DNA of 64,000 nt from Solimonas flava DSM 18980 (GTDB lineage: Bacteria; Pseudomonadota; Gammaproteobacteria; Nevskiales; Nevskiaceae), in NCBI RefSeq assembly GCF_000426685.1, contig NZ_AUFV01000017.1:1-64000 (forward strand). The letters run 5' to 3'. The position numbers and the translations under genes were made by a program. Of the stretch, positions 1 to 64,000 are shown one piece after another. Position 1 is the first letter of the stretch, and each line of letters starts with the position of its first letter. The notes under the pieces were generated by a model. It did no database searches, was not told the DNA's origin, and worked only from the letters and a program-made list of their open reading frames with translations.

Positions 1-228
1 AAGGTCATCCGTTGCGACAATGGGCCCGAGTACATCAGCGGTGCCTTGTTGGCGTGGGCCGAGCGCGCCGGCATCCGCATCGAGCACATCCAACCGGGCA
101 AGCCACAGCAGAATGCCTATGTCGAACGCTACAACCGCACCGTGCGTTACGCGTGGCTGGCTCGAACCCTGTTTGACTCGATTGAGCAGGTGCAGGACAA
201 GGCCACTCGTTGGCTATGGACTTACAAC

Positions 229-253
229 TGATCCTGCCTCGGTTTGACGTACA
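229..253 (+). repeat. Left terminal inverted repeat of the nested IS
   Basis: TGATCCTGCCTCGGTTTGAC followed by GTACA. It matches the reverse complement of 1466-1490 at 21 of 25 positions. The outer end directly abuts the AAC target duplication. Confidence 0.93.
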
Positions 254-291
254 TCAGAACGTTGATAATTTTCTGATGAACGGAGAACGAG

Positions 292-609
292 ATGGGCAAG
301 AGATCGTCGGTACCGAACCGGCAGTACACGGATGAGTTCAAGTTGGAGGCGGTGCGTCTGGCGGAGTCGATCGGCGGCAACCAGGCTGCGAAGCGGCTCG
401 GGATTCCGGATTCGAGTCTGTGGAACTGGATCAGGCTCAGTCGCGCGGGGAAGCTGGCGGCAGATGAGTCTGGGACGCAGCCAGTGAAGCGATCGGGTTC
501 GGAGCTGGAAGCCGAGAACGCGCGCCTGCGTCGGGAGCTGGCCCACACCAAGCTGGACCTGGAGATCGTAAAAAAAGCGGCGGCGTATTTCGCGAAGGAG
601 TCGCGGTGA
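292..609 (+). CDS. IS3-family transposase OrfA
   Basis: This 105-residue protein is the DNA-binding first frame of the nested IS. An N-terminal helix-turn-helix (about residues 10-45, FKLEAVRLAES...AAKRLGIPDSSLWNWIR) binds the terminal repeats. A C-terminal leucine-zipper-like helix (about 65-95, ELEAENARLRRELAHTKLDL) serves multimerisation, as usual for IS3 OrfA. A GGAGAACGAG ribosome site precedes the ATG. The frame contains an A7 run at 570-576, so ribosomes can slip -1 and make the OrfAB transposase. The TGA stop overlaps the GTG of orfB. Confidence 0.93.
   Translation: MGKRSSVPNRQYTDEFKLEAVRLAESIGGNQAAKRLGIPDSSLWNWIRLSRAGKLAADESGTQPVKRSGSELEAENARLRRELAHTKLDLEIVKKAAAYFAKESR
570..576 (+). 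other. A7 slippery heptamer for -1 frameshifting (orfA to orfB)
   Basis: In the orfA frame the run reads A AAA AAA, the classic X XXY YYZ slippery heptamer. A -1 slip enters the orfB frame, which stays open from here through the orfB GTG at 606. IS3-family elements generally make their active OrfAB fusion this way. Confidence 0.8.
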
Positions 610-1460
610 AGTACGCCTGGATCGATGCCCACCGCGACCGATTCAGCGTGGCCCGGATGTGCCGCCAGCTGGGCGTGTCGCGCACCGGCTACTGCCAGTG
701 GCGAACACGTCCGCCGAGCCCACGCACGCAGGCCAATGCGACGCTGGACGCGCAGGTGGCTGCGCTTCACGCTCAGTACAAGCGCCGCTACGGTCGTCCA
801 CGGATTCTGCGGGAGCTGGGGCAGCCTGTCGGTCACGAGCGCGTACGCAAGAGCCTGCAGCGCCAGGGGCTGCGCCCGCTGTATCGGCGCTCCTATCGGG
901 TGACGACGGACTCGGATCATCGCAAGCCGGTGGCGCCCAACGTGCTCGATCGGCGATTCGACGGCTGGCAGATCAATCAGGCCTGGGTCGGCGACATCAC
1001 CTACATCGCCACGGCCGAGGGCTGGCTGTATCTGGCCTGCATCATGGACTTGGCCAGCCGCCGTATCGTCGGCTGGTCGATGAGCGATCGCATCAAGGCC
1101 GATCTGGTCTGTCAGGCGCTCAAGTCCGCGTACTGGCAACGCAAGCCACCGCCAGGGCTGATCCTGCACACGGACCGCGGCAGCCAATATGCCGGTGACC
1201 AGCACTGCACGTTGATCCGGGATTTCCGCATGGTCCAGTCCATGAGCCGCAAGGGCAACTGCTGGGACAACGCGCCAATGGAGAGCTTCTTCAAGACGCT
1301 AAAGGTCGAGCGTGTGCATCAGCTGCGCTATGACACGCGAGCGCAGGCACGCCTGGATATCGTCGACTGGATCGAGGGCTTCTACAATCGGCAACGCAGG
1401 CACTCGGCGATCAACTACCAGATCCCGGTGGCTGCAGAGTCCGGCCTCATGGCCGCATAG
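606..1460 (+). CDS. IS3-family transposase OrfB (DDE integrase domain)
   Basis: This is the catalytic frame of the nested IS, 284 residues if read alone from the GTG at 606. It has an N-terminal HTH_21-like region (residues about 10-90) and then an rve integrase core with D130 (VGDITYI), D190 (LHTDRGSQY) and E226 (NAPMESFF), the IS3 D,D(35)E spacing. The C-terminus (IEGFYNRQRRHSAINYQIP) is standard. The frame is -1 relative to orfA, and the main product is probably the frameshifted OrfAB fusion from 292. No frameshift or stop is visible, so the transposase appears intact. Confidence 0.93.
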   Translation: MKYAWIDAHRDRFSVARMCRQLGVSRTGYCQWRTRPPSPRTQANATLDAQVAALHAQYKRRYGRPRILRELGQPVGHERVRKSLQRQGLRPLYRRSYRVTTDSDHRKPVAPNVLDRRFDGWQINQAWVGDITYIATAEGWLYLACIMDLASRRIVGWSMSDRIKADLVCQALKSAYWQRKPPPGLILHTDRGSQYAGDQHCTLIRDFRMVQSMSRKGNCWDNAPMESFFKTLKVERVHQLRYDTRAQARLDIVDWIEGFYNRQRRHSAINYQIPVAAESGLMAA

Positions 1461-1465
1461 ACTGC

Positions 1466-1490
1466 TGTACGTCGAATCGAGGCAAGGTCA
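1466..1490 (-). repeat. Right terminal inverted repeat of the nested IS
   Basis: Read on the minus strand it begins TGACCTTGCCTCGATTCGAC and ends GTACA, matching the left repeat at 21 of 25 positions. It is followed by the second AAC of the target duplication at 1491-1493. Confidence 0.93.
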
Positions 1491-1559
1491 AACCATGAGC
1501 ACCCGAACATGGCGCTCGGAGGCATCACGCCAATGCAGAAACTTGCCTTGGCCGCTTAG

Positions 1560-1989
1560 CTCCACTTTTGGCGACCGCTAAAAGCGGGGGGAATACCGCG
1601 CCAATTTCGTTAGAGCCTTCAAAATATGCTCGCGCTTGGGCCGGTCGGGTACTTTTTCGGGTATATGAAAAATCAAGAAATCTGTTTTCCCTTACCTATC
1701 AATACTGAGCATTCTTTTTCGACTGCGTCCCCGCCACCATTCCCCTCCTTGTCTCGCGCTCCTGCGCCGCACGTTCTGACGTCGCGCGTTCGCGTCGCGT
1801 GCACGTCCCACCACACACCCCGCGGCGTTGTCGCTGCAAGGCGCGGCGCGTGATCGTTCCGGAACCCCGCCGTGGCCGCGCGGCAATGGTCGTGGTATCT
1901 GCGGCTTGCGCAAAATCGGCCTGATTCCACGCCGCCGCCGATGCCCATCGAGCGGCGGCCGACGCATATGCATTCCAAGGAGGAAGCCC
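1560..1989. other. Non-coding stretch between IS remnant and methyltransferase gene
   Basis: No convincing gene is present. The first ~40 bases probably hold the right end of the outer IS, including a small CCGCTAAAAGCGG inverted repeat. From about 1620 to 1740 composition drops to noticeably lower GC than the window average, and then returns to high GC. The short open frames here lack ribosome sites and recognisable motifs. The last bases (AAGGAGGAAG, about 1977-1986) are the ribosome site of the next gene. Confidence 0.6.
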
Positions 1990-2610
1990 ATGAACCCGTA
2001 CGACCACTACGTGCTGCCGTATCTGATCGATCTGGCCTGCGGCATCGGGCCGATCCAGAAGGAGCGCGCCAAGCTGGTCCCGCGTGCGCTCGGACGCGTG
2101 CTGGAGATCGGCATCGGTACCGGCCGCAATCTGCCGTTCTACGACCGCGAGCGACTGAGCGCCCTGTACGGCCTCGACCCCGCCGCGCAGATGCACCGCC
2201 TCGCCCGCAAGCGCGCCGCCGAGGCCGGCATCCGCATCGAGCTGCTGGACCTGCCGGCCGAGCGCATCCCGGCCGAGGATGCGAGCTTCGATACCGTGGT
2301 CACCACGTTCACGCTGTGCACGATTCCCGACGCCGTCGCGGCGCTGCGCGAAATGCGCCGTGTGCTTCGCACGCAGGGCCAGCTGCTGTTCTGCGAGCAT
2401 GGCCTGGCGCCGGACGCCGGCGTGCGGCGCTGGCAGAACGGCCTGACGCCGGTATGGAAACCGCTCGCCGGCGGCTGCCATCTGAACCGCGACATTCCGG
2501 CACTGCTCGCGGCCGGCGGCTTCGAGATCACCGAACTGCAGGCCGATTACCTACCTGGCCCGCGGCCGATGACCTACGTCTACCGCGGCGTGGCCGTGCC
2601 GAAGACCTGA
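1990..2610 (+). CDS. Class I SAM-dependent methyltransferase
   Basis: A 206-residue protein with the seven-strand Rossmann methyltransferase fold. Motif I is VLEIGIGTGRNLPFY (about residues 37-51), an acidic residue follows in ALYGLDPA (motif II), and the post-motif FTLCTIPD is near residue 115. The family (Methyltransf_11/UbiE-like) includes phospholipid, quinone and small-molecule methylases; substrate cannot be told from sequence. The ATG at 1990 is chosen because AAGGAGGAAG lies just upstream and a longer in-frame extension has no such signal. It stands alone beside the IS cluster and is convergent with the EamA gene. Confidence 0.88.
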   Translation: MNPYDHYVLPYLIDLACGIGPIQKERAKLVPRALGRVLEIGIGTGRNLPFYDRERLSALYGLDPAAQMHRLARKRAAEAGIRIELLDLPAERIPAEDASFDTVVTTFTLCTIPDAVAALREMRRVLRTQGQLLFCEHGLAPDAGVRRWQNGLTPVWKPLAGGCHLNRDIPALLAAGGFEITELQADYLPGPRPMTYVYRGVAVPKT

Positions 2611-2653
2611 GCGCGCAGGCCGGCGCTCGCGCACGAGCGGCCGCCGCTGCAGT

Positions 2654-2669
2654 CTGAAAGCGCTTTCAG
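2654..2669. other. Perfect 16-bp palindrome between convergent genes
   Basis: CTGAAAGCGCTTTCAG is its own reverse complement. It sits 44 bp after the methyltransferase stop and overlaps the stop codon of the convergent EamA gene. It could act as a short bidirectional transcript end or a protein-binding site. There is no T-tract, so a terminator role is uncertain. Confidence 0.4.
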
Positions 2670-3565
2670 CGCCGCAGGCGCAGATTCGCGAAGACGATGC
2701 CCGAGACGATCAGCGCAAACGCGAGCCCGTGATACGGCTCGACGCGCTCGCCGAGCGCCAGCGCTGCGATCAGCGCCGTGAACAGCGGAATGAAGTACGT
2801 GAACTGCCCGGCGACCGACGGGCCGACCGCGGCCACGCCGCGGTTCCAGAGAAAGTACGCGACCAGCGAGGCCAGCAGGCCGGCATAGCCGATCGCGGCC
2901 AGCGTGCCGGCATCGAGTGCGAGCGTGCGGCCGCCGGCGAGCTCGATCAGATAGAACGGCAGGATGCAGGGCACGCCGATCAGGATCTGCGTCGTCAGCA
3001 GCGTGCGCGCGTCGAGTCCGGTCGGATAGCGACGCAGCATCACCGAATAGACCGCCCACGACAGATTGGCGGCCACTGCCCACAGATCGCCGCGATGGAA
3101 GGCCAGCGTCAGCACGCGGCGCGGGTCGCCGTGGCCGAGCACGGTCAGCACTCCGAACAGCGCGATCAGCATGCCGACCCACTGCCGCAGCCCGAGCCGC
3201 TCGCCGAGCCAGACGCTGGCCAGCGCCATGATCGTCGCCGGCATCGCCGCGGCGACCAGCGTCACCGACACCGCGGTCGAAGTCTGCAGCGCCAGATACA
3301 GCATGGTGTTGTAGGCGGTGACCGAGGTCAGCGCGAGCGCGACCAGCACGCCGAGGCGGGCGCGGATCGTCGCGCGCTGTGCGATCACGCCGGCCAGGCC
3401 GAACGGTGCGATCAGCACCAGTGCCAGCGCCCAGCGCCAGAACGAGAACGCGATCGGCGGCAGATGGCCGGCCAGTCCGCGCGCGACGACCGCGTTGCCG
3501 GCCCACAGCAGCGGCGGAATCAGCAGCAGGGCGTAATCGGTGGACGAAGCGTGGCGCGCGGACAT
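2666..3565 (-). CDS. EamA/DMT-family transporter
   Basis: A 299-residue membrane protein with about ten hydrophobic segments arranged as two EamA repeats, for example ALLLIPPLLWAGNAVVARGL at the start and GLAFALIVSGIVFANLRLRR at the end. The drug/metabolite transporter superfamily exports or exchanges small metabolites across the inner membrane; the substrate cannot be predicted. The ATG at 3565 (MSARHASSTDY) is the first start that does not run deep into the upstream dehydrogenase gene. It lies 91 bp downstream of that gene on the same strand, so co-transcription is possible. Confidence 0.88.
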   Translation of the reverse strand: MSARHASSTDYALLLIPPLLWAGNAVVARGLAGHLPPIAFSFWRWALALVLIAPFGLAGVIAQRATIRARLGVLVALALTSVTAYNTMLYLALQTSTAVSVTLVAAAMPATIMALASVWLGERLGLRQWVGMLIALFGVLTVLGHGDPRRVLTLAFHRGDLWAVAANLSWAVYSVMLRRYPTGLDARTLLTTQILIGVPCILPFYLIELAGGRTLALDAGTLAAIGYAGLLASLVAYFLWNRGVAAVGPSVAGQFTYFIPLFTALIAALALGERVEPYHGLAFALIVSGIVFANLRLRR

Positions 3566-3656
3566 GAGCGGCGGGAATGGCGGCGAAAGCCGCGCATTCT
3601 CGCAGAAGGTGCCGCGGGCCGGTGCCGCACGCCGCCACCGGCCCGCGTGCGCACCG

Positions 3657-4562
3657 CTACGACAGCGCGCGCTTGGCCTTTTCCAGCTCGAACACCGCCT
3701 GCTGCATGCCATTGGCCGGCACGATCTCGCCATCGCGCGCGTCGATCTCGGCGTAGCGCGCCGCAACCGTCGCCGCCGGGTCGGCGGCGTCGCCGACGAA
3801 GATGCCGCGCGTCAGCGTGATGTGCGCGGCCTCGAAGGCGCCGCCGCCGGCGCAGAGGATGGCGCGGTTCGGCGCATCCTCGGACAACAGATGCAGCAGC
3901 CCCTGGCTGACCATCTCCGGGCGAAGCTTTTCGAACATGTCCGGCGTCAGGATGTCCTCAGTCATGCGCGTCGCGGCGGTCGGCGCCAGCGCGTTGACGC
4001 GAATGTTGTACTTCTCGCCTTCCAGGCCCAGCGTCTGCATCAGGCCGACCAGCGCCAGCTTGGCGGCGCCGTAGTTCGACTGGCCGAAGTTGCCGTAGAG
4101 GCCGGTCGACGAGGTCGTCATCACGATGCGGCCGTAGTTCTGCGTGCGCATCTGCTCCCAGACCGCCTTCGTGCAATGCATCGCGCCCATCAGGTGCACG
4201 TCGACGACGAAGCGAAAATCCTCGACCGTCATCTTCGCGAAGGTCTTGTCGCGCAGCACGCCGGCGTTGTTGACGAGGATGTCGACGCGTCCCCACTCGG
4301 CGACGGCCTGCGCCACCATCTGCTCGACCGCAGCCATGTCGGTGACCGAAGCGCCGCTGGCGATCGCCTCGCCGCCCGCGGCCCGGATTTCGGCGACCAC
4401 CGCCTCGGCGGCGGCCGACGAGCCGCCGCTGCCGTCGCGCGCGCCGCCCAGATCGTTGATGACCACTCTGGCGCCGCGCGCTGCCAGCGCCAGCGCGTGC
4501 TGGCGGCCCAGGCCGTTGCCGGCGCCGGTGACGATGGCGACGCGGCCCTTGAACGACTTCAT
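3657..4562 (-). CDS. Short-chain dehydrogenase/reductase, (3R)-hydroxyacyl-CoA dehydrogenase-like
   Basis: A 301-residue classical SDR. The N-terminal TGAGNGLG dinucleotide-binding motif (residues about 14-21), NNAG near residue 95, and the catalytic Ser/Tyr/Lys as S...YGAAK near 160-165 are all visible. The stretch NNAGVLRDKTFAKM and the extended C-terminus resemble the hydroxyacyl-CoA dehydrogenase domain of multifunctional enzyme type 2, so a role in fatty-acid or CoA-thioester oxidation is likely. NAD(P)(H) preference is not certain. The start at 4562 has an AAAGGAGAGAG ribosome site; an in-frame extension to 4643 lacks one. Confidence 0.87.
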   Translation of the reverse strand: MKSFKGRVAIVTGAGNGLGRQHALALAARGARVVINDLGGARDGSGGSSAAAEAVVAEIRAAGGEAIASGASVTDMAAVEQMVAQAVAEWGRVDILVNNAGVLRDKTFAKMTVEDFRFVVDVHLMGAMHCTKAVWEQMRTQNYGRIVMTTSSTGLYGNFGQSNYGAAKLALVGLMQTLGLEGEKYNIRVNALAPTAATRMTEDILTPDMFEKLRPEMVSQGLLHLLSEDAPNRAILCAGGGAFEAAHITLTRGIFVGDAADPAATVAARYAEIDARDGEIVPANGMQQAVFELEKAKRALS

Positions 4563-4668
4563 GTCTCTCTCCTTTGCGTGCGATGGTGCGGGATTCGTGG
4601 CCGCCGAGCGTAACCGCAAGCCGCCCGCGCCGACCTGCTGCAATCAGCGCAGGCGCGCGCCGTGCGCC

Positions 4669-6528
<1,860 letters not shown>

Positions 6529-6717
6529 CGGCGGCGCGGGAACGGACGGAAGGGGATCATCGTGGCCGCCAACCTTAACCGAAAGGTCGGCCCGGCGTGC
6601 TCGCCGCGCGGCTGCAGCGGCGCAACGCCGGCACGGCTAAGATAGCCGCGCCGGACCTTGGCTTGATTGCGGCCTGATCGCGACCCGATCGGCTCCCCTC
6701 CACCGTCGCGTGCGACG

Positions 6718-8169
6718 ATGCCTGACAACGCCGATACCACGCCGCACCATCGCCATCTGGAGCACGCCCGCGCCCAGGTGATCGAGCTGCTGTCCCGCCA
6801 GGCACTGGAGCTGGAGCTGCTGTCGCGCTCTGAGAACCGCAAGCAGGACGTCGTCGCCCAGCTGGTCGCGCGCCAGCATCAGGCGGCGCTGGCGCAGCGG
6901 CTCACCAACTTCCACCCGGCCGACATCGCCTTCGTGCTGGAAAGCCTGGCGCCGGAAGCGCGCGAAATGGCCTGGGGCCTGGTCCGTCCGGAACGCCGCG
7001 GCGCCGTGCTGCTCGAAGTCTCCGACGTCGTACGCCGCTCGCTGGTCGAGCACATGGCGCCCGAGGAAATTTCCGCGGTGGTGCGTACGCTGGACTCCGA
7101 CGACATCGCCGACCTGGTCAGCTCGCTGCCCGACGAACAGCGCGCCGCGGTGCTCGAGCACGTCGACCGCGCCGATCAGGCCGAGGTGCGCTCGGTGCTG
7201 AGCTTCCCGGAGGACAGCGTCGGCGCGATGATGGACCTCGACTACATCGCGGTCCGCGAGGACACCACGCTCGAAGCGGTGCACCGCCTGCTGCGGCGCA
7301 AGAAGCCGCTGCCGCCGCACAGCAACGAAATCATCGTCGTCGACCGCAACAACCGCCTGCGCGGCGTGCTGCCGCTCGACAAGCTGCTGTTCGAAGAGCC
7401 CGAGAACGAAGTCAGCCAGGTGATGCTGACGCAGCCCACCTACTTCTTCACCGACGACCGCGACCGCGACGCGGTCGACGCGTTCGAGAAGTACGATCTG
7501 ATCTCGGCGCCGGTCGTGAACCTGCACAAGCAGGTCGTCGGCCGCATCACGGTCGACGCCGTCATCGACGAAATCAACGAGCGCGCGCAGAACGAAGGCC
7601 TGCGCCAGGTCGGCCTGTCCGAAGAGGACGAGGACCTGTTCACGCCGCCGATGCAGAGCGCGCGCAAGCGCTGGCCCTGGGTCGCGCTCAATCTGCTGAC
7701 GGCGTTCGTCGCCTCGCGCGTGATCGACGCCTTCGAGCCGGTCATCGCCCAGCTGGTGGCGCTGGCGACGCTGATGCCGATCGTCGCCAGCATCGGCGGC
7801 AATACCGGCAACCAGACCATGGCGCTGGTGATCCGCGGTCTGGCGCTGAACCAGATGGCGCCCTCGCAGCTGCGCATGATGCTGCTGCGCGAACTGGCGA
7901 TCGCCGGCATCAACGGCACCGTCTGGGGTTCGGCGCTCGGCGCCGTGACCTTTGCGCTGTACCACGACTGGAAGCTGGCGCTCGTCATCGGCTCGGCGAT
8001 GCTGCTGGAGCTGCTGCTGGCGGCGACCGCCGGCCTGGTCATCCCGGTCGCGCTGCAGCGCTTCGGTCGCGATCCGATCATGGGCTCCAGCGTCATGCTG
8101 ACGGCCACCACCGACAGCCTCGGCTTCTTCATCTTCCTGGGCCTCGCCTCGCTGTTCCTGGTGCCCTGA
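6718..8169 (+). CDS. mgtE: Magnesium transporter MgtE
   Basis: A 483-residue MgtE-type Mg2+ channel of the inner membrane. The N-domain (about residues 40-145, superhelical, with HPADIAFVLESL and DDIADLVSSLP) is followed by two CBS domains (about 150-270) that sense cytosolic Mg2+. The C-terminal transmembrane domain has about five helices and the conserved MPIVASIGGNTGNQT pore segment. The ATG at 6718 gives normal MgtE length; an in-frame TTG at 6667 is possible. A TAAGAT -10-like box lies at 6638-6643 inside a CGGCTA-AGA-TAGCCG hairpin in the gap to the divergent ABC exporter. Confidence 0.95.
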   Translation: MPDNADTTPHHRHLEHARAQVIELLSRQALELELLSRSENRKQDVVAQLVARQHQAALAQRLTNFHPADIAFVLESLAPEAREMAWGLVRPERRGAVLLEVSDVVRRSLVEHMAPEEISAVVRTLDSDDIADLVSSLPDEQRAAVLEHVDRADQAEVRSVLSFPEDSVGAMMDLDYIAVREDTTLEAVHRLLRRKKPLPPHSNEIIVVDRNNRLRGVLPLDKLLFEEPENEVSQVMLTQPTYFFTDDRDRDAVDAFEKYDLISAPVVNLHKQVVGRITVDAVIDEINERAQNEGLRQVGLSEEDEDLFTPPMQSARKRWPWVALNLLTAFVASRVIDAFEPVIAQLVALATLMPIVASIGGNTGNQTMALVIRGLALNQMAPSQLRMMLLRELAIAGINGTVWGSALGAVTFALYHDWKLALVIGSAMLLELLLAATAGLVIPVALQRFGRDPIMGSSVMLTATTDSLGFFIFLGLASLFLVP

Positions 8170-8186
8170 GGCCGGATGCCGCCGCC

Positions 8187-8206
8187 CTCGCCGAACCTTC
8201 GGCGAG
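8187..8206 (+). terminator. Hairpin after mgtE
   Basis: CTCGCCGAA-CC-TTCGGCGAG forms a perfect 9-bp stem (8 bp with a realistic 4-nt loop), 18 bp after the mgtE stop. There is no T-tract, so it is either a weak terminator or an mRNA 3'-end stabiliser. Confidence 0.5.
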
Positions 8207-8361
8207 GAGCTGCCGGCCGGTGACGGCTCCGGCGCCGCGCGGCACCGCCCCCCCCAAGCGCTCGGCCAGCCGCAGGCCTGAACGTCACATGCCGGCGCTA
8301 TAAGACCCGCAGCTGAAATCATTGGCGGCGCCGCCCGCGCTGCCCTAAAGTGCGCGGCTCG

Positions 8362-8952
8362 ATGAACATCCAGACCTACAGTCAGCAACTGATCGACGCC
8401 GGCCGCCTGTTCCACCAGCGCGGCTGGGTCCCGGCGACCGGCGGCAATTTCTCCGCGCGGCTCGACGCCGGGCGCATGCTGATCACGGCGAGCGGCTGCC
8501 ACAAGGGCGAGCTGACGCCCGCCGACTTCCTGGAGGCCGGCTTCGACGGCGTGCCGATCGGCGCGGCGCGCAAGGCCTCGTACGAGACCTTGCTGCATTG
8601 CCAGCTGTACCGCCACGACGCGGCGATCGGCGCCGTTCTGCATACGCATTCGATCGCCAATACCGTGCTGTCGCGGCGCCTGCGCTCGATCCGCCTGGCC
8701 GGCTACGAGCTGCTCAAGCTGCTGCCGGGCATCGGCACGCACGACGCCAGCGTCGAGGTGCCGGTGTTCACCAACGATCAGGACATCGCGCGCTTGAGCG
8801 CGACGGTCGACGCCCACATGAAGCGGCATCCGGCGACGCCCGCCTATCTGATCGCCGGCCACGGGCTCTATGCCTGGGGCGCCGACGTCGCGCAGGCACG
8901 CTGGCGCGTCGAGGCGCTGGAATTCATGTTCGAGTGCGAGCTGCACTCGTAA
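8362..8952 (+). CDS. mtnB: Methylthioribulose-1-phosphate dehydratase
   Basis: A 196-residue class II aldolase-fold enzyme that dehydrates 5-methylthioribulose-1-phosphate in methionine salvage. The family segments RGWVPATGGNFSARL near the N-terminus, VLHTHS (zinc-binding His pair, about residues 94-99) and HGLYAWG near the C-terminus are present. The ATG at 8362 matches the usual family start; an in-frame GTG at 8350 adds four residues. It is the first gene of mtnB-mtnD-mtnC. A TATAAG box at 8299-8304 could be its -10. I see no recognisable SAM-type riboswitch in the leader. Confidence 0.94.
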   Translation: MNIQTYSQQLIDAGRLFHQRGWVPATGGNFSARLDAGRMLITASGCHKGELTPADFLEAGFDGVPIGAARKASYETLLHCQLYRHDAAIGAVLHTHSIANTVLSRRLRSIRLAGYELLKLLPGIGTHDASVEVPVFTNDQDIARLSATVDAHMKRHPATPAYLIAGHGLYAWGADVAQARWRVEALEFMFECELHS

Positions 8953-8979
8953 ACGTCCGCAGTTCGAAGGAGGATCGCC

Positions 8980-9531
8980 ATGACCACGCTCGCCGTCTAT
9001 TCCGACCAGGACCCGGGCCAGCCGCTCGGCACCTACACCGGCTTCGAGGACATTCGCGACCAGCTCGCCGCCGTCGGCGTCGAGTTCGAACGCTGGGAAG
9101 CCTCGCAGCCGCTGTCCGCGACCGCCGGCCAGGACGAGGTCATCGCCGCCTATCGCGCCGAGATCGAGCGCCTGAACGCCAAGTACGGCTTCGTGTCGGT
9201 CGACGTCGTCAGCATGCACCCGGATCATCCGCAGGCCGAAGCGGCGCGCGGCAAGTTCCTGTCCGAGCACACGCACGACGACTTCGAGACGCGCTTCTTC
9301 GTCGACGGCGCCGGGGCGTTCTACGTCCGCGCCGGCGGCAAGGTCTATCTGACGGTCTGCACCAAGGGCGATCTCATCAACCTGCCGGCCCATGTCACGC
9401 ACTGGTTCGACATGGGGCCGAAGCCGAACTTCAAGGCGATCCGCTTCTTCCGCATCCCGGAAGGCTGGGTCGGCCATTTCACCGGCGACACGATCGCCGA
9501 GCGCTTCCCGAAGTTCGAGCCGGCGGCCTGA
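8980..9531 (+). CDS. mtnD: Acireductone dioxygenase
   Basis: A 183-residue cupin that cleaves acireductone in methionine salvage: Fe2+ gives the ketoacid precursor of methionine, Ni2+ gives an off-pathway product with CO. The metal ligands are visible as EHTHDDFETRFF (two His and a Glu, about residues 97-108) and the fourth His in LPAHVTHWFDMG. A strong AAGGAGGATCGCC ribosome site precedes the ATG. It lies 27 bp after mtnB and just ahead of the duplicated start of mtnC. Confidence 0.96.
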   Translation: MTTLAVYSDQDPGQPLGTYTGFEDIRDQLAAVGVEFERWEASQPLSATAGQDEVIAAYRAEIERLNAKYGFVSVDVVSMHPDHPQAEAARGKFLSEHTHDDFETRFFVDGAGAFYVRAGGKVYLTVCTKGDLINLPAHVTHWFDMGPKPNFKAIRFFRIPEGWVGHFTGDTIAERFPKFEPAA

Positions 9532-9541
9532 ACGCGCCGCT

Positions 9542-9577
9542 ATGATCAAGGCCCTCATCACCGACACCGAAGGGTGA
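9542..9577 (+). pseudogene. Diverged duplicate of the first 11 codons of mtnC
   Basis: ATG at 9542 begins MIKALITDTEG followed by TGA, versus MIKAIVTDIEG at the true mtnC start (9678). The 33-nt coding portions differ at five positions. This copy lies 10 bp after the mtnD stop, the spacing expected for an operon partner, so it looks like the ancestral gene start. It is now cut off by the repeat that begins at 9572. It cannot encode a functional enzyme. Confidence 0.8.
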
Positions 9578-9646
9578 GCCGGCCCCTCACGAAGATCCGG
9601 TGGACATTCGCGCCGGCGAGCGCCCGGCCCGGGATGGCCGGGCTGG
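9572..9646 (+). repeat. Double-hairpin repeat, copy 1 (mtnC locus)
   Basis: This ~75-bp unit begins GGGTGAGC. It holds an imperfect hairpin with a GGT loop (9590-9610) and a perfect one, GCCCGGCC-CGGGAT-GGCCGGGC (9622-9643). It aligns along its whole length with 35445-35522 (minus strand) at ddl. At both loci it lies between two copies of the start of the downstream gene. I do not recognise a named repeat family. Confidence 0.75.
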
Positions 9647-9677
9647 ACCCCGCGCCCGGCACGGCTCAGGAAGAAAA

Positions 9678-10352
9678 ATGATCAAAGCCATCGTCACCGA
9701 CATCGAAGGCACCACGTCCTCGATCGACTTCGTCCACGAGACGCTGTTCCCGTACGCCAGGCAGCGCCTGCGCGGCTTCCTGCGCGAGCAGGCGGGCGAC
9801 GATCAGGTCCAGCACCTGCTCGACGACGTCGAGCAGGTCGTCGGCCGCGATCTGTCGATCGACGAGGCGGCGGACGTGCTCGAGCAGTGGATCGCCGAGG
9901 ACCGCAAGATCACGCCGCTCAAGGCATTGCAGGGCCTGATCTGGAAGATCGGCTACGAGAACGGCGAACTGCAGGGTCACGTCTATGCCGACACGCCGGC
10001 ATGCCTGCGCCGCTGGCATGCCGACGGCAAGGCGCTGTACGTCTACTCGTCGGGCTCGGTCGACGCGCAGAAGCTGATTTTCGGCCATACCGCCTACGGC
10101 GACCTGACTCCGCTGTTCTCCGGCTACTTCGACACGCGCATCGGCGGCAAGCGCGAGGCGGATTCGTACCGCGCGATCCTGCGCGAGATCGGCCTGCCGG
10201 GCGACGAGGTGCTGTTTCTCTCCGACGTCGGCGCCGAGCTCGACGCGGCGCGCGCCGCCGGCCTGCGCACCTGCCAGTTGCTGCGCGACGCCAAGGCGGT
10301 CGCGGCACCGGCACATCCGCAAGCCGCCGACTTCAACGCCGTTCCGCTCTGA
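9678..10352 (+). CDS. mtnC: Enolase-phosphatase E1
   Basis: A 224-residue HAD-superfamily enzyme that enolises and dephosphorylates the diketo-phosphate of methionine salvage, giving acireductone for MtnD. HAD motif I is DIEGTT (residues 8-13), motif II is SSGS (about 121-124), and motif III/IV are in GKREADSYR and LFLSDVGAELDAA. The ATG at 9678 follows a CAGGAAGAAAA ribosome site; a GTG at 9600 would add 26 residues of repeat sequence and is unlikely. The first 11 codons are duplicated upstream at 9542, with the double-hairpin repeat between. Confidence 0.95.
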   Translation: MIKAIVTDIEGTTSSIDFVHETLFPYARQRLRGFLREQAGDDQVQHLLDDVEQVVGRDLSIDEAADVLEQWIAEDRKITPLKALQGLIWKIGYENGELQGHVYADTPACLRRWHADGKALYVYSSGSVDAQKLIFGHTAYGDLTPLFSGYFDTRIGGKREADSYRAILREIGLPGDEVLFLSDVGAELDAARAAGLRTCQLLRDAKAVAAPAHPQAADFNAVPL

Positions 10353-10381
10353 GCCGCGCCCGACACGGCGCGGCGCAAGCG

Positions 10382-10924
10382 CTATTGCGCGCCGCCGCGC
10401 CGCACGCGGCGATGCCAGCACCAGTGCCAGGGCTCATAGAGATAGCCCTCGCGATTGTCGCGCGGATACGAAAGGCGGAAGCCGAACGTGTCCGCATGCG
10501 CCTGCAGCCAGGCGAACGCCGCCGTGCCTTCGAAGGCTTCGTCGAGCGGCGGCGTCTGCGCGTCGCCGATGTCGACCGCGCGCCCCGTGTGATGCTCGCT
10601 GTAGCCGGGCGGCGCATTGACGCGCAGGACCTCGGCGATCGGCACTCCCTTTTTCAGCTTGTTGCGGATCAGCGCCGCCTGGAACTCGACGCCGCGAAAC
10701 GCCGAGACCAGCAGCAGTTCGACGCCGTCGCCGGCCGCCGCCGCGCGCAGCGCCTGCCAGGCCTGCGCCGCGGCCGGCACCAGCAGCTTGTCGCGGCCGT
10801 CGGTGCCGAGCCCGACCGGCTGCAGGCGCTGCGCCTCGGCCTGCGCGCGCAGGCCGCGCGAGCGCAGCATCCCGGCGGTGATGCCAAGCTCGGCATGCAG
10901 GGCCGCGACACGCGCGTCGATCAT
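10382..10924 (-). CDS. VanY-like D-alanyl-D-alanine carboxypeptidase (M15B family)
   Basis: A 180-residue protein with the M15B zinc peptidase motifs: VSAFRG near residue 93, SEHHTGRAVDIGD (zinc His and Asp, about 123-135) and EPWHWCW near the C-terminus (catalytic Glu and zinc His). The family trims the terminal D-Ala from peptidoglycan stem peptides. Unlike many relatives, no signal peptide or membrane anchor is visible, so its location is unclear. Its ATG overlaps the cysQ stop (ATGA), implying translational coupling to cysQ. Confidence 0.88.
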   Translation of the reverse strand: MIDARVAALHAELGITAGMLRSRGLRAQAEAQRLQPVGLGTDGRDKLLVPAAAQAWQALRAAAAGDGVELLLVSAFRGVEFQAALIRNKLKKGVPIAEVLRVNAPPGYSEHHTGRAVDIGDAQTPPLDEAFEGTAAFAWLQAHADTFGFRLSYPRDNREGYLYEPWHWCWHRRVRRGGAQ

Positions 10925-11727
10925 GCCGCCAGCTTCTGCGCCCAGCCGTAGCCCGGATCGCCGATGACGAGGAAATTCGGGTTCAGCAGCGAGTCTTTTT
11001 CGTTGTAGCGCAACGGCGTCCGCTCCGGCAGGCGCAGCACGACGCCGCCGGCCTGCTCGACGATGCACTGGCCGGCGCCGGTGTCCCATTCCGAGGTCGG
11101 GCCGGTCCGCGGATAAAGGTCGGCGGAACCCTCGGCAACCAGGCAGAACTTCAGCGACGAACCGCGGCTGACCGCGGTATGGGCCGGCGCGCGCGCGAGG
11201 AAGGCTTCGAGCGCCGCGTCGCGATGCGACTTGCTGACGACGAAGGCCGGCAATAGCGGCGGCGGCGGCACCGCGCGCGTGCGGATCGGGCTGCGCGCGC
11301 CGTCGCGCCAGCGTTCGGCGCCACGGCCGACCGCAGCCGCGTAGCTCAGCCCGAGCGCCGGCGCATGCACGACGCCGAGCCGGGCGACGCCGTGCTCGAT
11401 CAGTGCGATGTTGACGGTGAATTCGTCATTGCGCTTGACGAATTCTTTGGTGCCGTCGAGCGGGTCGACGAGCCAGTAGCGCGTCCAGCGCCGGCGCGTC
11501 TCGAAGGCGATGTCGGCCGCCTCCTCCGACAGCACCGGCACCTCGGGCGTCAGCGCCTGCAGACTGGCGAGGATGTGCCGGTGGGCGGCCAGATCGGCCT
11601 GCGTCAGCGGCGAGGCGTCGGACTTGAACGTGACGGAGAAGTCGCCGTGATAGACGGCCATGATGCGTTCGCCGGCCTGCCGCGCGATGTCCACGACGGC
11701 GTCGTACAGTTCGTTGAAGGTCGTCAT
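10921..11727 (-). CDS. cysQ: 3'(2'),5'-bisphosphate nucleotidase CysQ
   Basis: A 268-residue inositol-monophosphatase-fold enzyme that hydrolyses 3'-phosphoadenosine-5'-phosphate, a by-product of sulfate assimilation. The metal-binding motifs LSEEAA (about residue 67), VDPLDGTKEFVKRNDEF (about 86-102) and SEWDTGAGQCIVEQAGG (near 215) are present. The ATG at 11727 gives normal family length. It is divergent from yrfG, with only 20 bp between start codons. A -10-like TATGAT sits about 10 nt upstream of the ATG, which would give a nearly leaderless mRNA. Confidence 0.94.
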   Translation of the reverse strand: MTTFNELYDAVVDIARQAGERIMAVYHGDFSVTFKSDASPLTQADLAAHRHILASLQALTPEVPVLSEEAADIAFETRRRWTRYWLVDPLDGTKEFVKRNDEFTVNIALIEHGVARLGVVHAPALGLSYAAAVGRGAERWRDGARSPIRTRAVPPPPLLPAFVVSKSHRDAALEAFLARAPAHTAVSRGSSLKFCLVAEGSADLYPRTGPTSEWDTGAGQCIVEQAGGVVLRLPERTPLRYNEKDSLLNPNFLVIGDPGYGWAQKLAA

Positions 11728-11732
11728 TGGCC

Positions 11733-11745
11733 CCGTATCATACGG
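11733..11745. promoter_or_regulatory. Symmetric -10-like palindrome between cysQ and yrfG
   Basis: CCGTATCATACGG reads TATCAT on the plus strand (11736-11741) and TATGAT on the minus strand (11742-11737); each matches the TATAAT box at five of six positions. A TTGAAG at 11714-11719 is spaced 16 bp from the plus-strand box. Start sites about 7 nt downstream would fall at or next to both start codons. It could also be an operator. Confidence 0.5.
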
Positions 11746-11747
11746 AC

Positions 11748-12452
11748 ATGGACAGCCTCGCAAACGCACACCTGATCGACTGGCAGCGCGTCGACTGGGT
11801 CCTGCTCGACATGGACGGCACGGTGCTCGACCTGGCCTTCGACAATTACTTCTGGCGCGAGCTGGTACCGGAACGCTACGCCGCGAAATACGGCATCGAG
11901 CTGGAGGACGCGCTGCGCGAACTCGAGCCGAAGTTCGGCGCCGTGCAGCACACGCTGCCCTGGTACTGCACCGATCACTGGAGCCGCGAGACCGGACTCG
12001 ACATGGCGGCGCTCAAGCGCGAGATCCGCGCCCGCATCCGCCCGGTGCCCGGCGCCGAGGACTTCCTGCGCCTGATCCGGCGCAGCGGCCGGCAGATGTG
12101 GATCGCGACCAACGCGCATCGCGACAGCTGGCACCTGAAGCTGGAGCACACCGGCCTGCGGCCGTACTTCGACCAGGTCTTCAGCTCACACGACTTCGGC
12201 CATCCCAAGGAAGACCTGCGCTTCTGGCATGCCCTGCAGGCCGCGCATCCGTTCGATCCGGCGCGCACGCTGTTCGTCGACGACAGCATGCCGGTGCTGT
12301 CGGCGGCGCAGGCCTTCGGCATTCACCAGGTGATCGGCATCCGCAAGCCGGACAGCGGCCTGCCGGCGCGCCCATTGCCGGCGATGCGCTCGGTCGAGAC
12401 ACTCGCCGAACTCGCCGCCACGCTGCCTGCCGAACACCGCGGCAGTACCTGA
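11748..12452 (+). CDS. yrfG: GMP/IMP nucleotidase YrfG (HAD family)
   Basis: A 234-residue HAD phosphatase closely resembling E. coli YrfG in signature stretches: DWVLLDMDGTVLDLAFDNYF (motif I DMDGT, residues about 21-25), HTLPWYC, NAHRDSWHLKLEHTGL, FGHPKED and FVDDSMPVLSAA (motif IV). YrfG dephosphorylates purine monophosphates. The ATG at 11748 aligns with the family start; an upstream in-frame ATG at 11727 overlaps the divergent cysQ start. The bidirectional terminator at 12474 separates it from the convergent peptidase gene. Confidence 0.92.
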   Translation: MDSLANAHLIDWQRVDWVLLDMDGTVLDLAFDNYFWRELVPERYAAKYGIELEDALRELEPKFGAVQHTLPWYCTDHWSRETGLDMAALKREIRARIRPVPGAEDFLRLIRRSGRQMWIATNAHRDSWHLKLEHTGLRPYFDQVFSSHDFGHPKEDLRFWHALQAAHPFDPARTLFVDDSMPVLSAAQAFGIHQVIGIRKPDSGLPARPLPAMRSVETLAELAATLPAEHRGST

Positions 12453-12473
12453 AGCGCGCGCCGGCCCGCAGCA

Positions 12474-12497
12474 AAAAGGGGCCTTGCGGCCCCTTTT
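12474..12497. terminator. Bidirectional Rho-independent terminator
   Basis: AAAAGGGGCC-TTGC-GGCCCCTTTT is a perfect 10-bp stem with a 4-nt loop, giving T-tracts on both strands. It lies between convergent yrfG and the PBP7-like gene and serves both. Confidence 0.92.
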
Positions 12498-12528
12498 GCG
12501 AATCCGGCGCGAGTCCGGCCGGGAGGCT

Positions 12529-13836
12529 TCAGGACGTGCTGCGCGAGCGCCCGCTCTTGCTCGACGCGGTCTTGCTCTTGGCCCCGCTCTCGACCCAGTT
12601 GCGGACCCGCTGTGCATCGGCGAAGCGCGTGAACTTGCCGTCCGAATCGAGCAGCACCATCACCAGCGACCGGCCCTTGACCGTCGCCTGCATCACCAGG
12701 CAGCGCCCGGCCTCGTTGGTGAAACCCGTTTTCTGCAGGCCGATGCGCCAGTCGTTCTTGGCTCGCACCAGCCGGTTGCTGCTGACGAAGTGCATGCTGC
12801 GGCGGCCGGGCTTCACGGTGTGCTCGACGCGCGTCGAGTACTCGCGGATCAGCGGCACCTTGTAGGCGGCATCGACCAGTTTGACGAGATCGTGCGCGCT
12901 CGACACGTTGCGGCTCGACAGGCCCGAGCTGTCGGCATAGTGCGTGTGCGTCATGCCCAGCGCCTGAGCCTTGGCATTCATCGCGCGGATGAACGCAGGG
13001 CGTCCGCCCGGATAGTTGCGACCCAGCGCCGACGCTGCGCGATTCTCCGAGGACATCAGCGCCAGCAGCAGCAACTCGCGGCGCGTGAACTTGAGACCCG
13101 GCGACAGGCGCGAATAGCTGTGCTTCTCGGCGTCGATGTCATCGCGGGTAATCTCGAGCACCTCGTCGAGCGGCAGCTTGGCGTCGGTCACGACCATCGC
13201 CGTCATCAGTTTGGTCAGCGACGCGATCGGCTGCACCGCATCCGCATTCTGCGCGGCGAGCACTTCCTGGGTGTTCTGATCGACGACGAGCACGATGCTC
13301 GACTTCAGCTTGAGGCCCGCAGGCAGCGTGAGCTGCCGGCGCTGCGGCTTCTTCTCGATCTGCTCGGCGAGCGAGTCGACCTCCGCTTCGTCCGGCTCCT
13401 CGGCGGTGCTCGCCGCCGGCACCTGCACCGACGCCGCTTCCGAGGCGACCTTCGGCGTCATCGCCGACGTCACCGCGCCGCTCAGCGCGGCCAGCTGCGA
13501 CGCAGCGTCGCCGTCTTCCGAGTCGTCGGCCTCTTCGCCGTCACGGGCATCCGCGGCGGCGGTCGGCTCGTCCTCGACCAGCACGCGGTCCAGGGGGATC
13601 GGCGTCGTGGCCGCGGGACCGGCTGCGGCGCTCGCCACCAGCGCATGCGGCTCGGCAACGGCCGTCGCACCGCTTTCGTTGGCGACGGCGGCACCGCCGT
13701 CGCGCAGCAGCCAGGCCGATCCGAACGCGGCGACGGCGACCAAGCCCAGCAGCCACTGCAGGCGGCGCGGCTGGCGCCGCGGCCGGGCCACTTCGTAATC
13801 AACGCCGGTGAGCGCTCGGGAAGGACCGCGATTCAT
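12529..13836 (-). CDS. pbpG: D-alanyl-D-alanine endopeptidase/carboxypeptidase, PBP7-like (S11)
   Basis: A 435-residue peptidase of the S11 penicillin-binding family. The motifs are SLTK (catalytic Ser, in IASLTKLMTA), SEN (in MSSENRAAS) and KTG (in LQKTGFTNEAG). The N-terminus has one hydrophobic anchor (LQWLLGLVAVAAFGSAWLL, about residues 30-48) followed by about 120 residues of Ala/Glu/Asp-rich low-complexity linker before the catalytic domain. The long periplasmic linker makes it much longer than E. coli PBP7 (about 310). The ATG at 13836 has an AGGAGAGAAACC ribosome site. The symbol is assigned by motif similarity. Confidence 0.85.
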   Translation of the reverse strand: MNRGPSRALTGVDYEVARPRRQPRRLQWLLGLVAVAAFGSAWLLRDGGAAVANESGATAVAEPHALVASAAAGPAATTPIPLDRVLVEDEPTAAADARDGEEADDSEDGDAASQLAALSGAVTSAMTPKVASEAASVQVPAASTAEEPDEAEVDSLAEQIEKKPQRRQLTLPAGLKLKSSIVLVVDQNTQEVLAAQNADAVQPIASLTKLMTAMVVTDAKLPLDEVLEITRDDIDAEKHSYSRLSPGLKFTRRELLLLALMSSENRAASALGRNYPGGRPAFIRAMNAKAQALGMTHTHYADSSGLSSRNVSSAHDLVKLVDAAYKVPLIREYSTRVEHTVKPGRRSMHFVSSNRLVRAKNDWRIGLQKTGFTNEAGRCLVMQATVKGRSLVMVLLDSDGKFTRFADAQRVRNWVESGAKSKTASSKSGRSRSTS

Positions 13837-13917
13837 CTGAGGTTTCTCTCCTAAGTGCCGGAATATATCAACCTTTCCGAGCAAATCAACGGCCGCTCGA
13901 CGGCAAGCTTGCGACGT

Positions 13918-15180
13918 TCAGCGCTGCCGGCGCTGCGGACGCCGTCCGCGCCCGCCACCGGGCCCCGAGGACTGGCGGCGCGGCAACGGCTTGGGCGCCA
14001 CGAAATCGGTGGCGATCAACGCGTGGCCATCCGCCATCAACGGCAGACGGATGCCGATGTACTTCTCGATCTCGGGCAACGAATAGACCCAGGTCTCGCA
14101 GCACAGCGAGACCGCGTCGCCGGACGCCCCGGCGCGCGCCGTCCGGCCGATGCGGTGCACGTAGTCCTCCGCGTCCTGCGGCAGATCGAAGTTGACGACG
14201 AGATCGACACCCGGGATGTGCAAACCGCGTGCCGCCACGTCGGTGGCGACCAGCACCGGCAGCTTGCCCTGCTTGAAATCCTCGAGCAGGCGCAGGCGTG
14301 TGCCCTGCGAGACGTCGCCGGACAGCACGCGCGCGTCGAAACCGTTGGCCTTCAGTGCGCTCTCGACGAGCTCGGCGCCGCGCTTGGTGTTGACGAAGAC
14401 CAGTGTGCGGAAGGCATTGCGCTGGCGCAGCAGGCCGACCAGGAACGGCAGCTTCTCGTCGTTGGCGACGTGCACCAGCTCCTGGCGCACGCGCTCCGCC
14501 GTGACCTGATCGGGCTCGATCTCGATCTTCTGCGGGTTGTTCATGTGCTCGTAGGCAAGCTCGAGCACACGGTGCGAAAGGGTTGCCGAGAACAGATAGT
14601 TCTTGCGCTGGTTCGCCGGCGGCATCTTGCGGATCAGATAGCGGATGTCGGCGATGAACCCGAGATCGAACATGCGGTCCGCCTCGTCGAGCACCAGCAC
14701 CTCGATCTGCTTGAGGTGATAGGTGCCCTGCTTGAAATAGTCGATCAGGCGGCCCGGCGTGCCGATCAGGATGTCGATGCCGGCCTCGATGCTCTGCCGC
14801 TGCTGTTCGTAGCCGGCGCCGCCGTAGCAGACCGTCATGCGCAGGCCGGTCTGGCTGCCGAGTCCGAGCGCGTCGTTGTAGATCTGCACCGCCAGCTCTC
14901 GCGTCGGCGCGAGAATGAAGGCACGCGGCTGGTTCGGATCGTCGCCCTCGGCGCGCGGATGCGTCAGCAGATGATTCATCGTCGCCAGCAGGAACGCCGC
15001 CGACTTGCCCGTACCGGTCTGCGCCTGGCCGGCCAGATCCTCGCCGGCGAGCGCCTTCGGCAGCGCCTGCGCCTGGATCGGCGTGCAATGGGTGTAGCCC
15101 AGCTGCTGCAGGCTCGCCTGCAGGCTCGGATGCAGCGGCAGATCGGCGAACCGCGTCGGGGAAAGATGGTCAGGTTGCAT
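13918..15180 (-). CDS. rhlB: ATP-dependent RNA helicase RhlB (DEAD box)
   Basis: A 420-residue DEAD-box helicase. The Q motif region is FADLPLHPSLQASLQQLGYTHCTPIQ, motif I AQTGTGKS, motif Ia PTRELA, motif II DEAD (VLDEADRMFDLGF), motif III SAT and motif VI HRIGRTAR. It ends in a Gly/Arg-rich tail (RRQSSGPGGGRGRRPQRRQR) typical of RNA-binding extensions. RhlB unwinds RNA for the degradosome in Gammaproteobacteria. Its position divergent from trxA-rho is the usual gammaproteobacterial arrangement, which supports RhlB over other DEAD-box paralogues. Confidence 0.9.
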   Translation of the reverse strand: MQPDHLSPTRFADLPLHPSLQASLQQLGYTHCTPIQAQALPKALAGEDLAGQAQTGTGKSAAFLLATMNHLLTHPRAEGDDPNQPRAFILAPTRELAVQIYNDALGLGSQTGLRMTVCYGGAGYEQQRQSIEAGIDILIGTPGRLIDYFKQGTYHLKQIEVLVLDEADRMFDLGFIADIRYLIRKMPPANQRKNYLFSATLSHRVLELAYEHMNNPQKIEIEPDQVTAERVRQELVHVANDEKLPFLVGLLRQRNAFRTLVFVNTKRGAELVESALKANGFDARVLSGDVSQGTRLRLLEDFKQGKLPVLVATDVAARGLHIPGVDLVVNFDLPQDAEDYVHRIGRTARAGASGDAVSLCCETWVYSLPEIEKYIGIRLPLMADGHALIATDFVAPKPLPRRQSSGPGGGRGRRPQRRQR

Positions 15181-15446
15181 TCAATTCAGCGTTCGGTGGT
15201 ATATCGCGGCGGATGATCGGCTCTTGCAAGGCGCAAAGGATTCAGATCAAATAACGTTCATCAATGGCCCGGCAGTGAATTTAGACCGCTTGCTGCATCC
15301 GGCCCGCGTTATTTCCCCGTCGTTCAAAGATTAATCATAACGGTCCGCCGCCGATTTTGCGCGGCCCGAACCGCTGAAAACCACCCCCACTTCCGGAGCG
15401 TGCGGGCGTTTTCCCGCTCTACCTTCTCATTTGCCGAGGCTCTTCC
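15181..15446. other. Divergent rhlB/trxA intergenic region
   Basis: 266 bp that must hold promoters for both rhlB (minus) and trxA-rho (plus). The middle (about 15240-15350) is lower in GC than the genes. Candidate -10 boxes such as the AATCATAAC segment near 15332-15340 are present, but I cannot match a convincing -35 and do not call a promoter. No RNA gene is recognisable. Confidence 0.5.
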
Positions 15447-15788
15447 ATGAGTGAACATATCTCCGCCGTCACCGACGCCAGCTTCGAGCAGGACGTCAAG
15501 CTCGCCAGCCAGACCCAGCCGGTCCTCGTCGATTTCTGGGCGGAGTGGTGCGGTCCGTGCCGCATGATCGCGCCGATCCTCGACCAGGTCGCCGCCGAAA
15601 ATGCCGGCAAGCTCAAGGTCGTCAAGCTCAACGTCGACGAGAACCCGCAGACGCCGGCCGCACTGGGCATTCGCGGCATCCCGACGCTGATTCTCTTCAA
15701 GAACGGCGCGCCGGCCGCGACGCAGGTCGGCGCCGTGCACAAGGCGCAGCTCGCCGCCTTCGTCGCCCCCCACATCACCGTCGCGTAA
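15447..15788 (+). CDS. trxA: Thioredoxin
   Basis: A 113-residue classical thioredoxin with the WCGPC active site (C35 and C38) and the cis-proline segment [14 protein letters not shown]. It reduces disulfides in cytosolic proteins using thioredoxin reductase. It is the first gene of trxA-rho; 14 bp separate its stop from the rho start, so both are probably on one transcript. Confidence 0.97.
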
Positions 15789-15802
15789 CCAGCAAACCCC
15801 TT

Positions 15803-17326
<1,524 letters not shown>

Positions 17327-17384
17327 CGCGTGCGCTGCCTGCACGCGGCCGGAAGCGATCGCGGCGCGGCCGCGGGTCCGGTAT

Positions 17385-17412
17385 CGAACGGGCGGAGCAA
17401 TCCGCCCGTTCG
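17385..17412 (+). terminator. Hairpin terminator after rho
   Basis: CGAACGGGCGGA-GCAA-TCCGCCCGTTCG forms a perfect 12-bp stem with a GCAA tetraloop, about 60 bp after the rho stop. Only a short T run (GTTT) follows, so it may act partly as an RNA 3'-end stabiliser. Confidence 0.75.
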
Positions 17413-17551
17413 CGTTTGGCCCATGCAGGATGCGTTCCCGACCAACGGTGGCAGGCGCGGTCACGTAAGCGGGCGTCCCTGCATTGACGCCCGACATGGC
17501 GCCCCCCTACATTTCTGCGATCCGTATCACTTTCCGCACGCCTGACCCTCC

Positions 17552-19285
17552 ATGGCTATCGGCACCGCACCTCCGGCCAACCCGGTCTTCCTCGGAGGAC
17601 TGGCCCGTCGTCTGGTGGCCGACAAGCTGATCAGCGACGAGCAGGCCCGCGAGGCGCAGCAGCGGGCGCTGAAGAACAGCATTCCCTTCGTCTCCGCGCT
17701 GCTCGAAAGCAAGACGCTGTCGGCGCAGAAGATCGCCGAAGCCGCCAGCATCGAGTTCGGCGCGCCGCTGATCGACCTGACCGCGATCGAGATCGACCCG
17801 GCCGTCGCCCGCGAGGTCAGCGACAAGGTCCTGCGCAAGGTGCACGCGCTGCCGCTGTTCAAACGCGGCCGCAAGACTTTCGTCGCGGTCTCCGACCCGA
17901 CCAATCTGCAGGCGCTCGACGAGATCAAGTTCGCGACCGGCAACATGACCGAGGCGGTCCTCGTCGAAGAGGACAAGCTGGTCAAGGCGCTGGAATCGGC
18001 GATCCAGGCGGCCGAGTCGCAGAAGATGGACCTCGGCGATGCCGACCTCGAGAATCTCGAGATCGAGGGCGGCGACGAAGAGGTGACCGTCGACGTCACC
18101 AAGGCGGACGCCGACGACGCGCCGATCGTCCGCTACGTCAACAAGATCTTCGTCGACGCCATCAACATCGGCGCGTCCGACGTCCACTTCGAGCCGTACG
18201 AGAAGACCTACCGCATCCGCTACCGCAAGGACGGCGAGCTCAAGACCATCGCCACGCCGCCGCAGGCGATGGCCGGCCGCCTCGCCGCGCGCGTCAAGGT
18301 CATGTCGCGCCTGGACCTCGCCGAGCGCCGCGTGCCGCAGGACGGCCGCATCAAGCTGTACATCTCGAAGACCAAGGCCATCGACTTCCGCGTCAGCACC
18401 TGCCCGACACTGTTCGGCGAGAAGATCTGCTGCCGTATTCTCGATCCCTCGCAGGCCCAGCTCGGCATCGACGCGCTCGGCTACGAAGCCGAGCAGAAAG
18501 ACGCCTACATGAAGGCGCTGGCGCAGCCGCAGGGCATGATCCTCGTCACCGGGCCGACCGGCTCGGGCAAGACGGTGTCGCTGTACACCGGCCTGAACAT
18601 CCTCAATACCGACGACATCAACATCTCGACGGCCGAGGACCCGGCGGAAATCAATCTGCCGGGCATCAATCAGGTCAACGTCAATCCGCGCGTGGGCCTG
18701 ACGTTCGCGGCGGCGCTGAAGGCCTTTCTGCGCCAGGACCCGGACGTCATCATGGTCGGCGAAATCCGCGACCTGGAGACGGCCGAGATCGCGATCAAGG
18801 CGGCGCAGACCGGTCACCTGGTGCTGTCGACCCTGCATACCAACGACGCGCCGCAGACCATTGTGCGCCTGATGAACATGGGCGTGCCGGCGTACAACAT
18901 CGCCTCGACGCTGTCGCTGATCATCGCCCAGCGCCTCGCCCGCAAGCTCTGCCAGCACTGCAAGCGCGAAGCGAACATTCCGCGCGCCGAACTCATCCGC
19001 CAGGGCTTCAGCGAGGCGGATATCGACGCGCCGGACTTCCGGATCTTCGAGGCGGTCGGCTGCGATCAGTGCGACCACGGCTACAAGGGCCGCACCGGCA
19101 TCTATCAGGTGATGCCGTTCTCCCACGAAATGGGGCGCATCATCATGGAGGGCGGCAGCGCCCTCGAACTGGCCGCTCAAGCGGAAAGGGAAGGCGTTGC
19201 CGACCTGCGTGCCTCGGCACTGCGCAAGGTCAGGAACGGCGCCATCGACCTGCTGCAGGCCAATGCCTGCACGGTCGGCGACTAG
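17552..19285 (+). CDS. pilB: Type IV pilus assembly ATPase PilB
   Basis: A 577-residue GspE/PilB secretion ATPase that powers pilus extension. The N-terminal GSPII_E_N-like region (about 1-160) is followed by the ATPase core with Walker A GPTGSGKT, the Asp box, Walker B (LRQDPDVIMVGEIRDLETA) and the His box (GHLVLSTLHTNDA). A tetracysteine zinc site is present (CQHC...CDQC). The segment TAEDPAEINLPGINQVNVN is typical of PilB. It leads pilB-pilC-pilD; no pilin gene is in the window. Confidence 0.95.
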   Translation: MAIGTAPPANPVFLGGLARRLVADKLISDEQAREAQQRALKNSIPFVSALLESKTLSAQKIAEAASIEFGAPLIDLTAIEIDPAVAREVSDKVLRKVHALPLFKRGRKTFVAVSDPTNLQALDEIKFATGNMTEAVLVEEDKLVKALESAIQAAESQKMDLGDADLENLEIEGGDEEVTVDVTKADADDAPIVRYVNKIFVDAINIGASDVHFEPYEKTYRIRYRKDGELKTIATPPQAMAGRLAARVKVMSRLDLAERRVPQDGRIKLYISKTKAIDFRVSTCPTLFGEKICCRILDPSQAQLGIDALGYEAEQKDAYMKALAQPQGMILVTGPTGSGKTVSLYTGLNILNTDDINISTAEDPAEINLPGINQVNVNPRVGLTFAAALKAFLRQDPDVIMVGEIRDLETAEIAIKAAQTGHLVLSTLHTNDAPQTIVRLMNMGVPAYNIASTLSLIIAQRLARKLCQHCKREANIPRAELIRQGFSEADIDAPDFRIFEAVGCDQCDHGYKGRTGIYQVMPFSHEMGRIIMEGGSALELAAQAEREGVADLRASALRKVRNGAIDLLQANACTVGD

Positions 19286-19326
19286 CAGCGGTATGGGCGG
19301 GATTCTGGACGTTTAGGGGGCGGTAG

Positions 19327-20547
19327 ATGGCGGACGCAGCGGCAGTCAAGGAATACACCTTCCGCTGGGAGGGCACCGATCGCAAGGGCAATCGCATCAA
19401 GGGCGACCGCATCGGTCCGAGCGAGCATTTCATCCGCCTGCAGCTGCGCCGTGACGGCATCAATCCGATCTTCGTGCGCAAGCAGTCCTCGCTGTTCGGC
19501 AAGCGCAAGAAAAAGATCGCCAGCAGCGACATCGCCATCTTCATGCGCCAGATGGCGACGATGATGGCGGCCGGCGTGCCGCTGGTGCAGTCGCTGGAGA
19601 TCGTCGGCCGCGGCCACGAGAACCCGAGCCTCGGCGAGATGATCATGGCGATCAAGGTCAACATCGAAAGCGGCCACTCGTTCGCCGAGAGTCTCGGCAA
19701 GTTCCCGCTGTATTTCGACGATCTGGTCGTCAACCTGGTCGAAGCCGGCGAGAAGTCGGGCACCCTCGAAGCCCTGCTCGACAAGATCGCCACGTACAAG
19801 GAAAAGACCGAGGCGATCAAGAAGAAGGTCAAGAAGGCGCTGACCTACCCGGCCGCGGTCGTCGTCGTCGCCTTCATCGTCACCGGCATCCTGTTGTACT
19901 TCGTGGTGCCGCAGTTCCAGAGCCTGTTCCAGGGCTTCGGCGCCGACCTGCCGGCCTTCACGCTGATGGTGATCGGCCTGTCGAACTTCGTGCAGTCGTA
20001 CTGGTGGATGATCCTCGGCGTGGTCGGCGGCGGCTTCTATGCGCTGTTCGAGGCCAAGCGCCGATCGGCGAAATTCCGGCGCCTGCTCGACCGCCTGCTG
20101 CTGAAGATTCCGGTGGTCGGCGACATCCTCTACAAGTCTGCCGTCGCGCGCTTCGCGCGCACGCTGTCGACCATGTTCGCGGCCGGCGTACCGCTCGTCG
20201 AGGCGATGGAATCGGTCGGCAAGGCCGCCGGCAACATCGTCTTCACCGAGGCGATCCTGCGCATGAAGGATCAGGTCGCGACCGGCCAGCAACTGAACTT
20301 CACGATGCAGCAGTCGAGCCTGTTCCCGAACATGGCGACGCAGATGGTGCAGATCGGCGAGGAATCCGGCTCGCTCGACGCGATGTGCGCGAAAGTCGCC
20401 GACTTCTACGAAGCTGAGGTCGACGCGCTGGTCGACGCACTGTCGAGCCTGCTCGAGCCGATGATCATGGCCACGCTCGGCGTACTCGTCGGCGGCCTGG
20501 TCATTGCCATGTACCTGCCGATCTTCAAGCTCGGCCAAGCCATCTGA
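19327..20547 (+). CDS. pilC: Type IV pilus inner-membrane platform protein PilC
   Basis: A 406-residue platform protein with two tandem GspF/T2SSF domains (about residues 70-195 and 270-395), each starting with a cytosolic helix bundle (FMRQMATMMAAGVPLVQSLE and FARTLSTMFAAGVPLVEAME). Three transmembrane segments are visible, at about 170-190 (VVVVAFIVTGILLYFVVPQF), 215-240 and 375-400. It couples PilB to pilus assembly. A GGGGGCGG ribosome site precedes the ATG, 41 bp after pilB. Confidence 0.96.
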   Translation: MADAAAVKEYTFRWEGTDRKGNRIKGDRIGPSEHFIRLQLRRDGINPIFVRKQSSLFGKRKKKIASSDIAIFMRQMATMMAAGVPLVQSLEIVGRGHENPSLGEMIMAIKVNIESGHSFAESLGKFPLYFDDLVVNLVEAGEKSGTLEALLDKIATYKEKTEAIKKKVKKALTYPAAVVVVAFIVTGILLYFVVPQFQSLFQGFGADLPAFTLMVIGLSNFVQSYWWMILGVVGGGFYALFEAKRRSAKFRRLLDRLLLKIPVVGDILYKSAVARFARTLSTMFAAGVPLVEAMESVGKAAGNIVFTEAILRMKDQVATGQQLNFTMQQSSLFPNMATQMVQIGEESGSLDAMCAKVADFYEAEVDALVDALSSLLEPMIMATLGVLVGGLVIAMYLPIFKLGQAI

Positions 20548-20559
20548 ACTGAGCGTCTC

Positions 20560-21423
20560 ATGACCCTGCTCGACGGGCTGCGCAGCAGCCCCGCCCTGCT
20601 GATTTCGCTCACGGCGCTGCTCGGCCTGATCGTCGGCAGCTTTCTCAACGTCGTCATCTACCGCCTGCCGCGCATGATGGAACGGGCGTGGAAGCGTGAT
20701 GCCCGCGAGGCGCTCGAACTGCCCGCGCTCGACGAGCCGCCGTTCTCACTGCTGCGCCCCGCGTCTTGCTGTCCGTCGTGCGGCACGCCGATCAAGCCGT
20801 GGCACAACGTGCCGCTGTTCGGCTGGCTGTTCCTGCGCGGCCGCTGCGCCGCCTGCGGCACCGCGATTCCGGCGCAGTATCCGCTGGTCGAACTCGCCGC
20901 CGGCGTGATGGCCGGCGTCTGCGCCTGGCACTTCGGCTACGGGCCGCAGCTGCCCGCCGCGCTGGCCCTCAGCTGGACGCTGCTCGCGCTCGCCGTCATC
21001 GACCTGCGCACGCAGCTGCTGCCGGACGACCTGACGCTGCCGCTGCTGTGGCTCGGCCTGCTGCTCGCGCTGTTCCCGGTCTTCGCCGACCTGCGTGACG
21101 CGGTGATCGGCGCGATGGCCGGCTATCTGGTGCTGTGGTCGATCTACTGGCTGTTCAAGCTGACGACCGGCAAGGAAGGCATGGGCTACGGCGACTTCAA
21201 GCTGCTCGCCGCGCTCGGCGCCTGGCTCGGCTGGCAGGCGCTGCCGACGATCGTCCTGCTGTCCTCGGTGGTCGGCGCCGTCGTCGGCATCGGCCTGGTC
21301 CTGTTCCGCCGGCACGATCGCCAGATCCCGATTCCATTCGGTCCGTATCTGGCGGCCGCCGGCTGGCTGGCGCTGCTGTACGGCCAGGACTTGAGCCAGC
21401 TCTACCTGCAGAGCCTGCGCTGA
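20560..21423 (+). CDS. pilD: Prepilin peptidase / N-methyltransferase PilD
   Basis: A 287-residue polytopic membrane enzyme that cleaves prepilin leaders and N-methylates the new terminus. The two CxxC pairs of the cytosolic domain (CPSCG and CAACG, near residues 69-107) and the conserved GMGYGDFKLLAALGAWLG segment with a catalytic Asp are visible; the other catalytic Asp is probably in AVIDLRTQLLPD. About seven transmembrane helices are predicted. Its TGA overlaps the ATG of coaE (TGATG). Confidence 0.95.
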   Translation: MTLLDGLRSSPALLISLTALLGLIVGSFLNVVIYRLPRMMERAWKRDAREALELPALDEPPFSLLRPASCCPSCGTPIKPWHNVPLFGWLFLRGRCAACGTAIPAQYPLVELAAGVMAGVCAWHFGYGPQLPAALALSWTLLALAVIDLRTQLLPDDLTLPLLWLGLLLALFPVFADLRDAVIGAMAGYLVLWSIYWLFKLTTGKEGMGYGDFKLLAALGAWLGWQALPTIVLLSSVVGAVVGIGLVLFRRHDRQIPIPFGPYLAAAGWLALLYGQDLSQLYLQSLR

Positions 21424-22085
21424 TGCCACTGACGATCGGCCTGACCGGCGGCATCGCCAGCGGCAAATCGCTGGTGCAATCGCTGTTCGAAGGGCTCGGC
21501 GTGCCCGTGCTCGACGCCGATCGCGTGGCCCGCGAGGTCGTCGCCGTCGGCACGCCGGGTCTCGCCGAGATCGCACAGACCTTCGGCGCCGGCTTCCTGC
21601 TGCCCGACGGGGAACTCGACCGGCGCCGGATGCGCGAGCACGTATTCGCCGATCCGTCCGCCCTCAAGCGACTCGAAGCGATCACGCATCCGCGCATCCG
21701 CGAGCGCATGCGCGCCTGGCGCAGCGCGCAGACGGCACCGTACTGCATGCTCAGCGTGGCGATCCTGCTCGAAGCGAAAATGCAGGACCTCGTCGACCGC
21801 GTCCTGCTGGTCGACGCGCCGGTCGAGGTGCAGCTCACCCGCCTGACGCAGCGCGACGGCATCGACGAAACGCTCGCGCGGCGCATGCTCGCCGCGCAGC
21901 TCGACCGCGAAGCGCGCCTCGCCGCCGCGCACGACGTGCTGGTCAACGCCGGCGACATCGCGACGACGCAAGCCGCCGTCGCCGAATTTCATGCCTATTA
22001 CCTGCGACTCGCCGCCGCCGGCGAGGCCTCGGCGCCCGGCCTGCGTTTGCCGCGCACTGAGAACTCGTTCACAATCAAAATTTAG
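21423..22085 (+). CDS. coaE: Dephospho-CoA kinase
   Basis: A 220-residue kinase for the last step of CoA synthesis, ATP phosphorylation of dephospho-CoA. The P-loop is GLTGGIASGKS (residues about 6-16), with DADRVAREVV and ITHPRIRERM also typical. The C-terminus (about 200-220, ASAPGLRLPRTENSFTIKI) extends slightly past most homologues. It is translationally coupled to pilD and followed by zapD 15 bp later, the usual gammaproteobacterial order. Confidence 0.95.
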   Translation: MPLTIGLTGGIASGKSLVQSLFEGLGVPVLDADRVAREVVAVGTPGLAEIAQTFGAGFLLPDGELDRRRMREHVFADPSALKRLEAITHPRIRERMRAWRSAQTAPYCMLSVAILLEAKMQDLVDRVLLVDAPVEVQLTRLTQRDGIDETLARRMLAAQLDREARLAAAHDVLVNAGDIATTQAAVAEFHAYYLRLAAAGEASAPGLRLPRTENSFTIKI

Positions 22086-22100
22086 ACGTCAAGCCCGCAA

Positions 22101-22880
22101 GTGAGCGAAGGAGCCGTGGCCGATCTGGTGTTCGAGCAACCGCTGAGCGAGCGGGTGCGCACCTTTTTGCGTCTCGAGCTGCTGTTTGCGCAATACCGGC
22201 ACCATCGCCGCGACCGCAGCACCTGCGGCACGCGCTCGGCGCTGGATTCGCTGCTCGATCTGCTGGTCGTGATCTCACGCTCCGACCTGAAGAACGACAT
22301 CCTCAAGGAGCTGACGGATCAGTATCACCACCTGACGCGGCTCGCGGCCCGTCCGAGCGTCGATCAGGAGCGCCTCAAGGGCGTGCTCGCCGACATCACC
22401 GAGGCGCTCAACGAGCTGCAGCAGCTCGCCACGCAGTTCGCCAATTCGCTGCTGCGCGGCAGCGACTTTCTGACCAGCATTCTCAACCGCTCGACGATTC
22501 CCGGCGGCACCTGCGGCTTCGACCTGCCGCACTACCATTGGTGGCTGTCGCAGCCGCGCGAGCGCACCGACCGCGACCTCGATGCCTGGTTCGCCGATCT
22601 CGCGCCGTTCGAGCGCGCGGTCACGCTGTACCTGAAGCTGCTGCGCGCCAGCGTGCCGGCGGATCCGGTCGTCGCGCAGAACGGGATCTACCTGCACACG
22701 CCCACCGGCCCCTGCCTGCTGGTGCGCGTGATCGTCCCGGCGGGCGCCGGCGTCTACCCGGAAATCAGCGCCGGCCGGCATCGCTTCACGGTCCGCTTCA
22801 TGGGCATGCGCGAGATCGACAGCCGCGCCCAGCAGGCGCATGCGGACATCGGCTTCCAGCTGCAGTGCTGCAACCTGTGA
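22101..22880 (+). CDS. zapD: Cell division protein ZapD
   Basis: A 259-residue ZapD (DUF1342) protein, which crosslinks FtsZ filaments and stabilises the Z-ring. Family stretches include FEQPLSERVRTFLRLE near the N-terminus, a helical first half and a beta-rich second half ending GFQLQCCNL. The GTG at 22101 is used. It lies in coaE-zapD-yacG, with its stop overlapping the yacG start. Confidence 0.94.
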   Translation: MSEGAVADLVFEQPLSERVRTFLRLELLFAQYRHHRRDRSTCGTRSALDSLLDLLVVISRSDLKNDILKELTDQYHHLTRLAARPSVDQERLKGVLADITEALNELQQLATQFANSLLRGSDFLTSILNRSTIPGGTCGFDLPHYHWWLSQPRERTDRDLDAWFADLAPFERAVTLYLKLLRASVPADPVVAQNGIYLHTPTGPCLLVRVIVPAGAGVYPEISAGRHRFTVRFMGMREIDSRAQQAHADIGFQLQCCNL

Positions 22881-23089
22881 AGAACCCGCAAGACCCCGCC
22901 GCCCGCCCCTACCGCATCGGCTCCTGCCCGCAGTGCGGCCAGTCGGTACGCCTCGACGAGAGCAACCCCTGGCGCCCGTTCTGCTCGGAACGCTGCAAGC
23001 TGCTCGACCTCGGCGACTGGTTCGCCGGACGCTACGGCATTCCGAGCGACGACCCGACCCCGCACCATCGCGATCCGGACGGCGACTGA
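22877..23089 (+). CDS. yacG: DNA gyrase inhibitor YacG (zinc finger)
   Basis: A 70-residue protein with the YacG four-Cys zinc site, CPQCG and FCSERC, followed by KLLDLGDWFAGRY. YacG binds GyrB and blocks gyrase DNA binding. The GTG start at 22877 overlaps the zapD stop (GTGA). The last ~15 residues are acidic and variable, as in homologues. Confidence 0.93.
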   Translation: MKNPQDPAARPYRIGSCPQCGQSVRLDESNPWRPFCSERCKLLDLGDWFAGRYGIPSDDPTPHHRDPDGD

Positions 23090-23102
23090 CGCACTCGGCC
23101 AG

Positions 23103-24095
23103 CTAGGCTGACCAGTAGGCGCGGATCGCGGCCACGCCTTGGGCATAGTGCGCCTGCACCGTGTCCAGATCGCGCGGCCCGAGGCCGCCGAGCCAGTACA
23201 CCGGCAGATTGGCGGCCTGCGTCCAGGCCGCCGCCGTCAGCTCACCGAGGCCGCCCGCCGCCGGATGCGTCGGCGTCGAGCGCACCGGCCCGAGCACCGC
23301 CGCATCGAAGCCCAGTTCGCGCGCTCGCGCGAGTTCCGCAGGACTGTGCGCGGAGGCCAGGCACAGTGGCCCCGCCGGCCGCGTCGACAGCGCCGCCAGG
23401 CGCCCGCTGTCGGCATGCCAGCCGGCGGCGCCGAGCCGCCCGACCATGTCCGGATCGCGATCGAGCACGACGCGCAATGCCGTACCGGCCTTGTCCGCCG
23501 CGGCAAGCACGCGGCCCGCCAGCGCCGCGTACGCCGCGTCGTCGAGCGCCGGCAAGCGCAAGCGCAGCAACGCGCCACGCGGCAGCTGCGGCAGGCGCGC
23601 GAGCAGCGCCGCTTCGCCGATGTCCGGCGGCGTGAACACGTAGTGGGCCGGCAGGCGCAGCGCCGACAGGATCGGCCCGTCGGCGGCGAGGATGGGATAG
23701 TCGTCGATCTCGTCGAGGCGCACCCAGGCAAAGGCCTGCTGCTCGCGCCCCTGCGGCTCGCCGTCCCAGACGCTCGCCAGCCAGCAATCCAGCTCGACGG
23801 TGCGCTCGCGATAGGCGTGCACGACCTTGATCAGCGGCCGGGCAACGCGCACCGTCACGCCGAGCTCCTCTTCAAGCTCCCGCACCAGCGCCGCGCGCGC
23901 GGTCTCGCCCGCCTCGATCTTGCCGCCCGGGAATTCCCACTGCCCCGCGGCGATCTTGCCGTGCGGACGCTGCGCGATCAGCACGCGGCCGTCGCCGTCG
24001 ATCAGACACCCGGCCGCGACCGCGATCCGCGGACGCTGCGCCACGGCCTGCGGCGCGTCGCCGGCAACGGTGGACCCGACGGTCGGTTCGCTCAC
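23103..24095 (-). CDS. Nudix hydrolase (MutT-like) fused to a thiamine-phosphate-synthase-like domain
   Basis: A 330-residue two-domain protein. Residues about 22-150 are a MutT-like Nudix domain with an intact Nudix box (GGKIEAGETARAALVRELEE...). Residues about 170-330 form a ThiE/TenI-like barrel (LASAHSPAELARARELGFDAAVLGPV..., then PVYWLGGLGPRDL). The fusion is a known gammaproteobacterial type thought to clean oxidised nucleotides such as 8-oxo-dGTP; the barrel's substrate is unclear. The start is GTG at 24095. It is probably the last gene of the secA-argJ-nudix run. Confidence 0.88.
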   Translation of the reverse strand: MSEPTVGSTVAGDAPQAVAQRPRIAVAAGCLIDGDGRVLIAQRPHGKIAAGQWEFPGGKIEAGETARAALVRELEEELGVTVRVARPLIKVVHAYRERTVELDCWLASVWDGEPQGREQQAFAWVRLDEIDDYPILAADGPILSALRLPAHYVFTPPDIGEAALLARLPQLPRGALLRLRLPALDDAAYAALAGRVLAAADKAGTALRVVLDRDPDMVGRLGAAGWHADSGRLAALSTRPAGPLCLASAHSPAELARARELGFDAAVLGPVRSTPTHPAAGGLGELTAAAWTQAANLPVYWLGGLGPRDLDTVQAHYAQGVAAIRAYWSA

Positions 24096-24129
24096 CGCGA
24101 TGCGATCCGTGCAGGCATCGGCACGTGCC

Positions 24130-25350
24130 TCAAGTCCGGTACTCGGCGTTGATCTTCACGTACTCGTAGCTGAAATCGCAGGTCCACAAGCGCGCCTGCG
24201 CGTCACCGCGACCGAGCCCGACGCGAATCGTGAACTCGGGCCGCGCGACGATTGCGGCGCCGCGCTCCTCGCGATAGTCGGGATGCGGCTCGCCGCCTTC
24301 AAGCAGCACGACATCGTCGAGCGCCACGCCGACCCGCGCCGGGTCCAGCCCCTCGACGCCGGCCTTGCCGATCGCCATGACGATGCGCCCCCAGTTGGCG
24401 TCACCGGCGAACATCGCGGTCTTGACCAGCGGCGAGTTGGCGATCGCATAACCGACCTGGCGCGCTTCGGCGACGTCGCGCGCACCGCCGACCTCGATCG
24501 TGATGAAACGCGTCGCGCCTTCACCGTCGCGCACGACGCATTGCGCCAGCTCGATGCAGACCTCGCGAATGGCGGCGCTGACGAGTGCGTAGTCGGCGTC
24601 GCCGATGCCGATCTCGCGCGTGCCGACCTGCGCGGTCGCGCACAGCACACAGGAGTCGTTCGTCGACGTGTCGCTGTCGACCGTCACGCAATTGAACGAT
24701 TCGTCGACGGCAGCGCGCAGCGCCGCGTCGGTCGCCGCCGGCGTCAGGCGCGCATCGGTGGCGACGAACGCCAGCATCGTCGCCATGTGCGGCTCGATCA
24801 TGCCGACGCCCTTGGCGATGCCGGTCACGGTGACGTCGCCTTGCGAAGTCGCGACGCGACGGCTCGCGCCCTTCGAGACCGTGTCCGTGGTCATGATCGT
24901 GCGCGCGGCCGCCGCCCAGGCACCGGCCGCGAGATCGGCGGCGGCTTTCGGCACCGCCGCAAGCATGCGCTCGAGCGGCAGGCGCTGGCCGATCACGCCG
25001 GTCGAGAACGGCAGGACCTGCTGCGGCGCGCAGCCGAGTGCGGCGGCAACGGCGGCCGTCGTCCGGCGTGCGTCCTCCAGCCCGGCGCTGCCGGTCGCCG
25101 CATTGGCGTTGCCGGCGTTGACGAGCAGCGCACGAATCGCCGACGTCGCCTTCAGCGACTCGCGGCATAGCTGCACCGGCGCGGCCGCGAAGGCGTTGCG
25201 CGTAAACACACCGGCGACGCAGCTGCCCTCGGCGAGCTCGATCAGCAGCAGGTCGTTGCGGCCTGGCTTCTTGATCGCCGCTTCGGCGACGCCGAGACGC
25301 ACGCCGGTGACCGGCAGCAGGTTCGTGGGTTCGGACAGATTGACGGCCAT
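24130..25350 (-). CDS. argJ: Bifunctional glutamate N-acetyltransferase / amino-acid acetyltransferase ArgJ
   Basis: A 406-residue ornithine acetyltransferase that recycles the acetyl group in arginine synthesis. The autocleavage site is visible in KGVGMIEPHMATMLAF, where the Thr of ATML becomes the new N-terminal nucleophile of the beta chain. DSDTSTNDS and GDANWGRIVMAIGKAG are also conserved. The ATG at 25350 (MAVNLSEPTNL) fits the family. A hairpin at 25376 precedes it, so it may have its own promoter or be attenuated from secA. Confidence 0.95.
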   Translation of the reverse strand: MAVNLSEPTNLLPVTGVRLGVAEAAIKKPGRNDLLLIELAEGSCVAGVFTRNAFAAAPVQLCRESLKATSAIRALLVNAGNANAATGSAGLEDARRTTAAVAAALGCAPQQVLPFSTGVIGQRLPLERMLAAVPKAAADLAAGAWAAAARTIMTTDTVSKGASRRVATSQGDVTVTGIAKGVGMIEPHMATMLAFVATDARLTPAATDAALRAAVDESFNCVTVDSDTSTNDSCVLCATAQVGTREIGIGDADYALVSAAIREVCIELAQCVVRDGEGATRFITIEVGGARDVAEARQVGYAIANSPLVKTAMFAGDANWGRIVMAIGKAGVEGLDPARVGVALDDVVLLEGGEPHPDYREERGAAIVARPEFTIRVGLGRGDAQARLWTCDFSYEYVKINAEYRT

Positions 25351-25375
25351 GTTTGGTTTCGCGGCAGAAAGAATG

Positions 25376-25396
25376 AAGGCGCCTCGAAGGCGCCTT
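25376..25396 (-). terminator. Hairpin between secA and argJ
   Basis: On the minus strand AAGGCGCC-TTCGA-GGCGCCTT forms an 8-bp stem with a 5-nt loop, followed by CATTCTTTCT. It lies in the 201-bp gap between secA and argJ, where it could terminate or attenuate the secA transcript. Confidence 0.6.
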
Positions 25397-25551
25397 GCAT
25401 ATTTTGCGTTGCCCGACCCCGACAAGCCAGCCGCCGCACGGCTGTCGCGAGGAGCAGGGCCGAAGCTACGCATCCGGGGCATGGCCGTACAGAAATACGG
25501 CGAGCGCGGACGGGCGCGGGACCGGTCCGCGCTGCAGACGAATGCGCGGGC

Positions 25552-28317
<2,766 letters not shown>

Positions 28318-28447
28318 AAGCTCGCTACAGGCGGTAGGACGACGACGCGGGCCGCCGTCCGAATAGGAAATGGCGCGTATTATGCCTTGCTTGGGGCGTC
28401 CAGCTGGGTTTCAAGGCTGCCCCGGGCGCTGCGCACGCCTGGCGGCC

Positions 28448-29371
28448 TCAGCGCGCCGCCTGGATATAGCGCTCCGGGTCGACGGCGGTGCCGTTGTAGA
28501 GCACTTCGAAATGCACGTGCGGGCCGGTCGAGCGCCCGGTCGAGCCGATGCGCGCCACGGCCTGGCCGCGCGCGATCTTCTCGCCGACGCGGACCAGGAT
28601 GGCGCTGTTGTGCCCGTAACGCGTGCTGTAGCCGTTGCCGTGGTTGATCTCGACGAGATTGCCGTAGCCTTCGCTCGGCCCCGCGAACGCCACGATGCCC
28701 GCCGCCACCGCCTGCACCTCGGCGCCGGTGCGCCCGGCAAAGTCGATGCCCTGGTGGCGGGCCAGGCGGCCCGTGAACGGATCGGCGCGCGTACCGAACA
28801 CCGAGCTGATCCAGCCGTTCTCGATCGGCCAGCCGGACGGCCGCACTTCCTTCTGCAGACGACTGGCGACCAGCAGGTCCTCGAGCACGCGGAACTGGCG
28901 CTCGCGGTCCGAGAGCTGGCGCTCGTAATTGGTGAGCGACGCGAGGACCGGATCGAAGCTGGTGTCCGCCGGGTTCACTTCGGGACCACCGACCGGCGGC
29001 GGCTCGCTGAAATTGAATTCCCCCTCTTCCAGGCCCGCGATCTCGGTCAGGCGCTGGCCGGCCGCGTCGAGGCGCAGCACGTGCGCCTGCAACTGGGCGA
29101 GCCGGCGCGACAGCGCGGCGGCGTTCTGCTCGGCTTCGGAACGGGTGGTGCGCAGCGCATGGCGCTGCTGTTCGACTTCCTGCGCCCAGGCCGCGACCAG
29201 ACGCGGCGGCAACACGCTGGAACCGCCGCGCGTCCAGTAGCCGACCGCGAAGCTGGCGCCGATCAGGAAGAGGCCGGCCAACGCGAAGGGCAGCCAGCCC
29301 CATACGTGACGGACATCAAGCCGCAGGCGCCATGTCCGTCCACGCTGGTGGCTGACTACAATAATATCCAT
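28448..29371 (-). CDS. Membrane-anchored M23 (LytM-type) peptidoglycan endopeptidase
   Basis: A 307-residue protein with one transmembrane helix (about residues 27-48), a periplasmic coiled coil (about 60-110, EVEQQRHALRTTRSEAEQNA...) and a C-terminal M23 domain. The zinc motifs are intact: HQGIDFAG (H...D) and HVHFEV (HxH). Intact ligands suggest an active peptidase rather than an EnvC-like activator. This gene next to secA is common in Gammaproteobacteria. Its start is 2 bp from the TTG that could start dciA on the other strand. Confidence 0.92.
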   Translation of the reverse strand: MDIIVVSHQRGRTWRLRLDVRHVWGWLPFALAGLFLIGASFAVGYWTRGGSSVLPPRLVAAWAQEVEQQRHALRTTRSEAEQNAAALSRRLAQLQAHVLRLDAAGQRLTEIAGLEEGEFNFSEPPPVGGPEVNPADTSFDPVLASLTNYERQLSDRERQFRVLEDLLVASRLQKEVRPSGWPIENGWISSVFGTRADPFTGRLARHQGIDFAGRTGAEVQAVAAGIVAFAGPSEGYGNLVEINHGNGYSTRYGHNSAILVRVGEKIARGQAVARIGSTGRSTGPHVHFEVLYNGTAVDPERYIQAAR

Positions 29372-29391
29372 CGTTGACGCCGAAGCCCCTC

Positions 29392-29703
29392 GTGCGCGAT
29401 CCGCAATCCGTTCAGCAACTGTTGCATCGACTGCCGCAGAAAAGCGGCAACGCCTGGCTTGCCCGGGTGCAGAGCCTGGCCGATATCAATCGCTCCTTGC
29501 CGCTGTGGTGCGAAGAGCCTTGGGTCCGTCAGATCCGCATCGCCAACATCCGCGAGCAGACCGTGGTGGTCTTTTCGGCTTCCGCGTCAGCCCTCGTGCC
29601 TCTGCGTCATCGCAGCAGCTCGCTGTTGATCTGGCTGAATGACCGCTACCGGATGACCTGCACGCGCGTCGAAACTCGCGTACGCCCCCCGTTCGCGGGC
29701 TAG
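29392..29703 (+). CDS. dciA: DciA-like protein (DUF721)
   Basis: A small protein (103 residues from GTG at 29392, 109 from TTG at 29374) matching DUF721/DciA, the replicative-helicase loading partner in bacteria lacking DnaC. Typical features are PQSVQQLLHRLP near the start, the SLADINRSLPLWCEEP segment and the KH-like stretch VRQIRIANIREQTVVVFSASA. The location between lpxC and secA, divergent from the M23 gene, is the usual neighbourhood for DciA. A TACAAT box at 29357-29362 is its likely -10. I prefer the GTG because GAAG lies 7-8 nt upstream. Confidence 0.75.
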   Translation: MRDPQSVQQLLHRLPQKSGNAWLARVQSLADINRSLPLWCEEPWVRQIRIANIREQTVVVFSASASALVPLRHRSSSLLIWLNDRYRMTCTRVETRVRPPFAG

Positions 29704-29846
29704 CCCGAGTCTATCGGCCTGCCCCGCAATAGGGCAAGCATCAGGGCAAACGCTCCCGGGCCGTTTTGGCCCAGCAAGAAGCGCGCCGCCCGCTGTAAGC
29801 GAATGCGGCGGCCGCTGACGGCAAGGAAACGCGCGCGAGGCGCCGC

Positions 29847-30770
29847 TCAGGCGGCGGCAGCGAAGCTGCCGCGCACGTAGGCGATCGGCACGTCGGCAGC
29901 CTGATCCTCGTACGTGACGATCTCGAACGAAGACATGTCGTCGAGCACGGCGCGCACCAGCTTGTTGTTGAGCGCGTGACCCGACTTGTATGCCGTATAG
30001 GCGCCGATGACCGGATGGCCGAGCAGGTAGAGATCGCCGACCGCATCGAGAATCTTGTGCCGGACGAACTCGTCGTCGTAACGCAGGCCATCGTGATTGA
30101 CGACGCGGAAATCGTCCAGCGCAACGACGTTATCGAGGCTGGCGCCAAGGCCGAGGTTGTTGGCGCGCAGCGTGTCGAGTTCGCGCAGAAAGCCGAAGGT
30201 GCGCGCCCGGGACACTTCCTTGACGTAGTTGGCGGTAGAGAACTCGATGACGGCGTTCTGACCCGAGGCCTTGAACACCGGGTGCTTGAAGTCGATGTTG
30301 AACGCCAGCCGGAACCCTTCGTAGGGTTCGAAGCGCGCCCATTTGTCGCCGTCCTGCACCTGCACCGGCTGGCGGATGCGCAGGAACTTCTTCGGCGCGT
30401 CCTGCTCGTGGATGCCGGCCGACTGGATCAGGAACACGAACGGTCCCGAACTGCCGTCCATGATCGGAATCTCGGCGGCCGACAGCTCGACGACGCAGTT
30501 GTCGATGCCCAGACCGGCGAGCGCCGACATCAGGTGCTCGACCGTCATGATCTTCACGCCCGCGTCGTTGACCAGCGTGCTGCACATCACCGCCTCGCGC
30601 AGCAGATGGGCCTGGCTCGGAATCTCGACCGGCGGATTCATGTCGGTCCGGCGGAACACGATGCCGGTATCCGGACCCGCCGGCAGCAGCGACATGTAGA
30701 CCTTGCGGCCCGAGTGGAGACCGATGCCGCTGGCGCGGATCGCCTGCTTCAGAGTGCGTTGACGGACCAT
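29847..30770 (-). CDS. lpxC: UDP-3-O-acyl-N-acetylglucosamine deacetylase
   Basis: A 307-residue zinc deacetylase, the first committed step of lipid A synthesis. Zinc ligands are H79 in TVEHLMSAL and the His/Asp pair in [10 protein letters not shown], with the catalytic His in YKSGHALNN. It is the last gene of the dcw run; a terminator and a tandem 17-bp repeat lie between ftsZ and its start, so it probably has its own promoter. The C-terminus (VRGSFAAAA) is normal. Confidence 0.97.
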
Positions 30771-30776
30771 AGTCTT

Positions 30777-30810
30777 CGTTCTGTGCCGGAAAAGGTACTG
30801 TGCCCGAAAA
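30777..30810 (-). repeat. Tandem 17-bp repeat directly upstream of lpxC
   Basis: Two abutting copies of TTTTCSGGCACAGWACS (30794-30810 and 30777-30793 on the minus strand) match at 14 of 17 positions. They fill the space between the ftsZ terminator T-tract and the lpxC start codon, ending 7 nt before the ATG. They could be a protein-binding site or contribute to lpxC translation control. Confidence 0.6.
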
Positions 30811-30811
30811 G

Positions 30812-30842
30812 AAAAAGGCGCGGCGCCGGGAAGCGCCGCGCC
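30812..30842 (-). terminator. Rho-independent terminator between ftsZ and lpxC
   Basis: On the minus strand GGCGCGGCGC-TTCCCG-GCGCCGCGCC is a 10-bp stem followed by TTTTT. A second GC-rich hairpin (30889-30909, GGCGCCGG-TCCCG-CCGGCGCC on the minus strand) lies nearer the ftsZ stop. Together they should end or reduce dcw read-through into lpxC. Confidence 0.85.
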
Positions 30843-30942
30843 GCATGGACACGGAAGTTTAACACGCGTTCCCGTACGGCCCCTGAAGGGCGCCGGCGGG
30901 ACCGGCGCCGCCCCGGACGGTGGGCGGCGCCGCGATCGGCCA

Positions 30943-32196
30943 TCAGTCGGCCTGGTTCCGCAGGAACGCCGGGATGTTGATGATGTCCTCGTCGAGCCCG
31001 AGCGGGAACGCGCCGCCGCCGCCCGAAGCGACCTTGCGCTGCTGGCGGTGCACCGCCGGAATGTCGAGCGCCGGCGAACCGATCTGCGGCATCTGCGGCT
31101 GGCCATAGGCCGGCTGCGCCGTCTGCCCGTACATCGCCGGCTCGGCCGGGCGGATGAACTGCGCGACGCGCGGATTGACCGCGGCCGCCGGCGCCGGCAT
31201 CACCTGCGCCTGCTGCTTGGTGCCGTTGAGGCCGGTGGCGACGACCGTCACGCGCAGCTCGCCGTTGAGGTTCGGGTTGATCGACATGCCGACCTTGGCA
31301 TCGGCCTCGTCGGACGCGATCTCGCCGACGCGCGCGCTGATGTACTCGTATTCCTCGGACAGCAGCGTCTCGTCGCAGGTGACGTTGACGAGCAGGCCGC
31401 GGGCGCCATGCAGCTCGATGTCGTCGAGCAGCGGGCTCGACAGCGCCATCTCGACGGCGCGCTGCGCACGATCCTCACCGGTCGCCACGCCGATACCCAT
31501 CATCGACATGCCGCGGTTCGACATCACCGTCTTGACGTCGGCGAAGTCGACGTTGATGAGGCCCGGACGCGTGATCAGGTCGGAAATGCCCTGCACGGCG
31601 TTCTGCAGCACGTCGTTGGCCGCCCTGAAGCAGTTCAGCAGCGTGACCTTCTTCCCGAGCACAAGCGAGAGCTTCTCGTTCGGGATCAGGATCAGCGAGT
31701 CGGTGTACTGGCGCAGTTCGTCGATGCCGCGCATCGCCACACCCATGCGCTTCTTGCCTTCGTGCGCGAACGGCTTGGTGACGACCGCAACCGTCAGGAT
31801 GTTCAGCTCCTTGGCGATCTGCGCGATCACCGGCGCCGCACCGGTGCCGGTGCCGCCGCCCATGCCGGCGGTGACGAACAGCAGGTCGGTGCCCTCGATC
31901 ATCTCGCGGATGCGATCGCGGTCTTCCTCCGCCGCCTGCCGGCCGACCGCCGGATCGGAGCCGGCGCCGAGGCCGCGCGTGATCTCGACGCCCAGCTGCA
32001 GCTGGTTGGTCGGCACGCAGCGCTCGAGATGATCGCGATCGGTGTTGGCGCAGACGAAGTCAACGCCGTCGATCGAAGCCTGCGCCATCTGATTGACGGT
32101 ATTGCAGCCACCGCCGCCGACGCCGATGACGCGAATGACCGCGCGTCGCCGCTGGCCATCCATCAATTCGAAAATTTCCCGTGTCTGTCCGCTCAT
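30943..32196 (-). CDS. ftsZ: Cell division protein FtsZ
   Basis: A 417-residue tubulin-like GTPase that forms the Z-ring. The GTP-binding signature GGGTGTG is at residues 113-119, the T7 synergy segment is in [11 protein letters not shown], and the C-terminal peptide [14 protein letters not shown] (binding ZipA/FtsA) is conserved. The linker is short and Gln/Pro-rich (about 330-395). The ATG at 32196 has a GGGAGCAGGAAC ribosome site. It is preceded by a 233-bp gap with an AT-rich promoter-like segment, so it can be transcribed independently of ftsA. Confidence 0.98.
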
Positions 32197-32330
32197 GTTC
32201 CTGCTCCCGCGCCGCTGGGGCGCTCCTCGTCCGTGTTCACCCGACTCACGCCTCGCGGCGTGCACTGTAGAAGCCCTGCAGACTCGGCCCGCGGATCGTC
32301 GTTTTTATATGTAAACATTTCCGCGAAAAT

Positions 32331-32359
32331 AAAATAATAAAAAACTGTGCCAATGTCAA
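32331..32359 (-). promoter_or_regulatory. Predicted sigma-70 promoter for ftsZ
   Basis: On the minus strand TTGACA (32359-32354, perfect -35) is followed after 17 bp by TATTTT (32336-32331, 4/6 of the -10 consensus). It lies in the most AT-rich patch of the dcw region (about 32300-32360) and would give a leader of roughly 125 nt before the ftsZ ATG. Confidence 0.65.
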
Positions 32360-32429
32360 TAACAAGACTTCACTTCTCACCACTAATTCACTGCTCTCCA
32401 GCAACAGATCCAGGGCGACTCGCGGCCGC

Positions 32430-33659
32430 TCAGAAACTGCCTTTGATCCACTCGTTGATCCGCGTCAGCCAGTGCCCGACGCCCTGCGTCGGGGCGCTCG
32501 CCATCTGCGGCTGGTTCTGGCGCCCGTACATCAGCAGGCCGACCGCCGTCGCGCAGGCCGGGTTGCGCACCACGTCCTTGATGCCCTGCACCTCGTGCGG
32601 CAGGCCCAGCCGCACCGGCAGCTCGAAGACTTCCTCGGCGAGCTCGACGACGCCCGGCATCTGCGCCGAACCGCCGGTCAGCACGATTCCGCCCGCCACC
32701 AGCTCGTACCAGTCCGAGCGGTGCAGCTCCTTGCGGATGAAGCGGAACAGCTCCTCGTAGCGCGGCTTGATGACTTCGGCCAGCGTCAGGCGCGACAGGC
32801 GACGCGCCGGCGCATCGCCGACGCCCTTGACCTCGATCTCCTCGTGCGCGGCCGCGAACTGCGGCAGCGCCACGCCGTAGTGCACCTTCAATTCCTCGGC
32901 ATACGGCGCCGGCGTGCGGAAGGCGACGCTGATGTCGTTCGTCACCTGGTTGCCGGCGATCGGCAGCACCGCGGTGTGGCGGATGGTGCCGCCGCGGAAC
33001 ACGGCGATATCGGAGGTGCCGCCGCCGATGTCGACCATGCAGACGCCGAGGTCGCGCTCGTCCGGCAGCAGCGTCGCGTAGCTCGACGCCAGGTGCTGCA
33101 GGATCAGCTTGTCGACTTTCAGACCGCAGCTCTCGACGCACTTGTAAATGTTCTGCGCCGCGGAAATCGAGCCGGTGACGATGTGCACCTTCGCTTCGAG
33201 GCGCACGCCGTGCATGCCGACCGGATCGTGGATGCCTTCGCGGCCGTCGACGACGAACTCCTGCGGAATGACGTGCAGGATCTTCTGGTCGGCGGGAATC
33301 GCGATCGCGCGCGCCGCATCCATCACGCTGTCGACGTCGCGCTCGGACACGCTGCCGGCGCGTACCGGCGCCACGCCGGTCGAGTTGAAGCTGCGGATGT
33401 GCGTGCCGGAAATGCCGACGTAGACCGACTGCGCGCGGCAGTTGGCCATGTGCTCGGCGTTCTCGACGGCGCGCTTGATCGCCTGCGTGGTCAGCTCGAT
33501 GTTGACGACGTCGCCGCGGTTCATGCCGCGCGACGCGTGCTCACCGTAGCCCACGATCTCGATGTGGCCTTCCGGCATCTGCTGGCCGACGACGGCCACG
33601 CACTTGGACGTGCCGATGTCGATGCCGACGAGCAGGTTGCGCTCTTCGCGGCGTGCCAT
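32430..33659 (-). CDS. ftsA: Cell division protein FtsA
   Basis: A 409-residue actin-like protein that tethers FtsZ to the membrane. The phosphate-1 motif (VGIDIGTSKCVAVV), phosphate-2 (VDIGGGTSDIAVF) and adenosine motif (GGIVLTGGSAQMPG) are visible. The C-terminal amphipathic membrane-targeting helix is GHWLTRINEWIKGSF. One base separates its ATG from the ftsQ stop. Confidence 0.97.
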   Translation of the reverse strand: MARREERNLLVGIDIGTSKCVAVVGQQMPEGHIEIVGYGEHASRGMNRGDVVNIELTTQAIKRAVENAEHMANCRAQSVYVGISGTHIRSFNSTGVAPVRAGSVSERDVDSVMDAARAIAIPADQKILHVIPQEFVVDGREGIHDPVGMHGVRLEAKVHIVTGSISAAQNIYKCVESCGLKVDKLILQHLASSYATLLPDERDLGVCMVDIGGGTSDIAVFRGGTIRHTAVLPIAGNQVTNDISVAFRTPAPYAEELKVHYGVALPQFAAAHEEIEVKGVGDAPARRLSRLTLAEVIKPRYEELFRFIRKELHRSDWYELVAGGIVLTGGSAQMPGVVELAEEVFELPVRLGLPHEVQGIKDVVRNPACATAVGLLMYGRQNQPQMASAPTQGVGHWLTRINEWIKGSF

Positions 33660-33660
33660 G

Positions 33661-34428
33661 TCAGTGGCTCTCCTTCTTCTGTTTCGGCGGCGTGATCCAG
33701 CCAACCGAGAATCCATTGGTGTAGCGCAGGTCGACGTACTTCACGTCGGCGATGCGATCCTTGAGCGCGCGCTCGGCGGCGCCGAGCAGCATGTCCGTCT
33801 TTTCCTGCGGGTCCTCGCGCCCGAAGCGCAGCTCGACCCCGCCCGCCGTCCGCGCGGTCCATTCGCCGCGCGCGTCCTGCCCCAGTCCCTGCAGCGGAAA
33901 CGAGGACTGGATCAGGCGGACGCTCAACGCCCGGAACATCTCGGCAACCGTCGCCTCGTGGCCCGTCGGCCCCGACAGCTGCGGCAGGCCGTCCGGCACT
34001 TCGCCCGGCGCCGGCCTGAACACGCGCGCATCGGCATCGAGCAGCGCATCGTCGCCCCAGCGCGCGAACGGCACGCGCTCCCAGGCACGCACGCGCACCG
34101 TCGCCGGCCAGACGCGCTCGACGCTGGCGCGCGACGTCCACGGCAAGGCCTCGACCGCTTCGCGCACGGCGATCAGATCGAGATCGCCGAAGCGGCGGTC
34201 GATCAGCGGCCGCGCCGCCGCGTCGATGTCCGCCAGCTTTAGTCGCGAGAAGCGACCTTCGACCTGCAGGCGCGCGACCGGCTCGCGACTGCCGAATTCG
34301 AGCGCGCTCCAGCCGGCGCCGATCACGGCGAGGAACGCGGCGACGCCGAGCGCCAGCATCAGATGCCGGCGCAGCGGGGTGGACTCGAAATCGAAGGCGT
34401 CGTCGGCGGTCATGGCGTATGCGGTCAT
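33661..34428 (-). CDS. ftsQ: Cell division protein FtsQ
   Basis: A 255-residue bitopic membrane protein linking early and late divisome parts. One transmembrane helix (about residues 24-44, LMLALGVAAFLAVIGAGWSA) is followed by a POTRA domain (VARLQVEGRFSRLKLADI...) and the beta domain ending VDLRYTNGFSVGW. The ATG at 34428 overlaps the ddl stop (ATGA); a second ATG at 34413 is five codons in. Confidence 0.95.
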   Translation of the reverse strand: MTAYAMTADDAFDFESTPLRRHLMLALGVAAFLAVIGAGWSALEFGSREPVARLQVEGRFSRLKLADIDAAARPLIDRRFGDLDLIAVREAVEALPWTSRASVERVWPATVRVRAWERVPFARWGDDALLDADARVFRPAPGEVPDGLPQLSGPTGHEATVAEMFRALSVRLIQSSFPLQGLGQDARGEWTARTAGGVELRFGREDPQEKTDMLLGAAERALKDRIADVKYVDLRYTNGFSVGWITPPKQKKESH

Positions 34429-35381
34429 CCGCCCCCCTCGTCCAGCGTGTCTTCGAGGATCGCCCAGCACAGCGACGCGTAATCGATGCCGCGCGCCTTC
34501 GCCGCCATCGGCACGAGGCTGTGCGAAGTCATGCCGGGCACGAGGTTGGCCTCGATCAGCCACGGCTGGTCGTCGCCGTCGAGCATGAAGTCGATGCGGC
34601 CCCAGGTCTTCGCCCCGAGAATCTCGAACGCGCGCAGGCAGATCGCCTGGACGCGCGCTTCCAGCGCTGCATCGAGACCGCTCGGGCACTCGTAGCGCGT
34701 GTTGTCCGACAGGTATTTGGCGTGATAGTCGTAGAACTCGGCGTCCGGAACGATGCGGATCGTCGGCAGCGCCTCGACGCCGAGGATCGCGCAGGTGAAT
34801 TCGTGACCCGGCTGGCGGCTGGCGACGAAGCGCTCGGCCATCACCACGCGGCCATGCTCGCCACGCGCGAGCTGCCAGGCCTCGCGCAGCTGGGCGGCCG
34901 ATTTCACCTTGCTGACGCCGACGCTCGAGCCCTCCTCCGACGGCTTGATGATCAGCGGGAAGCCGAAGCGCGCCGCGGCCTCGTCGAGGTCGCCCTCGCG
35001 CTCGATCCACAGCCAGTCCGGCGTCGGCAAACCCTCGGCCTTCCACATGCGCTTGGTGCGCAGCTTGTCCATCGCCAGCGCCGAAGCCAGCACGCCGCTG
35101 CCGGTATACGGAATGCCCTGCAGTTCGAGCGCCGCCTGCACCGTGCCGTCCTCGCCACCGGTGCCGTGCAGGATGTTGAAGACGCGGTCGTAGCCTTGCG
35201 ACTTCAGGTTCAGCACGATCTCGGGCGTGGCGTCGACCAGCGTCGCGTCGACGCCGCGGCCGAGCAGCGCGGCATGAATACCCTCGCCGCTCCACAGCGC
35301 GACCTGGCGCTCGCTGCTCCAGCCGCCCGCCAGCACGGCGACGCGACCGAAGTCCTTGGGATTGTGGGTCTTCCTAGCCAC
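34425..35381 (-). CDS. ddl: D-alanine--D-alanine ligase
   Basis: A 318-residue ATP-grasp enzyme that makes D-Ala-D-Ala for the MurF step. Conserved segments are HGTGGEDGTVQAALELQGIPYTG, the ATP-grasp Lys in KPSEEGSSVGVSKV, and WGRIDFML...PWLIEANLVPGMT near the end. The start is GTG at 35381 (VARKTHNPKDFGRVAVLAGG). An almost identical gene start, [20 protein letters not shown], lies upstream at 35580-35521 and overlaps the murB stop. The two copies are separated by a double-hairpin repeat, so the working start seems to be a rebuilt one. Confidence 0.95.
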   Translation of the reverse strand: MARKTHNPKDFGRVAVLAGGWSSERQVALWSGEGIHAALLGRGVDATLVDATPEIVLNLKSQGYDRVFNILHGTGGEDGTVQAALELQGIPYTGSGVLASALAMDKLRTKRMWKAEGLPTPDWLWIEREGDLDEAAARFGFPLIIKPSEEGSSVGVSKVKSAAQLREAWQLARGEHGRVVMAERFVASRQPGHEFTCAILGVEALPTIRIVPDAEFYDYHAKYLSDNTRYECPSGLDAALEARVQAICLRAFEILGAKTWGRIDFMLDGDDQPWLIEANLVPGMTSHSLVPMAAKARGIDYASLCWAILEDTLDEGGG

Positions 35382-35444
35382 GCGCGACGCCTCCGGCGGC
35401 TCGGCGCCGCCATCCCTGGCGCGACGGCATCTGTCCATCGCGCC

Positions 35445-35522
35445 CCGGCCCGGCCATCCCTGGCCGGGCGTTCGCGTCCGCGCGAAGTGCCACCGGCACT
35501 TCGCAGGCGCGGCCGCTCACCC
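35445..35522 (-). repeat. Double-hairpin repeat, copy 2 (ddl locus)
   Basis: It begins GGGTGAGC, like the mtnC copy. It has a perfect 10-bp hairpin, GCGAAGTGCC-GGT-GGCACTTCGC (35482-35504), and an 8-bp hairpin, GCCCGGCC-AGGGAT-GGCCGGGC (35448-35469). A third hairpin with the same AGGGAT loop, CGCC-AGGGAT-GGCG (35408-35421), follows in the unmatched arm towards ddl. The whole unit lies between two copies of the ddl start. Confidence 0.75.
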
Positions 35523-35580
35523 AGCCGCCCGCCAGCACGGCGACGCGACCGAAGTCCTGCGGATTCGTCGTGCGCCTCAT
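35521..35580 (-). pseudogene. Duplicate of the first 20 codons of ddl, coupled to murB
   Basis: ATG at 35580 starts [20 protein letters not shown]; the ATG overlaps the murB TGA (ATGA), the junction seen throughout this operon. Its last 37 nt (35557-35521) are identical to 35355-35319 inside ddl, while the first 23 differ. The frame stays open through the repeat for 66 further-diverging residues in total, ending at TAG 35374, just inside the ddl start. It looks like the ancestral ddl start, displaced by the insertion. Confidence 0.8.
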
Positions 35581-36457
35581 GCGGCTTCTCCCACGATGCG
35601 GACTTCCGGCTCGAGGCGGATGCCGGTCTTGTCGAAAACGGTGTTCTGGATGTGCGCGATCAGGCGCTCGACGTCGGCCGCGCGCGCGGTCTCGTCGGTG
35701 ACGATGAAGTTGGCGTGCAGCATCGAGACTTCGGCACCGCCGAGGCGGCAGCCCTTCAAGCCGCACTGCTCGATCAGACGCGCGGCGTGCTCGCCGGGCG
35801 GATTGCGGAAGGTGCTGCCCGCCGTCGCCCGACCGACCGGCTGCGTCGCCTTGCGGCGCGCAAGCCAGGCTTTCATGTCCGCCTCGGCCCGGCCGTCCGC
35901 GTCGGGCGTGAACCGAAAGCGCGCGGCGACGAAGCCGGCGGCATCGGCCGGCAGCTCGACGTGGCGATAGCCGTAGCGGAACGCCGACTTCGGCCGCCAG
36001 ACCGTCGAGCCGTCGCGGCGCATCACCTCGACCTCGGTGACAACGTCCCAGGTCTCGCCGCCGTGCGCACCAGCGTTCATCGCCAGCGCCCCGCCGACCG
36101 TGCCGGGAATACCGGCGAAGAAGCCGGCGCCGGCGAGCCGGTGGGCGACGACGGTCTTGGCGAGCCGCGCGCAGTGCGCGCCGGCCTCGGCCGTGACGGT
36201 CAGGCCGTCGACCTCGATCGCGTCGAGCGCGCCGTGCAGGCCGATCACGGTGCCGCGCACGCCGCCGTCGCGAACCAGCAGATTGCTGCCGAGGCCGAGC
36301 CACAGGATCGGCTCGTGCGGCGGCAGGCCGCGCACGAACGCCGCCAGCGCCTCGCGCGAAGCCGGCTCGAAATAGCGGTCGGCGGGCCCGCCGACGCGCC
36401 AGGACGTGTGCCGCGCCATCGGCTCGTCGCGGCGCTCGGTGCTGTGCAGCGGCGCGC

Positions 36458-36461
<4 letters not shown>
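35577..36461 (-). CDS. murB: UDP-N-acetylmuramate dehydrogenase
   Basis: A 294-residue FAD enzyme that reduces UDP-GlcNAc-enolpyruvate to UDP-MurNAc. The FAD-binding segment [14 protein letters not shown]...[15 protein letters not shown], the [19 protein letters not shown] motif and the catalytic Ser in [10 protein letters not shown] are present. Its ATG overlaps the murC stop. Downstream it overlaps the duplicated ddl start rather than ddl itself. Confidence 0.96.
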
Positions 36462-37890
<1,429 letters not shown>

Positions 37891-37894
<4 letters not shown>

Positions 37895-38967
37895 GTCGCG
37901 CTCCCCGCCGCCGCGGCGATGCAGGCCTCGGCGATCGTCTTGGTGGCACCGGTCCAGGCCCGCGCACGCGCGGCCTCGGCCATCTGCTGCAGCTTCGCGC
38001 GATCGCCGAGCAGCTCGCGCAGGCGCGCCGCCAGCAGCGCCGGCGTCAGCTCGGCTTCCGGCAGCAGCAGCGCCGCGCCGGCACGCGACAGGTACTCGGC
38101 GTTGCGCGTCTGATGGTCGTCGACGGCGCTCGGCAGCGGCACCAGGATGGCCGCGTTGCCGGCGGCGCCGAGCTCGGCGATCGTCGAGGCGCCGGCGCGG
38201 CAGACGACGAGATCGGCCCAGCCGTAAGCGGCCGGCATGTCGTCGATGAACGCGCTCAGTTCGGCTTCGACCTGTGCCTGGCGATATGCCTTCTGCGCGA
38301 CCTCGAGCGTGCGTCCGCCCTGGTGCCGGACCTGCGGCCGCTCGCCGGCCGGCAGCAAGGCGAGCGCCTGCGGCACGCGCTCGTTCAGCGCCCGCGCGCC
38401 CTGCGAGCCGCCGATCACCAGCAGGCGCGGCGCGCCGTCGTGCGCGAGGCGCTGTGCCGGCGGCGGCAGCTCGGCAAAACCGGCGCGCACCGGATTGCCA
38501 ACCGTGCAGCCGTTGCCGAACGTGTCCGGGAAGGCCTGCAGCACCACGCGCGCGATCCGCGCCAGCGCGCGGTTGGTGAGGCCGGCCGCGGCGTTCTGTT
38601 CATGAATGATCAGCGGCACGCCGGCGAGCCAGGCGGCGATGCCGCCCGGGCCGGCCGCGAAGCCGCCCATGCCCAGCACCGCGTCGGGGCGCTCGCGACG
38701 CAGGATCGCGCGCGCATCGAGCACCGCACGCACGATCAGCAGCGGCGCTTTCAGCAGCTTGACGAGCCCTTTGCCGCGCAGGCCGGACACCCGGATGGTG
38801 TCGATGTTGAAGCCGTTCTGCGGCACGACGCGCGACTCGAAACTGTCGGGCGCGCCCATCCAGCGCACCTCGTGGCCGTGCGCGCGCAGGGCCTGCGCGA
38901 CGGCGAGCGCCGGGTAGACGTGGCCGCCGGTGCCGCCCGCCATGACGATGAACTTCAGCGCCCTCAC
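37891..38967 (-). CDS. murG: UDP-GlcNAc--undecaprenyl-pyrophosphoryl-MurNAc-pentapeptide transferase
   Basis: A 358-residue GT28 glycosyltransferase that turns lipid I into lipid II on the inner face of the inner membrane. The N-terminal G-loop [14 protein letters not shown], the second G-loop [19 protein letters not shown] and the [15 protein letters not shown] donor-binding segment are conserved. The GTG at 38967 overlaps the ftsW stop (GTGA) and gives standard length. Confidence 0.96.
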
Positions 38968-40136
38968 CGGTGATCCTCCGCCGAGGTCACGCCGAACGCC
39001 GCCGCGCGGTTCTCGTAGTCGACGCGCAGGATCAGGCCGAGCATCGCGCACACGGTCAGCAGCGAGGAGCCGCCGTAGCTCAGCATCGGCAGCGTCAGGC
39101 CCTTGGTCGGCAGCAGGCCCATGTTGACCGCCATGTTGATCAGCGACTGCAGGCCGATCCAGCCGCTCAGGCCGTAGCAGAGAAAGCCCTGGAAGCGACG
39201 GCCGTCGACTTCGGCGCGCCGCGCGATCACGAAGCCGCGCCAGACGACGATGCCGAACAGCGTCAGCAGCGTCGCCACGCCGAGCAGGCCGAACTCCTCG
39301 GCCATGATCGCGAAGATGAAGTCGGTGTGCATTTCTGGCAGGTACAGCAGCTTCTGCACGCTGTTGCCCAGCCCGACGCCGGTCCACTCGCCGCGGCCGA
39401 CCGCGATCAGCGACTGCGCGAGCTGCCAGCCGGCGTTCTCGACGTCGGCCCACGGGTCCATGAAGTTGAGCATGCGCTTGACGCGGTACGGCGCGGCGAT
39501 CGCGATCATCACCAGACCGGCGGCCGCGAAGCCGAGGAACGTGAGGTAGTAATGCACGCGCGCGCCGCCGAGGAACAGCATCAGGAACACCACGCCCATC
39601 AGGATCGCGGTCGCGCCGAAGTCGGGCTCGGCGAGCAGCAGCAGCGACGGGATCATCACCGCGATCAGCGGCATCGCCAGCCCCTTGAAGCTGGTCTGCA
39701 ACTGTTGCTGGCGGCGGGTGATGTAGCTGGCGACGTAGATGATCAGCGCCAGGCGCGCGGCCTCCGAGGCCTGCAGGCGGAACAGGCCGAGATCGATCCA
39801 GCGCCGCGCCGCGTTGACCTTGACGCCGACGCCCGGCACCAGCACCAGGATCAGCAGGCCGATCGCGAACACGTACAACCAGGTGCTGCTGCGCTGCCAT
39901 TGCTGCATCGGCACGCAATACAGGCCGAAGCCGATCGCACCGCCGACCGCCAGGAAGATCAACTGGCGGTAGAAGAAGTAGAAGGGCTCGCCGGTCAGCT
40001 TCTCGGCCTGCGCGACCGAGGCCGAAGCGACCATGATCAGCCCCCACAGCAGCAGCACGGCGACCGCGCCGCACAGCCAGCCGTCGAGGCCGTAGCGCGC
40101 CTGCGGGATTCCCCAGTTGGCGGCGACGCCGCTCAT
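38964..40136 (-). CDS. ftsW: Septal peptidoglycan polymerase FtsW (SEDS family)
   Basis: A 390-residue polytopic SEDS glycosyltransferase with about ten transmembrane helices. Typical segments are WIDLGLFRLQASEAARLALI (with the conserved Arg/Lys region), LLAEPDFGATAILM (catalytic Asp), GVGLGNSVQKLLYLPEMHTDFIFA and LPTKGLTLPMLSYGGSS. It pairs with FtsI for septal synthesis. Start and stop overlap murD and murG. Confidence 0.96.
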   Translation of the reverse strand: MSGVAANWGIPQARYGLDGWLCGAVAVLLLWGLIMVASASVAQAEKLTGEPFYFFYRQLIFLAVGGAIGFGLYCVPMQQWQRSSTWLYVFAIGLLILVLVPGVGVKVNAARRWIDLGLFRLQASEAARLALIIYVASYITRRQQQLQTSFKGLAMPLIAVMIPSLLLLAEPDFGATAILMGVVFLMLFLGGARVHYYLTFLGFAAAGLVMIAIAAPYRVKRMLNFMDPWADVENAGWQLAQSLIAVGRGEWTGVGLGNSVQKLLYLPEMHTDFIFAIMAEEFGLLGVATLLTLFGIVVWRGFVIARRAEVDGRRFQGFLCYGLSGWIGLQSLINMAVNMGLLPTKGLTLPMLSYGGSSLLTVCAMLGLILRVDYENRAAAFGVTSAEDHR

Positions 40137-41464
40137 GCGAGCCCCCTCACCGCGGCGCGGAACTGCTCGCCGCGATCGACGTAGCCCTTGAACTGGTCGA
40201 AGCTCGCGCAGGCCGGCGACAGCAGCACGCGATCGCCGGGCTGCGCGAGCGCACGGGCGCGGCGCAGCGCCGTGTGCAGGTCCGCCTCGCGCCAGACCGG
40301 CAGCGCACCGTCGACATCGCGCTCGATGAGCGCCGCGTCCTGGCCGTACAGCACGGCGGCGCGGCCCTTGCGGGCGAGCGCTTCGCGCAGCTCGACGAAC
40401 GACTGACCCTTGCCCTGGCCGCCGCCGAGCCAGACGATCGGCGCCGGCAGGCCGTGCAGCGCCGCCAGCGTCGAGCCGACGTTGGTGCCCTTCGAATCAT
40501 TGAAATAGTCGACGCCGTCGACGCGCGCGACGAACTCGCAGCGGTGCGGCAGGCCGGTGAAGGCGCGCAGCGCCGCCACGCTGGCCGCGCGCGGAACGCC
40601 GACGGCGTCGGCGAGCGCCAGTGCCGCGAGCGCGTTGGCGGCATTGTGCAGACCGAAGATCTTCAGCTCGGCGAGCGGCAGCACCGCCTCGTCGCCGCAG
40701 GCCAGCACCGCGTCGGCGCCGGAGGCATCGGCGCGCAAACCGTAGTGACCGGCGGCCGGTGCATCCAGCCCGAAGCTCAGCGCACCGGCGGGCGCCAGCG
40801 CCGTCACCGCCGGATCGTCGCGATTGATGATCGCCGCGCGGCAGCCGTTGAAGATGCGCGCCTTGACGCGACCGTAGTGCGCCATCGTGCCGTGGCGATC
40901 GAGATGGTCCTGCGACAGATTGAGGATCGTCGCGGCAGCGCAGTGCAGCGTGTGCGTGGTTTCCAGCTGGAAGCTCGACAGCTCGAGCACGTAAAGCTCG
41001 ACCGCATCGTCGAGCAGGTCCAGCGCCGGCGTGCCGAGATTGCCGCCGACCGCGACGCGCCAGCCGGCCGCCTTGGCCATTTCGCCGACCAGCGTGGTGA
41101 CGGTGCTCTTGCCGTTGCTGCCGGTGATGCCGACGACCGGCGCGCGCGCGGCGCGCGCGAACAGCTCGACGTCGCCGACGATCTCGACGCCGGCAGCCGC
41201 CAGCTCGCGCACGAACGGCTCGTCGAGCGAAACGCCCGGCGAGACCACCGCCAGCGCGTACTGCGTCAGCGGCGCCGGCGCCGTGAAGGCGCCGAGGTGG
41301 AATTCGGCGCGCGGGTGCGCGGCGCGCAACGCGTCGATGCCGGCCGGCGCCGCGCGCGAATCGGTGACGGTCAGCCGCGCACCCGCGCGATCGAGATAGC
41401 GCAGGGCCGAGGCGCCGCTGGCGCCGAGCCCCACGATCAGGATCTGCTGGCCGTCGAAGTTCAT
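40133..41464 (-). CDS. murD: UDP-N-acetylmuramoylalanine--D-glutamate ligase
   Basis: A 443-residue Mur ligase adding D-Glu. It starts MNFDGQQILIVGLGASGASA, with the ATP loop VVGITGSNGKSTVTTLVGEM, and ends SPACASFDQFKGYVDRGEQF, a MurD hallmark. The ATG at 41464 is preferred over an upstream in-frame start. A 34-codon open frame fills the gap to mraY. Confidence 0.96.
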   Translation of the reverse strand: MNFDGQQILIVGLGASGASALRYLDRAGARLTVTDSRAAPAGIDALRAAHPRAEFHLGAFTAPAPLTQYALAVVSPGVSLDEPFVRELAAAGVEIVGDVELFARAARAPVVGITGSNGKSTVTTLVGEMAKAAGWRVAVGGNLGTPALDLLDDAVELYVLELSSFQLETTHTLHCAAATILNLSQDHLDRHGTMAHYGRVKARIFNGCRAAIINRDDPAVTALAPAGALSFGLDAPAAGHYGLRADASGADAVLACGDEAVLPLAELKIFGLHNAANALAALALADAVGVPRAASVAALRAFTGLPHRCEFVARVDGVDYFNDSKGTNVGSTLAALHGLPAPIVWLGGGQGKGQSFVELREALARKGRAAVLYGQDAALIERDVDGALPVWREADLHTALRRARALAQPGDRVLLSPACASFDQFKGYVDRGEQFRAAVRGLA

Positions 41465-41466
41465 GC

Positions 41467-41571
41467 TCAGCGCGCCCCCGAAAGTCCGACGCAAGCCGAC
41501 CGTCCGTGCCGGCCGGCGCGTTGCGCCGATGCCCGCATCCTCACTCGCATCTGCTCGCGGCCCTGTGTCAT
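41467..41571 (-). CDS. Short Arg-rich open frame linking mraY and murD (hypothetical)
   Basis: A 34-residue frame, [20 protein letters not shown]..., fills the whole mraY-murD gap. Its ATG overlaps the mraY TGA (TGATG) and its TGA lies 2 nt before the murD ATG. It has no family resemblance that I recognise. It may only keep ribosomes moving from mraY to murD (translational coupling), or be an open frame by chance in GC-rich DNA. Confidence 0.35.
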   Translation of the reverse strand: MTQGREQMRVRMRASAQRAGRHGRSACVGLSGAR

Positions 41572-42656
41572 CAGCGCACCTTCAACGACGCCAGGCCGAT
41601 CAGCACCAGAATCAGCGTGATGATCCAGAAGCGCACGATGATCTTCGGCTCGGGCCAGCCCTTGAGCTCGTAGTGGTGGTGCAGCGGCGCCATGCGGAAG
41701 ATGCGTTTGCCGCCGCTCCACTTGAAGTAGCCGACCTGCAGTGCGACCGATACCGTCTCGGCGACGAAGATGCCGCCCATGATCGCCAGCACGATCTCCT
41801 GGCGGACCAGCACGGCGACCACGCCGAGCGCGGCGCCGAGCGCCAGCGCGCCGACGTCGCCCATGAAGACCTGCGCCGGATAGGCGTTGAACCAGAGGAA
41901 GCCCAGGCCGGCGCCGGCGATCGCCGTGCAGAAGATCGCCAGCTCGCCGACGCCGCTGATGAACGGAATGCCGAGATAGGTCGCGAACTTGGCGTTGCCG
42001 CTCGCGTACGCGAAGATCGCCAGCGCCGAGGCGACCAGCACGGTCGGCATGATCGCCAGGCCGTCGAGGCCGTCGGTCAGATTGACGGCGTTGCTGGAGC
42101 CGACGATGACCAGATACGCCCACGGAATGAAGAACAGGCCGAGCGAGATCGACACGTTCTTGACGAACGGCAGGATCAGCGTCGTCTCGGTCGGCGTCTT
42201 CGCCGTGCAGTAGATCAGCGTCGCGACGCCGAAACCGGCCAGCGACAGCCAGAAGTACTTCTTGCGCGCCGGCAGACCCTTCGGGTCCTTGTACTTGATC
42301 TTGATGTAGTCGTCGGCGAAGCCGACCGCGCCGAACGCCAGCGTGACGAGCAGCGCGAACCACACGAAGCGGTTGCTGAGGTCCGCCCACAGCAACGTCG
42401 AAACGCTGATCGCGCCGAGGATCAGCAGGCCGCCCATGGTCGGCGTGCCGGTCTTCTTTAAGTGCGTCTTCGGCCCGTCGTCGCGGACCGGCTGACCGAA
42501 CTTGAAGCGGTACAGGCGCTCGATCAGCAGCGGCCCGAACGAGAAGCAGAAGATCAGCGCGGTCAGGATGCCGAGCACGCTGCGGAACGTCAGATAGGTG
42601 AAGACGTTGAAGCCGCTGACGTGCTGCCGCAGATATTCGGCGAGGTGGTAAAGCAC
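41571..42656 (-). CDS. mraY: Phospho-N-acetylmuramoyl-pentapeptide-transferase
   Basis: A 361-residue ten-helix membrane transferase that makes lipid I. Conserved segments are [34 protein letters not shown] (catalytic Asp pair), [13 protein letters not shown] (Asp) and the [18 protein letters not shown] His motif. The GTG at 42656 overlaps the murF TAG by one base. Confidence 0.97.
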
Positions 42657-44035
42657 TAGTGGGTCCCCCCATGCATCGACTCGCCGGTGAGCGCGGCGAC
42701 GACGCGCTCCATGCGCGACGACCGCGAGCCCTTCACCAGCAGCGTGATGGTGTTGTCGAGTTGCGGCGCGAGCGCGGCCGCGAGTTGTTCGGCGCTGTCG
42801 TAACGCTCGCCGCCGGCGCCGAAGGCCGTCGCGGCCTCGGCTGCGAGCGGGCCGAGCGCGTACAGGCGTTCGATGCCCAGGCGCCGCGCGCTGGCGCCGG
42901 CCTCGGCGTGCAGGCGCGCCGCATCCGCACCGAGTTCGGCCATGTTGCCGAGCACCAGCCAGCGCCGGCCCGGCAGCTCGGCGAGCAGTTCGAGCCCGGC
43001 GCGCAGCGAGCTCGGATTGGCGTTGTAGCTGTCGTCGAGCAGACGCGCGCCCTGCGGCGTCGCCTTCCACGACAGGCGTCCGGCGGCGCCTTCCATCTGC
43101 GACAGGCCGATCGCGATCTGCGCCGGCCCGAGGCCGAGGGCGATGCCGCAGCCGGCCGCGGCGAGCGCGTTCATGACGTTGTGGCGGCCCGGCACCGGCA
43201 GCTGCACCTCGGCCCGGCCCTGCGGCGTCACCAGCGTGAAGCGCGTGCCGGCGCCCGGCAGCGCCTCGACGTGCAGCGCGCGGATGTCGACGCCGTCGCG
43301 CAGGCCGAAGCTCAGCGCCGCTGCCGGCCCGGCCAGCTCCTTCCACAGCGGGAAGAACGCGTCCTCGGCGTTGATGACGGCGACGCCGCCGGCGCCGAGC
43401 GCCGCGAACAGCTCGCCCTTGCCGCGCGCCACGCCCTCGCGCGAGCCGAAGCCTTCGAGGTGCGCGTCGCCGGCCTGGGTGACGACGCCGACGTTGGGTT
43501 CGGCGATGCGCGCCAGCAGGGCGATCTCGCCGCCATGGCTGGCGCCCATCTCGACGACGGCGGTGCGGTGCTCGCCGCGCAGGCCGAGCAGCGTCAGCGG
43601 CACGCCGATGTGATTGTTCAGATTGCCCTGCGTGGCCAGCACCGGGCCGCGCGCGCGGAAGATCGCGGCGAGCATCTGCTTGGTCGTGGTCTTGCCGTTG
43701 CTGCCGGTGACGGCGACCACCGGAATCGCGAAGCGGCGGCGCCACAGCGTCGCCATCTGCTGCAGGCCGGCGAGCGTGTCGGCGACCTTCAGCTGCGGCA
43801 GCGGATCGTCGACGAACTCGGACACCAGCGCCGCCACGGCGCCGGCGGCGCGCGCCTGCGCCACGAAGGCGTGGCCGTCGAAGCGCTCGCCGCGCAAGGC
43901 GACGAACAGCGCGCCGTCGAGCTGCGCGCGGCTGTCGGTGCTGACGCGCGTGAAGCGCCGGTCGGCGCCGCGCAGCTCGCCGTGCAGCGGCGCCAGCAGT
44001 TCGGACAGCGCGAACAGGCTCAGGTCGTCAGGCAC
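42656..44035 (-). CDS. murF: UDP-MurNAc-tripeptide--D-alanyl-D-alanine ligase
   Basis: A 459-residue Mur ligase adding D-Ala-D-Ala to the stem peptide. The ATP loop [31 protein letters not shown] and [18 protein letters not shown] are typical. The GTG at 44035 overlaps the murE end by 16 nt. It uses the product of Ddl encoded downstream. Confidence 0.96.
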
Positions 44036-45537
44036 GCGCGCGCCTCCATCCCGACCAGTCCGGCGACGAACGCGCGGTCGCTGAACGCGCGCACCTCGCT
44101 GCCGTAGATCTGGTAGTCCTCGTGACCCTTGCCGGCGATCACCACGACATCGTCGGCGCCCGCCTCGGCGACCGCCGTGCGAATCGCCTCGGCGCGGTCG
44201 TGGATCACGCGCGGCGCCTCGACCGGGCTCGCCGCCAGGCCGATGCCGGCGAGGATCTCGGCGACGATCGCCTGCGGCGATTCGTTGCGCGGATTGTCGT
44301 CGGTGACGATGACGCGGTCGGCGAGCTCGACTGCCGCGACGCCCATCAGCGGCCGCTTGCCGCGATCGCGATCGCCGCCGCAGCCGAATACCACACTCAG
44401 CCGGCCGGCGGTGTGCGCGCGCAGCGCGCGCAGCACCTGGCGCAGCGCCTCCGGCGTGTGTGCGTAGTCGACGACCACCAGCGGCCGCGCGTGCGGACCG
44501 CGGAAGCCCTCGATGCGGCCGGGCACGGTGCGCGCCCGTGCGAGCGCCGCGACCGCGGCATCGAGCGGCAGATCATGCGCGAGCAGCGCGCCGAGCGCGG
44601 CGAGCAGATTGTGGACGTTGAAGCGGCCGAGCAGCGGACTGGCGAGCCGCGCCGTGCCGAGGTGGCTGTCGATCGCGAACGACAGACCGGCGACGTCGAG
44701 CGCCAGATCGCGGGCGATCAGGAAGTGGCCGGCCGGGCGCGGCCCTTCGATGCCGTAGCGGATCACCTGCAGGCGCGTCTCGAGCGCATCGGCCCATTCG
44801 GCGCCGCGCGCGTCATCGCGGTTCAGCACCGCGCTGGCCACGTCGGGCCGCTCGAACAGGCGCCGCTTGGCGGCGGCATAGGCATCGACCGTGCCGTGAT
44901 AGTCGAGATGGTCGCGCGTGACGTTGGTCAGCACCGCGGTGCGGAAGCGGATGCCGGCGATGCGATCCTGATCGAGCGCGTGCGAGGAGACCTCCATCGC
45001 GCAGGCGCGCACGCCGTCGGCGCGCAGCCGCGCGAGCCACTGCTGCAGCACGACCGGATCCGGCGTCGTGTGCGTGTTCTTCTCGAGCGCGCCGACGCGG
45101 CCGAGGCCGATCGTGCCGATGTAGGCGCACGGATGCTGCAGCGCATCGAGCGCCTGCGCGATCAGGTACGCAGTCGAGGTCTTGCCGTCGGTGCCGGTGA
45201 CGCCGACGCAGTAAAGATGCCCCGAAGGCTCGCCGTAGAAGCGCGCGGCGATCTCGCCGGCGCGGCGACCAAGCTGCGGTACGGCGACCTGGGGAATGCC
45301 GATGTCCGGCTCGCCATAGCCGGGCGCCGGCTCCCAGGCGACCGCGGCCGCGCCGCGCCGCAGCGCCTGCTCGAGATGCGCGAGTCCGTGCGTGGTGCCG
45401 CTGCCGCGGCAGGCGAGGAACAGATCGCCCGGCGTGACGCGGCGCGAATCGAGTTCGACGCCGCTCACCTCGAAGTCCGGCGCCGGCACGCCGTAGCCGC
45501 CGAGCAGCGTCTTCAAAGAATGCGTTGCGGCGTTCAC
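44020..45537 (-). CDS. murE: UDP-MurNAc-L-Ala-D-Glu--meso-diaminopimelate ligase
   Basis: A 505-residue Mur ligase. The ATP loop is [19 protein letters not shown], and DNPR (in [14 protein letters not shown]) is the diagnostic motif for meso-diaminopimelate as added amino acid, so the peptidoglycan is DAP-type. The GTG at 45537 overlaps the ftsI stop (GTGA). Confidence 0.97.
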
Positions 45538-47348
45538 AGACGCGGCTCCGCGACTTTGACGAGCGCCGCCCCGGCCTTGGCCTTCGGCGCAGAAGCCGGC
45601 GTCTCCGGCGGCAGCGCCACCGTCAGGCGCGGCGCATCCGGCGGCGCCAGATCCGGCGTATCGGTGCCGTCCGGCGAAATCTGCAGCAGGCGCGCCGCGC
45701 CCTGCATCACGTTCGAAAACACCGGCGCCGCGACGAGGCCGCCGTAATAGCCGCCGTCACCCGGTTCGTCGATGACGACCAGACCGACCAGCCGCGGACG
45801 CTCGGCCGGCACCATGCCGACGAACAGCGCCTGATGCCGGTTCGGGTCATAGACGCCGGTATCGGAAAGCTTGCGCGCGGTACCGGTCTTGCCGGCGACC
45901 TGGTAGCCGTGGATCGCGGCGCGCGTCGCACTGCCGCCCGGGGCGACGACGGTCTCCAGCATGTGCCGCACTTCTCGCGCCGTGTTCGCCGAGATCGCGC
46001 GCTGCGGCGGTACCGGCCGGGTGTTCCGGATCAGCCGAAGGTGGGGCATCAGGCCGTCGTTGGCGAGCGCCGCGTAGGCGCGCACCATGTGCAGCGCGTT
46101 GACCGACCAGCCGTAGCCGTACGAGGCCGTCGCCGTCGCGATCTGGCCCCACTCGCTGTAATGGCGCAGCACCGAGCCGGCCTCGCCGGGGAAACCGGTA
46201 TAGATCGGCTCGGCGATACCGAAGCGCTGGAAGCCCGACCACACCGCCTCGGGACCGAGCGTCAGGCCGATCTTGGCGGCGCCGACGTTGCTCGACTTGG
46301 CGAGGATCTTGGCCAGATCCATGACGCCGCCCGGATGCACGTCGCGCACCGTCAGCGCACCGACCTTGAACCAGCCCGGGCCGGTGTCGACCGTACTGGT
46401 CGGCTGGAACAGGCCGAGCTCCAGCGCCTGCGCCACCAGCAGCGGCTTGGCGGTCGAGCCCGGTTCGAACGAATCGACGATCGCACGATTGCGCGTGCCC
46501 GGCGGCTTGCGCTCGCCCGGGTTGTTCGGATTGAAGCCCGGCTGCGAGGCGACCGCGAGAATGTCGCCGGTCGCGCTGTCGGCGATGACGATGCTGCCGC
46601 CCTTGGCCTTGTGGCGGATCACCGCGTCCTTGAGCTCGCGGTAGGCGAGGTACTGGATGCGCAGATCGATCGTCAGCTGCACGTCCTCGCCGGACTGCGC
46701 CTCGGCGAATTCAAGGTTGTCCTCGACGATGCGGCCGGCGCGGTCGCGGATCACGCGGCGCGAGCCCTGCTTGCCGCGCAGCACCGACTCCTGCGACTTC
46801 TCGATGCCCTCCAGGCCGGCGCCGTCACGACCGCAGAAACCGACGATCTGGCCGGCGACCTCGCCGGCCGGGTAGTAGCGCGCGTAGGCCGGGTCGGAAA
46901 ACACGCCGGGCGCGCCAAGCGAGAGCACACGCTTGGCCTCGGCCGGCGACAGCGGATCGCTGATGTAGACGAACTTGCGCTCGGTCCGCGCCTCGAGGAA
47001 CTTGCGGAACTCGGCGGGGCGGCGACCGAGCAGCTTGGCCACCGCTTCGACGTGCTGCGGCGAATCGAGCAGCGCCTGCGGCACCGCCCACAGCGACTCG
47101 ACCGGCGCCGACAGTGCCAGCGGCTCGCCGCGACGATCGACGATCGCACCGCGATGCGCCGGGATCACGACGTTGCGGATGAAACGCTTGCTGCCCTCGG
47201 CGGCGAGGAAGTCCTGATCGATGACCTGCAGCTGGAAGGCGCGACCGAACACCACGCAGGCACCGACGCCGAGCGCGCCGAGCACGAAGGCGCGGCGCCA
47301 GCCGCCGACCGGCTCGGCCGGCGGCGTCACGCTGCGGCGCGCGCTCAT
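45534..47348 (-). CDS. ftsI: Septal transpeptidase FtsI (PBP3)
   Basis: A 604-residue class B penicillin-binding protein. One transmembrane helix (about residues 19-40) is followed by the pedestal and transpeptidase domains with STAK (S298 nucleophile to K301), SSN (352-354) and KTGT (486-489). The C-terminus has a Pro/Ala-rich tail of about 45 residues. The ATG at 47348 overlaps the ftsL stop (ATGA). Confidence 0.96.
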   Translation of the reverse strand: MSARRSVTPPAEPVGGWRRAFVLGALGVGACVVFGRAFQLQVIDQDFLAAEGSKRFIRNVVIPAHRGAIVDRRGEPLALSAPVESLWAVPQALLDSPQHVEAVAKLLGRRPAEFRKFLEARTERKFVYISDPLSPAEAKRVLSLGAPGVFSDPAYARYYPAGEVAGQIVGFCGRDGAGLEGIEKSQESVLRGKQGSRRVIRDRAGRIVEDNLEFAEAQSGEDVQLTIDLRIQYLAYRELKDAVIRHKAKGGSIVIADSATGDILAVASQPGFNPNNPGERKPPGTRNRAIVDSFEPGSTAKPLLVAQALELGLFQPTSTVDTGPGWFKVGALTVRDVHPGGVMDLAKILAKSSNVGAAKIGLTLGPEAVWSGFQRFGIAEPIYTGFPGEAGSVLRHYSEWGQIATATASYGYGWSVNALHMVRAYAALANDGLMPHLRLIRNTRPVPPQRAISANTAREVRHMLETVVAPGGSATRAAIHGYQVAGKTGTARKLSDTGVYDPNRHQALFVGMVPAERPRLVGLVVIDEPGDGGYYGGLVAAPVFSNVMQGAARLLQISPDGTDTPDLAPPDAPRLTVALPPETPASAPKAKAGAALVKVAEPRL

Positions 47349-47635
47349 CGCGCGGCTCCCGCGACCGGCGTCTGGTCGACGATCTCGTAATCGCGCGGCT
47401 CGACCATGCCGAGCTGCTCGCGGGCGATGCGCTCGACGCGATTGTTGCTGGCCAGCGTCGCTTCCTCGAGCTGCAACTGCGCCCACTCCATGTCGAGGCG
47501 CTCGCGCTCGGTGCGCAGCGTCTCCAGCTCGGCGACCAGCGCGCGGTTCTCGTGCTTGGTGCGCACGACGGCGAGCGCCGAGACGATGATCGCGGCGATC
47601 AGCAGCAGCGGGATCATGAGCGTGCCGCGCTTCAT
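47345..47635 (-). CDS. ftsL: Cell division protein FtsL
   Basis: A 96-residue bitopic protein: a short N-terminus (MKRGTLM), one transmembrane helix (about 8-25, IPLLLIAAIIVSALAVV) and a periplasmic coiled coil (about 30-75, ENRALVAELETLRTERERLD...). FtsL joins FtsB and FtsQ in the divisome. The ATG at 47635 has AGGGGAC upstream. It is preceded by a 38-codon open frame that spans the gap from rsmH. Confidence 0.92.
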   Translation of the reverse strand: MKRGTLMIPLLLIAAIIVSALAVVRTKHENRALVAELETLRTERERLDMEWAQLQLEEATLASNNRVERIAREQLGMVEPRDYEIVDQTPVAGAAR

Positions 47636-47748
47636 GACGTCCCCTGCATCAACGCTTCCCGCACGCGGCACGAGAACCGCGACATCGGCAGACGGCGCCG
47701 CCGCACGGGCCGGTTGCCCTGCGAAAGGCTGGCCAGGAACCGGCTCAC
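47632..47748 (-). CDS. Short Arg-rich open frame linking rsmH and ftsL (hypothetical)
   Basis: A 38-residue frame, [20 protein letters not shown]..., begins at a GTG that overlaps the rsmH TGA (GTGA). It ends at a TGA that overlaps the ftsL ATG (ATGA), so it exactly bridges the gap. No family is recognised. It may be a coupling device or chance. Confidence 0.35.
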
Positions 47749-48629
47749 GGCAGGCGCTCCGCGATACGCAGCACCGCGCTGCGGGCGCGCGGATTGGCGT
47801 CCGCTTCCTCGCGCGACGGGAACTGCTTGCCGTGCAGCTTCAGCGTCGGCATCTCGCTGCGCGCCGCGTCGCGCAGGAAGCGCTTGACGATGCGGTCCTC
47901 GAGCGAATGGAAGCTGATGACGACGAGGCGGCCGCCCGGCGCCAGCACGCGCACCGCCTGCGCGAGCGCGTCGGACAGCACGTCGAGCTCGCGGTTGATG
48001 TGGATGCGGATCGCCTGGAAGCTGCGCGTGGCCGGATGAATGTGGCGCGAGCGCGGGCCCGGCACCGAAGCAATCAGCGCCGCCAGCTGCGCAGTCGTCG
48101 TCAGCGGCGCCTCGCGGCGCGTCTCGACGATGCGCCGCGCGATGCGCCGGCTGTTGCGTTCGTCGCCGTACTGCCAGAGCACGTCGGCGATCTCGGCTTC
48201 GCCGGCACGCGCCAGCCAGTCGGCCGCCGACTCGCCGGCCTGCGGATTCATCCGCATGTCGAGCGGGCCGTCCTTGCCGAACGAGAAACCGCGCGCCGCG
48301 TCGTCGAGCTGCGGCGACGAGACGCCAAGGTCCATCAGGATGCCGTCGACGCGGCCGGCGACGCCGGCTTCCTGCGCCACCGCCTCCAGCGCGGCGAAGT
48401 TGCAGTGGTAGATCGCGAAGCGGCTATCGGCGCCGAAACGCTCGCGGGCGTGCGCGACCGCCTGCGGATCCTGATCGAGCCCGAGCAGGCGTCCGCGCGC
48501 GCCGAGACGATCGAGCATCGCGGCACTGTGGCCGCCGCGGCCGAAGGTGCAGTCGACATAGACGCCATCGGCGCGGACCGTCAGACCGGCGAGCGCTTCA
48601 TCCAGCATCACCGGCCGATGGAGATTCAT
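47745..48629 (-). CDS. rsmH: 16S rRNA (cytosine(1402)-N4)-methyltransferase
   Basis: A 294-residue SAM methyltransferase (MraW). Segments include [27 protein letters not shown] (motif I), [22 protein letters not shown] and [11 protein letters not shown], ending with the basic segment before RLP. The ATG at 48629 fits the family core; an in-frame ATG at 48680 would add 17 residues and cannot be excluded. It is the second gene of the dcw cluster. Confidence 0.95.
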
Positions 48630-48689
48630 GGCGGCGTCAGGCCCGCTCCAGGCGCGGGCGAAATCGGCATCGAAGGGCATGGCCGCCGA

Positions 48690-49130
48690 TCACCGCTTCA
48701 GCGTCCGGAAGGCATCTTCGAGCGAGGCCAGCAGATCCGAGCCCTCGCCGAAGCGCTGCTCCCAGATGTCGGCCGCCCACAGGTCGAAGCGCGTGTCCTG
48801 GCCCATCAGCACGGCATTGCCGTCGAGGCGTGCGCGGCGCCGCAGCATCGGCGGCAGCAGCACGCGCCCCTGCGCATCCATGGTTGTCTCGACCGCGAAG
48901 CCGACGAAAACCTGCTTGAGCTTCTCGGCGGTGATGCGGTCATCCATCGCCTGGATGTCACGCACGATCCGCTGGAACTCGGGCGCCGGGTAGATCTCGA
49001 TGCACGGATTCGGGCCGGTAGTGATGACGAGCTGCGCACCGCAGCTGTCCGTGAGCGGCTGGCGAAAGCGGGCCGGGATCGCCAAGCGACCCTTGTCGTC
49101 AATCGAAAGTTGATGTGACCCGGCGAACAC
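48690..49130 (-). CDS. mraZ: Transcriptional regulator MraZ
   Basis: A 146-residue protein with two AbrB-like MraZ repeats, each carrying DxKGR/DxxGR (SIDDKGRLAIPARFR near residue 10 and TMDAQGRVLLPPMLR near 80). MraZ binds repeats in its own promoter and represses the dcw operon. The GTG at 49130 (VFAGSHQLSIDDKGR) matches the normal start; a GTG at 49166 would place the operator inside the gene. Confidence 0.9.
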   Translation of the reverse strand: MFAGSHQLSIDDKGRLAIPARFRQPLTDSCGAQLVITTGPNPCIEIYPAPEFQRIVRDIQAMDDRITAEKLKQVFVGFAVETTMDAQGRVLLPPMLRRRARLDGNAVLMGQDTRFDLWAADIWEQRFGEGSDLLASLEDAFRTLKR

Positions 49131-49150
49131 GGCGATTGGCGTGAGGCGTC

Positions 49151-49180
49151 CCCCACTTTCTCCCACTTTCCACCACTATG
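49151..49180 (-). promoter_or_regulatory. MraZ operator: three 10-bp direct repeats
   Basis: On the minus strand three phased units read as GTGGTGGAAA, GTGGGAGAAA, GTGGGGGACG, i.e. TGGNN cores exactly 10 bp apart. This is the arrangement known for MraZ boxes upstream of mraZ. They lie just downstream of the predicted -10, where bound MraZ would block transcription. Confidence 0.85.
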
Positions 49181-49185
49181 CGGCC

Positions 49186-49214
49186 ACTATAGCCCACCGA
49201 CCTACCCCACGCAA
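49186..49214 (-). promoter_or_regulatory. Predicted mraZ (dcw) promoter
   Basis: On the minus strand TTGCGT (49214-49209) and TATAGT (49191-49186) are separated by 17 bp; the -10 matches consensus at five of six positions. The start site would fall at about 49179, at the edge of the MraZ repeats. Confidence 0.75.
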
Positions 49215-49520
49215 GCGCGATTCGGGAGAAAAATCACGCTGAAACAGCGGCTTAGAGCAACAAGATCGGATCGAACAACAATATCCTTAACAAACATCTG
49301 TTTACACCAGAAAGCTAAAGTAAAGCGACAGGTTCCGGCCGACGGCCTGCGCATTTTCCGTTCAGCTGCCTTTCAGCTCGCTGAAGCCGCTTTGGCGACA
49401 ACCGGACAGATTGACTAAAGACGTTCAAATAGAACTTAAATCAATTTTTAATCACAACTTGCATGCACCGGTGCGGCGCATGCGCGCCGACCGGAGCGCC
49501 CCAGCCCGGGGCGAAAAGGA
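49215..49520. other. AT-richer gap between dcw promoter and rnpB
   Basis: About 300 bp with no convincing open frame. Composition is clearly lower in GC than the genes (for example ACAACAATATCCTTAACAAA near 49274 and the stretch before 49450). It may hold further upstream promoter elements for mraZ. No tRNA or other RNA fold is recognised. Confidence 0.55.
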
Positions 49521-49530
49521 AAGAAAAAAT
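49521..49530 (-). terminator. U-tract after RNase P RNA
   Basis: On the minus strand the P1 stem of rnpB is followed directly by ATTTTTTCTT. The P1 helix (GGCCGACTCC) plus U-run can act as the intrinsic terminator. Confidence 0.7.
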
Positions 49531-49910
49531 GGAGTCGGCCTGTAAGCCGGGTTCTGTGCGGACGCCGAAGCGTTCCGGCAACCATTCCTCTAGGCGACGC
49601 ATCACTGCGCCGCTCAAGCAACCTACCCGGAAGGCGCGTGGGCCACGCGTCCTGCCCGTTGCCGGACAGGCCCTTCCCTATTTGGTCTTGCTCCAGGTGG
49701 GGTTTGCCGTGCCGTTTCCGTTGCCGGAACCGCGGTGCGCTCTTACCGCACCGTTTCACCCTTGCCAGCTCCTTGCGGAGCTTCGGCGGTCTGTTCTCTG
49801 TTGCACTTTCCGTCGGCTCGCGCCGCCCAGGCGTTACCTGGCACCTTGCCCTGTGGAGCCCGGACTTTCCTCCCCCGCTTGCGCGGCAGCGGTTGCCCGG
49901 CCGACTCCGG
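49531..49910 (-). ncRNA. rnpB: RNase P RNA (bacterial class A)
   Basis: The minus strand encodes the catalytic RNA of RNase P, which trims tRNA 5' leaders. Terminal P1 strands GGAGTCGGCC (49908-49899) and GGCCGACTCC (49540-49531) pair perfectly. Universal core segments are present: GAGGAAAGTCCGGGCTCC (49872-49855), GGTGCCAGGTAACGCCTGG, CAACAGAGAACAGACCGCC, GGTAAGAGCGCACCG and the 3' ACAGAACCCGGCTTA (49557-49543). About 380 nt is normal for class A. It lies between mraZ and the SRPBCC gene. Confidence 0.96.
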
Positions 49911-49915
49911 CGCGC

Positions 49916-49921
49916 ATTATC
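49916..49921 (-). promoter_or_regulatory. Predicted -10 box of rnpB
   Basis: On the minus strand GATAAT (five of six to TATAAT) ends about 7 nt before the predicted RNA 5' end. I find no good -35. Confidence 0.55.
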
Positions 49922-49982
49922 CGCTGTTTTGCGCCGCGACGCTGCTAGAGTCGGTGGCAAACCAGCATCCAGGGAACGCCGC

Positions 49983-50417
49983 ATGCCGCAGCACGAAGTC
50001 CATTTCCGCGAACGAATCCACGCGCCGGTCGACAGCGTGTTCGAATTCCTCTCGCAGCATCCGAATTTCGCGTCGCTGTTCGGCGGCAGTTGCACGGTCG
50101 TGCGCGCCGGCGATGACCCGCGCGAGCCGAACGGCGTCGGCTCGGTTCGCCGCATCGGGCCGGGCCCGCTGTCGTTCGACGAACAGATCGTCGCCTTCGA
50201 GCGACCGACGCGCCTCGACTACGCGATCGTGCGCGGCGGTCCGCTGAAGAACCACCTCGGCACGATCGCGCTCAAGGCCGACGGCGCCGATACCGATCTC
50301 GACTATGTGATCCGCTTCGACGGCAAGCTGCCGGGCGTCGGCGCGCTGGTCGCCGGCGCGCTGCGCTTCGGCTGGCAGCGCAGCGCACGCAAGGCTTTCG
50401 CCCGCATCGAGCGCTGA
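49983..50417 (+). CDS. SRPBCC-family protein (polyketide cyclase/START-like)
   Basis: A 144-residue protein with the SRPBCC lipid/ligand-binding fold: an N-terminal strand and helix (VHFRERIHAPVDSVFEFLSQHPNFASLF), then GVGSVRRIGPGPLSFDEQIVAFERPTRLDYAIV and a long C-terminal helix. Family members bind hydrophobic ligands or act as cyclases; the function here cannot be predicted. It is followed 20 bp later by the BtuF-like gene on the same strand. Confidence 0.85.
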   Translation: MPQHEVHFRERIHAPVDSVFEFLSQHPNFASLFGGSCTVVRAGDDPREPNGVGSVRRIGPGPLSFDEQIVAFERPTRLDYAIVRGGPLKNHLGTIALKADGADTDLDYVIRFDGKLPGVGALVAGALRFGWQRSARKAFARIER

Positions 50418-50437
50418 AGCCGCACGGATCGCCCGAG

Positions 50438-51199
50438 ATGCGCGTCGTCTCGCACACCTGCTCGAACACCGAGATCGTCTGCGCGCTCGGCGCGCAGGAC
50501 CGGCTCGTCGCGGTCGACGCCGACTCCGACTTTCCGCCGGAGGTGGTCGACCGCCTGCCGCAGCTCGGCCGCGACCTGCAGTTCGACGTCGAGGCCGCGC
50601 TCGCGCTCAAGCCGGACCTCGTGCTGAGTTCGCTCACCGTGCCCGGCCACGATCGCATCGTCGACGCCTTGGCGGCGTCCGGTGTCCCGCTCGTGGTCTG
50701 CAATCCGCAGAGTCTCGACGAGGTGTTCGACGACATCCGCCGTATCGCCGCCGCGCTCCGGCTCGCCGACGCGGGCGCACGCCTGGTCGCCGCCATGCAG
50801 CAGCAGATGCCGGCGCGAACGCCGGCGCCGGACGCGCCGCGGGTGCTCGTCGAGTGGTGGCCGAAGCCGGTGATCGGCGCCGCGCGGCGTTCTTGGGTGC
50901 ACGATCTGATCGAGCGCGCCGGCGGGCGCAACGCGCTGGCCGGCTGCGACGCGCCGACGCAGACGCTCGCCGCCGATGCCGCGCCCGGGGCGCCGGTCGA
51001 CGTGCTGGCGATGAGCTGGTGCGGCGTGAAAGTCGACAAATACCGCGCCGACGTCGTACTGCGGCGCGAAGGCTGGCAGGACGTCGCGGCGGTCCGCCGC
51101 GGACGCGTGGTGCCGATCAGCGAAGCCTTCCTCGGCCGCCCGGGCCCGCGACTGGTCGAGGGCTACCGGCAGCTGCGCGCGGCGATCGAGGGCGTTTAG
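50438..51199 (+). CDS. Cobalamin-binding/BtuF-like periplasmic-binding-fold protein without signal peptide
   Basis: A 253-residue TroA/BtuF-fold protein (helical-backbone metal receptor superfamily): SNTEIVCALGAQDRLVAVDADSDFP, ALKPDLVLSS and a C-terminal lobe with WCGVKVDKYRADVVLRREGWQ and RPGPRLVEGYRQL. Relatives bind vitamin B12 or metal chelates for ABC import. No signal peptide is present (it starts MRVVSHTCSNTE), so it may be cytoplasmic; no transporter genes are next to it. Confidence 0.82.
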   Translation: MRVVSHTCSNTEIVCALGAQDRLVAVDADSDFPPEVVDRLPQLGRDLQFDVEAALALKPDLVLSSLTVPGHDRIVDALAASGVPLVVCNPQSLDEVFDDIRRIAAALRLADAGARLVAAMQQQMPARTPAPDAPRVLVEWWPKPVIGAARRSWVHDLIERAGGRNALAGCDAPTQTLAADAAPGAPVDVLAMSWCGVKVDKYRADVVLRREGWQDVAAVRRGRVVPISEAFLGRPGPRLVEGYRQLRAAIEGV

Positions 51200-51281
51200 C
51201 CGCAGCGGTCGCGGGCGGCGGCACCGAGGCGCGCGCATACGCCTGCCCGCCCGCTCGCGCGATTGCGGGTTCCCGCTTGTC

Positions 51282-52589
51282 CTAGCCGCGATCGCGCGCG
51301 CTCTGCGCGTGCGCCTGCAGCCCTTCGGCGTCGGCGATGCGGCCGGCGATCTGCGCGAGCGGCCTGGCGCCCTCGGCGCTGCACTCGATCAGGCTGCTGC
51401 GCTTCTGGAACTCGTAGACGCCGAGCGGATTGCTGAAGCGCGCCGCGCGCGAGGTCGGCAACACGTGGTTCGGGCCGGCACAGTAGTCGCCGAAGGCTTC
51501 CGGCGTGTGCCGCCCGACGAAGATCGCGCCGGCGTGGCGGACCTTGCCGATCAGCGCGCGCGGCGCCTCGACGGCGAGTTCCAGGTGCTCCGGCGCGATG
51601 CGGTTCGACACCGCGCAGGCCTCGTCGAGATCGCGCACGAGAATCAGCGCGCCGCGCGCGGCGATCGAGGCACGCACGATCGGCTCACGCGGCAGGCTGG
51701 TCACACGCTCGGCCATCGCCGCGGCGACGCGATCGAGGAAGGCCGCGTCCGGCGAGATCAGGATCGCTTCGGAATCCTCGCCGTGCTCGGCCTGCGAGAA
51801 CAGATCCATCGCCATCCAGCGTGGATCCGAGCCGCCGTCGCTGACGACGACGATCTCGCTCGGGCCGGCGATCGAATCGATGCCGACGCGGCCGAATACC
51901 GCGCGCTTGGCGGCAGCCACGTAAGCGTTGCCGGGGCCGACGATCTTGTCGACGGCCGGAATGGTGGCCGTGCCGTAGGCCAGCGCGGCGACGGCCTGCG
52001 CACCGCCGATCGTGAAGATGCGATCGACGCCGGCGAGGTGCGCGGCGGCGAGCACGACCGGATTCAGTTCGCCACCCGGCGCGGGAACCACCATGACGAT
52101 CTCGTCGACGCCGGCGACCTTGGCCGGGATCGCGTTCATCAGCACCGACGACGGATACGCAGCCTTGCCGCCCGGCACATAAATGCCGACGCGCTCGAGC
52201 GCGCGCACTTCCTGACCGAGCGTATTGCCGAGCTCGTCGACGAACGAGAACGGCGCCAGCTTCTGGTATTCGGCGTAGGCGCGGATGCGCGCGGCGGCGG
52301 CTTCGAGCGCGGCGCGCAGATCGGCCGGCTGCGCATCCCAGGCGGCGGCCCACTGCGCCTTCGAAATCTCCAGCTCGGCAACGCCGGTGAGCGTGCGGCG
52401 ATCGAAACGGCAGGTCAGCTCCAGCAGCGCCGCATCGCCGCGCGCGCGGATGTCGGCGACGATGCCGTCGACCACGCGCGTGACCTCGGGGCTGGTCTCC
52501 GGCGCACGATCGAGCAGCGCCGCCAGCTGGGCGTCGAAACCGGCGTCGCGGCTGTCGAGCCGCTGGATCGCGAGGGGCTGGCCGCCCAT
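51282..52589 (-). CDS. hisD: Histidinol dehydrogenase
   Basis: A 435-residue zinc/NAD enzyme for the last two steps of histidine synthesis. Signature regions are [56 protein letters not shown] (zinc ligands) and APEHLEL. Its ATG overlaps the hisG stop (TGATG). No hisC follows; the next gene downstream is convergent. Confidence 0.97.
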
Positions 52590-53227
52590 CACGCCGCCTT
52601 GCGCCGCTGCGAGGCCCGGATCTGTTCGAGCAGGGCCGTGATCGCCGCGTTCTTGGTCTTCAGCGCCGCCTTGTTGACGACCAGACGCGAGCTGACCTGG
52701 CAGATGATCTCGGTTTCGACCAGCCCGTTCGCGCGCAGCGTGCCGCCGGTCGCGACCAGATCGACGATGACGTCGGCAAGGCCGACCAGCGGCGCCAGTT
52801 CCATCGAGCCGTACAGCTTGATGATCTCGACCTGTTCGCCCTTGTCGGCGAAGTGGCGGCTGGCGATCTCCGGATACTTGGTGGCGACGCGCAGACGCCG
52901 GCGCGGGTCGCGCGGCGCGGCATCCTTCTTCGCCGCGACCGACAGCCGGCACTTGGCGATGTCGAGATCGAGCGGCTCGTAGAGCTCGGTGCTGCCGTTC
53001 TCCATCAGCACGTCCTTGCCGACGATGCCGAGGTCGGCGGCGCCGTGCTCGACGTAGGTCGGCACGTCGGCCGGACGAATGATCAGCAGCGACACGCCCG
53101 GCGTGCGCGACGGCACGCGCAGCAGCCGGTCGATGTCGCCGGCCGGATCGAGGCCGATGCGGGCCAGCAGCGGCAGGCTTTCTTCGAGGATGCGGCCCTT
53201 CGACAGGGCCAGAGTCAGGGCAGTCAT
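52589..53227 (-). CDS. hisG: ATP phosphoribosyltransferase, short form
   Basis: A 212-residue HisG catalytic subunit for the first step of histidine synthesis. Typical motifs are [33 protein letters not shown] and the PRPP loop [15 protein letters not shown]. The length is that of the short form, which lacks the C-terminal regulatory domain and normally needs HisZ; no hisZ is in this window. A TACAAT box lies about 40 nt upstream. Confidence 0.96.
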
Positions 53228-53265
53228 CGCGCCTAGGAGCCTAGGGAAAACACTCAGGGGGCGCG

Positions 53266-53271
53266 ATTGTA
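53266..53271 (-). promoter_or_regulatory. Predicted -10 box of hisG
   Basis: TACAAT on the minus strand (five of six to consensus). The start site would be near 53259, leaving a leader of about 32 nt that holds two CCTAGG palindromes 2 bp apart (CCTAGGCTCCTAGG on the minus strand). The -35 is not convincing. Confidence 0.45.
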
Positions 53272-53313
53272 CCCGGCCCGCCGGGCGACCGTCCGCACGG
53301 ACCGGCGCCGGAC

Positions 53314-54204
53314 TCAGCCGCCGGTGCGCGGATCACGCAGGTAGACGGTCTTCTGCTTGCCGTCCGCCGACTTGCGCTCGTCGATCTCGAAGCGCTCGAC
53401 GGCGCGGACCAGATCGCTGAGCTTCTTGTAGCCGTAATTGCGCGAGTCGAAGTCCGGCTTGCGCTTGGCGATCAGGTTGCCGACCGCGCCGAGCGTCGCC
53501 CAGCCGTCGTCGTCGGCGGCGTCGTCGATCGCCTGCGCCAGCAGTTCCTGCAACGCCGCATCGGATTTCGGATCGACCTTCTCGGCGCGCGGCTCCGGCG
53601 CGCGCTCCGGTTCGGTCGTCGGCTCGGCCGCCGGCGCCGCCACGGTCACGGCCTCGGCGGGCTTGGCTTTCTTGCGCGCCGGCGCGGCCTTGACCGACAC
53701 GTCCTTGACCGGCGCGGGCTCGGCGGGCGCGGCCTTGGCGGCAGGCTTCGCCGGCTTCTTGGTCGCGCCGCGCAGCACGTCGAGATAGATGAACTTGTCG
53801 CAGGCGGAGACCAGCGAGGTCGGCGTCTTGCGCTCGCCGAAGCCGTACACCGTCAGGCCGGCTTCGCGCAGGCGCGAGGCCAGACCGGTGAAGTCGCTGT
53901 CGCTGGACACCAGGCAGAAGCCGTCGAAGCGATCGGAGTACAGCAGATCCATCGCGTCGATGATCATGCGGCTGTCGGTCGCGTTCTTGCCGGTCGTGTA
54001 GCTGAACTGCTGGATCGGCTGCATCGCCAGATCGACGAGCACCTTCTTCCAGCCGCGAAGGTTGTCGGTCGTCCAGTCGCCGTAGATGCGCTTGACGGAG
54101 GCAACGCCGTACTTGGCGACCTCGTCGAGCAGCGGGGCGGCGATCGCCGGCTGGGTGTTGTCGGCGTCGATCAGCACCGCGAGCTTCTTGGTAGGTTCGG
54201 CCAT
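53314..54204 (-). CDS. NYN-domain (PIN-like) protein with C-terminal OST-HTH/LOTUS domain
   Basis: A 296-residue protein. Residues 1-145 are a NYN/LabA-like nuclease domain with the acidic residues [26 protein letters not shown]-type and SSDSDFTGL (note NATDSRM here). A disordered Ala/Pro/Lys/Glu-rich linker spans about 147-220. Residues about 220-296 resemble an OST-HTH/LOTUS domain ([27 protein letters not shown]...KLSDLV). Such proteins are thought to bind or cut RNA. It lies between murA and hisG on the same strand. Confidence 0.88.
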
Positions 54205-54230
54205 CGCATCGGTCTCCGGTTGCGTGCAGG

Positions 54231-55785
<1,555 letters not shown>

Positions 55786-55831
55786 GGTTCCGGAACTCCT
55801 GCGGCCGCCCGTGGCCGCGGCATGGCGCTTC

Positions 55832-56470
55832 TTATGCGGTACGCCGCGGCTCCAAGGCAAGCCGCAACGCCAGTGCGGCGAACACCGAGCCCATCAGGTA
55901 GCGCTGCACACCCCACCAGCGACGATGCCGCGCGAACCAGGCCGCGAGCCGGCCGGCGGCGAGCACGATCGCCAGATTGACGACGAAGCTGATGGCGATC
56001 TGCGTCGCGCCGAGCGACAGGCTTTGCAGCAGCGTCGAACCGCGCGCCGCCGATACGAACTGCGGAAAGATCGCGAGGTAGAAGATCGCGATCTTCGGAT
56101 TCAGCAGATTGGTGAGAAAGCCCATCGCGAACAGGCGACGCGGCGAATCCGGCGTCAGCGCGAGCGGCTCGAACGGCGAGCGCGCGCCGGGCCGCAGCGC
56201 CTGCCAGGCCAGCCAGACCAGATACGCGGCCCCGGCCCAGCGCAGCGCTTCGTAGGCCAGCGGCACGGCGGCGAGCAGCGCCGTCAGGCCGAACGCGGCC
56301 GCGCCCATGTGGAACAGGAACCCGCAGACGACGCCGAGCAGCGAGAGGCTGCCGGCACGCGGCCCCTGGCAGAGCGAGCGCGAGACCAGGTACAGCATGT
56401 TCGGCCCCGGCGTCAGCACCATCAGCAGCGCCGTGCCGGCGAACAGCAGCCAGTCATGCGGGTCGATCAT
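55832..56470 (-). CDS. LysE/RhtB-family amino-acid exporter
   Basis: A 212-residue membrane protein with about six helices and the family N-terminal motif LTPGPNMLYLVSRSL, plus GFLTNLLNPKIAIFYLAIFPQFV. LysE/RhtB members export amino acids such as threonine, homoserine or lysine. Its ATG overlaps the stop of the ABC permease (ATGA), so it is coupled to the transporter genes. Confidence 0.9.
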   Translation of the reverse strand: MIDPHDWLLFAGTALLMVLTPGPNMLYLVSRSLCQGPRAGSLSLLGVVCGFLFHMGAAAFGLTALLAAVPLAYEALRWAGAAYLVWLAWQALRPGARSPFEPLALTPDSPRRLFAMGFLTNLLNPKIAIFYLAIFPQFVSAARGSTLLQSLSLGATQIAISFVVNLAIVLAAGRLAAWFARHRRWWGVQRYLMGSVFAALALRLALEPRRTA

Positions 56471-57234
56471 CGCTTCAGCTTGTAGCCGGTGACCAGCATC
56501 CACAGGCAGACGGCGGCGCAGACACCGAAGAAGCCCGTGCTCCACAGCAGGCTCTGCCAGATCGGCACGTCGGCGTGGCCGAAGAAACCGTAGCGGAAGC
56601 CGTCGATCATGTAGAAGAACGGGTTCAGGTGGCTGGCCGCGAACCACAGCGGCGGCAGCGCATGCACCGAGTAGAACACGCCGGACAGAAACGACAGCGG
56701 CGTGATGAAAAAGTTGGTGAACGCGGCGATATGATCGAACTTCTCGGCGATGATGCCGGCGATCATGCCGAGCACCGCGAGGCTGCCGGCCGAGAGCAGG
56801 AACATCGCCGCCAGCGCCAGCGGCGCATGCACCGGCAGGTGCACGAACGGCCAGGTCACCAGCAGCATCGCCGTGGCGACCAGGATGCAGCGCACGATCG
56901 CCGCGATGATGTAGGCGCCGAACCATTGCAGCGGCCCGAGCGGCGCCATCTGCAGGAAGACCAGGTTGCCCATGATCTTGGACTGCGTGAGGCTCGACGA
57001 GGTGTTGGCGAAGGCGTTCTGGATCACCGTCATCATCACCAGGCCCGGCACCAGGAACTCGGTGTAGCCGACGCCCGGATAGACCGGCGCGCGGCCCTGC
57101 ATCGCCTGCGCGAACACCAGCAGGTAGAGCAGCGCGGTGATGACCGGCGCCGTCACCGTCTGGCCGAGCACCGACCAGAAACGCATCACTTCCTTCTTCA
57201 GAAGGGTCGCAAATCCGATCTGGTCCGGCGTCAC
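56467..57234 (-). CDS. ABC-2 type transporter permease (YadH-like)
   Basis: A 255-residue (269 from GTG 57276) permease with about six helices. Segments such as FLVPGLVMMTVIQNAFANTSSSLTQSKI, PLSFLSGVFYSVHALPP and LNPFFYMIDGFRYGFFG are close to E. coli YadH. It partners the ATPase encoded just upstream. I prefer the GTG at 57234 because GGGAG lies at good spacing. Confidence 0.9.
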   Translation of the reverse strand: MTPDQIGFATLLKKEVMRFWSVLGQTVTAPVITALLYLLVFAQAMQGRAPVYPGVGYTEFLVPGLVMMTVIQNAFANTSSSLTQSKIMGNLVFLQMAPLGPLQWFGAYIIAAIVRCILVATAMLLVTWPFVHLPVHAPLALAAMFLLSAGSLAVLGMIAGIIAEKFDHIAAFTNFFITPLSFLSGVFYSVHALPPLWFAASHLNPFFYMIDGFRYGFFGHADVPIWQSLLWSTGFFGVCAAVCLWMLVTGYKLKR

Positions 57235-57286
57235 GAGCGGGCTCCCGGGGTTTGCATCGAGGTGCCGGGCGTCCACGGCGCGCGCT

Positions 57287-58258
57287 TCACTTCGCCGCTC
57301 CGGTCGCCGCCGGCTTCGCGGTGTGTCCGGTCATCTCGATGAAGATGTCCTCGAGATCGGGCTCGCGGGTCTGCACGTCCTCGATCGCGACCCCGGCCGT
57401 GCGCAGCGCATCGAACACCGCGCCGATCGGGTGCCTGGCCGTCTCCAGCTTGAGTTCGTAGGCGCCGCCAACCTCGCCGGTCACCAGCTCGCGCAGCGCC
57501 GCCGGCAGCTGCGCACCGTCGGCGAGCTTCAGGCGCAGGAAACGATACGGGTGGCGCGCCAGCAGCTGCGGCGTCGGCTCGACGGCGGCGACACTGCCGC
57601 GGTCGAGGATCGCGATCCGCGAACACAGCTCCTGGGCTTCCTCGAGATAGTGCGTGGTCAGCACCACGGTCGTGCCCTGGCGGTGCAGGTCGCTCATGAA
57701 GGCCCACAGCGTGCGGCGCAGCTCGACGTCGACGCCGGCGGTCGGCTCGTCGAGGATCACTACCGGCGGCTTGTGCACCAGCGCCTGGGCGATCAGCACG
57801 CGCCGCTTCATGCCGCCGGACAGCGCGCGCATCGAGCTGCCGGCCTTGCCGGCCAGTTCCAGGCGCTCGAGCATCTCGTCGATCCACGGCCAGCTTTCCT
57901 TGCCGCAGCCGTAATAGCCGGCCTGGATGCGCAGCAGGTCGCGCACCTTGAAGAACGGATCGAACACCAGCTCCTGCGGCACCACACCGAGCAGGCGGCG
58001 CGCGGTCCGGAAGTCGCGAACGGTATCGTGGCCGAGCACCGCGACGCTGCCCTCGTCGGCCTGCACGAGGCCGGAGATGATGCCGATCAGCGTCGACTTG
58101 CCGGCGCCGTTCGGCCCGAGCAGGCCGAAGAACTCGCCGCGCCGGACGTCGAAGCTGACGCCGCGCAGCGCTTCGAGCGAGCCGTAACGTTTGCGGATGC
58201 CGCGAATCTCGAGGGCGCTGGCTGGCGCGGCGGCGTGGGGCGCGGATATGGAGGACAT
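57287..58258 (-). CDS. ABC-2 type transporter ATP-binding protein (YadG-like)
   Basis: A 323-residue ATPase with Walker A GPNGAGKST, signature LSGGMKRRV, Walker B VVILDEPTAGVD and H-loop TTHYLEEA. The C-terminal ~90 residues form the extra domain common in ABC-2 ATPases. With the permease it probably exports a lipid or polysaccharide. The gene pair upstream of ibaG-murA is a conserved arrangement as far as I recall. A TATAAT box lies only 12 nt upstream of the ATG. Confidence 0.92.
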   Translation of the reverse strand: MSSISAPHAAAPASALEIRGIRKRYGSLEALRGVSFDVRRGEFFGLLGPNGAGKSTLIGIISGLVQADEGSVAVLGHDTVRDFRTARRLLGVVPQELVFDPFFKVRDLLRIQAGYYGCGKESWPWIDEMLERLELAGKAGSSMRALSGGMKRRVLIAQALVHKPPVVILDEPTAGVDVELRRTLWAFMSDLHRQGTTVVLTTHYLEEAQELCSRIAILDRGSVAAVEPTPQLLARHPYRFLRLKLADGAQLPAALRELVTGEVGGAYELKLETARHPIGAVFDALRTAGVAIEDVQTREPDLEDIFIEMTGHTAKPAATGAAK

Positions 58259-58269
58259 GGCAGGTGGTC

Positions 58270-58275
58270 ATTATA
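58270..58275 (-). promoter_or_regulatory. Perfect TATAAT -10 box upstream of the ABC ATPase
   Basis: TATAAT on the minus strand would start RNA about 5 nt before the ATG at 58258, so the mRNA would be nearly leaderless. No clear -35 at 16-18 bp. Confidence 0.5.
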
Positions 58276-58326
58276 CGGTGCCGGCGGGGACTGCCCGTGT
58301 GCCGAACCCTCGATCAAAATACGACC

Positions 58327-59778
58327 ATGCCCGCCTCGACCGCCCTCGTCTGGTTCCGCCGCGACCTGCGCCTGGCCGACCATCCGGCCCTGCAGACCGC
58401 GCTGGCGCGGCACGAACGCGTCGTGCCGGTCTACATCGCCGACCTCGGCGCCGAACGCGACTGGGCGCCCGGCGCCGCCAGCCGCTGGTGGCTGCATCAC
58501 AGCCTGTCACGGCTCGGCGGCGATCTCGCCGAACGCGGCGCGCCGCTGCTGATCCGCCGTGGCGACAGCCTGCAGGCGCTGCGCGCACTGCTCGCCGAAA
58601 CCGGCGCCGAGGCGGTCTACTGGAACCGCCTGTACGAGCCGGCGATCGTCGCGCGCGACCGCGCGATCAAGGCCGCACTGCGCGAGCAGGGCATCGCCGC
58701 GCACAGCCACCGCGCCGCGCTGTGGCACGAGCCGTGGAATCTGAAAACCGCCGGCGGCGAGCCGTACCGGGTGTTCACGCCGTTCTGGCGCAAACTCTCC
58801 GCCGAACTGCCGCCGCTGCAGGTCGAGCCGGCGCCGCTGCACCTCAAGGGCGCAGCCGTGCATCTGCACAGCGACACGCTCGAATCGCTGCAGCTGCTGC
58901 CGAAGCTGAACTGGGATGCCGGCTTCTATGCACAATGGCGCCCCGGCGAGACCGGCGCGCAGCACGCGCTCGACCGCTTCGTGCGCAGCGCGCTCGGCCA
59001 CTACCGCGGCGGCCGCGACTTCCCGTTCCGGCCCCTCACCACGCAGCTGTCGCCGCATCTGCACTTCGGCGAGCTGTCGCCACAACAGGTCCGCGCCGCG
59101 CTGCTGCGCCGTGCGCAGGGCACGGCGACGCTGGAAGCCGACGCCGGGCAGGTGCTGCGCGAACTGGGCTGGCGCGAATTCGCGCATCACCTGCTGTTCC
59201 ATTTCCCGCACACGGCCGAGGCGCCGCTGCAGGAAAAATTTGCGCATCTGCCGTGGCGAACGCGCGCCGATTACGCCGCCGACCTTGCCGCCTGGCAGCG
59301 CGGCCGCACCGGCATCCCGATCGTCGACGCCGGCATGCGCGAGCTGTGGACGAGCGGCTGGATGCACAACCGCGTGCGCATGATCGTGGCGTCGTTCCTC
59401 ACCAAGAACCTGCTGATTCCGTGGCAGGAGGGCGCGCGCTGGTTCTGGGACACCTTGCTCGACGCCGACCTCGCCAACAACACGCTCGGCTGGCAGTGGA
59501 CGGCCGGCTGCGGCGCCGACGCCGCGCCGTACTTCCGCATCTTCAACCCGCTGCTGCAGGCGCAGAAATTCGACCCGGACGCCAGCTACATCCGCCGCTG
59601 GCTGCCGGAGCTCGCGCGCCTGCCGGCGGAGGCCGCGCACGCGCCGTGGCTGGCCAAGGCCGGCGTGCTGGAGCGCGGCGGCGTGCGCCTGAACGAGCAC
59701 TACCCGGAACCGATCGCCGCGCTCGGCGCCTCGCGCCAGCGGGCGCTCGACGCCTACGCGGCGATCCGCGCGGCCTGA
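58327..59778 (+). CDS. phrB: Deoxyribodipyrimidine photolyase
   Basis: A 483-residue class I CPD photolyase. It starts with the antenna-domain motif ALVWFRRDLRLADHPAL. The FAD domain has FPFRPLTTQLSPHLHFGELSPQQV, VDAGMRELWTSGWMHNRVRMIVASF (FAD-binding) and WQWTAGCGADAAPYFRIFNP. Trp residues for electron transfer to FAD are in these segments. It repairs UV cyclobutane dimers with light. The ATG at 58327 is chosen over an upstream frame that crosses the divergent promoter. Confidence 0.95.
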   Translation: MPASTALVWFRRDLRLADHPALQTALARHERVVPVYIADLGAERDWAPGAASRWWLHHSLSRLGGDLAERGAPLLIRRGDSLQALRALLAETGAEAVYWNRLYEPAIVARDRAIKAALREQGIAAHSHRAALWHEPWNLKTAGGEPYRVFTPFWRKLSAELPPLQVEPAPLHLKGAAVHLHSDTLESLQLLPKLNWDAGFYAQWRPGETGAQHALDRFVRSALGHYRGGRDFPFRPLTTQLSPHLHFGELSPQQVRAALLRRAQGTATLEADAGQVLRELGWREFAHHLLFHFPHTAEAPLQEKFAHLPWRTRADYAADLAAWQRGRTGIPIVDAGMRELWTSGWMHNRVRMIVASFLTKNLLIPWQEGARWFWDTLLDADLANNTLGWQWTAGCGADAAPYFRIFNPLLQAQKFDPDASYIRRWLPELARLPAEAAHAPWLAKAGVLERGGVRLNEHYPEPIAALGASRQRALDAYAAIRAA

Positions 59779-59806
59779 CCCCCACGGCCCGGCGCGCGGC
59801 GGCCGG

Positions 59807-59812
59807 TATACT
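59807..59812 (+). promoter_or_regulatory. Predicted -10 box of the kdsD operon
   Basis: TATACT (five of six) in GGCCGGTATACTGGG, about 34 nt before the kdsD ATG. No convincing -35. Confidence 0.5.
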
Positions 59813-59845
59813 GGGCGCCCTTTTCGCTTTTGGACCCCCACCGGG

Positions 59846-60817
59846 ATGGATGCCGCGAAGCTGCAAGCCCTGGGCCGTCGCGCCCTCGAGATCGAACGCG
59901 ATGCGCTGAGCGCGCTGCTGCCGCGCGTCGATGCGAGCTTCGCGCGCGCCTGCGAGCTGATGCTCGCCTGCAACGGCCGCGTCGTCGTCACCGGCATGGG
60001 CAAGTCGGGCCATATCGGCAGCAAGATCGCCGCGACGCTGGCCTCGACCGGTACGCCGTCGTTCTTCGTGCATCCGGGCGAAGCCAGCCACGGCGATCTC
60101 GGCATGATCACGCGCCAGGACGTGGTGCTGGCGATCTCGTACTCGGGCGAGACCAACGAGATCATCACCCTGCTGCCGCTGTTCAAGCGCATGTCGGCAC
60201 CGCTGATCGCGATGACCGGCAAGCCGCGTTCGACGCTGGCGACGACCGCCGACGTGCACCTCGACGTGTCGGTGGCGATGGAGGCCTGCCCGCTGAACCT
60301 GGCGCCGACCGCGAGCACCACGGCGACGCTGGCGATGGGCGACGCGCTGGCCGTCGCGCTGCTCGAAGCGCGCGGCTTCACGCCGGAAGATTTCGCGATG
60401 TCGCATCCGGGCGGCTCGCTCGGCCGGCGCCTGCTGCTGAAGGTCTCCGACGTCATGCACGGCGGCGAGCGCCTGCCGCAGGTTTCCCCGGACACCCGGC
60501 TCAGCGACGCGCTGCTGGAAATGTCGCGCAAGGGCTTCGGCCTGACCGCGATCGTCGACGAACAGCAGCGCGTGCTCGGCGTGTTCACCGACGGCGACCT
60601 GCGCCGTGTGCTCGACCAGGGCATCGACGTGCGCCAGGCGCGCGTCGAGCAGGTGATGACCCGGGGCGGCAAGACCGTGCGCGCCGACCAGCTCGCCGCC
60701 GAAGCCGTCGCGCTGATGGAGAAGTACAAGATCACCGCGCTGCTGATCGAGGACGCGGCCGGCCACCTCAAAGGCGTGGTGCACATGCACGACCTGCTGC
60801 GCGCGGGGGTGGTCTGA
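59846..60817 (+). CDS. kdsD: Arabinose-5-phosphate isomerase KdsD
   Basis: A 323-residue enzyme that makes arabinose-5-phosphate for Kdo synthesis. It has an N-terminal SIS domain (VVVTGMGKSGHIGSKIAATLASTGTP..., SYSGETNEI) and two C-terminal CBS domains (about 205-260 and 270-320). It heads kdsD-kdsC-lptC-lptA-lptB. A 29-codon open frame links it to kdsC. Confidence 0.96.
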   Translation: MDAAKLQALGRRALEIERDALSALLPRVDASFARACELMLACNGRVVVTGMGKSGHIGSKIAATLASTGTPSFFVHPGEASHGDLGMITRQDVVLAISYSGETNEIITLLPLFKRMSAPLIAMTGKPRSTLATTADVHLDVSVAMEACPLNLAPTASTTATLAMGDALAVALLEARGFTPEDFAMSHPGGSLGRRLLLKVSDVMHGGERLPQVSPDTRLSDALLEMSRKGFGLTAIVDEQQRVLGVFTDGDLRRVLDQGIDVRQARVEQVMTRGGKTVRADQLAAEAVALMEKYKITALLIEDAAGHLKGVVHMHDLLRAGVV

Positions 60818-60906
60818 TGCGCGCGGCGACGAAGCGCAGGGTTGCGGCGCGCCAGCGGCGCGCGCACGACGCCGGATCCGCCGGCCGCAGCGGAGCGTCC
60901 GCATGA
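60817..60906 (+). CDS. Short Arg-rich open frame linking kdsD and kdsC (hypothetical)
   Basis: A 29-residue frame, MRAATKRRVAARQRRAHDAG..., starts at an ATG overlapping the kdsD TGA (TGATG). It ends at a TGA overlapping the kdsC ATG (ATGA). No family is recognised; its role may be only translational coupling. Confidence 0.35.
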   Translation: MRAATKRRVAARQRRAHDAGSAGRSGASA

Positions 60907-61415
60907 ACCAGCTCGATACCGGCGAGCTGGTCTGGCGCGCCCGCGACATCCGCTGCCTGTTCCTCGACATCGACGGCGTGCTGACCGACGGCAAGCTCTA
61001 CATCGGCCCGAACGGCGAGGAAACGAAGACCAACTACGTACGCGACGGCCTCGGCATCAAGATGATGCTGAAGGCCGGCTTGCACGTCGCCGTCATCAGC
61101 GGCCGGCCGTCGGAGTCGATGCGCCAGCGCCTGAGCTGGCTCGGCGTGCGCCACATCGCGCTCGACACCGAGGACAAGCTGCCGGCCTACGTGCGCATCC
61201 GCGACACGCTGGGCCTGACCGACGCACAGTGCGCGCACATGGGCGACGACGTGCCCGATCTGCCGCTGATGCAGCGCGTGGCGCTGGCGCTGTCGGTCGC
61301 CGATGCCCATCCGAAGGCGCTCGCCGCCGCGCACTGGGTGTCGCGCTACGGCGGCGGCAACGGCGCCGTGCGCGAGGCCGTGGACCTCATTCTCGACGCC
61401 CAGGGCCTGGCGTGA
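60903..61415 (+). CDS. kdsC: 3-deoxy-D-manno-octulosonate-8-phosphate phosphatase KdsC
   Basis: A 170-residue C0-type HAD phosphatase that yields free Kdo. The motifs FLDIDGVLTDGKLYIGPNGEE (DxDGVLTDG), VISGRPS and MGDDVPDLPLM are clear. It should form a tetramer as in homologues. Its stop overlaps the lptC GTG. Confidence 0.97.
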   Translation: MNQLDTGELVWRARDIRCLFLDIDGVLTDGKLYIGPNGEETKTNYVRDGLGIKMMLKAGLHVAVISGRPSESMRQRLSWLGVRHIALDTEDKLPAYVRIRDTLGLTDAQCAHMGDDVPDLPLMQRVALALSVADAHPKALAAAHWVSRYGGGNGAVREAVDLILDAQGLA

Positions 61416-61978
61416 AGCGCCTGCGCGCCTGGCTGCCGTTCCTCGCGCTGATCATCGCCGCGGCGCTGATCGTGACGAACAGCATGAAGCGCGATCGCCA
61501 GCTGGCGACGACGACGGCGGCGGAACCGGCGCGCGTGCCGCAGTACGTTGCCGACGGCGCGGTCTGGACGCGCTACGGCGCCGACGGCACGCCCATGGTG
61601 CGCGCGCAGGCGCAACGCATCGACTACTTCGAGGACCGTTCGATGACGCTCGACACGGTCACGCTCGACCGTCTCGGCGGCGAGCAGGGCAGCTGGCATC
61701 TCGAAGCGCCGCGCGGCATCGTACCGGCCAACGAACAGCGCATGCGCCTGGAGCCGGACGTCGCCGTGCGCGGTCAGGCGCGCGGCCTGCCGACGACGAT
61801 CGCCGCCCGCGAGGTCTGGGTCGACTGGGAGAAGAAAACCATCCGCTCCGATCTGCCGGTGCAGGCACGTGCCCCCGGCCGCGTCGCCACGGCCAGCGGC
61901 TGGGAATCCGATTTCGACGCCACGCGCGTGCAGATGAAAGGCAACGTGGAGATGCACTATGACGCACCGCGCCGCTAG
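61412..61978 (+). CDS. lptC: LPS export protein LptC
   Basis: A 188-residue bitopic protein with one N-terminal helix (about residues 6-24, WLPFLALIIAAALIVTNSM) and a periplasmic OstA-like domain (IDYFEDRSMTLDTVTLDR..., [14 protein letters not shown]-type ending). It receives LPS from LptB2FG and passes it to LptA. The GTG at 61412 overlaps kdsC; its end overlaps lptA by 20 nt. Confidence 0.93.
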   Translation: MKRLRAWLPFLALIIAAALIVTNSMKRDRQLATTTAAEPARVPQYVADGAVWTRYGADGTPMVRAQAQRIDYFEDRSMTLDTVTLDRLGGEQGSWHLEAPRGIVPANEQRMRLEPDVAVRGQARGLPTTIAAREVWVDWEKKTIRSDLPVQARAPGRVATASGWESDFDATRVQMKGNVEMHYDAPRR

Positions 61979-62558
61979 CGCCGTCGCCGGCCTGCTGCTG
62001 ACGCTGCTGCTGCCCGCCGCGGCGGCGCTGGCGCAGGACAGCACCGCCGACAAGAAGACCAACCGCGAAGCGCTCGAGCAGCTGCGCCCGAGCGGTCCGA
62101 TCACGGTCAAGGCCGACCGTGCCGAGTGGGTGCAGAACAACACCATGAAGTACGTCGGCAACGTGTCGATGGACTCCAGCTCGCTGGTCGTGCGCGGCGA
62201 CAGCATGGACGTGAAGCAGGCCGCCGACGGCCAGTTCGAGGCCTGGATTCACGGCGCGCCGGCGACGCTCGACCATGCCGCCGACCCCAAGGCCAGCGGC
62301 GCGGCGGCACAGGCGGTCCATGCCGAAGCCCGGGAGATCCACTACGACTCGCGCACCGGCACCGTCGACATGAGCGGCGGCGCGCGCCTGAAGCGCGGCG
62401 ACGACGAAGTGACCGGCGAGACGATCGGCTACATCGTGCCGGAGCGCCGCATCCGCGCCGCCAGCGGCGGCAGCGGCCAGGTCACCATCACCTTCCAGCC
62501 GCCGCCGCCGAAGAGCGAGACACCGACCGACGGCACGAACCCGGGCCCGCGCCCATGA
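61959..62558 (+). CDS. lptA: LPS transport periplasmic protein LptA
   Basis: A 199-residue periplasmic protein with a signal peptide (cleavage expected after ALA in AAALAQDST, about residue 25). The OstA/beta-jellyroll core is visible as [52 protein letters not shown] and [11 protein letters not shown]. The C-terminus is Pro-rich. It bridges the periplasm between LptC and LptD. Confidence 0.93.
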
Positions 62559-63289
62559 AGGGACCTTCGACGCTGTCGGCCTATGCGCTGGTCAAGCGCT
62601 TCAAGAAGCGCACCGTCGTGCGCGATGTCTCGCTGAGCGTGTCGAGCGGCGAGATCGTCGGCCTGCTCGGCCCGAACGGCGCCGGCAAGACCACCTCGTT
62701 CTACATGATCGTCGGCCTGATCCCGGCCGACGGCGGCCGCATCGAACTCGACGGCCGCGACATCACCGCGCTGCCGATGCACGCGCGCGCACGTCTCGGC
62801 CTCGGCTACCTGCCGCAGGAGGCCAGCGTGTTCCGCAAGCTGTCGGTGCGGGACAACATCCTGGCGATCCTCGAACTGCGCAGGGATCTCGACGCCGCCG
62901 GCCGCGAGACCGAGCTCGAACGCCTGCTCGGCGAACTGCACATCACCCATATTCGCGACGCCGAAGGTCAGGCGCTGTCCGGCGGCGAGCGCCGGCGCGT
63001 CGAGATCGCCCGCGCGCTGGCCGCGAACCCGCGGTTCATCCTGCTCGACGAGCCGTTCGCCGGCGTCGACCCGATCGCGGTCGGCGACATCCAGCAGATC
63101 GTCCACCACCTCAAGCAGCGCGGCATCGGCGTGCTGATCACCGACCACAACGTGCGCGAAACGCTGTCGCTCTGCGAGCGCGCCTACATCCTCGCCGAAG
63201 GCCAGGTGATCGCCGAAGGCTCGCCGGACACGCTGCTGGCCAACGAGACGGTCCGCCGGGTCTATCTCGGCGAGCAGTTCCGCCTGTAG
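62555..63289 (+). CDS. lptB: LPS export ABC transporter ATPase LptB
   Basis: A 244-residue ATPase of the LptB2FG exporter. Walker [30 protein letters not shown] (a LptB hallmark), signature [15 protein letters not shown], Walker [17 protein letters not shown] and switch His in DHNV. The ATG overlaps the lptA stop. No rpoN follows, unlike many relatives. Confidence 0.97.
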
Positions 63290-63431
63290 CGCCGCGGCGC
63301 GCAGCCGCGCTCGCAGCGCACAACGCGGGCGACGCAGGCCCGCGCATCGCACCGGTCCGCTGCCATACAGCACCGGTTCATCGCCGCCGCCCTAATGAGG
63401 ACGCCCGGCATCACACGCGCGGGAGGCCGCC

Positions 63432-64000
63432 GTGAAGATCTTCCGCTGCGACCACTGCGGCCAGCTGCTGTTTTTCGAGAACTCGCAGTGCACGCGCTGC
63501 GGACACACGCTGGCGTTCCTGCCGGATCGGCGGCGGATGGCGGCGCTCGCTCTCGACGGCAACGGCGTCTGGCGCGTCGCCACGCGTGGCGCACAGGGCG
63601 CGCTGTACCGCCTGTGCGCCAATTACCGGACAGCGAACGTCTGCAACTGGGCGGTTCCGCACCACGAGGCCAGCGAGCTGTGCCTGTCGTGCCGGCTGAC
63701 GCGCACGCTGCCGGACCTGTCCGTGGCCGGCCACGCCGAAGCCTGGTACCGCCTCGAAATCGCCAAACGCCGGCTGCTGTACAGCCTGCTTGAACTGCGC
63801 CTGCCGATCGCCAGCCGCCACGACGACCCCGAGCGCGGACTCGCCTTCGACTTCCTCGCTGATCCGCATGCCGACACCGGCGATGCCGTGCTGACCGGCC
63901 ATGCGCACGGCGTCATCACCATCAACATCGCCGAGGCCGACGACACGCAGCGCGAGCAGCGCCGCGTCGCCCTGCATGAGCCGTACCGCACGCTGCTCGG
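63432..64000 (+). CDS. Zinc-ribbon putative zinc-binding metallopeptidase (DUF2248-like), 3' end cut by window
   Basis: The frame from GTG 63432 is open to the end of the window (189 codons). It starts with a zinc ribbon (MKIFRCDHCGQLLFFENSQC, then TRCG) and a second Cys set (LCANYRTANVCNW, LCLSCRL). Later segments AEAWYRLEIAKRRLLYSLLEL, GLAFDFLAD and LTGHAHGVITINIAEADD are, as I recall, characteristic of the putative zinc-peptidase family; the expected HEIGH-type site would lie just past the window. Function is unknown. It has no stop here. Confidence 0.85.
   Translation, partial: MKIFRCDHCGQLLFFENSQCTRCGHTLAFLPDRRRMAALALDGNGVWRVATRGAQGALYRLCANYRTANVCNWAVPHHEASELCLSCRLTRTLPDLSVAGHAEAWYRLEIAKRRLLYSLLELRLPIASRHDDPERGLAFDFLADPHADTGDAVLTGHAHGVITINIAEADDTQREQRRVALHEPYRTLL

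Follow-up and report, generated by a model that had tools for sequence, protein, structure and literature searches.

The window, a 64,000-nucleotide stretch of the 4.46-Mb genome of Solimonas flava DSM 18980 (G000 among the 11 Solimonas genomes compared, G000 to G010), carries murB and ddl one after the other on the minus strand, with an insert at their junction on either side of which the start of ddl is found. The features of this junction are as follows:

35577..36461, minus strand: murB (NCBIfam PRK13905.1, 361 bits), the stop of which overlaps the old ddl start (ATGA)
35374..35580, minus strand: leader ORF of 68 aa, from the old ddl start through the element; its TAG ends GTGGCTAG, the GTG of which is the new ddl start, and the overlap with this start is 8 nt
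35521..35565, minus strand: U, the upstream of the two ddl start segments, located at the original murB junction (repeat comparison)
35405..35521, minus strand: the whole ddl element (covariance model, 114.8 bits; junction between 35521 and 35520)
35470..35520, minus strand: HP1, a long hairpin with covariation, from GTGAGC to GCGAAC (sequence and alignment)
35448..35469, minus strand: HP2, a hairpin with an AGGGAT loop (sequence and alignment)
35404..35422, minus strand: HP3, a hairpin with an AGGGAT loop (sequence and alignment)
35390..35394, minus strand: GGAGG in the element tail, 8 nt before GTG, the likely ribosome-binding site of the new ddl start (read in the sequence)
34425..35381, minus strand: ddl, D-alanine--D-alanine ligase, from the presumed new GTG start (NCBIfam PRK01372.1, 387 bits, cut-off 243)
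35319..35363, minus strand: V, the downstream of the two ddl start segments, continuous with the ddl body (43/45 identical to 35521-35565)

A preliminary description of this DNA had recognised two starts of the same gene, and both are present: the upstream ATG at 35580, which overlaps the murB stop by ATGA as described, and VARKTHNPKDFGRVAVLAGGW from 35381. By repeat search, 35509-35565 aligns with 35307-35363 (57 nt at 88%); the perfect repeat noticed earlier is indeed identical, but reads as 38 nt (35558-35521 = 35356-35319) and not 37. As had been proposed, the upstream frame does not reach ddl in frame: it runs for 68 aa to a stop codon at 35376-35374, and its product has no NCBIfam match. 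Hairpins do follow the upstream start, three of them rather than two, and the insert has a fold z of -3.25.

The same insert is found in S. variicoloris (G010), where the ddl protein of strain DSM 15731 shares 99% identity (best segment) with that of the window, and S. soli (G004) has two tandem units, so that the arrangement is not the artefact of one assembly. The element sits after GGCTGG, that is, after ddl codon 20. In S. terrae (G008) the insert is absent and the ATGA-type start continues straight into ddl; this is the comparison with an insert-free relative that had been suggested as a check, and because S. terrae provides the empty site, the idea of an insertion after codon 20, which left ddl with a twofold 5' end, holds. 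In G003, G001, G009, G002, and G006, the 130 nt leading up to codon 20 of ddl contain no second start; in G005, ddl was not found by search. In the more distant species G007, an insert likewise follows this GGCTGG; its element has diverged, and G007 has a ddl start duplication of its own. Since a four-gene tree (798 columns) separates G007 from G000, G010, and G004 and places the insert-free G008 and G003 near G000 (support for the placement of G004 being only 55), the same codon has probably been hit at least twice, or the insert has been lost several times. In a Nevskiaceae MAG, an HP2-type copy lies downstream of ddl (L010, at about 4250).

The ddl element is one member of a dispersed family. 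A covariance model (R1; 117 positions) built from 17 copies gave 192 matches in 9 of the 11 genus genomes (G000 18, G001 39, G002 39, G003 22, G004 24, G005 1, G007 4, G008 32, G010 13, the match in G005 being weak at E 0.001) and no match in G006 and G009. Within the bacterial family, 51 of 58 genomes from all 12 genera carry the element (E up to 1e-6); in a draw from the class it occurs in 25 of 369 genomes including G000, i.e., in 24 of 368 others (E up to 1e-8), and in other families of the order in 0 of 3. From the 192 matches, the 150 listed were grouped into 122 clusters and fetched with flanks, and all cluster counts given here are counts among the matches listed; R1 was also run on 100 of the fetched loci. 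Like bacterial MITEs, the element is short (about 100-125 nt), dispersed, and multi-copy.

The hairpin structure is supported by covariation. In an alignment of 128 copies, which was fitted to the model and hence leans towards it, 95.5% of paired cells can pair (72.5% after shuffling), both positions vary in each of the 27 pairs, and covariation scores 0.430, compared with 0.099 after shuffling and no more than 0.058 when the pairings are slid. In HP1, pairing is kept while the sequence varies. Element ends of the form GTGAGCC...GGCTCA were recognised by eye, and in the mtnC copies alone; across the aligned copies, the 5' end is paired within HP1. Neither the stretch in the window nor the 16 loci scanned gave an Rfam match to the element at gathering score, and a text search of open-licence PMC papers, which does not match by sequence, found no account of it; one catalogue of stem-loop families describes taking out tRNA-related clusters (PMC2267715).

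The element shows a preference for both site and orientation. GG directly precedes it at 102 of 122 sites among the matches listed, against a flanking background of 7.9%, with the reservation that one of the two GG bases is a model column and GG is thereby somewhat favoured by the search; the remaining 20 of the 122 listed sites lack it. Among the matches listed, the upstream gene is sense to the element in 93 clusters and antisense in 23 (p 3.6e-11), as judged, like the gene-end counts below, by gene calls from a small codon-usage script and not from annotation.

Duplicated flanks were sought by aligning the 110 nt before each element to the 260 nt after it, with a threshold score of 16 or more. 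A repeat across the element was found at 28 of 117 testable genus clusters among the matches listed (five of the 122 could not enter the test), compared to 0 of 348 cross-pairings, nearly all of which were made within one genome. In 27 of these 28 listed cases the repeat lies flush with the 5' junction of the element. Random positions in the same loci gave a repeat of that score and geometry in 11 of 740 trials, none of them flush with the pseudo-junction, and for this reason the ddl duplication is not attributed to chance. The duplications span about 20 to 100 nt, neither short nor of fixed length, and in three cases with wide windows U equals V at 68/68, 76/76, and 98/100 positions, the last being the longest. 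A further repeat test, which included tRNA D-loop loci, left out L210, L248, and L252, and skipped L246 for its short flank, gave 16 of 47 observed against 7 of 281 cross-pairs at or above threshold; its control is contaminated by real tRNA similarity, and the argument therefore relies on the 28/117 and 11/740 tests. Flush duplication in 28 of 122 clusters among the matches listed, with none at 47 gene-end and 47 other clusters, also means that target-site duplication, as in MITEs, is found at a minority of sites. Where it is present, the long flush duplication is well supported.

The geometry can be read directly at leuC, where the element lies antisense to the gene. The site is filled in G000, G010, and G003 and empty in G008, G004, G002, G001, and G007, and the empty sites agree both with the left flank plus first copy and with the second copy plus right flank. 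At ddl, likewise, the U copy is joined to the original left flank and the V copy to the original right flank, which is the geometry of a target-site duplication, a long one, that recurs at other loci and is seen against empty sites at leuC. The notions that the element had brought a new gene start, or that the target had been repaired, thus become unnecessary. Comparison with empty sites and with parallel cases shows that the element entered after GG and that the right flank has kept a complete start. The resulting hypothesis, to which we assign a probability of roughly 80%, is that the ddl insert is a non-autonomous mobile element of three hairpins, whose insertion after GG duplicated the target and so kept the gene start, with the old start now serving as a coupled leader. 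Such a short element would usually insert right after a GG in the target, at ddl after the GGCTGG of codon 20; the event would duplicate at least 45 nt of the target on the 5' side, such that the right flank keeps the whole ddl start.

The window contains another copy of the element in front of mtnC, with the same architecture (9542-9709) and the mtnC start duplicated:

9542..9573, plus strand: relic upstream mtnC start (MIKALITDTEG, then the TGA of the element; read in the sequence)
9574..9669, plus strand: second window copy of the element, diverged and ending GGCTCAG (78% match to the ddl element over 9573-9646; ends by eye)
9669-9673, plus strand: GGAAG, which could serve as ribosome-binding site of mtnC (read in the sequence)
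9678..10352, plus strand: mtnC, beginning at the downstream start (NCBIfam TIGR01691, 277 bits, cut-off 128)

The mtnC start is duplicated in 8 of the 11 genus genomes and not in G005, G009, and G006. Among nine upstream mtnC copies, five are closest to the downstream copy of their own genome, two tie, and two are not, and for the codon hit in eight genomes shared descent combined with gene conversion would fit as well as repeated insertion. At the mtnC junctions of G009 (L274) and G005 (L272), which have no duplicated start, HP3- or HP2-like fragments precede mtnC and are possibly decayed copies. At mtnC, ddl, leuC, ppc, pilU, sufB, and accC, a search for an insertion polymorphism separating G000 from G010 showed the insert or element-like sequence in both genomes throughout. 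The names mtnD, leuC, accC, exbD, purT, rdgB, and SelT-like are presumptive, being our own reading of the sequences; for mtnD there was no NCBIfam match at 1e-20.

Further starts are duplicated at mutL in G003 (S. terrae has a similar element before mutL, at a contig end), at a ligase-associated exonuclease gene in S. terrae, and at rng (ribonuclease G) in a genome of another family, where three starts follow each other in 215-nt units (L231, 1426-1856) with ATGA overlaps between the leader ORFs and the next start. Structured RNAs are affected as well. Glycine-riboswitch aptamers flank the element on both sides in four of eight loci scanned (L094, L095, L101, and L149; upstream 33.6-39.5 bits, downstream 61-68 bits), and the riboswitch repeats are identical over 76 nt in G003 and over 68 nt in G002. 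Tandem glycine aptamers are common in nature, and these cases are therefore weaker than the others. In 11 of 28 class loci (L230-L257), the GG of a tRNA D-loop lies at the junction (L235, L238-L244, L247, L249, and L251). The 5' part of the tRNA is duplicated flush with the element in eight of these 11 (L235, L238, L240-L244, and L251), while the duplicate is 4 nt short in L247, visible by eye only in L239, and not detectable in L249; L246, at a contig end, shows it by eye.

An alternative origin of the second start is that the element first came to lie at the murB-ddl junction and that a later local tandem duplication, by slippage or unequal exchange, copied the start together with the element. 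Tandem units do exist, namely the two at S. soli ddl and the 215-nt units at rng; more than one match is present in 24 of 122 clusters among the matches listed; and gene-end insertions show no duplication. However, the repeat is flush with the 5' junction in nearly all listed cases, at single-element sites too, and also at leuC with its antisense element. We consider later duplication an improbable origin of the ddl arrangement. A target duplicated on insertion remains the preferred reading, and the tandem units at S. soli ddl and rng imply that repeat turnover would be needed besides insertion. As only 28 of 122 clusters among the matches listed show the flush duplication, a separate tandem duplication after insertion may also apply.

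Many copies have no duplicated flank. The stop of a sense gene is the TGA of the element itself in 47 of 122 clusters among the matches listed, in 43 of the 47 with a Gly codon before it, and none of these gene-end clusters has a duplication, compared to 28 of the 75 others listed. Genes ending in this way are not truncated: the sufB and ppc proteins match their family profiles through to the final position, and nusG stops one position short of it. In four clusters among the matches listed, the element lies inside a gene call, again without duplication, and in purT of S. soli and rdgB of S. terrae it is read in frame. These observations bring in a refinement of the preferred reading, not exclusive with it, according to which long duplications are rare by-products of a process that usually duplicates zero to a few bases, and selection keeps those long ones that save a start or a structured RNA. 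The split between gene-end and other clusters and the in-frame purT and rdgB insertions argue for it; the three sites at which U and V are identical or nearly so imply, by contrast, that long events are not very rare, and gene-end relics could have decayed. On balance we give this refinement slightly less than an even chance. In the mechanism favoured here, long duplications are probably not obligatory; they occur mainly at sites where a start or structured RNA stayed intact, and at gene ends, where the TGA comes from the element, there is none.

At ddl, a leader ORF of 68 codons now begins at the old start; it would be translated through the element and end over the new GTG start, so that ddl is most likely translated by termination-reinitiation coupling, aided by the GGAGG in the element tail. 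Comparable read-through leaders overlap the new start by 4-8 nt: at ddl in four genomes, at mtnC in G003 and G008, in two units each of rng and the exonuclease gene, and at an MBL-fold gene in G003 (from coordinates; the ORF search for that gene had no match). A HAD-type gene in G002 departs from this pattern, its leader stopping 64 nt short of the start. Overlap is thus seen in six of seven loci counted as independent, array units and sister species not being independent. The overlaps suggest translational coupling, but for some genes only, ddl included, because other leaders stop at the TGA of the element after 11 or 16 codons (mtnC of five genomes, mutL) or at an early TAG (mtnC of G002, after nine codons).

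A regulatory role is suggested by the loops of HP2 and HP3, which read A-N-G-G-A-Y in the 128 aligned copies, with A-N-G-G-A at 92-98%, GGA at 96-98%, and the commonest base at N reaching 38-40%; this conservation is partly a matter of ascertainment, because all seeds carried such loops. An ANGGAN hexaloop is seen in RsmE-bound RNA (PMC7652899). Pairs of ANGGAN motifs 30-60 nt apart occur in 19 of 26 class loci (of 28, with L248 and L252 left out) against 82 of 1300 shuffles. All 11 genus genomes have a csrA gene, an expected finding of little evidential weight. Taken together, the loops suggest that the transcribed element may bind CsrA/RsmA. The element, whose two ANGGAY hairpins are spaced by about 44 nt, could even be mainly a CsrA/RsmA-binding module and owe its spread to bringing genes under Csr control or to titrating CsrA. 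The loops with their free N, the spaced pairs, the ubiquity of csrA, the excess of sense orientation, and the position of HP3 directly before the likely Shine-Dalgarno sequence in several mtnC copies are in line with such a module. On the other hand, the model was built from copies with such loops, the HP2 stem is GC-rich and 9 bp long whereas most selected CsrA ligands are described as having at most four contiguous pairs (PMC7652899), hairpin DNA recognised by a transposase would conserve its loops too, many copies lie at gene ends, and the pair is absent in 7 of the 26 class loci. We regard this role as possible but doubtful. Known CsrA/RsmA-binding hairpins share the ANGGAN hexaloops, two of which the element carries in ANGGAY form, but the element differs in being dispersed and mobile, in not forming a sponge RNA gene, and in its longer HP2 stem, with binding being putative. 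The ddl copy of G007 has no recognisable ANGGA hairpins and the mtnC copy of the window has lost that of HP3; both are nevertheless kept, which counts against the three-hairpin element as preferred here.

Candidate movers were sought in the 11 genus genomes. RVT_1 occurs in 3 of 11 and not in G000, G003, G004, G008, and G010; Y1_Tnp exceeds its cut-off in 5 of 11, with no match in G001 (39 copies) and G004 (24 copies); and the IS1634 transposase exceeds its cut-off in 0 of 11, with one weak match in G002. Neither reverse transcriptase nor Y1 transposase nor IS1634 transposase tracks the element across these genomes; no mobilising enzyme was found among these three, which counts against the preferred reading. 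Variable duplication length combined with one precise junction resembles target priming, and mobilisation by a reverse transcriptase in this manner, or by a REP/RAYT system with its Y1 transposase, would be conceivable. Against it stand the scarcity of RVT_1, the copy-rich G001 and G004 without a Y1 match, and the GTAG or CGTC tags that define REP elements (PMC3733652) and are not seen here; we consider either route very improbable. REP and other GTAG- or CGTC-tagged palindromes, the GTAG type of which is found mostly in Gammaproteobacteria, are likewise short and dispersed, but the element has three hairpins instead of a single palindrome beside a tag, and no dependable Y1 gene in its carriers.

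The preliminary description had also held that the insertion differs from usual IS behaviour. This is true in general, but long and variable direct repeats of the target (8-514 bp) are on record for IS1549 and IS1634, for which no mechanistic model had been proposed according to the 2008 paper (PMC2266710). The likeness lies in the long target repeats of variable length made on insertion, here found at a minority of sites; these insertion sequences are, however, 1.5-2 kb long and encode a transposase, whereas the element measures about 110 nt, has no family-matched protein, in itself or as an IS1634 transposase in the genome, and usually follows GG. Rickettsia palindromic elements (RPE), treated in a review of MITE-like repeats in genes and RNA genes (PMC2229807), are palindromic, 105-146 bp long, and inserted in frame in protein genes and also in RNA genes. 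Their target duplication is marked "?" in a table of that review, while the element described here duplicates gene starts and tRNA 5' parts.

In its widest form, the proposal would be of a gammaproteobacterial mobile element with RNA structure and a CsrA/RsmA-type hairpin pair, which is inserted mostly in sense after GG (in gene starts, last Gly codons, tRNA D-loops, and riboswitch ends) by an undescribed enzyme, with duplications of 0 to about 100 nt, and which leaves essential genes unbroken, coupled to a leader ORF and possibly under Csr control. As a whole this is speculative and rather unlikely to hold in every part. The narrower reading, if correct, would show a mobile element entering essential and tRNA genes without breaking them, via a duplicate of the interrupted part, and would add a second possible case of long variable target duplications to IS1549/IS1634. 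If the hairpins bind CsrA, the element could moreover provide a route for the spread of post-transcriptional control sites. At a practical level, gene callers may misplace starts and call spurious short ORFs at element sites. In four loci (L175, L177, L106, and L295), a further hairpin (e.g., GCGTTTG...CAAACGC) sits in the HP2 loop, as if one repeat had targeted another.
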